In this document: piece by piece, positions 1 through 41,114 of the stretch
Position numbering within the stretch: position 1 is the stretch's first letter
Layout of the letters: the number at the start of each line of letters is the position of its first letter
NCBI GenBank assembly: GCA_902773435.1
Contig: CACYEN010000078.1
Location: 1-41,114 of the forward strand
Source of the DNA: an uncultured Lachnospiraceae bacterium
Lineage (GTDB): Bacteria > Bacillota > Clostridia > Lachnospirales > Lachnospiraceae
Direction: 5' to 3'
Length of the DNA stretch: 41,114 nucleotides
Translations under genes and position numbers: made by a program
Notes under the pieces: model-generated
What the model was told of the DNA's origin: nothing
Database searches by the model: none
What the model saw: only the letters and a program-made list of their open reading frames with translations

Positions 1-946
1 ATTCCGCCATCGTGATGCCGGTGTAGATCGAGGCCTCGCGGGCCGCGACCGGCATGTCGGAGGTGTTCGCGATCAGGACGGTTCTCTGCATCAGCGACTC
101 GCCCGTCCGCGGATCCTTCAGTTCCGGAAACTCGTTGAGAACGTCGGTCATCTCATTTCCGCGCTCGCCGCATCCGATGTAGACGACGATGTCGGCTTCC
201 GCCCACTTCGCGAGCTGGTGCTGCGTGACCGTCTTTCCGGACCCGAACGGGCCGGGAATCGCGGCGACGCCGCCCTTCGCGATCGGGAAGAAGGCGTCGA
301 TGACGCGCTGGCCCGTGATGAGGGGCATATCCGGCGGCAGCTTCTTGCTGTAGGGGCGGCCGCGCCTGACCGGCCATCTCTGCATCATCGTCAGGTTCTT
401 ATCCCCCTCGGGAGTCGAGACGACGGCGACCGTGTCCTCGACCGTATAAGCCCCCGAACTGATCGCGCTGATCTTTCCGGCGACCCCGTAGGGGACCATG
501 ATCTTCTGCGTGACGACCGGAGTCTCCTCCACCGTCCCGATGATGTCCCCGGCTTCGACCTCGTCGCCGACCTGGACGCACGCCTTGAACTCCCACTTCT
601 TCTCCCTGTCGAGAGCCGCGGCCTCGACGCCGCGGGAGAGCAGGTTGCTTCCGGTCATCTCGATGATCTTGTTGAGGGGGCGCTGAATACCGTCGTAGAT
701 GGAGCTGATCAGCCCCGGCCCGAGTTCGACCGAGAGCGGAACATCCATGGACTCCACCGGCTCGCCGGGGCCGAGTCCCTGCGTCTCCTCGTAGACCTGG
801 ATCGACGCCTGATCTCCGTGCATCTCGATGATCTCGCCGATCAGACGCTCCCGGCTGACGCGCACGACGTCGTACATATTCGCGTCACGCATCCCCGTGG
901 CAATAACCAGAGGTCCCGCAACCTTTAATATCGTACCTGTGCTCAT
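1..946 (-). CDS. ntpA: V-type ATPase catalytic subunit A, 3' end beyond the window
   Basis: Partial gene: about the first 315 residues are present and the C-terminus lies beyond position 1. Subunit A is the nucleotide-hydrolysing subunit of the A3B3 head. Visible are the N-terminal barrel (starting [16 protein letters not shown]), the bulge domain typical of A subunits, and the P-loop [11 protein letters not shown] followed by GCGERGNEM. The ATG at 944-946 is preceded by an AAGGAT sequence about 13 bases upstream, a somewhat long spacing. It is the last gene of the operon seen here; B and D would be expected further left. The 120-base gap from subunit F holds a decayed copy of the end of the F gene. 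Identification is secure. Confidence 0.97.
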
Positions 947-1010
947 ATGCCTAATACCATCCTTTATCACTTAAGCCGCACGCCGCGGGTCGTCAGAGGA
1001 TGATCCCCCC

Positions 1011-1100
1011 GCGGCTGCTCACCATTGCTCGCTGCCAAACAGTATATCCGGACCCGCGGCTGCTCGTCACTGCCCGCTGCCAAACAGAATGTCCGAACCC
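1011..1100. repeat. 45-bp tandem duplication at the 3' end of the subunit F gene
   Basis: Two 45-base units, 1011-1055 and 1056-1100, match at about 38 of 45 positions; a third, partial unit starts near 1102. The right-hand unit contains the last codons and stop (1067-1069) of the subunit F gene; the left-hand unit lies outside the gene. A 45-base unit equals 15 codons, so it looks like an in-frame duplication of the C-terminal coding sequence whose distal copy was cut off by a stop and is drifting. Confidence 0.8.
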
Positions 1101-1399
1101 ACGGCCTGCTCGACCGTCTTTCTGACTCTCGTCACACCGTCTCCGGTATTGCCCTTCACCCCGGGGATCAGGATGATCGCAGGCATGATCTGGCCGTCAT
1201 ATCTTGCGAGCTCCTTCCCGAGCCTCTTCGCGAGATTCTCCGTGACGTAGATAACCCCGTAGTCGCTGCCCGCTATCGTGTGGATCGTCCTGGCCGCCTC
1301 CTCGGTGCTCGTGCTCTCTTCGATGGGAAAGATCGTAAGCCCGAGAGAAGCGAAGCCGTAGATGCTGTCGTAATCGCCCGCTACCGCTATCTTATACAT
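1067..1399 (-). CDS. V-type ATPase subunit F (central stalk)
   Basis: A 110-residue protein beginning MYKIAVAGDYDSIYGF, the Rossmann-like fold typical of V/A-ATPase subunit F, with the later motif YGVIYVTENLAKRL. It sits on the rotor shaft with D and couples the head to the membrane ring. Its homologue is called NtpG in Enterococcus hirae, so symbols for this subunit are inconsistent between organisms. The start overlaps the end of the subunit C gene by 8 bases, implying translational coupling. The C-terminus (GSDILFGSGQ) falls in the tandem duplication at 1011-1100, so the length of the tail may have changed recently. Confidence 0.93.
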   Translation of the reverse strand: MYKIAVAGDYDSIYGFASLGLTIFPIEESTSTEEAARTIHTIAGSDYGVIYVTENLAKRLGKELARYDGQIMPAIILIPGVKGNTGDGVTRVRKTVEQAVGSDILFGSGQ

Positions 1400-2363
1400 A
1401 CATCTCCCTTACCCTTTCCCGCACCGCGTCCTCGGAGAATCCGTTGGCCTTCGCGGTCAGTATGACGCGGACGGTCCTGATCTCGTTCATCCTCGCGAGA
1501 TACCAGGCGATCACCGGATCCATCGACACGGAATTCGCCTTCTGCGGCTTGATCGTCCGGATCAGGCGGTTGTCGCACCAGCGCTCGAAAGCCGACGGGG
1601 ATTTGCGGAGAGCTTCCGCTCCCTCCCTGAACCCGTGGTTCTCGAGGTATCCGAGAAGCTTCTCCTCGCTCTCGGAGGCCGCTCTCGCGAGCTCCCCGAC
1701 ATCGAGCGATTCGCAGGGGGCGAGCGCCTTCTTCAGGAACGCCAGGTTCTTCCCCGTGCGGAGCGCCCTGACGGCGATCCTGATATCGGTCACCGCGACG
1801 GTCGACTCAACGTACTCGCGGAGAAGACGGCTCTCCGACCGCTTCCCGTCCGCGAGCATCGCGTCCAGGCAGGCCCGGTCGACGATCACGTCGCAGAGCT
1901 GGCCGTCCCCGGTCTTCATCATGGCCTCGTGCGCCTCTTCGGCCGCGGCCCTCATGTGCTCCGGCAGCTCGTCGTAGGCCCGGTCCTTCATGATCCGGGG
2001 CATATCTTCAGCGCCGTACTTCTCGACCGGATAAAAGGCCGCGGGATGCTGCTCCGAGGTCACGATCTCCTTCACGGCCGCCTTCAGGTTGTGATAGAGA
2101 TTGGGGTAAGAGAGCACAGCGAGGACCGAGGGATCGATCTTCAGCTCCCTGATGAGAGCGAGCGTCTTCTCCTCCTCCGCGGCCAGGACGCTCTCGGCGC
2201 CCGTGTCCGAACCCTGCTCTCCCCAGCCCTTGTCGCGGACATAGGCGAGCACGGATTTCTCGTCCTTCATGCCCGCCATCTGCTCGATATCCGTATTTGA
2301 GAGAAGGTACTTCTCCCGTACGCGGATCCGCGCCACTGCATATACATAACTCAGATCACCCAT
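1392..2363 (-). CDS. ntpC: V-type ATPase subunit C (rotor-to-ring adaptor)
   Basis: A 323-residue protein of the V/A-ATPase subunit C family (homologue of eukaryotic d), the funnel-shaped soluble cap joining the D/F shaft to the K ring. The N-terminus (GDLSYVYAVARIRVREKYLLS) and repeated helical segments are characteristic, and length is normal for the family. It starts with ATG preceded by AAGGAGAGACCCGG. It lies 74 bases after subunit E and overlaps subunit F by 8 bases. No membrane segment is visible, as expected. Confidence 0.93.
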   Translation of the reverse strand: MGDLSYVYAVARIRVREKYLLSNTDIEQMAGMKDEKSVLAYVRDKGWGEQGSDTGAESVLAAEEEKTLALIRELKIDPSVLAVLSYPNLYHNLKAAVKEIVTSEQHPAAFYPVEKYGAEDMPRIMKDRAYDELPEHMRAAAEEAHEAMMKTGDGQLCDVIVDRACLDAMLADGKRSESRLLREYVESTVAVTDIRIAVRALRTGKNLAFLKKALAPCESLDVGELARAASESEEKLLGYLENHGFREGAEALRKSPSAFERWCDNRLIRTIKPQKANSVSMDPVIAWYLARMNEIRTVRVILTAKANGFSEDAVRERVREMYV

Positions 2364-2437
2364 CCGGGTCTCTCCTTACGCAATCCAAAAGAATTAACTG
2401 ATGTCAAAATGGTTCCCGCAGCCCGGGGGATATTCTC

Positions 2438-3028
2438 TCACCAGAGTGTCCTGCACACGATATCCTGGAGAAGATCCCTCTTCCCGGAGAACAGGGCCTT
2501 CAGCGTGCAGTTCTCGTCGATTCCGCCGTAGCGGAGCAGAATCCCGCTGTCGATCGGCGCGGCTTCTTCGGAGATCGTGAGCTTTCCGCCCGCCTTCTCC
2601 GCGGCCGCCGCGGCCCTCCCGGCGAAATCGGCGGGAAGACGCTTCATGTCCGCTTCCGAAAGAAGCAGCGTTCCCTCCGCCGCGCGGGCGTTCTTCTCGA
2701 TCAGTTTTTCAAGGAGGCTGAAATAATCCGCGTCACCGAGCCCGCGGAGCTTCTCCTCCGCAGCGCTGATCACATGATCGATAATCTCCTGCTTCGCGGC
2801 AAGGATTGCCTGCCGTCTGCGAAGCGCGATCTGGGATTCCACCCGCTTTCCGTAGTCGACGGCGTCCCGTTCGGCCTTCTCGGCGGCGAGATCCGCCTCG
2901 GCGCGAATCTGCTCCGCGGCTTCTTTCTCCGCGGCGGCAGCCTTCTCCTTCGCCTCCGCGATCAGGCTCTCGGCGTCCGCTCCGGCTTCCCGCAGGATTT
3001 CATCCGTAATATTCTTAATATCTGCCAT
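2438..3028 (-). CDS. ntpE: V-type ATPase subunit E (peripheral stalk)
   Basis: A 196-residue protein. The N-terminal 90 residues are an Ala/Glu/Lys-rich coiled coil that would pair with the small G/H-type stalk subunit encoded first in the operon; the C-terminal part is the globular domain that grips the top of the A3B3 head. Start ATG follows AGGAGAGGGCAG. It lies 20 bases after the K gene, so the two are probably cotranscribed. No unusual features. Confidence 0.93.
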   Translation of the reverse strand: MADIKNITDEILREAGADAESLIAEAKEKAAAAEKEAAEQIRAEADLAAEKAERDAVDYGKRVESQIALRRRQAILAAKQEIIDHVISAAEEKLRGLGDADYFSLLEKLIEKNARAAEGTLLLSEADMKRLPADFAGRAAAAAEKAGGKLTISEEAAPIDSGILLRYGGIDENCTLKALFSGKRDLLQDIVCRTLW

Positions 3029-3048
3029 CTGCCCTCTCCTGACCAGGA

Positions 3049-5543
<2,495 letters not shown>

Positions 5544-5582
5544 GCAGATAACCTCCTATGGCATCACTGATTCTTTCCGGTG

Positions 5583-5894
5583 TCAGTCCAGCAGCCCCCC
5601 GATCACGGCATCGACCGCGGCCGCGGCCTTCTGCTCCGCGTCCGCCTTCAGTGTCTCCACTTCCGCTGCCGCGTCCTGATCTGCCTTCCTGATGAGCTCC
5701 TCTCCCTTCGCCCTCGCGGATTCGAGGACGGCAGTCGCGGCTTTCTTCGCCGCTTCCGCCCCTTCCTTCTTCATCTCCGCGATCTTCTCCCCGGACTGCC
5801 TGAGGATCTCCTCGGACTGCTTCCTGGCGTCCGCGGCGAGCTCGTCAGCTTTCTTTTCGGCTTCCCTGACTGCTTTGATGGCCTCACCAATCAT
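5583..5894 (-). CDS. V-type ATPase small peripheral stalk subunit (G/H type)
   Basis: A 103-residue protein that is almost entirely coiled coil (MIGEAIKAVREAEKKADEL onward), rich in Ala, Glu and Lys, ending in a short hydrophobic tail VDAVIGGLLD. This matches the small stalk subunit called AhaH in archaea and NtpF in E. hirae, which forms the peripheral stalk with E. It is the first gene of the operon; the ATG is preceded by GGAGGGCGGTGAATAT. The promoter candidate lies about 45 bases upstream. The sequence is low in complexity, so the call rests on shape and operon position. Confidence 0.85.
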   Translation of the reverse strand: MIGEAIKAVREAEKKADELAADARKQSEEILRQSGEKIAEMKKEGAEAAKKAATAVLESARAKGEELIRKADQDAAAEVETLKADAEQKAAAAVDAVIGGLLD

Positions 5895-5937
5895 ATATTC
5901 ACCGCCCTCCGTTATTTCAACGCATACGATGGAACAA

Positions 5938-5943
5938 ATTGTA
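5938..5943 (-). promoter_or_regulatory. Candidate extended -10 of the V-ATPase operon
   Basis: On the minus strand TACAAT is preceded by TG one base upstream (TGaTACAAT), an extended -10. No good -35 exists at 17 bases. Transcription would begin near 5931, about 37 bases before the first ATPase gene. The site lies in the 69-base gap after the pseudouridine synthase gene. Confidence 0.5.
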
Positions 5944-5963
5944 TCACAACGAATAAGAAAAAT

Positions 5964-6647
5964 CTATTGCAACAGGTCAAAAAAAGACCGGGGGATCTCG
6001 GGCGCTTCAAATAATCGGGGCTCCGTCCGGAACTCCGCCTTCCTCCCCGTATCCGGGTGAATGAACGAGAGGTACACGGCGGCGAGGCACAACCCGCCCC
6101 CGGCGGCGCTCCCGTACTTGCGGTCCCCGCGGACCGGCATTCCCGCGTGCGCGAGCTGCACCCGGATCTGGTGATGCCTGCCCGTGAACAGGCGGATCGC
6201 CACCACGTCGCCGCTGAGTCTCCTGTAGAAGAGCCTCGCTTCCTTCGGCCGCGTCTTCGCTTTCCGCTCTCCCCCGGCAGGGGGCGGCACGATCCGGCTC
6301 ACATTGGTCCCGGGATCCCGGACCAGCCAGTCGGAGAGCGTCCCCTCCTCCGCGGGGATAACGCCGTCGACTTTCGCCAGGTAGACTTTCTTCATCCGGC
6401 CGTCCGTAAGCTGGGCAGAGAGCGCCGCGGCCGCCCTCTTCGTCTTCGCCGCCGCGAGCAGCCCCTCCACGCCCTGGTCCAGGCGGTGAACGATGTGGGA
6501 CTCCCCCGTATAGCGCCGAAGCAGCGAAGCGAGATCCGTCTCCGTCACTCTCCTGCTCTCCACGGCGAGTCCGGCGGGCTTTCTCAGGACAATCACGGAG
6601 CTGTCCTCGTAGATGATCAGGTCCTCCGGACGGCAGTACACATTCAT
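5964..6647 (-). CDS. RluA-family pseudouridine synthase
   Basis: A 227-residue RNA pseudouridine synthase. The catalytic motif HRLDQGVEG places the nucleophilic aspartate at about residue 57; later motifs are GRHHQIRVQLAH and GDRKYG. There is no N-terminal S4 domain, so it resembles short RluA/RluD-like proteins whose substrate (23S rRNA or tRNA) cannot be assigned from sequence. I chose the ATG at 6647 (MNVYCRPEDL) because AAAGGGGAAG lies just upstream; the frame is open to 6716 but that extension is Arg/Lys-rich and lacks a good site. The stop is 69 bases from the V-ATPase operon. A terminator hairpin sits upstream at 6747-6784. Confidence 0.9.
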   Translation of the reverse strand: MNVYCRPEDLIIYEDSSVIVLRKPAGLAVESRRVTETDLASLLRRYTGESHIVHRLDQGVEGLLAAAKTKRAAAALSAQLTDGRMKKVYLAKVDGVIPAEEGTLSDWLVRDPGTNVSRIVPPPAGGERKAKTRPKEARLFYRRLSGDVVAIRLFTGRHHQIRVQLAHAGMPVRGDRKYGSAAGGGLCLAAVYLSFIHPDTGRKAEFRTEPRLFEAPEIPRSFFDLLQ

Positions 6648-6728
6648 GGGCTTCTTCCCCTTTCGCCAGGTCCGGCGGCCTTCCCGCGTCGACGCTGCCC
6701 CGGACGTCAACATCATATCTCAGATCCG

Positions 6729-6784
6729 GGAAAAACGCAAAACAAAGCGGCCGTCGTACTACCTGTTCGCAATACGGCGGCCGC
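6729..6784 (-). terminator. Rho-independent terminator upstream of the pseudouridine synthase gene
   Basis: A 12-bp stem (6747-6758 with 6773-6784, one mismatch) and a 14-base loop, followed on the minus strand by a T-rich tract (TTTGTTTTGCGTTTTT). It lies between the candidate RNA region and the synthase gene, so it either ends the RNA transcript or acts as an attenuator. Confidence 0.7.
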
Positions 6785-6858
6785 TCAGAAATCTTCGTTA
6801 TTCAATTGATATCTTACCTCGTCCTTTTCTAAAATGAGGATTCCTTCTGTCCTCTGTT

Positions 6859-6887
6859 ATGGAAGCTTTACAGGAATCTATTGTCAA
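6859..6887 (-). promoter_or_regulatory. Weak promoter candidate upstream of the terminator
   Basis: TTGACA (minus strand, 6882-6887) is a perfect -35, but the hexamer 17 bases downstream is TTCCAT, a poor -10. If used, it would give a transcript of about 110 bases ending at the 6747-6784 hairpin, or read through into the pseudouridine synthase gene. Confidence 0.3.
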
Positions 6888-7040
6888 GTTTTTATTTCTA
6901 TTCCCGGCTCATCTTTCGATTTAGAAATTTAATATCGATTCTGTGCGAACCGGCATGCGGTCTGCTTCATTCCGCTTCTGCGGTACGGCCGGTATACATC
7001 GGCATCTAACGCGGATCGCTCTCTATCCGTACGCACTGGC

Positions 7041-7480
7041 TATCATAATAAAAAGTTTCACGCCGGCGTTCGGGTCTCCTGACCTTCCGCCCGATTTACT
7101 ATGATAAGGCAGGTACTCAATATGAAAAGCCAGCTGATATACCTTTTCAATCTTCCGGAGTACTCTCAGGTCTCCTCATGTATCTGCAATACGTTATGGG
7201 TGAAAAGGCTTTCTTGTCGGGAACTGCTGGGCTCTGCCTGCTTCATATTGAGGAGCTGCGATGATCGGATCTTCTGTTCTCAACGGACCGCCCTCCTTCT
7301 CTTCCTGGTTCCCAGTCTTCTTAACTGCTCATCTTGCTTCTTTGCATCTGCTTATCAAAACGTCTTTGGTCTGTCCGAATGGTTCGTCCGCAATCCGGAT
7401 TTCTCGTCTCCGGATACTGCAGGTAGCAGAAAGACTGAGATTGTGTTGATGTTCCGAACTATGAGTCCTTCGTTTTGATA
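7041..7480 (-). ncRNA. Candidate large structured RNA of unknown class
   Basis: No credible ORF is present, yet a consensus minus-strand promoter (7486-7514) points into it and it is full of inverted repeats. A perfect 10-bp pair joins 7471-7480 with 7353-7362; its 5' strand begins at the predicted transcription start. Inside it are hairpins 7417-7420/7426-7429 and 7393-7398/7410-7415. AAGACTG at 7431-7437 can pair with 7313-7319 outside that domain, which would be a pseudoknot. Further pairs are 7219-7224/7308-7313 (6 bp), 7142-7149/7201-7208 (8 bp), and 7041-7052/7095-7106 (12 bp with one G-U), the last enclosing TCGGG/CCCGA. The true 3' end is unknown; the first strong terminator downstream is at 6729-6784, giving up to about 750 bases. 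Base composition is visibly more AT-rich than the neighbours. I do not recognise the class. Confidence 0.55.
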
Positions 7481-7485
7481 TAAGA

Positions 7486-7514
7486 ACTATAGCAGATCAG
7501 CCCCTAATTGTCAA
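7486..7514 (-). promoter_or_regulatory. Consensus sigma-A promoter driving the candidate RNA
   Basis: On the minus strand TTGACA (7509-7514), exactly 17 bases, then TATAGT (7486-7491). Immediately upstream are A-tracts resembling an UP element. It is the strongest promoter I can see in the window. The predicted start is near 7479-7480. Confidence 0.75.
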
Positions 7515-7793
7515 TGCATTTTTTGGTTTTTCCCCGATTTATTTTTCATTTGCTCTTTCATTGTCTTAATTATCTGATATTGTTCGTATTTTTCAAATAT
7601 TTTCATCGATTTACATAACTTCGGGAGCCATCCGTCCCGCCGGATCTTCCCGCTCAGAAACGGCGCGGCCGGCACCTGAATCTCCTGCGATCTGTCTGCC
7701 GAATCCGCTTGCCAGTTCCGTCATTTTTATATATACTATATACATATATTATATTCACCGGAATTCATCATATAGTATACACTCACACAAAAT

Positions 7794-7850
7794 CCGGCAG
7801 AGAAGGGGCTTCCGCCCCGTCCTGTGTTACAGACTGCCGGCACAGGAGGT
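7794..7850 (+). promoter_or_regulatory. Structured leader of the caspase gene with alternative folds over the ribosome binding site
   Basis: Fold 1 pairs CCGGCAG (7794-7800) with CTGCCGG (7834-7840), enclosing a GGGGC/GCCCC hairpin (7805-7809/7814-7818). Fold 2 pairs CCTGTG (7821-7826) with CACAGG (7841-7846), covering the first bases of the AGGAGGT ribosome binding site (7844-7850). The two long pairings interlock, so they are either mutually exclusive or a pseudoknot. Several AT-rich hexamers between about 7730 and 7780 could be the promoter; none is clearly best. Confidence 0.5.
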
Positions 7851-7856
7851 CATCCT

Positions 7857-9422
7857 ATGGAAAACCGTTTAAGACATCGCTGTAAACCTGCATCAATTCT
7901 CTTCATTCTTCTTGTCTCTGTCTTCCTGACGGCGGCGGCCGTATCCGCGGCGTCCGGTTTCGACAGATCCAGGACGACAGCTTCCAACGCGGGACCGGCT
8001 GTCGCGCAGTCCGCCTTCAGCGGCTCCGTGACGAAGGCTCTGCCAAAACCGTCGGGCCTTCGGATCACCTGCAAGGGACTCGGCAAGCTCTACATGAGCT
8101 GGAATTCCATCTCGGGAGCTTCGTATTACGCGCTGTTTGAGAAGCCGCCCGGACAGAGCACCTACTACAAGGTCGGCAACATCAGCGGCACCAGCACCTA
8201 TCTCTACAACAATTTCAAGCGGGGCAAGCGCTACTACTACAAGATCCGCGCGTTTGGCTCGGGCGGGAGCAGCGCCTACTCGAACACGATCGCTATCGTG
8301 CCGAAGGAGAAGGCGAAGAAGATCACCCGGACGATCAGCGGAAAGAACGTGAAGCTCTCACTTAGATGGATTCCCACGGCTTACAGCTACCAGATCGCGA
8401 GAAAGGTCGGCTCCGGCAGCTACAAGGGAATCGCGACGGTGAAGAAGAGGACATACACCGACACATCGACGAAACGCGGCAAGACATATTATTACCGCTA
8501 CCGCGCGATCTACAAGTATCACGGGTACACGATGTACGGCGCCTGGTCGCCTTCCGTCAAGGCCAAAATCCCGGGAAGCAGCGGAAGTTCCGGATCCGGG
8601 AAGTCCGTCTGGCGCGCCCTGCTGATCGGCAACGGTTCTTACTCGTACGCGAACGATCTCAACGGCCCCGGCAAGGACGTCACGGCCATGAAGGCCATGC
8701 TGGCGAAGCGCGGATACAGCAAGATCACCGTCAAGAAGAACGTGTCGACGAAACAGGCTTTCAAGAACGCCATCAAATCCGCGTTCTCAGGCGCGAAGAG
8801 CAGTGACGTATCTCTGTTCTTCTACAGCGGACACGGCATGAGCGATACTTCTTCGAGTTCCTACGAAGGCGCCCTGTGCCCCACCAACGGATATTACAGC
8901 AGTGATATGCTCACGATATCCGAGCTCGCCACCGCGCTCAAGAAGATTCCGGGCAAGGTCGTCGTCCTTCTTGACAGCTGCGGAAGCGGCGGAGCCGTGT
9001 ACAGCAAGTCCGCCTCCGGAAAGATCACAGCCACCACGATGGACTTTGATCCGGATGTGTTCAACCAGGCTGTGGCTGACGCGTTCAGCTCGGCTGACGC
9101 GGTTGTCGCCGATGCCGACGAGGCCAGGACCGGGGAACTTCGCAAGAGCAAGTTCTATGTAATCACCGCCTGCGGATATCAGGAGTATTCTTACGACAAC
9201 AACGGCGGTTACTTCACAAAGGCGCTGGTTGAAGGCGGCGGCTTCAGCTTCACAGGACATTACGGTCTCTCCGGGTACATGGCCGGCGATTCCAACAAGA
9301 ACAACAAGCTCTCACTCAACGAAGCGGCCAACTATATCAGAAAGAAGATCAGCAGCTGGGGTATCCCGCAGCACACCCGCGCCTATCCGGCGAAGTCTTC
9401 ACAGGTCATCATGAAGAAGTAA
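7857..9422 (+). CDS. Secreted caspase-family (C14) protein with two FN3 domains
   Basis: A 521-residue protein. In order: signal peptide (about 1-32, hydrophobic core ILFILLVSVFLTAAAV), linker, two fibronectin type III-like domains (about 64-148 and 155-240), a Ser/Gly linker, and a caspase-like peptidase domain from about 250. The catalytic pair is H326 in YSGHG and C375 in LLDSCGSGG, the spacing expected of metacaspase/caspase domains. A 12-residue loop D478-E489, with D478, N480, N482, S486 and E489, looks like an EF-hand calcium site. Start ATG 7857 has AGGAGGT seven bases upstream. Probably exported and self-processing or calcium-activated, but this is inferred from domains; the target is unknown. 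It stands alone, with a strong terminator after it. Confidence 0.88.
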   Translation: MENRLRHRCKPASILFILLVSVFLTAAAVSAASGFDRSRTTASNAGPAVAQSAFSGSVTKALPKPSGLRITCKGLGKLYMSWNSISGASYYALFEKPPGQSTYYKVGNISGTSTYLYNNFKRGKRYYYKIRAFGSGGSSAYSNTIAIVPKEKAKKITRTISGKNVKLSLRWIPTAYSYQIARKVGSGSYKGIATVKKRTYTDTSTKRGKTYYYRYRAIYKYHGYTMYGAWSPSVKAKIPGSSGSSGSGKSVWRALLIGNGSYSYANDLNGPGKDVTAMKAMLAKRGYSKITVKKNVSTKQAFKNAIKSAFSGAKSSDVSLFFYSGHGMSDTSSSSYEGALCPTNGYYSSDMLTISELATALKKIPGKVVVLLDSCGSGGAVYSKSASGKITATTMDFDPDVFNQAVADAFSSADAVVADADEARTGELRKSKFYVITACGYQEYSYDNNGGYFTKALVEGGGFSFTGHYGLSGYMAGDSNKNNKLSLNEAANYIRKKISSWGIPQHTRAYPAKSSQVIMKK

Positions 9423-9437
9423 TATTTCGGAAAGAAA

Positions 9438-9500
9438 GGCCCTGCGGGCACAAAAAAAGATCCGGCGAAAAGCCGGATCTTTTTTTGTGTCCGCAGGGCC
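9438..9500. terminator. Bidirectional terminator with a 29-bp stem
   Basis: The arms 9438-9466 and 9472-9500 pair along all 29 positions (one G-U) around a GAAAA loop. A7 and T7 runs lie inside the stem, so it can terminate both the caspase gene on plus and the hydratase gene on minus. Confidence 0.9.
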
Positions 9501-9574
9501 TGTGAACTCACTCAGCCTGTGAGCGCCTGTGAGCTCACTCACATAGGCCTGTGCGTCACTCAGCCCTGTGTGAG
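9498..9574. repeat. Degenerate short direct repeats overlapping the hydratase 3' end
   Basis: Copies of a unit close to GCCTGTGAACTCACTCA occur at 9498-9514, 9525-9541 and 9547-9563, with partial copies at 9515-9524 and after 9563. The right-hand copies include the stop codon (9556-9558) and final codons of the hydratase gene. Confidence 0.7.
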
Positions 9575-11844
9575 GAGTAATAGTTGATCAGACAGCCGTC
9601 CAGGATGATCTCCCTTTCATCCTCGGTCAGGTCGCCCAGGCTGAGAGAGAATTCCCTGATTCCGCCCTCCCCGAGTGCCCAGGCCCGGATCTCCGCGGCC
9701 CTGTCGCGGACCGCCCTCCTGATGTCCGGAACGAAGATCCAGTCGCCGTTCGAGAAGGGGAGTTCTCCTTCCTTCACGGTGAAAGGCAGCATTCCCCAGT
9801 TGATCAGGTTCGACCGGTAGCGCTTCGTCGCATACTCGAACGCGATATTGGCCCAGCCTCCGAGGACCTTCTGGCAGGAGGCGGCCTGCTCGCGCGCGGA
9901 TCCGTCGCCCGGTTTTCTCGCGAAGATGGTGGAACCGATGCCCGTGTTGCTGAAGTCGGCCGAAGGAGCCGCCTCCCTGAAAGAAGCCAGCGCCCTCTCC
10001 GCCTCAGGCAGCACGTCTCCGATCACGCTCCCGGCGGCACCGTTTCCGCCGCCGGCCAGCCACGCCTCTCTCGCCCTCTCCCCGCGTTGGACTTCCTGCG
10101 CCCTTCCGACGTACGCCGGGTCCTTTCTCGAGAGCGCGAACGACGCCAGCCTGATCGGATTTGACCGGTAGGAGGACGTCTCCCCGGACGGGATCAGCTC
10201 ATCCGTCGTCGTCACGGGGTCATGGATCTCGGACACCACCTTCAGCATCAGGTTGTCCGTAAGGCTGGCCATCTCAGGCCAGTCCCTGATATTCGGGCCG
10301 AGGATCAGCTCCGCGTCCGGGTCCGGAACGCCGTGGCTGTCAAAGACGCGGTTTTCGTAGATCGTCCTGTCAAAGAAGTAGGCGGGGCGCGACCAGCTTC
10401 CCGCGTACTCCGCCGCGGAGGTCAGGACGCCGTGGTTCGCCGCCGTCGCCGCGATCGACCTCGCGTCCATGAGCGCGACCGAGGAGATCTGCCCCTCCTG
10501 TACCTTGGATCCCTCCCTGTTCGGGAAATTTCTCGTCGAGTGCCTGATCGAGAACGCGTTGTTCGCCGGTGTGTCACCCGCCCCGAAACAGGGCCCGCAG
10601 AAAGCGGTCTTGATCACAGCCCCGGTTTCAACGAGGTCCGCGAAGACGCCGTTCCTGATCAGCTGCATGTAGATCGGCATCGAGGCCGGATACACATTCA
10701 GCGTGAAAATGCCGTTTCCAATCGACCTTCCCCTCAGGATGTCCGCGGCGTCGCAGATATTTTCGTATCCGCCGCCGGCACAGCCCGCGATGATTCCCTG
10801 GTCGACGACGAGACGGCCGTCCCTCACTTTCCCCGTGAGGTCGACTTTAACCTTCTCCCCGAAGGCGACGCGGGCTCTCTCCTCCGTCTCTCTCAGGATA
10901 TCGACAGGGTTCTCGTTGACCTCATCGATCGTGTAGACACAACTCGGATGGTAGGGCATCGCGATCATCGGCCTGATCTCCGACAGGTCGACCTCGACGC
11001 AGCCGTCATACCAGGCCGTCTCAGCCGGGCACAGACTCCTGTAATCCGACTCCCTTCCGTGCATCCGGAAATACTCCTCCGTCTTCTCATCCGTCATCCA
11101 GACCGAGGAGAGGCAGGTGGTCTCCGTCGTCATCACGTCGACTCCGATCCTGAAATCCATCGAGAGGCCGCTGACCCCGGGCCCGACAAACTCCATGACC
11201 TTATTCTTTACATATCCGTTCTTAAAGACCTCCCCGATGATCGCGAGCGCCACGTCCTGCGGGCCCGTGCCGGGCATGACCTCCCCTTTCAGGTACACGG
11301 CCACGATCCCGGGCATCCGGATGTCGTAGGTCCTGCCCAGGAGCTGCTTGACAAGCTCCGGGCCGCCCTCTCCGACCGCCATGGTTCCCATCGCCCCGTA
11401 TCTGGTATGGCTGTCGGACCCGAGGATCATTTTTCCCGCCCCGGAGAGCATCTCCCGCGCGTACTGGTGGATCACCGCCTGCATCGGGGGAACATAGACA
11501 CCCCCGTACTTTCTGGCCGCGGTCAGGCCGAATACATGGTCGTCCTCATTGATCGTCCCCCCGACCGCGCAGAGGGAGTTGTGGCAGTTCGTCAGCACAT
11601 AGGGAACCGGAAAGCGCTCAAGGCCCGAGGCCCTTGCCGTCTGGATGATTCCCACATAGGTGATGTCGTGCGATGTCAGCGCGTCGAACCGGATCTTCAG
11701 GTTCCGGTCGTCCCCGGATGTATTGTGGTCCTGAAGGATCCTGTACGCGATCGTCCCCTTCCTCGCCTCGTCCGCCGAAATCGGAGAAGTGAGCGCAATC
11801 TCCCTTCCGTGGTTCAGAAATACGCCGGTGTCATAGAGTTTCAT
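9556..11844 (-). CDS. Aconitase-family hydratase (YbhJ-like)
   Basis: A 762-residue protein of the aconitase superfamily. Cluster-ligand cysteines are recognisable at C355 (GCAGGG) and C416/C419 (CGPC), and the active-site motif SDSHTRYG is near residue 143. Length and the single-polypeptide layout resemble Escherichia coli YbhJ, a hydratase-like protein of unknown substrate, rather than canonical AcnA (about 890) or two-subunit LeuCD. No citrate-cycle partner gene is nearby. It overlaps the upstream PucR-type regulator gene by four bases, so the two are translationally coupled, which favours a substrate-inducible catabolic role. Exact reaction unknown. Confidence 0.85.
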
Positions 11845-12761
11845 CTGTATTTTTCCCCCTTGCGTTCATCCGCTCTCAGGCTGCTGCTGATCATCATGGC
11901 GATCTTCATAGCGATCGCGTCGTCAAAAATCCGAAGGTCGAGCCCCGTCGCCTGATGGAGCTTCTCCAGGCGGTAGACGAGCGTGTTGCGGTGTACAAAA
12001 AGCTGCCTGGCTGTCTCGGAAATATTCAGGTTGTTCTCGAAAAATGCGTTGATAATCTCCTTCGTCTCATCGTCGAAATCGTCGGGGCTTCCGCCCCCGA
12101 ACAGTTCCCTGAGAAACATTTTCCCGGACTCCACAGGAAGATCGTAGACAAGCCTCCCGATCCCGAGCCGGCTGTAATCGAGAACAGTCTCGCTGCTGTA
12201 GAAGATGCTCCCGATCCGGAGCGCGGTGACCGCCTCGCGGAACGCCTTCGGCATCTCCTTCAGCGTCCGGATCTCCCGGCTGAAACCGACCCTGACCTTG
12301 ATCATCGCCTCGGAATTCAGCGTGTCGACGGCTGTGTGGGCGAGCGAGAGAATCTGCTCCTCTCCCTCGCGCTGGCGCAGCGTCCTGACAAGGACCAGGC
12401 GGCGCTCGTCGAGAACGGCCTGCAGGCTCCCCTTCCCGTCGACGAACAGCTGCCTCGTCACCTGGGCGGCGCTCTCCGCATTGCCGTCGCCGCACTCGAT
12501 CACGAGGACCGCCCTTCTCCCGTTCTCCGGGATGTGGAAGCGGGAAGCGGCGGCGTAGAGATCGGCCTCCTGGATATTGCCGTAGAGAAGGTTCCTGAGA
12601 AAATTCGTCCGGTCATACTTCTCCCTGTACGCCGCGGTTATCATCGCGAGCTTCTCCTCCGCGTCCTCATCCGCTTCGCTCTCCGGCGAGAGCATGAGTG
12701 TAAGTCCGGTGAGCCTCTTCAGTTCTTCGAGAGATCTCCTGATCCTCTCCTCTTCCGTCAT
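11841..12761 (-). CDS. PucR/CdaR-family transcriptional regulator
   Basis: A 306-residue regulator. The C-terminal 60 residues ([19 protein letters not shown], then [14 protein letters not shown]) are the helix-turn-helix shared by PucR and the sugar-diacid regulator CdaR; the middle resembles their GGDEF-like domain. The N-terminal 70 residues would hold the sensor part and are shorter than in CdaR. Start ATG follows AAGGAGGCCCAAAGC. It is the first gene of a two-gene operon with the aconitase-like hydratase, so it probably controls that gene, with the effector likely related to the hydratase substrate. That last step is inference. Confidence 0.85.
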
Positions 12762-12801
12762 GCTTTGGGCCTCCTTGTCCGTTTATCCCGAACGTCGCTC
12801 T

Positions 12802-12831
12802 ATTATCTATCAGAAACGCGGGCAAAGTCAA
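12802..12831 (-). promoter_or_regulatory. Promoter of the PucR-hydratase operon
   Basis: Minus strand TTGACT (12826-12831), 18 bases, then GATAAT (12802-12807). The predicted start is about 35 bases upstream of the regulator ATG. Confidence 0.6.
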
Positions 12832-12850
12832 CCTCCGATGCGACAGACTG

Positions 12851-12877
12851 AAAAGAGGACTGCCCTTCCGGACAGCC
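12851..12877 (-). terminator. Terminator after the sugar ABC ATPase gene
   Basis: Imperfect stem (12857-12865 with 12870-12877, one bulge and one G-U) closed by a four-base loop, followed on the minus strand by TCTTTTC. Confidence 0.6.
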
Positions 12878-12926
12878 CCCTTTCCGTTAAACAACATCAT
12901 AAGGAGAATGTGATAATGATCTTTGA

Positions 12927-14039
<1,113 letters not shown>

Positions 14040-14171
14040 GATCAATCCTCCTGGAAAATGTATGGCCTGTTCCGACCATGCCTATGTTATGAAAAGAGTA
14101 TAACCCACACGGGAACGGCCCGCCATGTATGAGTCCCACAAAGATTTTTTCGTTTCCTTGACATTTTGACG

Positions 14172-14200
14172 AAAAAAGGGACGGATCCCCGGGATCAGAA
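14172..14200 (-). terminator. Probable terminator after greA
   Basis: On the minus strand two short hairpins abut: GGGAT/ATCCC overlapping the greA stop, then GGGA/TCCC (14178-14181/14186-14189) followed by TTTTTT. The stems are short, so strength is uncertain. Confidence 0.5.
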
Positions 14201-14698
14201 TCCCCGGATCTCGTCCCCGCTGTCGTCGACCGGCCCGCTCACGCTCCTGATGACGGCATCGTAGCCGCCGTCCCCGATCTTCACCCTCACGGTCTCGCCT
14301 GCTTTTCTGTGCAGCAGCGCTTTGCCCAGGGGAGAATCGATCGAGATCATGTTCCGGAGGGAGTTCCCGCGGATCGTCGTGACGATCCGGAACGTCTCCG
14401 TCTCGTCGTCATCCGGGAAATAGACCTCGACCTCCCGGCCCAGCCCGACTTCCCCGTCGGCGCCTTCGTCGTCCCCGATAATCGTCGCCGTGTTGATCAT
14501 TCTCTGGAGATACCGGATCCGGCTCTCGTTCCGGTTCTTCTCCCGCTTCGCCGCGTAATACTCGAAATTCTCGGAGAGATCGCCCTGGGCCCTCGCCTCG
14601 TTCAGCGCCTCAAGGAGCTTCGGCCGTAGCTCGATTCTCCTCCTGTTGATCTCCCGCTCCATCTTCTCTATGTCGCTCTTCGTCAGCCTGTCGTACAT
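14195..14698 (-). CDS. greA: Transcription elongation factor GreA family
   Basis: A 167-residue protein with the N-terminal coiled-coil hairpin and the diagnostic GDLSENFEYYAAK segment, whose acidic tip stimulates RNA cleavage in backtracked RNA polymerase. The C-terminal half is the FKBP-like domain (IDSPLGKALLHRKAGETVRV). It is slightly longer than E. coli GreA (158). The ATG lies three bases after the stop of the small upstream gene, with GAGGAG in the end of that gene as ribosome binding site, so the two are coupled. It may be a second, non-housekeeping Gre paralogue; the sequence cannot decide. Confidence 0.92.
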   Translation of the reverse strand: MYDRLTKSDIEKMEREINRRRIELRPKLLEALNEARAQGDLSENFEYYAAKREKNRNESRIRYLQRMINTATIIGDDEGADGEVGLGREVEVYFPDDDETETFRIVTTIRGNSLRNMISIDSPLGKALLHRKAGETVRVKIGDGGYDAVIRSVSGPVDDSGDEIRGF

Positions 14699-14700
14699 CG

Positions 14701-14961
14701 CTACTCCTCGATCACCCTGATCTCCAGATAATCAAAGTCGATCTCCTCGATAAAATTGTCCCTCCGGAACTCGGTCTTCGCGTGTCTTTTGAAATCCCGG
14801 ATATTGGATTCCAGCCAGATCGGCTTCTCGAGGTCGAACGCAATCGCGACCTCCTGAAGCAGCCTCAGGACCTTGTGCGTGCGCGTGTCGTCCGAGACGT
14901 CCTCGACCACGGTGTCCCGGAGCATGTGCCCGTCCTTCCATATCTTTGCCCAGATTCTCAT
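14701..14961 (-). CDS. Small conserved-looking protein coupled to greA
   Basis: An 86-residue protein (MRIWAKIWKDGHMLRDTVVEDV...) rich in charged and aromatic residues, with no signal peptide or membrane segment. I do not recognise a named family. Reasons to believe it: GGAG eight bases before the ATG, tight coupling to greA (two-base gap), and an even amino acid composition without the Arg/Pro excess of shadow ORFs here. The fold looks mixed alpha/beta, with strands at the start and end (EIDFDYLEIRVIEE). Function unknown. Confidence 0.75.
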   Translation of the reverse strand: MRIWAKIWKDGHMLRDTVVEDVSDDTRTHKVLRLLQEVAIAFDLEKPIWLESNIRDFKRHAKTEFRRDNFIEEIDFDYLEIRVIEE

Positions 14962-15041
14962 TCCTTCGCTCCGTCTCTCCCGCCTTCGCGCCGCCCGCGG
15001 GTTCCGGCCGGTTCACCCCGGGCGCGCGCGTAAGTCCCGCG

Positions 15042-16151
15042 TCAGCCCTGCCCGAGCTGCCGGACAAAATCCGTCATCCTGTCAAAATAGATGTTCTGCA
15101 GCGCGAACGCGTTCTTCAGGTACTGGCAGCCGGTGGCCTCAAGAAGGTCCAGGTACGACCCGAGCTCGTCGGCGATATGCCTGTTCGCGTAATACGGCAT
15201 CCGCGTGTGGATTTTGCGCAGGTAGACATTTTTCACGAGGACCCTGTCGTCGTAGGCCCGGATCGAGGGAAGCCCGAGTGTCTCGTTGACGCCCGCGCCC
15301 CTGCCGTCCTCCTCGATCAGGATCGTACGGTTTCTCCTGCTGAGGTTGTAGATGTGGGCGTGCACACGGAAGCCGACGTGAAGGTCGCAGTCGTCATAGA
15401 CCCTGAAGCCGTCCGCGCTGTAGGAGATATCAAGCACCTTCGCCCCGAGATCCTCAAAGAGGCCGGCATAGCGGAACAGCATGTTTCCGCTCTTTCCCGA
15501 GGTGTACTTGTCATTTGTGATCCCCCTGTGGAAGACGACCGTCATTTCCGCCCTGGGATACCGGTCCCTGAGGTACCTGACGACGCCGAGCGCCCCCTCG
15601 AGGTTGCAGAGCTTCGCGGGATCGGACACGACGATCTTCCTGATCGGGCCGTCCCCGTCCCGGAGATCCGCTTTTCCGGCGAATTCAAGGTCATACCACG
15701 CGGGGCATCCCGTCATCACGGAATCCTTAAAGCCCGCGTTCCGGAGCACGTTGACCGTGTGGATGTCCCGGCAGCTGAAACCGAAGCCGGACTCGTAGAT
15801 CTTCTGAAGGAAGCGCTTCGTCAGCTCCTCAAAGCGGTAGCGGAACACCGTGCTCGCGCCACCGTCGGGCCCGTACCACCCGCCGCCCATGATCATCGTC
15901 GGTCTTTTGACTTTATCGATATAGGCCTGAAGGGGCATGTATCCGTCAAGGTTCTCCTGGTAGATGGGGCCGCCCCCGATCACGACAGCATCCCTCTCGT
16001 TGATCTCACCGATCTTCCCCGCGATGTCGCTCCTCAGAATCCTCGTGATGTTCACGCCGGGAATCGCGTATTCGAGCAGTTCGACCGCCCGCTTTTCGAT
16101 CAGGAAGTCGCCCGCGTTCTTGTATGCCCCCGAAAGATATACAATTTCCAT
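15042..16151 (-). CDS. Polysaccharide pyruvyl transferase family protein
   Basis: A 369-residue protein with hallmarks of the CsaB/WcaK pyruvyl transferase family: N-terminal GAYKNAGDFLI (the usual GNxGD motif), AVVIGGGPIYQ, FSCRDIHTVNVL, and a late HVGFRVHAHIYNL segment. These enzymes move pyruvate from phosphoenolpyruvate onto sugars of surface polymers. It lies 33 bases downstream of a flippase gene, which supports a role in an exported glycan. No glycosyltransferase genes are adjacent, so this is either a split locus or a modification module. The specific acceptor cannot be told. Confidence 0.85.
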   Translation of the reverse strand: MEIVYLSGAYKNAGDFLIEKRAVELLEYAIPGVNITRILRSDIAGKIGEINERDAVVIGGGPIYQENLDGYMPLQAYIDKVKRPTMIMGGGWYGPDGGASTVFRYRFEELTKRFLQKIYESGFGFSCRDIHTVNVLRNAGFKDSVMTGCPAWYDLEFAGKADLRDGDGPIRKIVVSDPAKLCNLEGALGVVRYLRDRYPRAEMTVVFHRGITNDKYTSGKSGNMLFRYAGLFEDLGAKVLDISYSADGFRVYDDCDLHVGFRVHAHIYNLSRRNRTILIEEDGRGAGVNETLGLPSIRAYDDRVLVKNVYLRKIHTRMPYYANRHIADELGSYLDLLEATGCQYLKNAFALQNIYFDRMTDFVRQLGQG

Positions 16152-16184
16152 TCCAGCCGTCCGATCCTTTCTGTATGTCCGCGT

Positions 16185-17624
16185 TTACCTGCGCCTCATA
16201 CCGAGCAGTTTCCTGACTTTGCCCCGGTTCCTGTATACAAAAACCGCCATCCCCGCGACATAGACGGCGACGAGCGGATATCTCACCGCGTTGCTCCTGT
16301 AGATCGGCAGCGCCGCGGCGCTGCAGGCGAACAGCACGGCCAGGACTCCGAAAATGAATTTCGAGCTGTACAGGCTGCCGAGCTCGGGCAGCGTGACCTT
16401 CACGATGATATAGTGGAAGGCGAACTGCGCCGCGTACCCGACGAGCGTCGTGTAGGCCGCCGCGATATAGCCGTATCTCGGAATAAAGACCGCGTTGAGC
16501 CCGATGTTGAGAAGCGCCGCCGAGACCGTGCCGATCGAGATGATGCCGGTCTTCTTCGCGTAGATCTCCAGATTGACGTACATGCCGTACACAAACTGGA
16601 ACACACAGCCCATCACCACGGGCGGCATGACGAAGCGGGCCTCGTAGTACTTCTTCGAGAAGCCGCCCATAACGATCATAAGTTCGGGGCTCAGGAGCAG
16701 GACGCCGACGATGAGGCCGGCGAATACACCCAGATAGACGCGCGCGTTCCTGCCGACCCGCTCCCGGTTCCCGGCGTGAATGTTGTCATAGAGCGAAGGG
16801 GCCCAGGCCTGGTTCATGGAATTCCAGAGCAGGTTCGCGAGCAGGCTCACCTGGTAGGCCACGGTGTACATCGCGTTCGCCTCGGCGCCGATGAACTTCG
16901 TGATCATGATCCTGTCCGAGCTGCCGAGTATGATGCCGGAGATCGCGTGGGGAATCAGCGGGATCGAGATGCGGGACGCGTACGCCACACACTCCCTGTC
17001 GATCTTCCTGCCCTTCCAGATGATGACCGCCCAGAGGACGAGATTCATCAGGGTCGTCGGGATGACGTACCCGATCGTCCTGCCGAGCAGCTTGTCCTTC
17101 ATCATGATGACGAGGACAACCGCGGTCCCGGTCCGCAGAATGGCGGACGAGATCGCGAAAGCCACGAAAAACCTGTACTTCCTGTAGATCCTGTGCTTGG
17201 CCTGCAGGTAGGAGAACGCCGGAAGGAACATGACATAGAGGAACATCAGCCTGATATAGCCGATATCCATTTCGAACCAGTCCGTGAAGAAGGCGCTGTT
17301 CAACTCGACGATGACAAAGCAGGCCAGCGTGACGAAATTGCTCGCGAGGAGAATCGACGACAGATAGACGTCCATCCTGTCGTCAAAGTCGTACTTCGCC
17401 CTCGCCACCGAAGCGGTGAAATCCAGCGTCACGATCACGGCCAGGATCGCCTCCCAGGACGTGAAGTTGCTGAAATAACCGAATTCGGCCTTCGTCATCA
17501 GCCTTGTGAAGACGGGCGTCGAGATAAACGCCAGCCCCTTCACGAAGACGTTGCTGAACGCGTACCAGAGTGCGATTCTCGCAGTCGTCGCGGTTTGTTC
17601 CCTTTTTCTTCCTGCTCTCATCAT
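16185..17624 (-). CDS. Oligosaccharide flippase (Wzx/MVF-like)
   Basis: A 479-residue membrane protein with about 12 to 14 hydrophobic helices. It begins with a basic cytoplasmic tail and the segment ALWYAFSNVFVKGLAFISTPVFTRLMTKAEFGYFS, typical of lipid-linked oligosaccharide flippases. It would translocate undecaprenyl-linked repeat units to the outer face of the membrane. Two adjacent ATGs (17624, 17621) are both possible starts; a clear ribosome binding site is not obvious beyond GGAAAGG about 16 bases upstream. It is first in the run flippase, pyruvyl transferase, small protein, greA. Confidence 0.9.
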   Translation of the reverse strand: MMRAGRKREQTATTARIALWYAFSNVFVKGLAFISTPVFTRLMTKAEFGYFSNFTSWEAILAVIVTLDFTASVARAKYDFDDRMDVYLSSILLASNFVTLACFVIVELNSAFFTDWFEMDIGYIRLMFLYVMFLPAFSYLQAKHRIYRKYRFFVAFAISSAILRTGTAVVLVIMMKDKLLGRTIGYVIPTTLMNLVLWAVIIWKGRKIDRECVAYASRISIPLIPHAISGIILGSSDRIMITKFIGAEANAMYTVAYQVSLLANLLWNSMNQAWAPSLYDNIHAGNRERVGRNARVYLGVFAGLIVGVLLLSPELMIVMGGFSKKYYEARFVMPPVVMGCVFQFVYGMYVNLEIYAKKTGIISIGTVSAALLNIGLNAVFIPRYGYIAAAYTTLVGYAAQFAFHYIIVKVTLPELGSLYSSKFIFGVLAVLFACSAAALPIYRSNAVRYPLVAVYVAGMAVFVYRNRGKVRKLLGMRRR

Positions 17625-17715
17625 CCCGCTGAAAAACCTTTCCGCATCATAGACAGCGCCGCCATTCTATATTACCAAACGGCCGGTTTTAATCAAGCTC
17701 TTTTTCCAAAAGGAC

Positions 17716-17752
17716 GACGCCCGAAAGGCCGTCAAACGGCCTTCCGGACGCC
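17716..17752. terminator. Long GC-rich hairpin downstream of pgi
   Basis: Arms 17716-17732 and 17736-17752 pair over 17 positions with G-U pairs around a three-base loop. On the minus strand GTCCTTTTGG follows, only a weak T-tract, so termination of pgi is likely but not strongly encoded. Confidence 0.55.
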
Positions 17753-17781
17753 TTCCCGTCCATTCCTTTGCCAAACGGCGG

Positions 17782-19368
17782 TCAGAAGATTCCGAGCAGC
17801 CGGCTGTACTCGAGCAGGGCGCCGTCCATGTCCCCGGCGAGGACTCTGTTGGCGAGGACCTTTCCGAGCTGCACGCCCTCCTGGTCAAAGCTGTTGAGAT
17901 TCCAGACAAATCCCTGGAACATCACCTTGTTCTCGAAATGCGCGAGCAGCGCGCCGAGAGATTCGGGAGTGAGCTGCTTTCCGGCGATGATGCTGGACGG
18001 CCTTCCGCCCGCGAAATACTTGTTCCGGTTTTCGTCATCCTTGCCGCAGGCGAACGCGATGATCTGCGCCGCGACGTTGGCATTCAGTTTCTGCTGGCTC
18101 ACGGTGCCCCTGATCTCGACGTCGCGGCCGATCTGGCTCTCATGGAACCCGACGAACTGAAGCGGGACGACCGATGTGCCCTGGTGCAGCAGCTGATAGA
18201 AGGAGTGCTGCCCGTTCGTCCCGGGCTCGCCGAAGATCACCGGCCCGGTCTGGTAGTCGACCGGCTCGCCGAAGCGGTTGACGCTCTTGCCGTTGGATTC
18301 CATGTCCAGCTGCTGGAGATGGGCCGGGAACCGGCTGAGGGCCTGCGAATACGGCAGGACAGCCGTGACGCCGTACCCGAGGAAATTGCGTTCGAAGACG
18401 CCGATCAGCGCGTCGAGCATCGCGGCGTTCTTCGTGACGCAGGGCTCCTTCGCGAGCGCGTCCTCCTCCGCGGCTCCGCTGAGGATCCGCGCGAAGACAT
18501 CCGGTCCGAACGCGAGGGACAGGATCACGCCGCCGACGGCCGAGCATGCCGAGTACCTGCCGCCGATATAGTCGTCCATGAAAAAAGCTTCCAGATAATC
18601 GGAATTTCCCGCGAGGGGGGACGTCTCGCTCGTCACGGCGCACATGTGCCTGGCCGGGTCGAGTCCCTCCGCCTTAAGGGCGTCCTTCACGAACGCCTCG
18701 TTGGTCAGGGTCTCGAGCGTCGTCCCCGACTTGGAGACGAGGACGAACATCGAGTGCGCGAGGTCCACGGAGGCGAGCGTCGCGGAGGCGTCGTCCGGGT
18801 CCACATTGCTGATGAACTTCGCGTCCATGAGGAGAGTCCCGTTGGCCTTCGCCCAGTTCTCAAGGCTGATGTAGAGGGCGCGCGGACCGAGGTCGCTGCC
18901 GCCGATTCCGATCTGAACGACGGTTGTAAACTTCTCGCCCTTCTCGTTGACAATTTCACCCGCGTGCACCCTGTTCGCGAACGCGGCCGCCTTCTCCTGC
19001 TGGGCGGTGTAGAATTCTCTCTTGTTGACGCCGTCGGCGATGACGTCTTTTCCGAGCTGGCCCCGGGTAAGCTGGTGGAGAACCAGGCGCTTCTCGCCCG
19101 TGTTGATCACCTCTCCGTCAAGGAGGGCCTCATACTTCGGGATGAGTTCCGCCTCGTCGGCCAGCTCCTGGAGCAGCGGGAGAAGCTTCTCGTCGACCTG
19201 CTTCGCCGCGTAGCTGTAGGTCATCCCCTCCGCCATCGGGACCTTATAGTCACGGACCCTCTCCGCGCCGCCGGGCCCGGAGAGCTCCGCCTTTATGTCA
19301 ACCGGATTCTCTGCCGCCTTCTTCAGTTTTCCATACACGTCAAGCTGTGTAAAATTCTTCCATTCCAT
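17782..19368 (-). CDS. pgi: Glucose-6-phosphate isomerase
   Basis: A 528-residue phosphoglucose isomerase interconverting glucose-6-phosphate and fructose-6-phosphate. Motifs visible: IGIGGSDLGPRAL, the SKSGTTLET phosphate-binding motif, FGEPGTNGQHSFYQLLHQG with the active-site segment, and GVQLGKVLANRV near the end. The long form resembles the E. coli/eukaryotic type rather than the roughly 450-residue type usual in Bacillus. Start chosen at ATG 19368 (MEWKNF), preceded by AAGGAG; the frame runs back to a TTG at 19389. A TATAAT (minus strand, 19476-19481) in the upstream gap is a likely -10. Confidence 0.95.
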   Translation of the reverse strand: MEWKNFTQLDVYGKLKKAAENPVDIKAELSGPGGAERVRDYKVPMAEGMTYSYAAKQVDEKLLPLLQELADEAELIPKYEALLDGEVINTGEKRLVLHQLTRGQLGKDVIADGVNKREFYTAQQEKAAAFANRVHAGEIVNEKGEKFTTVVQIGIGGSDLGPRALYISLENWAKANGTLLMDAKFISNVDPDDASATLASVDLAHSMFVLVSKSGTTLETLTNEAFVKDALKAEGLDPARHMCAVTSETSPLAGNSDYLEAFFMDDYIGGRYSACSAVGGVILSLAFGPDVFARILSGAAEEDALAKEPCVTKNAAMLDALIGVFERNFLGYGVTAVLPYSQALSRFPAHLQQLDMESNGKSVNRFGEPVDYQTGPVIFGEPGTNGQHSFYQLLHQGTSVVPLQFVGFHESQIGRDVEIRGTVSQQKLNANVAAQIIAFACGKDDENRNKYFAGGRPSSIIAGKQLTPESLGALLAHFENKVMFQGFVWNLNSFDQEGVQLGKVLANRVLAGDMDGALLEYSRLLGIF

Positions 19369-19475
19369 CGCGTTCCGTCTCCTTTTCAATCACATATCTC
19401 CCGTCCCGCCGGTTCCCGTCCTTCGCGGGCGGCTGCCGGAAGGGATCCGTCCTGCGCCTTAACGATATCCAGTTC

Positions 19476-19481
19476 ATTATA
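19476..19481 (-). promoter_or_regulatory. Candidate -10 of pgi
   Basis: A perfect TATAAT on the minus strand in the gap between ahcY and pgi. The hexamer 17 bases upstream (TGGAAT) is a weak -35. The leader would be about 100 bases. Confidence 0.45.
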
Positions 19482-19573
19482 CCGAATCCTGTCCCTTTAT
19501 TCCATACCGGAATCCATCCGCTTGCAGAACGGGCGGACCCCGCGCGTTCCGTCAGTCCCCCTGAGGACATCTC

Positions 19574-20818
19574 TTACAGGTCGAAGCTCCTTATATAGGT
19601 CTCCTGCTCCGGCGTGAGGACGTCGATCCCCGCGCCGAGGAAGCGCAGCTTTCTCTCCGCGATCTCCCGGTCGATCCCCGCGGGCACGCGGTTGATCATA
19701 GGCAGCTTCTCCCCCCTGTGGTCGGCCAGGTACTTCGCGGCCAGCGACTGGACCGCGAAACTCATGTCCATGATCTCCGCGGGGTGCCCGTCCCCCGCCG
19801 CCAGGTTGACGAGGCGGCCCTCGCCGATCAGATTGACGGATCTCCCGTTCGGGAGAATGTAGCCCACGATGTTGTCGCGCCTCATTTCCTTTCTGACAGC
19901 GATCTTCTCGAGCCCGGCGACGTCGACCTCCACGTTGAAGTGCCCGGCATTTGTCAGGATGGCCCCTTCTTTCATCGTCAGCATGTGTTCGGGCGTGATG
20001 ACGCCCCTGCAGCCGGTTACCGTGACGAAGACGTCCCCGACCGGCGCGGCCTCCTTCATCGGCATGACGTCGAACCCGTCCATAACGGCTTCGATCGCCC
20101 TGACCGGGTCAACTTCGGTGACGATCACTTTCGCGCCGAGTCCCTTCGCCCGCATCGCGACGCCCTTTCCGCACCAGCCGTAGCCGGCGACGACGACGCG
20201 CTTCCCGGCGGTGACGAGGTTGGTCGTCTTATTGATCGCGTTCCAGACCGACTGGCCGGTGCCGTACCGGTTGTCAAAGAGATGCTTCATCTCCGCGTCG
20301 TTGACAAGCATCATCGGGAACCTGAGCTCTCCCGCCCGGTCCATGGCGAGCAGCCGGATGATGCCGGTCGTCGTCTCCTCACAGCCCCCGATCACGCCCG
20401 GGATCAGGTCGCGAAAGTCGTGGTGCATCATGTTGACGAGGTCGCCCCCGTCGTCGATGATGATGTTCGGCCCCGGGGCGAGCACGCAGGCGAGATGGTG
20501 CCTGTATTCCTCCTCCGTCGCGGCGTGCCACGCGTAGACGTTGATCCCGAGCGACGCGAGCGCCGCCGCGACGTCGTCCTGGGTCGACAGGACGTTGCTC
20601 CCGGTCGCGTAGACCTCCGCCCCGCCGGCCTTAAAGACGCAGGCGAGGTAGGCGGTCTTCGCCTCCAGATGCACGGAGATCGCGACTTTCAGGCCCTCGA
20701 ACGGACGGGACTCCTCGAAATCCTCGCAGATGCTCTGAAGCACCGGCATGTGGGAAGCCGCCCAGTCGATCTTTCTTACGCCGGCCTCCGCGTAAGCCGG
20801 GTTTCTGATTTCACTCAT
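19574..20818 (-). CDS. ahcY: S-adenosylhomocysteinase, short form
   Basis: A 414-residue NAD-dependent enzyme splitting S-adenosylhomocysteine into adenosine and homocysteine. Visible are HLEAKTAYL (50-58), the CEETTTG substrate-binding motif, VVVAGYGWCGKGVA (NAD-binding Rossmann motif) and NAGHFNVEVD. The C-terminus ends YIRSFDL instead of the KPDHYRY tail of the long eukaryotic/proteobacterial form, so it belongs to the shorter type known from archaea and Thermotoga. The gene follows the MTA/SAH deaminase gene by 45 bases and has AAGGAG before its ATG. The pair offers two routes for removing SAH. Confidence 0.95.
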   Translation of the reverse strand: MSEIRNPAYAEAGVRKIDWAASHMPVLQSICEDFEESRPFEGLKVAISVHLEAKTAYLACVFKAGGAEVYATGSNVLSTQDDVAAALASLGINVYAWHAATEEEYRHHLACVLAPGPNIIIDDGGDLVNMMHHDFRDLIPGVIGGCEETTTGIIRLLAMDRAGELRFPMMLVNDAEMKHLFDNRYGTGQSVWNAINKTTNLVTAGKRVVVAGYGWCGKGVAMRAKGLGAKVIVTEVDPVRAIEAVMDGFDVMPMKEAAPVGDVFVTVTGCRGVITPEHMLTMKEGAILTNAGHFNVEVDVAGLEKIAVRKEMRRDNIVGYILPNGRSVNLIGEGRLVNLAAGDGHPAEIMDMSFAVQSLAAKYLADHRGEKLPMINRVPAGIDREIAERKLRFLGAGIDVLTPEQETYIRSFDL

Positions 20819-20863
20819 TGTATCCTTCTCCTTTACGTCAGTTTTGTCCCGCGCGTCCCGCGC

Positions 20864-22162
20864 TCATTTCCCGGGCACGGCCCTGCCCGGCCTGTATTTC
20901 TCCGCGATCCTCCCGGTCTCGAAGTAGACCTTCTCCTCGTCGATCGTCGTCAGGTTCCTGTTCCTCATCACGAGTTTTCCCCCGATCAGGACGTCCGAAA
21001 CCTCATACCCGGTCGCGGAGTAGGCGCACGCCGCCTTCATGTTGTAAACCGGGCGGAGATTCGGGCAGTTCTCGTCGATGAGGATGAGGTCGGCGGTCTT
21101 CCCGACACCGATCGAGCCGAGGTCGTCCCGCCCGATCGCCTCCGCGCCGTTCTCCGTCGCGATCCGGACCGTCTCGTCGGCCGTGAGAACCAGCGCGTCC
21201 TTCGCCGCGCCCTTCTGGGCCATCGTGAGCAGCCTCATCTCCGTGAACATGTTGAGGGAGTTGTTGCTCGCCGCGCTGTCGGTTCCGAGCGCGACATTGA
21301 CGCCCTCCTTCAGCATGCGGGCGACTGGCGCGAACCCGTTGGCAAGCTTCATGTTGCTCGCCGGATTCGTGACGACGTGCACGTTCGGGTTCCTGAGGAG
21401 GCTGTAATCCCCGTCAGAGAGAAAGACGCAGTGGGCGAGCAGGATCCGCCGGTCAAAGAAGCCGAGCCCCGAGAGATACTCCACGGGCGTGCAGCCGTGC
21501 TCGCTCAGGCAGGTATTGTACTCATACTCCGTCTCCGCGAGATGGATATTGAGGCTGAGGTCCTTCTCCGCCGCGAGCTCCCCGACGTACCGGAGAAAAT
21601 CTTCCCCGCAGGTGTAGATCGCGTGGGGTCCGAGCGCGAAATCGACATTCGCGCCGATCTCCCTGCCGTACTCCATTTCCTCGAGCGCCTGGGCGATCCT
21701 GGCCCTGCCTCCCTCGTCGTTCCGGTCGCTGCCGACGAGTCCCCTCGTGATCACGGCGCGCATGCCGCTGTCGGCGCAGGCCCTGACCGACATCTTCGGA
21801 AACATCTGCATATCGACAAATGTCGTCGTCCCGGTCCGGATCATCTCGATCACCGAGAGCATGTTTCCCCAGTAGGCCTCCTCCGGCGTCAGGGCGTCCT
21901 CAACGGGCGTGATCCGCCCGAAGAGCCACTCGTGGAAGGGGAGGTCGTCCGCGTAGTTTCTCATGAGCGACATGTAGGCGTGGGTGTGACAGTTGATGAG
22001 GCCCGGCATCAGCGTCTTCCCTGATCCGTCGATCACCTCGTCCGCCGAGAAACCGCGGGGCTCCCTGCCGATCCCGGATATATGGTCTCCGGTGATGTAT
22101 ATGTCTGTCCGCTCATTTTCGGCGGAGTCCAGCAGGCGGACGTCCCTGATCAGAATCCCCAT
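20864..22162 (-). CDS. mtaD: 5-Methylthioadenosine/S-adenosylhomocysteine deaminase
   Basis: A 432-residue amidohydrolase. Metal ligands are H59/H61 in NCHTHAYMSL, further histidines in NIHLAETE and LAHCVFL, and the catalytic aspartate in GTDSAASNN. The HLAETE and GTDSAASNN motifs are typical of the MTA/SAH/adenosine deaminase subgroup, which converts SAH to S-inosylhomocysteine and MTA to methylthioinosine. Start at ATG 22162 (MGILIRD) is supported by AAGGAG ten bases upstream; an ATG at 22186 in frame is probably not used. It is the promoter-proximal gene of the pair with ahcY and is divergent from the TSCPD gene. Substrate preference between MTA, SAH and adenosine is not readable. Confidence 0.9.
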   Translation of the reverse strand: MGILIRDVRLLDSAENERTDIYITGDHISGIGREPRGFSADEVIDGSGKTLMPGLINCHTHAYMSLMRNYADDLPFHEWLFGRITPVEDALTPEEAYWGNMLSVIEMIRTGTTTFVDMQMFPKMSVRACADSGMRAVITRGLVGSDRNDEGGRARIAQALEEMEYGREIGANVDFALGPHAIYTCGEDFLRYVGELAAEKDLSLNIHLAETEYEYNTCLSEHGCTPVEYLSGLGFFDRRILLAHCVFLSDGDYSLLRNPNVHVVTNPASNMKLANGFAPVARMLKEGVNVALGTDSAASNNSLNMFTEMRLLTMAQKGAAKDALVLTADETVRIATENGAEAIGRDDLGSIGVGKTADLILIDENCPNLRPVYNMKAACAYSATGYEVSDVLIGGKLVMRNRNLTTIDEEKVYFETGRIAEKYRPGRAVPGK

Positions 22163-22164
22163 AT

Positions 22165-22193
22165 TTGTATTTCTCCTTCTTTTCATGTATAAT
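22165..22193 (+). promoter_or_regulatory. Promoter of the TSCPD gene
   Basis: TTGTAT (22165-22170), 17 bases, TATAAT (22188-22193) with an upstream TG (extended -10). It lies in the 57-base divergent gap and overlaps the ribosome binding site region of mtaD on the other strand. Confidence 0.65.
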
Positions 22194-22219
22194 CATGGCA
22201 TAAGGAGGCAAGTTCCGCC

Positions 22220-22462
22220 ATGATCTATAAGACAAAAGGTACCTGTTCACAGCTTATCGAGTTCGAAATCGCCGGCGACAAGGTTCACGACGTCCGCTTT
22301 ACGGGCGGATGCAACGGGAATCTCAAGGGGATCGGCTCACTCGTCGAGGGAATGGATGTCCACGAGGTCATCCGCCGTCTCGAGGGGACGACCTGCGGGT
22401 TCAAGAACACGTCTTGCCCGGACCAGCTCGCAAAGGCGCTCCGCACGGCGATTCACGAATAA
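22220..22462 (+). CDS. TSCPD-domain protein (TIGR03905 type)
   Basis: An 80-residue protein matching the small four-cysteine TSCPD family: KGTCSQLIEFEI, GGCNGNLKGI, the TTCGFKNTSCPDQLA segment holding the TSCPD motif, and a C-terminal helix. The four cysteines probably bind metal. Related domains occur at the C-terminus of vitamin B12-dependent ribonucleotide reductases, but the role of the stand-alone form is unknown. AAGGAGG lies about 11 bases before the ATG. A terminator follows at 22524-22551. Confidence 0.88.
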   Translation: MIYKTKGTCSQLIEFEIAGDKVHDVRFTGGCNGNLKGIGSLVEGMDVHEVIRRLEGTTCGFKNTSCPDQLAKALRTAIHE

Positions 22463-22523
22463 CCGCGCCCCGGCTGTCCGAAAGGGCACACGCGTGCCCC
22501 TCGGCCGGCTTCGAAAATCTGCC

Positions 22524-22551
22524 GCCTGTCCGGATCCGGACAGGCTTTTTT
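22524..22551 (+). terminator. Terminator between the convergent TSCPD and beta-CASP genes
   Basis: Perfect 9-bp stem GCCTGTCCG/CGGACAGGC around GATC, followed on the plus strand by six T. The T-run overlaps the stop codon of the convergent beta-CASP gene. Confidence 0.85.
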
Positions 22552-24175
22552 ACAGCTTCCACTTATTCGCAAGCGCGAGCAGCTGATCGGCAAACTTCGC
22601 CAGGTCCTTGTTGGACATGTGCCTGTCTTCCCTGATGACGGAGCCGAGCAGCTCGTACGCGTTCTCGAGTCTTCCGTAGACCGTCGCGGCCTTCTCGGCC
22701 TTCGCCCCGGTGACGGGATTGCCGTCGGCGTCCTTCTTCACGAACGGAATCCCCTCCGTCCGCACGAGGCACTCGTCGTTCGTCAGGTCCCAGACCATCC
22801 CCGAGAACGGGGCCTCCGCGTCGATGTCCAGCCGGTCCTTCAGGAGATCCCTGAAGATCTCGGTGACCGTATCCTCGCCGTGGACGACGAAGATCCTCCG
22901 CGGCTTCTTCTTAAATCCCGCTGCCCAGTCGAGAAGCCCCTCGCGGTCCGCGTGTCCGGAGATGCCGGCCAGCGTCGTGATCTCCGCCGCCACGGAGATC
23001 TCCTCGCCGAAGAGCGTCACCTTGTCCGCCCCGTTGGCGAGACTCCGTCCCAGCGTGCCCTCGGCCTGGTAGCCGACGAAGAGGATCGTCGACTCCGGTC
23101 TCCAGAGGTTGTGCTTCAGGTGGTGCTTGATCCGCCCGGCGTCGCACATGCCGCTCGCGGAGATAATGACCTTCGGTTCCGGGATCTCGTTGATCTCCTT
23201 GGACTCCTCGGTCGTCAGCGCCAGCGAAAGGCCCGGGAACGTGATCGGGTTGATCCCCTTCGCGACGAGTGCCCTCGCCTCCTCGTCGAAGCAGTCCGCC
23301 GTGTGCTCGTTGAAGATCCCCGTCGCCCTCACTGCGAGCGGCGAGTCCACGTAGACCGGGAAGTTCCCGTAACCGCTCACGAGCCCCTCCTCCTTGATCT
23401 GCCGGAGGAAATACAGGATCTCCTGCGTTCTGCCGACGGCGAATGAGGGGATGACGACATTTCCACCGCGGTCGAACGTCCTCTTCAGGATATCCGCCAG
23501 CGCGGCCTTGTACTCCGGCCTCTCCCCGTGGCTCCTGTCCCCGTAGGTCGACTCCATGACCACATAGTCCGCCTCCCCGACTTTCTCGGGGTTGTTGAGC
23601 ATGGGCTGGTTCGTGTTGCCGATGTCGCCCGAGAAGACGATCTTCGTCTCCTTCCCGTCCTCCGTGACCCAGACCTCGATCGCCGAGGAGCCGAGCAGGT
23701 GGCCGACGTCGGTGAACCGGATCCTGATTCCGTCCGCGGCGTCGATGACCGTGTCGTACGGGCACTCCCGGAAGAGCCGGAGCACACGCTCCGCGTCCTC
23801 GGTGGTGTAGAGGGGGACGTACTCGGCCATCCCCTTCCTCTTCCCCTTCCGGTTTCTCCACTCCGCTTCAAATTCCTGGATGCCGGCGGAGTCGAGCAGC
23901 ATGATCTCGCAGAGATCACAGGTCGCCTTCGTCGCGTAGATCTTCCCGGAGAAGCCCCTGGCCCCGAGGAGCGGGAGCAGGCCCGAGTGGTCGATGTGCG
24001 CGTGGGTCACGAGCACAAAGTCGATCTCGGAGGCGCTGACGGGGATCTCGACATTCTCATAGAGATTCCTTCCCTGCTCCATCCCGCAGTCGATGAGGAT
24101 CTTCTTTCCCGCTGCCTCGAGGAAATGGCAGCTTCCGGTCACTTCGTGGGCCGCTCCGACAAATGTAATCTTCAT
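22550..24175 (-). CDS. Beta-CASP metallo-beta-lactamase ribonuclease (CPSF/Ysh1-like)
   Basis: A 541-residue MBL-fold RNA hydrolase. The zinc motif THAHIDHSG is at 57-64, with DVGHLLGSSAIEV and FSGDIG further on. The beta-CASP portion shows ESTYGDRSH, IPSFAVGRTQEIL, SASGMCDAGRI and FVGYQAEGTLG, then the late histidine motif ISGHADREGLL. The layout is that of stand-alone bacterial CPSF73-like exonucleases, not RNase J (no C-terminal RNase J domain). It probably takes part in RNA decay or processing. The C-terminal 80 residues after VRTEGIPFV are an extra helical tail. The gene is divergent from murG. Confidence 0.9.
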   Translation of the reverse strand: MKITFVGAAHEVTGSCHFLEAAGKKILIDCGMEQGRNLYENVEIPVSASEIDFVLVTHAHIDHSGLLPLLGARGFSGKIYATKATCDLCEIMLLDSAGIQEFEAEWRNRKGKRKGMAEYVPLYTTEDAERVLRLFRECPYDTVIDAADGIRIRFTDVGHLLGSSAIEVWVTEDGKETKIVFSGDIGNTNQPMLNNPEKVGEADYVVMESTYGDRSHGERPEYKAALADILKRTFDRGGNVVIPSFAVGRTQEILYFLRQIKEEGLVSGYGNFPVYVDSPLAVRATGIFNEHTADCFDEEARALVAKGINPITFPGLSLALTTEESKEINEIPEPKVIISASGMCDAGRIKHHLKHNLWRPESTILFVGYQAEGTLGRSLANGADKVTLFGEEISVAAEITTLAGISGHADREGLLDWAAGFKKKPRRIFVVHGEDTVTEIFRDLLKDRLDIDAEAPFSGMVWDLTNDECLVRTEGIPFVKKDADGNPVTGAKAEKAATVYGRLENAYELLGSVIREDRHMSNKDLAKFADQLLALANKWKL

Positions 24176-24270
24176 TTCTCCTCCTTCTCCCCCGCCCGGT
24201 TTATCTTTCTTCCGCCGGCATTTTGTAGTATGATAGGCAGAAGAAAATGAGACCGATAAGGAGCGCTTCC

Positions 24271-25347
24271 ATGAAAAAAATAGTCCTGACAGGCGGCGGG
24301 ACCGCCGGCCATGTCACGCCTAACATCGCCCTCGTTCCGAAGCTTCGGGAACTCGGGTATGAGATCTTCTACATAGGGTCCTACGACGGAATCGAGAAGA
24401 AGCTGATCGCCGACTTCGACATCCCCTACACGGGCATCTCGACCGGCAAGCTCCGGCGCTACTTCGACCCCAAGAATTTCACCGACCCGGTCCGGGTCAT
24501 CCGCGGAATACGCGAGGCGAGAGCCGCTCTCAAAAAGATCCGCCCCGACGTCGTCTTCTCGAAGGGAGGGTTCGTCAGCGTTCCCGTCGTGCGCGCGGCG
24601 AGGAACCTCGGCATTCCGGTCGTCTGTCACGAATCGGACATGACGCCCGGCCTCGCCAACAGGCTCTGCATCCCGGCCGCCGAGAAAGTCTGCTGCAACT
24701 TCCCCGAGACCGTCGAAAACCTCCCGAAGGAAAAGGCCGTGCTCACCGGTACGCCCATCCGCGAGGAGCTGCTCCGCGGAAACAGGGAGGCGGCACTCCG
24801 ATTCACCGGCCTCGAGGGGAAAAAACCCGTCCTCATGGTCATCGGAGGCTCTCTCGGCGCGGCAGCGGTCAACGACGCAGTCCGCGCGGCGCTCCCCGAG
24901 CTGCTCACGACCTACGACGTCATCCACCTCTGCGGCAAGGGCAAGACGGACCCCTCGGCAGGGTTTCCCGGCTACGTGCAGTACGAATACATCAAGGACG
25001 AGCTTCCGGATCTCTTCGCCCTCGCCGACATCGCGGTGTCGCGCGCCGGCGCCAACGCCATCTGCGAGCTTCTCGCCCTCAGGAAACCCAACCTGCTGAT
25101 CCCGCTCTCCGCCAGGGCAAGCCGCGGGGACCAGATCCTGAACGCCCGCTCCTTCGAGAAGCAGGGCTTTTCGATGGTCATGGAGGAAGAGGACGTCACC
25201 ACGCTCAAACTCATCGATGCCATCAAGACGCTCTACGCGGATCGGGAGAAATACCGCGCCGCGATGGAGGAGAGCCTCCACACTGACGCCGTCGGCGTTA
25301 TCACGGGGCTTCTCGAGGAGATCGTGAACCGCGGGAGCGGGAAATAA
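24271..25347 (+). CDS. murG: MurG, lipid II-forming GlcNAc transferase
   Basis: A 358-residue GT28 glycosyltransferase that adds GlcNAc to lipid I at the inner face of the membrane. Motifs: GGGTAGHVTPNIAL, FSKGGFVSVPVVRAA, HESDMTPGLANRL, VIGGSLGAAAVND and the C-terminal SRAGANAICELLALRKPNLLIP. Start chosen at the second ATG (about 24271) because AAGGAG lies seven bases before it; an in-frame ATG about 24 bases upstream lacks a site. Unlike most genomes it is not inside a dcw cell-division cluster; neighbours are unrelated. A bidirectional terminator follows. Confidence 0.95.
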   Translation: MKKIVLTGGGTAGHVTPNIALVPKLRELGYEIFYIGSYDGIEKKLIADFDIPYTGISTGKLRRYFDPKNFTDPVRVIRGIREARAALKKIRPDVVFSKGGFVSVPVVRAARNLGIPVVCHESDMTPGLANRLCIPAAEKVCCNFPETVENLPKEKAVLTGTPIREELLRGNREAALRFTGLEGKKPVLMVIGGSLGAAAVNDAVRAALPELLTTYDVIHLCGKGKTDPSAGFPGYVQYEYIKDELPDLFALADIAVSRAGANAICELLALRKPNLLIPLSARASRGDQILNARSFEKQGFSMVMEEEDVTTLKLIDAIKTLYADREKYRAAMEESLHTDAVGVITGLLEEIVNRGSGK

Positions 25348-25381
25348 GCCTCCTGCGGTCAGTTCAGAAGCAGTTTTTTAG

Positions 25382-25408
25382 AAAAATGGCCGGTCTCCGG
25401 CCATTTTT
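25382..25408. terminator. Bidirectional terminator between murG and the aminotransferase gene
   Basis: Perfect 12-bp stem AAAAATGGCCGG (25382-25393) with CCGGCCATTTTT (25397-25408) around TCT; A and T runs make it work on both strands. Confidence 0.88.
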
Positions 25409-25409
25409 C

Positions 25410-26576
25410 CTATTTCATCGGGAAAGTTCTCCCGATCAGCTCTGTTATTTCGAGAAGCTCCTCCGCCGGCTTCACGAGGGCGAACCGCATATACCCCTCC
25501 CCCTTCGGGCCGAAGGCGGTACCGGGCGTGCCGATGACGCCGCTCGTCTCCATCAGGGTCTCCACGCAGGACGCCGAGGTGTAGCCCTTCGGGACCGGGA
25601 TCCAGGTGAACATGGTCCCCTGGGAGTCCCAGGCGTTCCATCCCTGTTTCCGGAGCCCGCCGCAGAGGGCGTCGCGCCTTCTCTGGTACTCGGCGCACTG
25701 GCGGACCACCTCGTCCGTCGGGCCGGTGAGCGCCGCGACGGCCGCCTTCTGGTAGTGGAAGGAGATCCCGAAATCGTACTGGCTCCTCAGAAGCTTAAGG
25801 GCCCTCACGATGGACGGGTTTCCGATGAGGAATGAGAGGCGGAGGCCCGTCAGGTTGAACGACTTGGAGAGCGAGAAGAACTCCGCGCCGACCTCCTTAG
25901 CGCCCGGGATCGAGAGAAATGAAAATCCCTCCCTGCCGTCGAAGATGATATCCGAGTACGCCATGTCGTTGATGATGAAGAACCCGTACTTTTCCGCGCT
26001 GCGAATGAGGTCCTCGTACATGGATTTCGGAGCGGCGGCTCCCACGGGATTGGACGGATAGGACACGACGATGAATCTCGTCCTCCTGAGCACGTCCTCG
26101 GGTACCGACGCGAGGTCCGGAAGGAATTCGTTCTCCTTCACAAGCTCGTAGTAGACGATCTCGCAGCCCGCGAAATGGGCGCCCGCCTCATAGATCGGGT
26201 AGCCCGGATCCGGGAGCAGGACGACGTCGCCCGGGTTGCAGAGCGCCATCGCGAGGTGGCCCATCCCCTCCTGGGTCCCCTGGACGCCGGTCACTTCGCC
26301 GTCGGAGACCGCGACGCCGTACCGCCTCAGATAGTAGTTCTTAAGGGCGTCCGTCATCTCCTCCGTGTCGACCAGGGAATACTTGTAGTTGTCAGGATTT
26401 CTGACGGATTCCTCCAGCGCCCTCATGATATGTCCGGCGGGCCTGAAATCCGGTGTTCCGACGGAGAGATTGTACACTTTCCTCCCCTGTCTCAGCAGCT
26501 CCGCCTTCTTCTCATCCATTGCCGCGAATATGCCTGTCTGAAAATAATCCAGCATCGCGGCCTGTCTGTATTCCAT
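25410..26576 (-). CDS. PLP-dependent class I/II aminotransferase
   Basis: A 388-residue fold-type I aminotransferase. The PLP lysine is K238 in SLSKSFNLTGLR; other motifs are VGTPDFRP, YPSNPVGA, and the late arginine near YMRFALV. It resembles aminotransferases annotated as DapL-like or aspartate/alanine-type in Clostridia, but the substrate is not readable. An upstream TATAAT with TG (extended -10) lies in the gap to the divergent rhomboid gene. It sits next to the terminator shared with murG and has no biosynthetic partners nearby. Confidence 0.9.
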   Translation of the reverse strand: MEYRQAAMLDYFQTGIFAAMDEKKAELLRQGRKVYNLSVGTPDFRPAGHIMRALEESVRNPDNYKYSLVDTEEMTDALKNYYLRRYGVAVSDGEVTGVQGTQEGMGHLAMALCNPGDVVLLPDPGYPIYEAGAHFAGCEIVYYELVKENEFLPDLASVPEDVLRRTRFIVVSYPSNPVGAAAPKSMYEDLIRSAEKYGFFIINDMAYSDIIFDGREGFSFLSIPGAKEVGAEFFSLSKSFNLTGLRLSFLIGNPSIVRALKLLRSQYDFGISFHYQKAAVAALTGPTDEVVRQCAEYQRRRDALCGGLRKQGWNAWDSQGTMFTWIPVPKGYTSASCVETLMETSGVIGTPGTAFGPKGEGYMRFALVKPAEELLEITELIGRTFPMK

Positions 26577-26658
26577 AATCCTCTGCCCCTTGCTTCTTTC
26601 TCTTAATCCCGCGGCACCGCCGCTTTAATGCATTATAGCATAATTGCCGCCCTCGGAG

Positions 26659-26664
26659 TATAAT
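26659..26664 (+). promoter_or_regulatory. Candidate -10 of the rhomboid gene
   Basis: A perfect TATAAT whose expected start (near 26671) coincides with the ATG of the rhomboid gene at 26672, implying a leaderless or nearly leaderless message. The -35 region is poor. A GGAG 13 bases before the ATG overlaps the start of this hexamer. Confidence 0.4.
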
Positions 26665-26671
26665 ATCATCC

Positions 26672-27286
26672 ATGAGAAGACAAGTTCCTTACGTAACCGC
26701 CGTGCTGATCGCGGCCAATATCATCGTATTCCTGCTCGCCGAGCTCTTCTCCGGGAGCACCGAGAGCACGCGCACGCTCATCGCCTGGGGAGGCGCCTAC
26801 GTCCCGCTGGTGGCGAAGGGCGAGTGGTGGAGGCTCTTCACGTCCATGTTCCTCCACGCCGGGATCCGCCACCTGCTCAACAACATGCTCGTGCTCTTCG
26901 TCATGGGGGAGCATCTCGAGCGCCTGCTGGGAAGGGTGCGCTACGGCGTGGTCTATATAGCGGGCGGCCTCATCTCGAATTACTGCGCCTTCCGGTGGTA
27001 CCTCTCGAGGGACAGGCAGGTCGTGTCCATCGGCGCCTCCGGCGCCGTCTTCGCGGTGATCGGCGCGCTCATCTGGATCATCCTCCGGAACCGGGGACGG
27101 GCCGACGGGCTCACGCTCCGGCAGATCCTGGTCATGTTCGCCCTGTCGCTCTACTTCGGCTTCGCCACGGCAGGGGTGTCGAACATCGCCCACATCTCCG
27201 GCGCGGCGGCCGGGTTCCTGCTGGGCCTTGTTCTCTACCGCAAAAAACCGGTGAGAACCGAACGTTCGGTCCCCGCCGGAAAATGA
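26672..27286 (+). CDS. Rhomboid intramembrane serine protease
   Basis: A 204-residue membrane protein with six hydrophobic helices. The catalytic serine is S123 in GASGAVF and the catalytic histidine H174 in NIAHISGAAAGF; the WR (W53-R54) and HxxxxHxxxN pattern (H62 to N71) are present. It cleaves transmembrane substrates in the cytoplasmic membrane; targets in this organism are unknown. No cytosolic N-terminal domain or tetratricopeptide extension is present, unlike Bacillus YqgP/GluP. It runs ahead of the HIT gene with a 78-base gap. Confidence 0.93.
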   Translation: MRRQVPYVTAVLIAANIIVFLLAELFSGSTESTRTLIAWGGAYVPLVAKGEWWRLFTSMFLHAGIRHLLNNMLVLFVMGEHLERLLGRVRYGVVYIAGGLISNYCAFRWYLSRDRQVVSIGASGAVFAVIGALIWIILRNRGRADGLTLRQILVMFALSLYFGFATAGVSNIAHISGAAAGFLLGLVLYRKKPVRTERSVPAGK

Positions 27287-27364
27287 CAGTACGGATTTCA
27301 TCGCGCTCCGCGCCGCGAAATTCCGCCTGAAACACTAAATTCAATATGAAAAGGAGAATCTGTT

Positions 27365-27769
27365 ATGTCAGACTGCATCTTCTGTATGCTTGCGAACGGG
27401 GAGATCCCGACTGCCACCGTCTATGAGGACAGCGACTTCCGGGTCATCCTCGACGCGAACCCGGCGTCAAAAGGCCACTCGCTGATCCTGCCGAAGGAGC
27501 ATTTCGCGAATATCCGCGAGATGCCCGACGAGCTTCTCGGCAAAGCCGCCGTTCTCGCGAAAAAGATGTCTGTCCGGCTCACGGAAGCCATGAACTGCGA
27601 CGGCCTGAACGTCGTCCAGAACAACGGCGAAGCCGCGGGACAGACCGTCTTCCACTTCCACATCCACCTGATCCCCAGGTACGCGGGCTCTGCCCCGATC
27701 GTCGCCAACTGGCACCAGGGCGTCCTCACAGAGGAGGATAAAGCTGAGATCCTCTCGAAGATGGGCTGA
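27365..27769 (+). CDS. HIT-family nucleotide hydrolase
   Basis: A 134-residue histidine-triad protein: HFHIHLIPR at 97-105 gives the HxHxH active site, and C4/C7 of CIFC probably bind zinc with a later histidine, as in the HinT/Hit branch. It hydrolyses AMP-linked substrates such as adenosine phosphoramidates. AAAAGGAG lies before the ATG. Its last 44 bases overlap, on opposite strands, the end of the DUF6382-FHA gene. Confidence 0.93.
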   Translation: MSDCIFCMLANGEIPTATVYEDSDFRVILDANPASKGHSLILPKEHFANIREMPDELLGKAAVLAKKMSVRLTEAMNCDGLNVVQNNGEAAGQTVFHFHIHLIPRYAGSAPIVANWHQGVLTEEDKAEILSKMG

Positions 27770-29441
27770 TCCCGCTCCCCTCGTGAAAGATATACTCACA
27801 TCCTGCGAACAGCACATGGTATCCGTCAGCAAGCGGCAGCTCCTCGCGACCTGCCGCCTGCTTTCCGTTTACGGCCGTCCCGTTCTTCGACCCCATGTCC
27901 GAGACGCTGTAGCGGCCGTCCCTGCACGAGATCCTCGCGTGGATCCTGCTCACGGCCGGGTCCGGGATCACGCGGTCCGCGAGGGCCTTCTTCTTCCCGA
28001 TCAGCAGGTCGCGCTCCTCGAGAATAATCGGCGGGAGTCCGCTGTCCTTCGAGACGGGCACAAGGGTCGCGGGGATGCCCCGCATGGAACTGCCGAGGTC
28101 GCTGAGAAGAATCGTCTTCCCGCTCCCGTCGTCGTCCGCAGCGCTTTCGCGTCCCCCGTCCCGGAACGGGAACACCCTGTCGTCCGTCTCCCCGGGAAAT
28201 CCCTCCGCGAAGAAATCGTCTCCTCCCCGGTTTTCGGCGAGTCCTCCGGAGTACCGCTCTCCCCGCAGCCCGCTCCGCTCCGGTCCGTTCCGGCCCGTGT
28301 AATCCCCCTCTTCGTAAATGTCGTCCGGGAACCCGGAACTCTCCCACGGCACGCTTCCGACCGGAATTCCCGGGTTTCCCCGAGGCGCGCCGGTGTCCGG
28401 AACCCCGGGGCTCTCCCGGAATACCCCGCCTTCCGCGGCATATCCGGACGCCCTCCTCTTTCTTCCCGCCGCGGCGTCCGCCGCTTTCGCGCAGAGACAG
28501 ATCACCGCCGCTCCCAGGGCCGCGCCGGCAGCCCGCTCCGGGACGCTCAGGATATACTCCGTCTGCAGGCGCATGGCAGTCCACACGACCGCTGCCCCCA
28601 TGGCCATAAACAGGGCCAGGATGACCGTATACCGCTCCGGGATGAGCATCCTGAGCGCCCTCCGGGCTCCCCGCTCACCGGACGGGTCCCCGGTTCCGCC
28701 GCCGGAGAAGGAGCCGGATGCGGCGCGCCTTCCGGCTGTCTCAGGCGGAGCCCCGTCCTCGGCGAGCTCATCCCAGATCTCGTCGGGAATCCGGAAATCC
28801 CCTCCCTCCTCTTCCGCGCCGGGACCGCTCCCGGCGAGAAACCGGTCGATGTCCTCCGCAAAATGGCCCTCTCTCACGGTGCCGGGTTCCGGGGTTTCCC
28901 CTCCGAAAGAACTGAGGACCGAACTCAGGTCCCCGAGCTCAAACGTCTCCCCCCTCAGCTTTCCGAGCACTGAGCAGAGCAGCAGGACGCTCCTGCTGTC
29001 GCCGCCTCCGGTCCTGCCGAGAAGGAACTCCGTGAGCCGGATGAGACTCTCGCGGACCGGGGCGGACTGAGCCGGGAGATAGGCCGCGTGGAGATCTCCC
29101 CTCTCCCAGTCCGTGTATAGGTAGTCGGGGTCCAGGAGCAGGTGGTCGGGATCGAGGAGATAATCCTCGAGGCCCGCGAACAGGTCGATCAGGCTCCCGT
29201 ACAGCTTCTTAAGGATCTCCGCGGTGAGGGGCAGGTTCCCGCAGCAGGCCGCGAACGGCTGGAGCCCCGTGATGTCGTACTTCAGCCGCGTCTCCCCGTC
29301 CACGTGCTCCTCCGCCACGGGGAGCAGCCCGCGGATGCGGTTTGACGCCAGGATCTTCAGCTGGTAGCCGTCCCCGCCTCCCCCGACTCCCGTGAGGATC
29401 ATCGAACTGTGTGACAGCTCCTTTCTGTATTCGGCTTTCAT
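27726..29441 (-). CDS. DUF6382 and FHA domain protein of the Flp/Tad cluster
   Basis: A 571-residue protein. Residues 1 to about 170 resemble the DUF6382 domain found in clostridial pilus loci (ELSHSSMILTG...YDITGLQPF). A low-complexity Gly/Glu/Pro linker follows, then two hydrophobic helices near the middle, another disordered Gly/Arg-rich linker, and a C-terminal FHA domain (DPAVSRIHARI, MGSKNGTAVNG) that binds phosphothreonine. This suggests Ser/Thr kinase control of pilus assembly, an inference. Start at ATG 29441 follows the stop of the TadE-like gene by seven bases. It is the last gene of the cluster and its 3' end overlaps the HIT gene. The DUF name is from memory. Confidence 0.78.
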   Translation of the reverse strand: MKAEYRKELSHSSMILTGVGGGGDGYQLKILASNRIRGLLPVAEEHVDGETRLKYDITGLQPFAACCGNLPLTAEILKKLYGSLIDLFAGLEDYLLDPDHLLLDPDYLYTDWERGDLHAAYLPAQSAPVRESLIRLTEFLLGRTGGGDSRSVLLLCSVLGKLRGETFELGDLSSVLSSFGGETPEPGTVREGHFAEDIDRFLAGSGPGAEEEGGDFRIPDEIWDELAEDGAPPETAGRRAASGSFSGGGTGDPSGERGARRALRMLIPERYTVILALFMAMGAAVVWTAMRLQTEYILSVPERAAGAALGAAVICLCAKAADAAAGRKRRASGYAAEGGVFRESPGVPDTGAPRGNPGIPVGSVPWESSGFPDDIYEEGDYTGRNGPERSGLRGERYSGGLAENRGGDDFFAEGFPGETDDRVFPFRDGGRESAADDDGSGKTILLSDLGSSMRGIPATLVPVSKDSGLPPIILEERDLLIGKKKALADRVIPDPAVSRIHARISCRDGRYSVSDMGSKNGTAVNGKQAAGREELPLADGYHVLFAGCEYIFHEGSGISPSSRGSQLYPPL

Positions 29442-29448
29442 TCTCTTC

Positions 29449-29886
29449 TCACCCCCCGTCCGCAAGTTCTGACGCGGCTTTCATTAGCCGGATCAGTTTC
29501 GCGGGCTGGTATTTTCTGAACGTCTGCTTCACCCTGATCCCCCAGAGCACCTCCCCGCTGAAGTGGACCGTCCCCGCTGTGCTCTCCACCGTCCTCGCGG
29601 TCTTCGTATCCGTCCTTGTGACGGAAATGTCCCCGGCGGCAAAGAGCTGCGGATCCTTCTGGACGTGTCCGCTGATCGCCTGCTCCGCCGCGCCGGCCGT
29701 GAGATATGCCCGGTTGTGGATGTGGGCGGTCAGATAGACCGCCATGAGCAGGGTGAAGATAACCACCGACATGACCGCGGCGGCCTCGAGAGTGAGGGAA
29801 GCCGGTTCCCATCCGGGCACTCTCTCCCTTCTGTCCGCCCGCCCGGAGGCGGGGGACTGAATATCGCGCTGCTGAACCAGTGGCAT
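29449..29886 (-). CDS. TadE-like pilus assembly protein (small)
   Basis: A 145-residue protein with a short cytoplasmic N-terminus, the TadE-type segment ASLTLEAAAVMSVVIFTLLMAVYL (conserved Glu at about residue 34), and an extracytoplasmic remainder of about 90 residues. TadE-like pseudopilins are cleaved by the prepilin peptidase and help Flp pilus assembly. I placed the start at ATG 29886, which has AGGGAGGT before it; the frame is open to 29952, where alternative starts overlap their own GGAGG. It lies between the peptidase and the FHA gene. Confidence 0.75.
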   Translation of the reverse strand: MPLVQQRDIQSPASGRADRRERVPGWEPASLTLEAAAVMSVVIFTLLMAVYLTAHIHNRAYLTAGAAEQAISGHVQKDPQLFAAGDISVTRTDTKTARTVESTAGTVHFSGEVLWGIRVKQTFRKYQPAKLIRLMKAASELADGG

Positions 29887-29963
29887 CCGGGACCTCCCTG
29901 CGGCGTATCGCCATGAGATATCTTCTGATTTTACCATCCTCCTCTCCCGCAAGGACGGACTGT

Positions 29964-30389
29964 TCAGGGGAACAGCGCCGGAAGAAATACCAGGGCGCTT
30001 CCCAGGAACAGGAAAGGCATGAATGGAAACGTGCTGCTCCCCCGCCGCCCCTTAAGGATCAGGATCCCGGCGAAGGCCGCGGCCATGAAAAATCCGGCGC
30101 ACAGGCAGGCCATGAGGGAAAAAGGCCCGAGAAAGAGGCCGGCGGCAAGGACCGCGATGCCGTCCCCCGACCCGATCCCGCCCCGGCTCGCCCGGGACAG
30201 AAGGATCAGCACCACCCCCGGCACGAGGGAGACCAGGACGTCCAGCGGGGATCTTGCCTCCGCCGCGGAGAGGATGATCCCCGCGGCGGCGAATGCCCCC
30301 GCGAACCGGAGGCTGATCGTCCCCGTCCTCAGGTCGGTCAGGGCATTTCCCGCCATATACAGGAGAAAAATGAGATCAGGACGCCTCAT
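29964..30389 (-). CDS. A24 prepilin peptidase (TadV/CpaA-like)
   Basis: A 141-residue polytopic membrane aspartyl protease. The two catalytic aspartates are D19 (TDLRTGTI) and D76 in the GSGD motif (GIGSGDGIAVLAAG). It lacks the N-terminal methyltransferase domain of PilD, as is usual for Flp/Tad peptidases. The true start is ATG 30389, with GGAGG upstream and a 14-base overlap with the TadE-like gene. It would mature the pilin and TadE-like pseudopilins encoded around it. Confidence 0.88.
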   Translation of the reverse strand: MRRPDLIFLLYMAGNALTDLRTGTISLRFAGAFAAAGIILSAAEARSPLDVLVSLVPGVVLILLSRASRGGIGSGDGIAVLAAGLFLGPFSLMACLCAGFFMAAAFAGILILKGRRGSSTFPFMPFLFLGSALVFLPALFP

Positions 30390-31164
30390 CCCCGCCCTCC
30401 GCCGCGCCGCTTCCTCCCGCCTGTTCCGCGGCTTCGGCGGCAGCCCTCGCGGCGCACCTCTCGCACAAGCGGAGTCCGGCGCAGTCGGAGGCATGGGCCA
30501 TGTGCACGTGCCTGACGATTCCCCCGTACTGGTCGCTCGGATAGTAGCAGTCCCCTTTCGCGGTCGCGTAGACGGTCCCCCTGTAGCCTTTCGGGAAGCC
30601 GTCGCATTTTCTGTATTTCTCCCCGTACTCATTCCTCAGGGATCCGATCTCGGACGTCGTGCTCATGAACACGGTCAGGTCGAGGTGGGTGCAGGAGGGA
30701 TCGGTGTGATAGACCGACTCGTAGTCCGAGACATACACCATCTCGTCGCCCGGCTTCCCGTCCCCCTCTCCGTCCCCGGCCGGCCGGATCCCCGTATCGC
30801 TTCCGATCCAAGGGTAGACCCTCGCCCTGAGCGCGCACCGCAGCTTGGGGATTCCCGGAAACGCGTACGGAAACCGGTAGGTCTCGACACTTCTCAGGTC
30901 GATCCACTTCCCCTCGGCGGAGGACCCGGACAGGCCCGCCGCGACGGCGATCTGCCTGGCTTTGTTCGAGAGATCCAGGTTCTTCTCCCCCTGGATCCTG
31001 AGCGCGTCCATGAACATGATGAGGATCACGCAGGCGATCAGGAAGAGAGGGATCACCGCGGCGCTCTCGAGCGTGAGCGACGCGCTTCCGATCCGGAGCC
31101 CCCGCCGGCACACCTGGTTCATGTTGTTATTCTTCAGCCTGGTTCTCTCCGGACGGAACCGCAT
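30376..31164 (-). CDS. TadE-like pilus assembly protein (large)
   Basis: A 262-residue protein. A basic N-terminus is followed by the TadE-type helix SASLTLESAAVIPLFLIACVILIMFM (conserved Glu at about 33). The extracytoplasmic part contains YVSDYESVYHTDPSCTHL and a C-terminal CERC pair; four cysteines could form disulfides or bind metal. The segment from DYESVYH to GLRLCERC looks like a small independent domain, with HTDPSCTHL and CxxC spaced like a metal or disulfide module. Start at ATG 31164 is supported by AAAGGAGAAGCGG. It overlaps the peptidase gene. Confidence 0.8.
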   Translation of the reverse strand: MRFRPERTRLKNNNMNQVCRRGLRIGSASLTLESAAVIPLFLIACVILIMFMDALRIQGEKNLDLSNKARQIAVAAGLSGSSAEGKWIDLRSVETYRFPYAFPGIPKLRCALRARVYPWIGSDTGIRPAGDGEGDGKPGDEMVYVSDYESVYHTDPSCTHLDLTVFMSTTSEIGSLRNEYGEKYRKCDGFPKGYRGTVYATAKGDCYYPSDQYGGIVRHVHMAHASDCAGLRLCERCAARAAAEAAEQAGGSGAAEGGDEAS

Positions 31165-31221
31165 CCGCTTCTCCTTTCCCCGCGTCTTCCCGGGCGGCAG
31201 GCGCCGCCCGTCAGGCGGATA

Positions 31222-32712
31222 TTACATGTCCCTGTAGTCCATCTTCTCACCGACCGGGAACGTCACCCTGTTCTCCGACCTCACGCTGACCTTCGCGCCG
31301 ACCGCGCCGATACAGGAATCCAGCCTGAAATCGGGCCTTCCGCTCCCGCGTATCTCGGATTCCGTCATATCCATGGCCCGCTTCACAATCTTCGACGGGG
31401 AAGCCGCGAGGAGGAGCACCCCGAGATAATCCGTGTAGTCCATCCCTCCCGGGGCGTCTTTCGACAGTCCGGATATATCCCCTCCGTTCATCGCGAGGTT
31501 CATCAGGTCCGCCTGCCACCCGTTCGCTGTCTTCACGTAGGGGATCCGCTTCCCCTCGAGCAGCGCGCGGACGTCGATCAGGCTCTCGGCGTACGCCCAC
31601 CCGGCGGCGAGCAGCAGTTTGATCAGGGGTTCCGCCTCCGGGATGAGGAGGACCAGGCCGATGAGAAGCGCTGTCTCCGAGAGCTCGGAGCTCATCTTCG
31701 GATCCGTGTAGATGCAGGCGATATTGGCCGCCTCGCGAAGGGCGATGAGCCTTCCGACCACGGCTTTCAGGTTCTTCTCGTCGCTCTTCTTCCCGTATAA
31801 GATATACTCGGTCTGATAGGCGAGGGCGGAATTTGGGGACGGGCTCATATACGTCGAGTAGTGTCCCCTGACATAAGCCTTGAACGCGAGGCCTCCCGCC
31901 CCTCTCAGGGTCCCCTTCGTCGTGTCGATGACGCCGATCCCCCTGGCGGTCTTTCTCCTGCTGACGAACGAGCCGAGGTCGGCCTTCCCGTCCGACACGG
32001 TCCGTTCAGGCGGGACCACAATCCTCATAACCGACAGCCGCTTCAGCCGCTCGAGGACGGGCAGCGGATTCCTGAACCCAGGCGGGACCTCCGGAAGCGC
32101 CTCCGCGCTCTCATCGCCGGCGGCAATCGCCTCCTCCCGCTCCCTCTTCGCCTGGCCGGACTGCTTCATGATGCTGCTGTAGCTGGCGCTCTCCGCCTCT
32201 TTCACGGCCTCCCTGCCGAGTTCCCCCGCCGCCTCGCCTCCGGAGACCCTGTCCCTGAGGAAGGAAATGCTCTCGAGAGCCGCCGTATTCTCAACCGCCT
32301 GGACAGCCTGCGCCGCGAAGAGGGCCCCGTTCGCGTCGGTGGCCAGGCTGTAGCTGTCGAGCACGCACTGCTCAATCGTAAGAGTGAGGAGCGGCTTTCC
32401 CATCGGGACGAGATTGCCCTTTCCGGGATCGAGGATATACGATGCCGCATCCTCGATCTCCGAGCACACGGCCGCGATATCGGGCGGCCCGCCGCAGCCC
32501 GCGTCGATGAAGAACAGGTCATATTTCTCCTCAAGCTGCCTGTCATATCTCGCGAACAGCGAGAACAGGGCCTGGTCCACGGCGTTCGCGGCCTGCATCC
32601 TCCCGAAGCTCACCTTGACGGACAGGATCGATGCGCAGATGAGCGCCGTCATCACCGTCATCGCGAGCGCGAAGAAGATCGTCATGCCTGCCGCGGCGCT
32701 TTTTCTCCTCAT
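31222..32712 (-). CDS. DUF5702-like membrane-anchored protein of the pilus cluster
   Basis: A 496-residue protein with a basic N-terminus and a TadG/TadE-like helix (AGMTIFFALAMTVMTALICASIL), then a long extracytoplasmic domain of mixed helices. A second hydrophobic stretch lies near two thirds of the length (IGLVLLIPEAEPLIKLLLAAGWAYA). It matches the DUF5702 proteins I know from lachnospiral Flp loci, apparently a TadG analogue. It is second in the operon after the pilin gene, with a 44-base gap. The family name is from memory; the role in pilus assembly is from context. Confidence 0.7.
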   Translation of the reverse strand: MRRKSAAAGMTIFFALAMTVMTALICASILSVKVSFGRMQAANAVDQALFSLFARYDRQLEEKYDLFFIDAGCGGPPDIAAVCSEIEDAASYILDPGKGNLVPMGKPLLTLTIEQCVLDSYSLATDANGALFAAQAVQAVENTAALESISFLRDRVSGGEAAGELGREAVKEAESASYSSIMKQSGQAKREREEAIAAGDESAEALPEVPPGFRNPLPVLERLKRLSVMRIVVPPERTVSDGKADLGSFVSRRKTARGIGVIDTTKGTLRGAGGLAFKAYVRGHYSTYMSPSPNSALAYQTEYILYGKKSDEKNLKAVVGRLIALREAANIACIYTDPKMSSELSETALLIGLVLLIPEAEPLIKLLLAAGWAYAESLIDVRALLEGKRIPYVKTANGWQADLMNLAMNGGDISGLSKDAPGGMDYTDYLGVLLLAASPSKIVKRAMDMTESEIRGSGRPDFRLDSCIGAVGAKVSVRSENRVTFPVGEKMDYRDM

Positions 32713-32756
32713 ACATTTCCTCCCGTTTGCCAGTCAGGAACAGTCAGAGCGAAGGA

Positions 32757-32924
32757 TTACACGCTGTTGCTCTGGGATGAGACCTTGTTGAGAATGTTCT
32801 TGAGAACTTTTGTGATCTGTGTCTTGAAGACAAGTACCAGGGCAATCAGCACCAGCAGGATGAGCACGATCTCGACCACGGCGACACCGTCTTCCTCCTC
32901 CGCAAATGCGCGCAGTTCAGACAT
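32757..32924 (-). CDS. Flp-type (type IVb) pilin
   Basis: A 55-residue prepilin: acidic leader MSELRAFAEEEDG, then VAVVEIVLILLVLIALVLVFKTQ, with the predicted cleavage after G13 and the invariant glutamate at +5 (E18). Short mature length is typical of Flp pilins. The ATG at 32924 has AAAGGAGGT six to seven bases before it, among the strongest sites in the window, as expected for an abundant pilin. It is first in the cluster, which fits high expression. Confidence 0.88.
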   Translation of the reverse strand: MSELRAFAEEEDGVAVVEIVLILLVLIALVLVFKTQITKVLKNILNKVSSQSNSV

Positions 32925-33091
32925 CCGTCCACCTCCTTTCCAGCCTATTCTGGCAGTATCTATGAACAGCCGCATAAGGGACAGGGCACAGGGACCGGTG
33001 CCGCGCCGCCTCGCGGTCAGTTCATCCTCATATCTGATTCACAAGTTGGAATAGATCGGCCGGAACCGGCCTCCATGAATGGAATGAGGCA

Positions 33092-33097
33092 ATTATA
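33092..33097 (-). promoter_or_regulatory. Candidate -10 of the pilus operon
   Basis: TATAAT on the minus strand about 168 bases upstream of the pilin ATG, without a convincing -35, which hints at an activator. The leader contains a GGCCGG/CCGGCC hairpin. Apart from this and the anti-sigma terminator, I see nothing coding in 32925-33329. Confidence 0.45.
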
Positions 33098-33250
33098 AAC
33101 GACGGCGAAGACAAATGCCATTCGGAATAATCGCCGATCTTTAAGGACGCCAGAGGGGGCAGAACAGACAAACATCAGTGAGCAGGTGCTCATTTCGCAA
33201 GTGAAGCAGCTCCCCCGGCCGCGCTGCCCGGACTATGAGCCGCACAGAAA

Positions 33251-33291
33251 AGAAGGCCGGAGAGCATCCTCTTCATGCTCTCCGGCCTTCT
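33251..33291. terminator. Strong hairpin after the anti-sigma gene
   Basis: Perfect 17-bp stem (33251-33267 with 33275-33291) and seven-base loop CCTCTTC. On the minus strand it is followed by TTTTCTGTGCGG. It separates the sigma operon from the pilus operon. Confidence 0.8.
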
Positions 33292-33329
33292 CAGTCCATA
33301 TATTATATTCTCGTTCCCGTGTTCTCTTC

Positions 33330-34118
33330 TCACTCCACGGCGGCAACCAGCTCCCCGACGTCCTGCCTCGACAGCAGGTACACGCCCGAGCTCACCTCAT
33401 AGTCCGCACCGCCTCTCGACCAGACCGCCCGCGAGATGCAGTCCTCCTCGTCTCCGCAGACATGGACCTCGCAGCCGTCCTCCGTGAAATCCTCGGTATA
33501 GGCGTAATCCCCGCCCTCTGCCGCGGCGTCGGAAGCTCCGCTCCGCTTGCTGATCCGGAACAGCTCTTCCCCGGAATCCGTCCGGTAGACGAGTTCCGTC
33601 ACGGTGCCGCCGTAGCAGCGGATCACCCTGCCGTCGCTCCCGGCGAATTCCTCCGGCGCCTCGATCACGAGGCTTCCGGCGGAAGCCGCGTCCTCCATGG
33701 TTTCGTACTCGGCGTACATGGCACCGGCATCCGCCTCTTCCGCGGCTTCATCCGCTTCATAATCAGCCTCCGGGGCCTCCATGGCCAGCATCACCTTCGC
33801 GTCCGCGCTCTCCGCGATGCCGTTCTCCCTGCCCGCCGTGTCCGTGACGCCCTTCTCCACTGCCCGGTCTCCCGCGCCGGGTCCCATCGAGAAGGCGATG
33901 ACCGCGCAGGCCGCCGCAGCGGCAATGATCCCGGCAGACAGCCTACGCCTGAACCTGAGGCGCACGATGTCGGCGCTCCTCCCGGCCGCTGCCGCGTCCC
34001 CGGGTCTGCTCCCGGAATCCCGGCCCTCCGCGCCGGACAGGCGTCTCCCGCCGTCCGCGGCCGCGATCCACTCCTCGTCTATATCGTTCATAGCCCTTAG
34101 AAGATCTGTCCCCTTCAT
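33330..34118 (-). CDS. Membrane anti-sigma factor of the ECF operon
   Basis: A 262-residue single-pass protein: cytoplasmic residues 1-58, a transmembrane helix at about 60-78 (SAGIIAAAAACAVIAFSMG), an acidic Ala/Glu-rich stalk, then an extracytoplasmic domain ending ISRAVWSRGGADYEVSSGVYLL. The end resembles the DUF4367 domain seen in clostridial ECF operons. ATG 34118 overlaps the sigma stop (ATGA). Position and topology indicate it holds the sigma factor until an envelope signal. Two cysteines (VHVCGDEEDC) lie close together in the outer domain. Confidence 0.8.
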   Translation of the reverse strand: MKGTDLLRAMNDIDEEWIAAADGGRRLSGAEGRDSGSRPGDAAAAGRSADIVRLRFRRRLSAGIIAAAAACAVIAFSMGPGAGDRAVEKGVTDTAGRENGIAESADAKVMLAMEAPEADYEADEAAEEADAGAMYAEYETMEDAASAGSLVIEAPEEFAGSDGRVIRCYGGTVTELVYRTDSGEELFRISKRSGASDAAAEGGDYAYTEDFTEDGCEVHVCGDEEDCISRAVWSRGGADYEVSSGVYLLSRQDVGELVAAVE

Positions 34119-34675
34119 GGCCTGATTCCTTCCTTCCTCAGAACCTCCGCCAGTTCCTTTCTCGTCCTCATCAGCGTCATCTTGACTTTGCTCTCTCCGA
34201 TCCCGAGATCGTCGGCGATCGTCTTCACCGGATCCATGTACCAGTACCTCCTGATGAAGATCGTCCGCTTCTCCTCCGCGAGAGTCCCGAGAAATGTCTT
34301 CAGGACCTCCGCGAGCACGTAGTGGTCGGCTGACCAGGTGCCGGCGCCGGAATCCGCGACGCACTCCTCCAGCTCGTCGAGCACGGCCGTGCCCTCGCCT
34401 CCGCCCCGCTTCCCCGCGCGGTTCTTCTCCCACAGATTCAGCGCAAGATTCCTTGTGATCTTTCCGAGAAATGCCTTAAGGAACACCGGCTTTGCCGGCG
34501 GAATCGCATTCCACGCGCGGAGCCATGTGTCACTTACACACTCCTCCGTGTCCTCGCGGTTCCCCAGTATATTCATGGCGATCGATCCGCAGTATCTCCC
34601 GTACTTCCGCTCACTCTCCGTGAGCGCCTCCTCGGACCTCTCCCAGTACAACTCGATAATTCTGCTGTCTTCCAT
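34115..34675 (-). CDS. ECF RNA polymerase sigma factor
   Basis: A 186-residue protein with sigma region 2 (residues 15-90, including ILGNREDTEECVSDTWLRAWNAIP) and region 4 (AEEKRTIFIRRYWYMDPVKTIADDLGIGESKVKMTLMRTRKEL). Regions 1 and 3 are absent, as in ECF sigmas. ATG 34675 has AGGGGAAG before it; a GTG six bases upstream is possible. The gene overlaps its anti-sigma partner. A candidate autoregulated promoter precedes it. Confidence 0.93.
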   Translation of the reverse strand: MEDSRIIELYWERSEEALTESERKYGRYCGSIAMNILGNREDTEECVSDTWLRAWNAIPPAKPVFLKAFLGKITRNLALNLWEKNRAGKRGGGEGTAVLDELEECVADSGAGTWSADHYVLAEVLKTFLGTLAEEKRTIFIRRYWYMDPVKTIADDLGIGESKVKMTLMRTRKELAEVLRKEGIRP

Positions 34676-34711
34676 GCTCACTTCCCCTGTACCGGGAGGG
34701 TTCTATGTCTA

Positions 34712-34742
34712 ATCAGACAGATCATACGTCCTCCCCGTCACA
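34712..34742 (-). promoter_or_regulatory. Candidate ECF-type autoregulated promoter
   Basis: On the minus strand TGTGACG (34736-34742), 16 bases, then TGTCTGAT (34712-34719), with a T6 tract just upstream. This resembles the TGTAAC-like/CGTC ECF promoter pattern and the spacing is typical. The transcript would start about 30 bases before the sigma gene. Confidence 0.5.
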
Positions 34743-34775
34743 CGTCCGAAAAAAGTTTCTGTCTTCAGCGCCGCG

Positions 34776-36383
34776 TCACAGCGCGCCGAGCAGGGCCCGG
34801 ATCCCGCCCTCCCTGAAAGCCTGCCTGTAGTAATCCATCTCTTCCCTTATGATGCCGTCGATCGCCCTCATTCCGAGGAGCTCGACCGGCGCGCGGTCGT
34901 CCGTCAGGACGCGCTTCCCTCTCCGATAATCCAGGGTGCCCTCCGCGACGTGCCCTGCAAGCGCCCTGAGTCCGGGCGAGGCGATGAGGGAGGCATTTTC
35001 GAGAAGCTTCTCCCTCCCGTTCCCCTCCATGGAGGCGAAAAAGATCCGGTTCGTGTTCCCCGGGACGTCGAAATAGCTTACGGACGGGAAGACCGAAGCG
35101 GCCGTATCCATGAGATACGCGTTGATCCCCCCGGGCTCCGACGTCTTCATGTTCATGTTGACGATCACGACGCCGCCCGGATTCAGGTGAAGAGAGGCAA
35201 GCCGGAAGAATTCCGCCGAGGACATCTGAAACGGGATCGTGATGTCCCTGTACGCGTCGACCATGATCACGTCGTACATGCCGTCGTCCACCTCGAGGAA
35301 CGCCCTCCCGTCATAAGTATATACCGGAATGTCCTCCGGCAGATCAAAATATTTTACGGCAAGGTCCGTGATCTTCCGGTCGATCTCCACGCCCGTTATG
35401 TCCGCGCCGCTGAAATACTTCCGGCACTCGGCCGCGTAGGTCCCCGTCCCCATCCCGAGAATGAGCACCGAGGGCGCGCCGCCCTCACCGGTGTCGGAAA
35501 ATCCCGCCATGACCGGCGCCGCGAGCGCGTAGTCGTAGTACATCCCCGTCAGCCCCTCGTTCTTCTCATAGACGGACTGCACGCCGAAGAGGACGTTCGT
35601 CGAGAGAACGACCTCCCTCTCATCCTCGCGCACCTGCAGATAATTGTATATCGATTCCCCCTCATATAAAAGACTGTTGTCCCAGAAAGCGAATCTTCCC
35701 CGGTATCCCGGGATCGCAGCCGCCGCCATGAGGATCATCGCCGCCGCGCACCGGGCGGCCCCTTTGCGCGCGCTGATGAAGTAGATCAGGGCGAGCGCGA
35801 GCAGTATTCCGGCAAATATGATAAATGTCGCCGCTGTCCCGACCGTCGGGATCGTGACGAACGTCGGAAGAAACGTCCCGATGATGCTCCCCGCCGTGTT
35901 GAAAGCCCCGAGCGCCCCGACCGTCCTCCCGCTGTCGTCCGCCCCCGTCACGATGCACCGGGCGAGCGTCGGCGTACAGGTGCCGAGCAGAAAGCAGGGG
36001 AACACAAAGATGATGAGGCAGGCCAGGAACGCGGCGATCACGAGAAAGCTGCCGCTGACCGCGACGACGAGGATCCCCGTCACGAGGAGGATCAGGTATC
36101 TCCCGGCGAACGGGATCGCGGCGATCCAGACCGCGGCGATGAGAAAGCGCCGGTACAGCCTGTCCGGGTTCGCGTCCCGGTCGGCGGTCCTGCCTCCGTA
36201 GACATTTCCGAGGGCCATGGCGATCATGATCGTCGAGATGATGATCGTCCAGACAATCTGGGATGAGGAGAAATACGGGGCGAGCAGGCGGCTCGCACAC
36301 AGCTCGACGGCCATGACGGACATTCCCGCGAAAAACTCCGTGCTGTAAAGGAACACCTTGCTGCCGAGTATTCCTCTTTTCAT
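34776..36383 (-). CDS. Fused MFS transporter-like and spermidine-synthase-like protein
   Basis: A 535-residue protein. Residues 1 to about 225 form seven or so hydrophobic helices of the kind in fused MFS/spermidine synthase proteins (GMSVMAVELCASRLLAPYF); the C-terminal half is a SpeE-like Rossmann domain with VLILGMGTGTYAAE, GVEIDRKI and MVDAYRDITIPFQM. The aminopropyl-transfer residues of true spermidine synthase are not clearly kept, so polyamine synthesis is uncertain. Start at ATG 36383 has AAGGAGGG before it; the frame runs further upstream without support. No polyamine genes adjoin. Confidence 0.85.
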   Translation of the reverse strand: MKRGILGSKVFLYSTEFFAGMSVMAVELCASRLLAPYFSSSQIVWTIIISTIMIAMALGNVYGGRTADRDANPDRLYRRFLIAAVWIAAIPFAGRYLILLVTGILVVAVSGSFLVIAAFLACLIIFVFPCFLLGTCTPTLARCIVTGADDSGRTVGALGAFNTAGSIIGTFLPTFVTIPTVGTAATFIIFAGILLALALIYFISARKGAARCAAAMILMAAAAIPGYRGRFAFWDNSLLYEGESIYNYLQVREDEREVVLSTNVLFGVQSVYEKNEGLTGMYYDYALAAPVMAGFSDTGEGGAPSVLILGMGTGTYAAECRKYFSGADITGVEIDRKITDLAVKYFDLPEDIPVYTYDGRAFLEVDDGMYDVIMVDAYRDITIPFQMSSAEFFRLASLHLNPGGVVIVNMNMKTSEPGGINAYLMDTAASVFPSVSYFDVPGNTNRIFFASMEGNGREKLLENASLIASPGLRALAGHVAEGTLDYRRGKRVLTDDRAPVELLGMRAIDGIIREEMDYYRQAFREGGIRALLGAL

Positions 36384-36493
36384 GGCGATTCCCTCCTTAT
36401 GTAAACCCGCTCCGGGCGGCCCCGGTCCGGCGCGTACGCCCCCCGTCCGTCTCCTTCGCCCCATCACCCCTGTTATTCAGCGGAAAACTGTGA

Positions 36494-36499
36494 TAGAAT
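36494..36499 (+). promoter_or_regulatory. Candidate extended -10 of the dehydrogenase gene
   Basis: TGaTAGAAT about 27 bases before the ATG of the dehydrogenase gene; the -35 is weak. AAAGGAGG precedes the ATG. Confidence 0.45.
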
Positions 36500-36525
36500 C
36501 CCAGTGAAGAAAAGGAGGCGCTCCA

Positions 36526-37515
36526 ATGAAGATCATGTTCTATTTCCTGCGTCCGTTCGACGAACTCGCGTACTGCGAAAAGTTCAGCTCCGAATTCGGC
36601 ATCGCGTTCGACCACTGCGACGATTACCCCGATGAGTCAAACATCCGTCTCGCGCGCGGCTGCGAGGCGGTCAGCGTCACGCCCTGCGACCTCGGCGCGA
36701 AGGTCCTCGACCGCTTCCATGAGGTGGGCGTCCGCTATATCTGCTGCCGGTCCGTCGGCTACGACCACGTGGATCTCGCCCGCGCGCGGGAGCTCGGCAT
36801 GAGGGTGGCCAACGTCAGCTACTCCCCGTCCGGCGTCGCGAACTACTCGGTCATGCTCATGATGATGGCGCTCCGCAGGATCATGCCGATCATGAAGCGG
36901 GCGGAGGCCCAGGACTTCACGCTGAAGGGCAAGATGGGGCGCGACATCTCGCGGTGCACGGTCGGAATCATCGGAACCGGAAAGATCGGCAGCACGGTGA
37001 TCCGCTCCCTCTCCGGCTTCGGATGCCGCATTCTCGCCTACGACCTCTTCAAAAATGACGCCGTCAGCGGCCTCGCCGAGTACGTGCCGCTCGACAGGCT
37101 GCTCGAAGAGAGCGATATCATCTCGCTTCACACCAACGTCACGGACGCGACGACCCACATCATCGACGGGGCCGCCCTCGAAAAGTGCCGGGACGGCGTG
37201 ATCATCGTCAATGCCGCTAGGGGAAAGCTGATCGACACCCCCGCCCTCATCCGGGCGCTCGAATCCGGGAAGGTCGGCGGCGCAGCGCTCGACGTCCTCG
37301 AGAACGAGAACGGCCTCTATTACTACAACCGCATGGGCGACGTCATCCGGAACGACGAGATGGCGATCCTCCGGAGTTACCCGAACGTGATCCTTAGCCC
37401 GCACACCGCGTTCTACACCGAGGACGCCGTGGAGAGCATGGTCAGGGGCATCTTCGAGAGCGCGGATGCCTTCGGGCGCGGCCTTCCTACGGAACACGAG
37501 GTCTTCCTCAGATAA
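36526..37515 (+). CDS. D-2-hydroxyacid dehydrogenase (D-lactate dehydrogenase/VanH-like)
   Basis: A 329-residue NAD-dependent reductase. The dinucleotide motif GTGKIG is at 150-155, with D173 downstream favouring NADH. The catalytic set is R232 (NAARG), a glutamate near 259-261 (VLENENG), and H293 (SPHTAFYTE). SPHTAFYTEDAVE is typical of D-lactate dehydrogenase and VanH-like enzymes. Probably reduces pyruvate to D-lactate. It ends eight bases inside the convergent DUF4317 gene. No Van ligase or dipeptidase genes are present, so a resistance role has no support. Confidence 0.9.
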   Translation: MKIMFYFLRPFDELAYCEKFSSEFGIAFDHCDDYPDESNIRLARGCEAVSVTPCDLGAKVLDRFHEVGVRYICCRSVGYDHVDLARARELGMRVANVSYSPSGVANYSVMLMMMALRRIMPIMKRAEAQDFTLKGKMGRDISRCTVGIIGTGKIGSTVIRSLSGFGCRILAYDLFKNDAVSGLAEYVPLDRLLEESDIISLHTNVTDATTHIIDGAALEKCRDGVIIVNAARGKLIDTPALIRALESGKVGGAALDVLENENGLYYYNRMGDVIRNDEMAILRSYPNVILSPHTAFYTEDAVESMVRGIFESADAFGRGLPTEHEVFLR

Positions 37516-38593
37516 GGGGCCCATCCTCCGGGGCCGCCGTCACGGCGGCCCCGTTCAGCGTCACTTCCCCGTCCGCGGGGATCATGATGTAATCCCTCCC
37601 GCCGATCCTCCCGGTCCTGACGAGCTGCGCCCGCTCCGAGGGGATCCGGATCAGGGCGCTGTCCGTCTTTATGAGCACATAGGTTCCGGAGGCGGCCGCG
37701 GCCGAGATCTCCGTGTCTCCGACCGTGCTCTCGTAGATCTCGTCGAATGTCTCCGTGTCCGCCCCGGCAGCCTCGGCGATCTTTCTCACGTCTTCCCGTC
37801 CGATCACCGTGACGCCCTCCTCGGCGCTCTTCTCGGCGACGCCCGCCGCGACGGCGGCGGCGCACTCAAGGTCCATATCCATCTGATCGATGAGCGAGGC
37901 GAACACCGCCTTCTGCGTCTTCATCCCGACGGGGCAGGATTCGTCGGGGATGTCGAACATCCCCCGGATGCAGTCCTCGTCCTCCGGGGCGGCCGAGTGG
38001 ATCAGCACCGTATTCCGGTCCTCGCCCCTGTCCGAGAAAGCGGGATAGAGGAAACCGCTCACGGGACTTCCGATCTGCCATCTCCTGTCGAGTTCCGCGA
38101 CTCTGTTCTCCGTGAGCCCGAGCGCCGGCTTTGACAGCTTCGCCGGGCAGATCAGGAGAAGCAGGCCGATGTAGACGCTGTCGCCGTCCTCGAGCTTCCG
38201 CCCGTCCCCCGACTTCGCGGGGACGTCGTAGTAGACGTTGGCGAGCGCGGCGTAGTAGGGTTCGGTGTGGACATACTCCGAGAGGAGCCGGTCCCGGAAC
38301 TCCTCGAATTCCGCGACGTCCCGTCCCTCGGCCTCCCTGAGGGCGATGAGTTCCTCATTCTGTCTCCCGAGCCCGACGGGAAATGAATCCTTCCCGATTC
38401 CCGTCGAGAGCCCCCTGGCGAAGATTCCGAGGTGGCGGAACCGCTCCGCGTCCTCCATGTCCGAAAGTCTTCTGACGTCTTCCCAGCAGGGATTATTTTC
38501 AGAGTCCACATAGACGCCGTACACCCATGTGACGATATTGTCTTTTGTCGATTTAACAGCTTTTCTGAGCTCTTTCAGGTCACTTTTTTCCAT
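37508..38593 (-). CDS. DUF4317 family protein
   Basis: A 361-residue cytoplasmic protein starting MEKSDLKELRKAVKSTKDNIVTWVYGVYVDSEN, which I recognise as the DUF4317 family common in Clostridia and of unknown function. No signal peptide, membrane span or catalytic motif is visible. The C-terminal 60 residues are strand-rich with an acidic end. The coding region near 37534-37556 can form a GGGGCCGCCG/CGGCGGCCCC hairpin, which may act as the terminator for the convergent dehydrogenase gene although no T-tract follows. Confidence 0.82.
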   Translation of the reverse strand: MEKSDLKELRKAVKSTKDNIVTWVYGVYVDSENNPCWEDVRRLSDMEDAERFRHLGIFARGLSTGIGKDSFPVGLGRQNEELIALREAEGRDVAEFEEFRDRLLSEYVHTEPYYAALANVYYDVPAKSGDGRKLEDGDSVYIGLLLLICPAKLSKPALGLTENRVAELDRRWQIGSPVSGFLYPAFSDRGEDRNTVLIHSAAPEDEDCIRGMFDIPDESCPVGMKTQKAVFASLIDQMDMDLECAAAVAAGVAEKSAEEGVTVIGREDVRKIAEAAGADTETFDEIYESTVGDTEISAAAASGTYVLIKTDSALIRIPSERAQLVRTGRIGGRDYIMIPADGEVTLNGAAVTAAPEDGPLI

Positions 38594-38740
38594 CTGCCTT
38601 CCCTCTCCCGCACCGGAAAACCGTGGCGCGTCTCATTAATTTACAGGAAATCGGCCCGAATGTAAAGCGCCTTCAGGTGCCGGTCGCCCCGCGCCCGGGG
38701 CCTCGCGGCAGGGCGCGGGGAGCGGGGGGCAATGTTTCGG

Positions 38741-38769
38741 GTGACATTTTAAAGGATTTATTGTATAAT
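38741..38769 (+). promoter_or_regulatory. Promoter of the SGNH hydrolase gene
   Basis: GTGACA (38741-38746), 17 bases, TATAAT (38764-38769) with an upstream TG. Predicted start near 38776, giving a leader of about 50 bases. The rest of the 232-base gap shows nothing coding. Confidence 0.7.
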
Positions 38770-38825
38770 TGTTAAGACTTTGTTAATTTCTCTTGGCTAT
38801 GATTATTGAAGAGGAGGAAAAAGCT

Positions 38826-40064
38826 ATGACATCTGTCAAAACAGCGGGTTCCGAAGCAGGCCGCCGGGGACGGTCTCTCATCGTCTCCCTGGTTCTCGCT
38901 CTCGTTCTCGCAGGCGCGCTCTTCTCCGCAAAAGCCGAAGCTTCGACGCCCGCAAGGCGGATCATTCTCGTCGGTGACTCCCGGACGGAGGGCATGCACC
39001 AGTTCATCGGGGAGAAGAAAAACGTCATCTGGTCTTATAAATCCAGCATGGGGCTCACCTGGATGAGAAGCACGGGCGTCCCCAGGATCGAGAGCCAGAT
39101 CAGGAGCAACACCGCCGTCGTCATCCTGATGGGCGTCAACGACGTACTCGACCTGTGGCAGGCGGACAATTACGCGTCCTATCTCAACGAGCGCGCCGCC
39201 GTCTGGAAGAAGAAGGGCGCGGAGACCTTTTACGTGAGCCTCACCCCCGTCGACGACAAGAAGGACAAGTACGAGAAGAACGCCGACCTCATCGCCTGGA
39301 ACACCCGTATAAAGAAGAAGCTCGGCTCCAACGTCACCTACGTCGACATCTTCAACAAGATGAAGACCGGTCTCGAGACCACGAGCGACGGCCTTCACTA
39401 CCAGAAGGCAAGCTGCATCAAGTTTTTCAACCTCGTGTACGACGCGGTCAAGACCTCCCACTACGACCCCTCCACGGACGAGACCTGTGAGGAGTACTAC
39501 AAGGTCGTCTACGACTTCGACAGCTACATGAAATTCAACTCCGACCTGAAAGTCATCTACAAGAACGATCCCGAGGGGGCTTTCCAGCATTTCCTCAAGC
39601 ACGGGATGAAACACGGGCGCAGGGCCAAATCGACGTTCGATCCGATTTCCTACATGCTCCGCTACAAATATCTCCGCAAGAAATACAAGACTGACTGGAA
39701 GGAGTACTATCTCCACTATATCCGCTCGGGATACAAGTACAATTTCAAGGGATCCGGCTGCGGAAAGATGCTGAAATACGACACCGTCTACAAGGACATC
39801 GACTACAGCCACGTCTACGACTACAACTACTACGTCAAGAAGAGGGCGAACGTGTTCCGCCGCTTCGGATATGATGAGGCCGCCGTCCTCAAGTACTACG
39901 TGACGGTTGACATGCCCAAGGGCATGCGCGCGAACGACGAGTTCAGCTGGAGCATCTACCGGAACTACAATCCCGATCTCAAAAAGAAGTTCGGGACGAA
40001 CAAGGCCCAGTACTTCATCCATTACACGACTGTCGGATACAAGCAGAACCGCCGTCACAACTGA
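38826..40064 (+). CDS. Secreted SGNH-hydrolase-like protein with four C-terminal repeats
   Basis: A 412-residue protein. A signal peptide (about 1-39, core LIVSLVLALVLAGALF) is followed by an SGNH/GDSL domain (about 44-215): nucleophile S52 in VGDSRTEGM, N105 in MGVNDV, and D188/H191 in SDGLHY. The C-terminal half holds four roughly 40-residue Tyr/Lys-rich repeats (about 229-266, 270-309, 329-369, 371-409) of the YxxxNPDLxxxFG...HYxxxGxxxxR type, a pattern I associate with clostridial surface proteins. Probably deacylates a cell-wall or glycan ester and binds the surface through the repeats; both are inferences. Start at ATG 38826 has GAGGAGG upstream. Confidence 0.85.
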   Translation: MTSVKTAGSEAGRRGRSLIVSLVLALVLAGALFSAKAEASTPARRIILVGDSRTEGMHQFIGEKKNVIWSYKSSMGLTWMRSTGVPRIESQIRSNTAVVILMGVNDVLDLWQADNYASYLNERAAVWKKKGAETFYVSLTPVDDKKDKYEKNADLIAWNTRIKKKLGSNVTYVDIFNKMKTGLETTSDGLHYQKASCIKFFNLVYDAVKTSHYDPSTDETCEEYYKVVYDFDSYMKFNSDLKVIYKNDPEGAFQHFLKHGMKHGRRAKSTFDPISYMLRYKYLRKKYKTDWKEYYLHYIRSGYKYNFKGSGCGKMLKYDTVYKDIDYSHVYDYNYYVKKRANVFRRFGYDEAAVLKYYVTVDMPKGMRANDEFSWSIYRNYNPDLKKKFGTNKAQYFIHYTTVGYKQNRRHN

Positions 40065-40083
40065 GGCATAAAAAAGAGGCAAA

Positions 40084-40130
40084 AAAAGAGGCCGTGAAAA
40101 ATGATCGCATCATTTTTCACGGCCTCTTTT
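40084..40130. terminator. Bidirectional terminator with a 22-bp stem
   Basis: Perfect pairing of 40084-40105 with 40109-40130 around CGC, with A and T runs at both edges. It serves the SGNH gene and probably the convergent LysR fragment. Confidence 0.9.
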
Positions 40131-40164
40131 CATACTATCGTCTTCCGCCCCGCGGCGGCCCTTC

Positions 40165-40455
40165 TCACGTCACACTTTCCCCCTTCGTCTTCCCGGCTGC
40201 TTTCTTTACCCTTTCCGCAGCCTCGTCGCAGAATGACACTATAAACTTTGCGTCCCTGTAGATCGACTCCCCTGCCCTGGTCAGCGTTACTCCTCTTCTG
40301 GAACGAACAAAAACCGTGACACCCAAATCCTTCTCCAGCAGTCCGATCTGCTTCAGAACTGCAGAGGGAGAAATCTGCATCTGCTCGGCAGCTTTTCGAA
40401 AACTCCCCGCTTCCACGACCCGGATCAGAGTATCAAGATGCGCGTTGTACAACAT
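40165..40455 (-). CDS. LysR-type helix-turn-helix protein, HTH only
   Basis: A 96-residue protein matching the N-terminal DNA-binding region of LysR regulators (LDTLIRVVEAGSFRKAAEQ...ISPSAVLKQIGLLEKDLGVTVFVRSRRGVTLT), ending soon after the linker helix. The effector-binding domain of about 200 residues is missing and no continuation exists in any frame: a terminator starts 35 bases downstream. It has GAGGTG before the ATG, so it may be a working stand-alone DNA-binding protein; otherwise it is a truncated remnant. The clean stop and good start favour expression. Confidence 0.75.
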   Translation of the reverse strand: MLYNAHLDTLIRVVEAGSFRKAAEQMQISPSAVLKQIGLLEKDLGVTVFVRSRRGVTLTRAGESIYRDAKFIVSFCDEAAERVKKAAGKTKGESVT

Positions 40456-40617
40456 GTCAGTTACACCTCGAATCCGCGTTATATAAGTCTATATTGCTGT
40501 AAGAAGTTACCCGTGCTCTGTTATATTATCACAATTCAATCGAATTGACGAGTTTTTCTAATTTTTTTCAAAAAAATTCTCTCAAAGAAACAATATTTGA
40601 CGCGGCGGTACCGCGCG

Positions 40618-40645
40618 CAAAAAAAATGACCGCTCACGCGGTCAT
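40618..40645 (-). terminator. Terminator of the second candidate RNA
   Basis: Perfect 8-bp stem ATGACCGC/GCGGTCAT (40626-40633/40638-40645) with a four-base loop, followed on the minus strand by a run of T. Confidence 0.85.
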
Positions 40646-40876
40646 CATCAGGCTGCTGCGAAGATGGAAGCGGCGGATCCGCGTCATCAAAGGCACAGCC
40701 CCCGGCGGTCTCACATTCCCAGACTATCCCTATATATGTGCACTGGATGTGAACCAGCCCTTCCCGCGCCGGGTCAGGGCCTCCTTCCGGAACCGGCTGC
40801 TGCGCGATGCGCGGCTGCTCACAGGCGGACACAGGCAGGCGGCGAGCGCCGGCCGTGATCCGGGTGCAGGCATCCC
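40620..40876 (-). ncRNA. Candidate structured RNA of about 250 bases, class unknown
   Basis: Bounded by a promoter candidate (40882-40910) and the terminator at 40618-40645. Inside are strong hairpins: GATCCGGG/CCCGGATC (40857-40864/40874-40881, 8 bp); a two-step hairpin GCCCT+CCCG/CGGG+AGGGC (40757-40780); and TCACAT+CCAG paired with CTGG+ATGTGA (40711-40722/40743-40752). The first hairpin overlaps the predicted start, so it may be an operator instead. An overlapping 124-codon frame is Arg/Pro-rich and spans promoter and terminator, so I do not call it a gene. It may also be just the 3' untranslated region of the gene to the right. Confidence 0.4.
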
Positions 40877-40881
40877 GGATC

Positions 40882-40910
40882 ATTATAATATACCGGAAAC
40901 ACCTCCGCAA
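40882..40910 (-). promoter_or_regulatory. Promoter candidate for the second RNA
   Basis: Minus strand TTGCGG (40905-40910), 17 bases, TATAAT (40882-40887). It begins 16 bases after the stop of the partial gene on the right. Confidence 0.55.
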
Positions 40911-40925
40911 TCCCGAAGAATTCTA

Positions 40926-41114
40926 CTATTCCTCCTCAAAGAGATCCGCGAGAATCTCCTCCGCCGTCTTGTCGAGATAGCCGTCCGGGTCCGTGAGAAT
41001 TCCCGCCCCGCTGACGTCCCAGCTGAATTTCCCGGTATTCTCGGCGTCAACCGCGGTCATCGCGGCGTAGTCCTTGATCGTCACGGGGTACCTGGTGCTC
41101 CACTCCGGGTAGTA
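40926..41114 (-). CDS. 3' end of an unidentified gene
   Basis: The last 62 codons of an ORF entering from the right edge. The translation ends ...YLDKTAEEILADLFEEE, is acidic and has a normal composition with no Arg/Pro excess, so it looks coding. It contains WSTRYPVTIKDYAAM and WDVSGAGILTDPDGY. I do not recognise the family. Stop codon TAG at 40926-40928. Confidence 0.7.
   Translation of the reverse strand, partial: YYPEWSTRYPVTIKDYAAMTAVDAENTGKFSWDVSGAGILTDPDGYLDKTAEEILADLFEEE

What the first reader, a model, noticed from the sequence alone, without database searches (positions are those of the whole stretch)
6747..7514. Consensus promoter driving a long, non-coding, heavily base-paired transcript
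Seen directly: TTGACA-17-TATAGT with upstream A-tracts on the minus strand, no minus-strand ORF of useful length downstream, and a 10-bp perfect inverted repeat (7471-7480/7353-7362) whose first strand starts exactly at the predicted transcription start. Further nested pairs of 6, 8 and 12 bp follow, and one 7-bp pair (7313-7319/7431-7437) crosses the first domain, suggesting a pseudoknot. The stretch is more AT-rich than its neighbours. This is the layout of large ornate bacterial RNAs such as OLE, ROOL, GOLLD or raiA, but I cannot match it to any of them.
Basis: partly seen in the sequence, partly recalled or inferred. Interest (0 to 1): 0.78.

Follow-up and report, generated by a model that had tools for sequence, protein, structure and literature searches.

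The report
Uncatalogued large RNA in Lachnospiraceae
A stretch of DNA that looked empty encodes a long, intricately folded RNA, found in many gut and rumen bacteria and matching no family in the public RNA catalogue searched here, that carries one or two tiny translated reading frames inside its fold and so may let the cell sense how busy its ribosomes are.

Summary
No Rfam 15 family matches. Covariance models of a 200-nt core find it once per genome in 30 of 42 genus genomes and in 64 of 299 sampled genomes of the family (63 of 298 genera at E<=0.001); all matches in order and class samples were in that family. The core is pseudoknotted, with strong covariation. 86 of 87 homologues have an exact TTGACA-N17-TAnnnT promoter. 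In 85 of 87 a purine-rich site and ATG/TTG/GTG open a 2-35-codon frame that mostly runs into the core. In the window's group a second frame of 5-7 codons ends at the foot of the 3' hairpin. Frames are kept while peptides vary, so I propose that translation gates the fold. The family is well supported; the mechanism is inference. Interest 0.82.

The parts
7486..7514 (-). Promoter TTGACA-17-TATAGT
   Evidence: exact TTGACA-N17-TAnnnT in 86 of 87 homologues, the 87th (L197) cut off by its contig end
6737..7481 (-). Whole RNA, about 745 nt (start and end inferred from promoter and hairpin, not mapped)
   Evidence: 23 genus members delimited in the same way are 517-1361 nt long
7393..7415 (-). 5' hairpin with the loop GACGAGAA
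   Evidence: motif in 15 of 30 genus members, 13 with a stem of 4 or more pairs
7292..7298 (-). Shine-Dalgarno-like site AAGGAGG of ORF1
7194..7283 (-). ORF1, TTG start, 29 codons and stop
   Evidence: start codon in 85 of 87 homologues; frame test; translation not shown by experiment
7243..7252 (-). Core helix P1, 5' strand (inside ORF1)
   Evidence: 8 of 10 pairs with changes on both sides in 87 loci
7116..7125 (-). Core helix P1, 3' strand
7234..7238 (-). Pseudoknot GGCAG, 5' strand (inside ORF1)
   Evidence: 6 of 6 pairs with changes on both sides in 48 loci; not part of any search model
7108..7112 (-). Pseudoknot CTGCC, 3' strand
7226..7233 (-). Core helix P2, 5' strand (partner 7128-7134)
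   Evidence: 7 of 7 pairs with changes on both sides (helices 2 and 3)
7216..7223 (-). Long-range helix, 5' strand TTCCCGAC
   Evidence: partner located in 28 of 30 genus members; pairing as good in 1 of 5000 shuffles
6901..6908 (-). Long-range helix, 3' strand GCCGGGAA
7202..7209 (-). Core helix P3, 5' strand (partner 7142-7148)
   Evidence: 6 of 6 pairs of helix 5 with changes on both sides
6785..6805 (-). ORF2, TTG start, 6 codons and stop, preceded by GAGGTAA (6814-6820)
   Evidence: 40 of 51 loci; 46 of 59 hairpins, 13.4% after shuffling
6747..6784 (-). GC-rich terminator-like hairpin, followed by TTTGTTTTGCG
   Evidence: the T tract is weak in many homologues
5964..6716 (-). Neighbour: RluA-family pseudouridine synthase gene (not part of the RNA)
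   Evidence: TIGR00005, 123.4 bits, below its curated cut-off of 192.7; nearest downstream gene in 22 of 85 loci

Best explanation
A family of large structured RNAs of the Lachnospiraceae, absent from Rfam 15, with its own consensus promoter, that works as a ribosome-gated RNA. SUPPORTED BY COMPARISON: the promoter; a pseudoknotted core; in the window's genus a long-range helix to the 3' part; a conserved start of translation (ORF1) whose frame usually runs into the 5' strands of the core helices; and in the window's group a second mini-ORF (ORF2) that ends at the foot of the 3' hairpin. INFERRED: what is kept is the act of translation rather than the product, since the frames stay started and open while the peptides vary and can be two codons long. 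A ribosome on ORF1 holds P1 and the pseudoknot open; when initiation or elongation is scarce the core closes. A ribosome on ORF2 disturbs the 3' hairpin in the same way and lets some transcription run on into the next gene. The folded RNA is the active form and acts in trans, as RNA or RNP, possibly on ribosomes; its target is unknown. My odds: real RNA family not in Rfam 15, 0.97; ORF1 translated, 0.9; ORF2 translated in the window's group, 0.85; translation-gated folding as the purpose, 0.4.
For: Promoter in 86 of 87 against 10 of 1700 shuffles. Covariation: 13 of 17 pairs with two-sided changes on a MAFFT alignment made without structure (21 sequences); 90.7% of cells paired against 76.9% shuffled (48 loci); 87.9% against 71.9% (87 loci); pseudoknot 6 of 6 pairs; long-range helix. 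ORF1: start codon in 85 of 87 (ATG 41, TTG 39, GTG 5); a stop before the helix end in 4 of 60 loci in frame, 37 and 43 of 60 in the other two frames. Two-codon ORF1 in L122 and L173 (L177 too reads as two codons). ORF2: 40 of 51 loci, stops TAA 15, TAG 13, TGA 12; 46 of 59 hairpins against 13.4% shuffled; start GTG in L122 and ATG in L201.
Against: No transcript, ribosome footprint or phenotype was available. ORF2 is usually not recognisable in a second group of genera. ORF1's start is lost in L165, and in 12 of 80 loci it is out of frame with CAATAT. ORF1's site and start lie in the modelled region, so their presence is partly selected. Where ORF1 stops after 2-5 codons a ribosome on it would not reach P1, which weakens direct gating there. 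The RNA was not found in 12 of 42 genus genomes (4 of 18 good ones) nor in 235 of 299 family genomes. The direction of the switch and action in trans rest on no test.
Confidence: 0.5

Rival explanations
1. Giant attenuator: a cis-acting leader whose two leader ORFs control read-through past the 3' hairpin into the next gene (RluA-type pseudouridine synthase in the window's group, a TPR-like protein in another group).
For: The nearest downstream gene is RluA-like in 22 of 85 loci, 20 on the same strand, and TPR-like in 18, all on the same strand. ORF2 abuts the hairpin. The T tract is weak in many homologues. The scan of 6600-7900 shows no minus-strand promoter-like site between hairpin and RluA gene.
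Against: RluA was not found in the fetched stretch in 20 of 51 loci; it is convergent in L044 and L046 and upstream in L163, yet the RNA keeps promoter, core and usually ORF2. Co-direction with the downstream gene (59 of 74) is little above that with the upstream gene (55 of 77). A leader of 0.5-1.4 kb would be extraordinary.
Confidence: 0.25
2. A dual-function RNA of the RNAIII kind: an mRNA for a small peptide that also base-pairs with target mRNAs.
For: Own promoter, embedded short ORF, long-range helix, terminator-like 3' hairpin.
Against: The peptide is not conserved over the family and shrinks to two codons. No target search was made.
Confidence: 0.12
3. A structural RNP RNA like OLE or a cage RNA like ROOL, in which the reading frames are minor (for example ribosome sites that stabilise the RNA).
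For: Size, pseudoknot, covariation and single copy.
Against: Two independent kinds of frame conservation, in the core and at the 3' end, are hard to explain as by-products.
Confidence: 0.12
4. Artefact or decayed sequence: chance promoter and chance folding of an AT-rich spacer.
Against: Homology, covariation, promoters and frames over 87 loci.
Confidence: 0.01

Closest known systems
OLE, ROOL and GOLLD (large ornate bacterial RNAs)
   Same: Large (OLE about 600 nt, many GOLLD over 800 nt: abstract listing, passages), complex, pseudoknotted RNA without known function.
   Different: No Rfam match. ROOL and GOLLD lie in phages and prophages, often near tRNA islands (passages of PMC12286853); this one is single-copy, chromosomal, with recurring neighbours, one exact pattern of it has no match in the viral contigs, and it carries conserved short ORFs.
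raiA motif RNA (ModT)
   Same: Structured RNA of Bacillota with its own gene (abstract listing, PMC11706538).
   Different: The raiA model has 209 positions and does not match; different neighbours. The own-genome search for raiA found nothing, but its control was silent too.
RNAIII of Staphylococcus aureus and other dual-function RNAs (recalled)
   Same: Embedded short ORF with Shine-Dalgarno site, long-range helix, terminator-like 3' end.
   Different: Here the peptide is not conserved over the family and the frame overlaps the conserved pseudoknotted core.
Leader-peptide attenuators (uORF motifs, as in PMC11109978, passages)
   Same: Conserved start and stop, frame next to a terminator-like hairpin.
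   Different: Much longer, and the downstream gene is not constant.
tmRNA
   Same: RNA with an internal short reading frame and pseudoknots (recalled).
   Different: The genome has its own tmRNA on another contig (C49, 159.8 bits); ORF1 has a start codon and a ribosome-binding site.

Membership tests
OLE / ROOL / GOLLD / raiA as held in Rfam 15 | Match to the family's covariance model | tested here: not met
   No match in the window at gathering score, in 6650-7650 up to E 10 (one chance match to another family), in 19 genus loci up to E 1 (no match to these families) or in 20 distant loci up to E 0.1
ROOL / GOLLD | Carried by phages or prophages, near tRNA islands | tested here: inconclusive
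   One 20-base pattern has no match in viral contigs; recurring chromosomal neighbours; tRNAs near the RNA were not searched
ROOL / GOLLD / OLE | Homo-oligomeric assembly | not testable with these tools
   Needs cryo-EM or native gels
Dual-function (RNAIII-like) RNA | Embedded translated ORF | tested here: met
   By comparison only: start in 85 of 87, frame test
Dual-function (RNAIII-like) RNA | Conserved peptide product | tested here: not met
   Peptides vary and shrink to two codons; third codon positions freer in the genus only
Dual-function (RNAIII-like) RNA | Base-pairing with target mRNAs | not tested
   No target search was made
Leader-peptide attenuator | Constant co-directional downstream gene | tested here: not met
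   RluA-like next in 22 of 85 loci and TPR-like in 18; convergent in L044 and L046; RluA not found in the fetched stretch in 20 of 51
Leader-peptide attenuator | Leader ORF next to an intrinsic terminator | tested here: met
   46 of 59 hairpins, though many have weak T tracts
tmRNA | Match to the tmRNA model | tested here: not met
   tmRNA found elsewhere in 9 of 9 genomes searched; no tmRNA match in the window

The most novel reading that the evidence does not exclude
An RNA spread over a bacterial family whose fold is set by ribosomes on mini-ORFs that need no product: a direct gauge of translation capacity that closes its pseudoknotted core, and stops at its 3' hairpin, only when ribosomes are scarce, and then acts in trans, plausibly on ribosomes or their modification, as the frequent RluA neighbour hints.
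Probability: 0.3. Interest if true: 0.93.

Novelty: new variant of a known kind. Interest (0 to 1): 0.82.

Why it matters
Large structured bacterial RNAs conserved over many genera are few and most lack a known role. This one reaches 63 of 298 sampled genera of the Lachnospiraceae at E <= 0.001 (the four weakest, 34-39 bits, are uncertain), matches nothing in Rfam 15, and carries reading frames woven into its fold, which makes its function testable by start-codon mutations and ribosome profiling.

Tried and rejected
Crossing helix: look-alikes in some relatives, 3 of 30 above the 95th percentile of the swapped control, 4 of 30 above that of the shuffled control. A protein on the plus strand (ORF 7101-7478): rejected; its frame is broken by stops in 7 of the 12 relatives that tblastn lists, and the rest are short pieces. 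Known RNA families. 6S RNA and tmRNA: found elsewhere in the genome. raiA elsewhere in the genome: nothing, but the control was silent, so this shows little. Cis leader of RluA: kept as a rival. A first scan for the long-range helix took chance matches outside the genus; crashed; one search repeated the test on the genus only, with the 3' strand chosen by motif and composition, not by pairing. The first ORF2 test had too strict a T-tract rule (34 of 87 loci with a terminator, 15 with a mini-ORF, 6.6% shuffled); I then relaxed the rule and widened the allowed stop position (59 of 87, 46, 13.4%), so those settings were chosen after seeing the first result. In one search two distances (L195, L200) were misassigned by the script; read from the printed peptides both are in frame, which gives 68 instead of 66 of 80. 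The seven genomes that only R3 found (G159, G175, G217, G230, G239, G311, G351) were not looked at. No tree was built, so 'group' and 'subgroup' are by likeness. Literature: searches (listings and starts of abstracts seen) and passages of PMC11109978 and PMC12286853 showed no description of this RNA; most subscription journals are not held, so it may be in print elsewhere.

Full report
WHAT WAS CLAIMED AND WHAT IS THERE. Promoter, repeats and AT-richness are in the sequence as described. One search lists no minus-strand ORF of 60 aa or more inside the stretch, and the minimum-energy fold beats 20 of 20 shuffles (z -3.15). Rfam 15 gives nothing for the whole window at gathering scores and one chance match, to a human RNA family on the other strand, in 6650-7650 at E up to 10. 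Start and end are inferred, not mapped.

IT IS A FAMILY. A DNA search of 61 genomes gave colinear blocks in many same-genus genomes, whereas among the 24 genomes of other families of the order the best E-value was 0.013. The window and 22 relatives could be delimited from promoter to hairpin; they are 517-1361 nt long, seven of the ends being set by eye. A covariance model of the 200-nt core (R1) found one copy in each of 30 of 42 genus genomes, and the widened R2 found 30 of 42, or 14 of the 18 that are at least 90% complete and at most 5% contaminated. Two of the twelve misses (G024, G031) carry the 3' part at the edge of a contig. In an even sample of 299 genomes of the family R1 found 21, R2 57 and R3 64, or 63 of 298 genera. 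Only eight candidates per genome were scored, so true carriers may be missed; on the other side the four weakest matches (34-39 bits) are uncertain and E-values are rough. In samples of the order (392 genomes, R1; 4 positive) and of the class (291 genomes, R2; 2 positive) every positive was in the same family. One exact 20-base pattern had no match in the viral contigs; in the genome contigs it gave 33 stretches, of which R1 confirmed 10 of the 17 that I tested. One genome, G147, has two copies.

STRUCTURE. On the MAFFT alignment of 21 genus cores, made without structure, RNAalifold predicts 17 pairs, 13 with a change on both sides in at least one sequence. On the model-fitted alignment of 48 loci 90.7% of cells pair, against 76.9% after shuffling and at most 41.6% when slid, and 21 of 24 pairs have two-sided changes. 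With 87 loci the figures are 87.9%, 71.9%, 44.5% and 22 of 24. These two alignments lean to the structure they were fitted to. One pair (helix 4) fails in more than half of the sequences. The pseudoknot, in no model, is GGCAG/CTGCC in the window and GTGGTAT/ATACCAC in many others: 6 of 6 pairs have two-sided changes, and 80.4% of cells pair against 73.4% shuffled and at most 59.4% slid; its two outer pairs fail in about half of the sequences. In the genus a helix of up to 8 bp links the core (7216-7223) to the 3' part (6901-6908). It was located in 28 of 30 members, with 10 distinct pairings; 91% of cells pair against 82% shuffled, and 1 of 5000 shuffles does as well.

PROMOTER. 86 of 87 homologues have TTGACA, exactly 17 bases, TAnnnT within 700 bases upstream of the core; the 87th (L197) is cut off by its contig end; 10 of 1700 shuffled stretches have it. 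The promoter was in no search model. That it is strong and constitutive is inference from its likeness to the consensus.

ORF1. In 85 of 87 homologues a purine-rich site, mostly GGAGG, is followed by a start codon: ATG 41, TTG 39, GTG 5. The pattern also allowed CTG, which did not occur. The other two are L165 (start lost) and L197 (truncated). Stops are TAA 50, TAG 22, TGA 13; the length is 2-35 codons, median 24. Site and start lie in the modelled region, so their presence is partly selected; the frame is not. The distance from the start to CAATAT varies, mostly 24, 27 or 36, and is a multiple of three in 68 of the 80 loci where it could be read (66 by script, two corrected from the printed peptides). 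The 12 out-of-frame loci are seven genus members of one subgroup, in which another frame is open, four loci whose ORF1 has stopped before, and L192. Over the 60 loci with distances 36, 27 and 24 a stop before the helix end occurs in 4 in frame, and in 37 and 43 in the other frames. Third codon positions are freer in the genus but not elsewhere, and frames of two codons exist (M-G-stop in L122 and L173). Selection thus seems to act on translation rather than on a product.

ORF2. In 40 of 51 loci a TTG codon opens 5-7 codons that end next to the 3' hairpin (stops TAA 15, TAG 13, TGA 12); in nine none was picked up, and L034 and L049 lack the start. One search looked for the start motif first. 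With hairpins chosen without regard to ORF2, 46 of 59 have a start codon and an in-frame stop at the hairpin foot; shuffling the 40 bases before the hairpin gives 13.4% (a stricter first version gave 15 of 34 against 6.6%). In 28 of 87 loci no hairpin met the rule. In the genus the count is 24 of 30; at four of the six misses (L095, L113, L115, L116) the script took a hairpin farther downstream. The start is GTG in L122 and ATG in L201. In a second group of genera ORF2 is mostly not recognisable. There CCTCCGA occurs after the core (25 of 57 non-genus loci, 0.5% in shuffles), in 24 of them with TCGGAG; it could pair with TCGGAG or with the GGAGG of ORF1, which would be a switch (the pairing is inference and was not tested).

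SURROUNDINGS. In the window the RNA lies between a divergent gene with a weak match to caspases (66.2 bits, cut-off 140) and an RluA-family pseudouridine synthase gene (123.4 bits, cut-off 192.7), followed by genes that I recognise from memory as V-type ATPase genes. Over 85 loci the nearest downstream ORF is RluA-like in 22, 20 of them on the same strand, and in 18, all on the same strand, a protein that I call TPR-like because of weak matches to two TPR-containing families; RluA is the upstream neighbour in one. In 20 of 51 loci RluA was not found in the fetched stretch. The nearest downstream ORF is co-directional in 59 of 74 and the upstream one in 55 of 77. RNA end points were estimated as 600 bases after the core where ORF2 was not found.

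HOW IT PROBABLY WORKS. Where ORF1 runs through, its codons are the same bases as the 5' strands of P1 and of the pseudoknot, so ribosome and fold exclude one another. ORF2 places a ribosome against the 3' hairpin in the same way. I therefore propose a ribosome-gated RNA with the folded form active. The direction of the switch, action in trans and the target are inference. Loci with an ORF1 of two to five codons fit this less well, since a ribosome there would stop short of P1. The main rival is a giant attenuator for the next gene.

RELATION TO WHAT IS KNOWN. In size and style it stands with the large ornate RNAs; by the Rfam models it is none of them. It is not the genome's tmRNA or 6S RNA. 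I found no description in the held literature. I call it a new variant of a known kind: a large structured RNA with embedded reading frames whose products seem not to matter.

Noticed in passing
L022 1970-2130 (genome G018, contig C304): A Clostridiales-1 RNA (RF01699, 41.2 bits, below the gathering score of 48) lies just upstream of the new RNA's promoter on the opposite strand.
   Followed up: partly
window 7824-9422 (+): A putative secreted protein with a weak caspase match (NF047832, 66.2 bits, cut-off 140) is divergent from the RNA promoter.
   Followed up: no
L169, L170, L174, L175, L181, L184, L185, L189, L190, L191, L194-L196, L199 and others, downstream of the RNA: A TPR-like protein of unknown function is the nearest downstream gene in 18 loci, always on the same strand; NCBIfam gives only weak TPR-family matches for one of them.
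   Followed up: partly
genome G147: C12:353107-353285 and C7:23816-24009: The only genome in the family sample with two copies of the core.
   Followed up: no
L115, about 590 bases after the core start: A long inverted repeat (28 pairs, loop short) resembling a miniature transposable element lies next to the RNA; the likeness is by eye.
   Followed up: no
L036 and L037, just downstream of the RNA: ORFs that look by eye like IS200/IS605-type transposases (cluster 9) sit next to the RNA.
   Followed up: no
after the core in 49 of 87 homologues: A conserved motif TGTAAAGAAA (12 of 30 genus, 37 of 57 other loci; 0.5% of shuffles) has no assigned role.
   Followed up: partly
L024 452-831 (genome G027): A T-box leader match (59.7 bits, below the gathering score of 93) lies near the RNA locus.
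   Followed up: no
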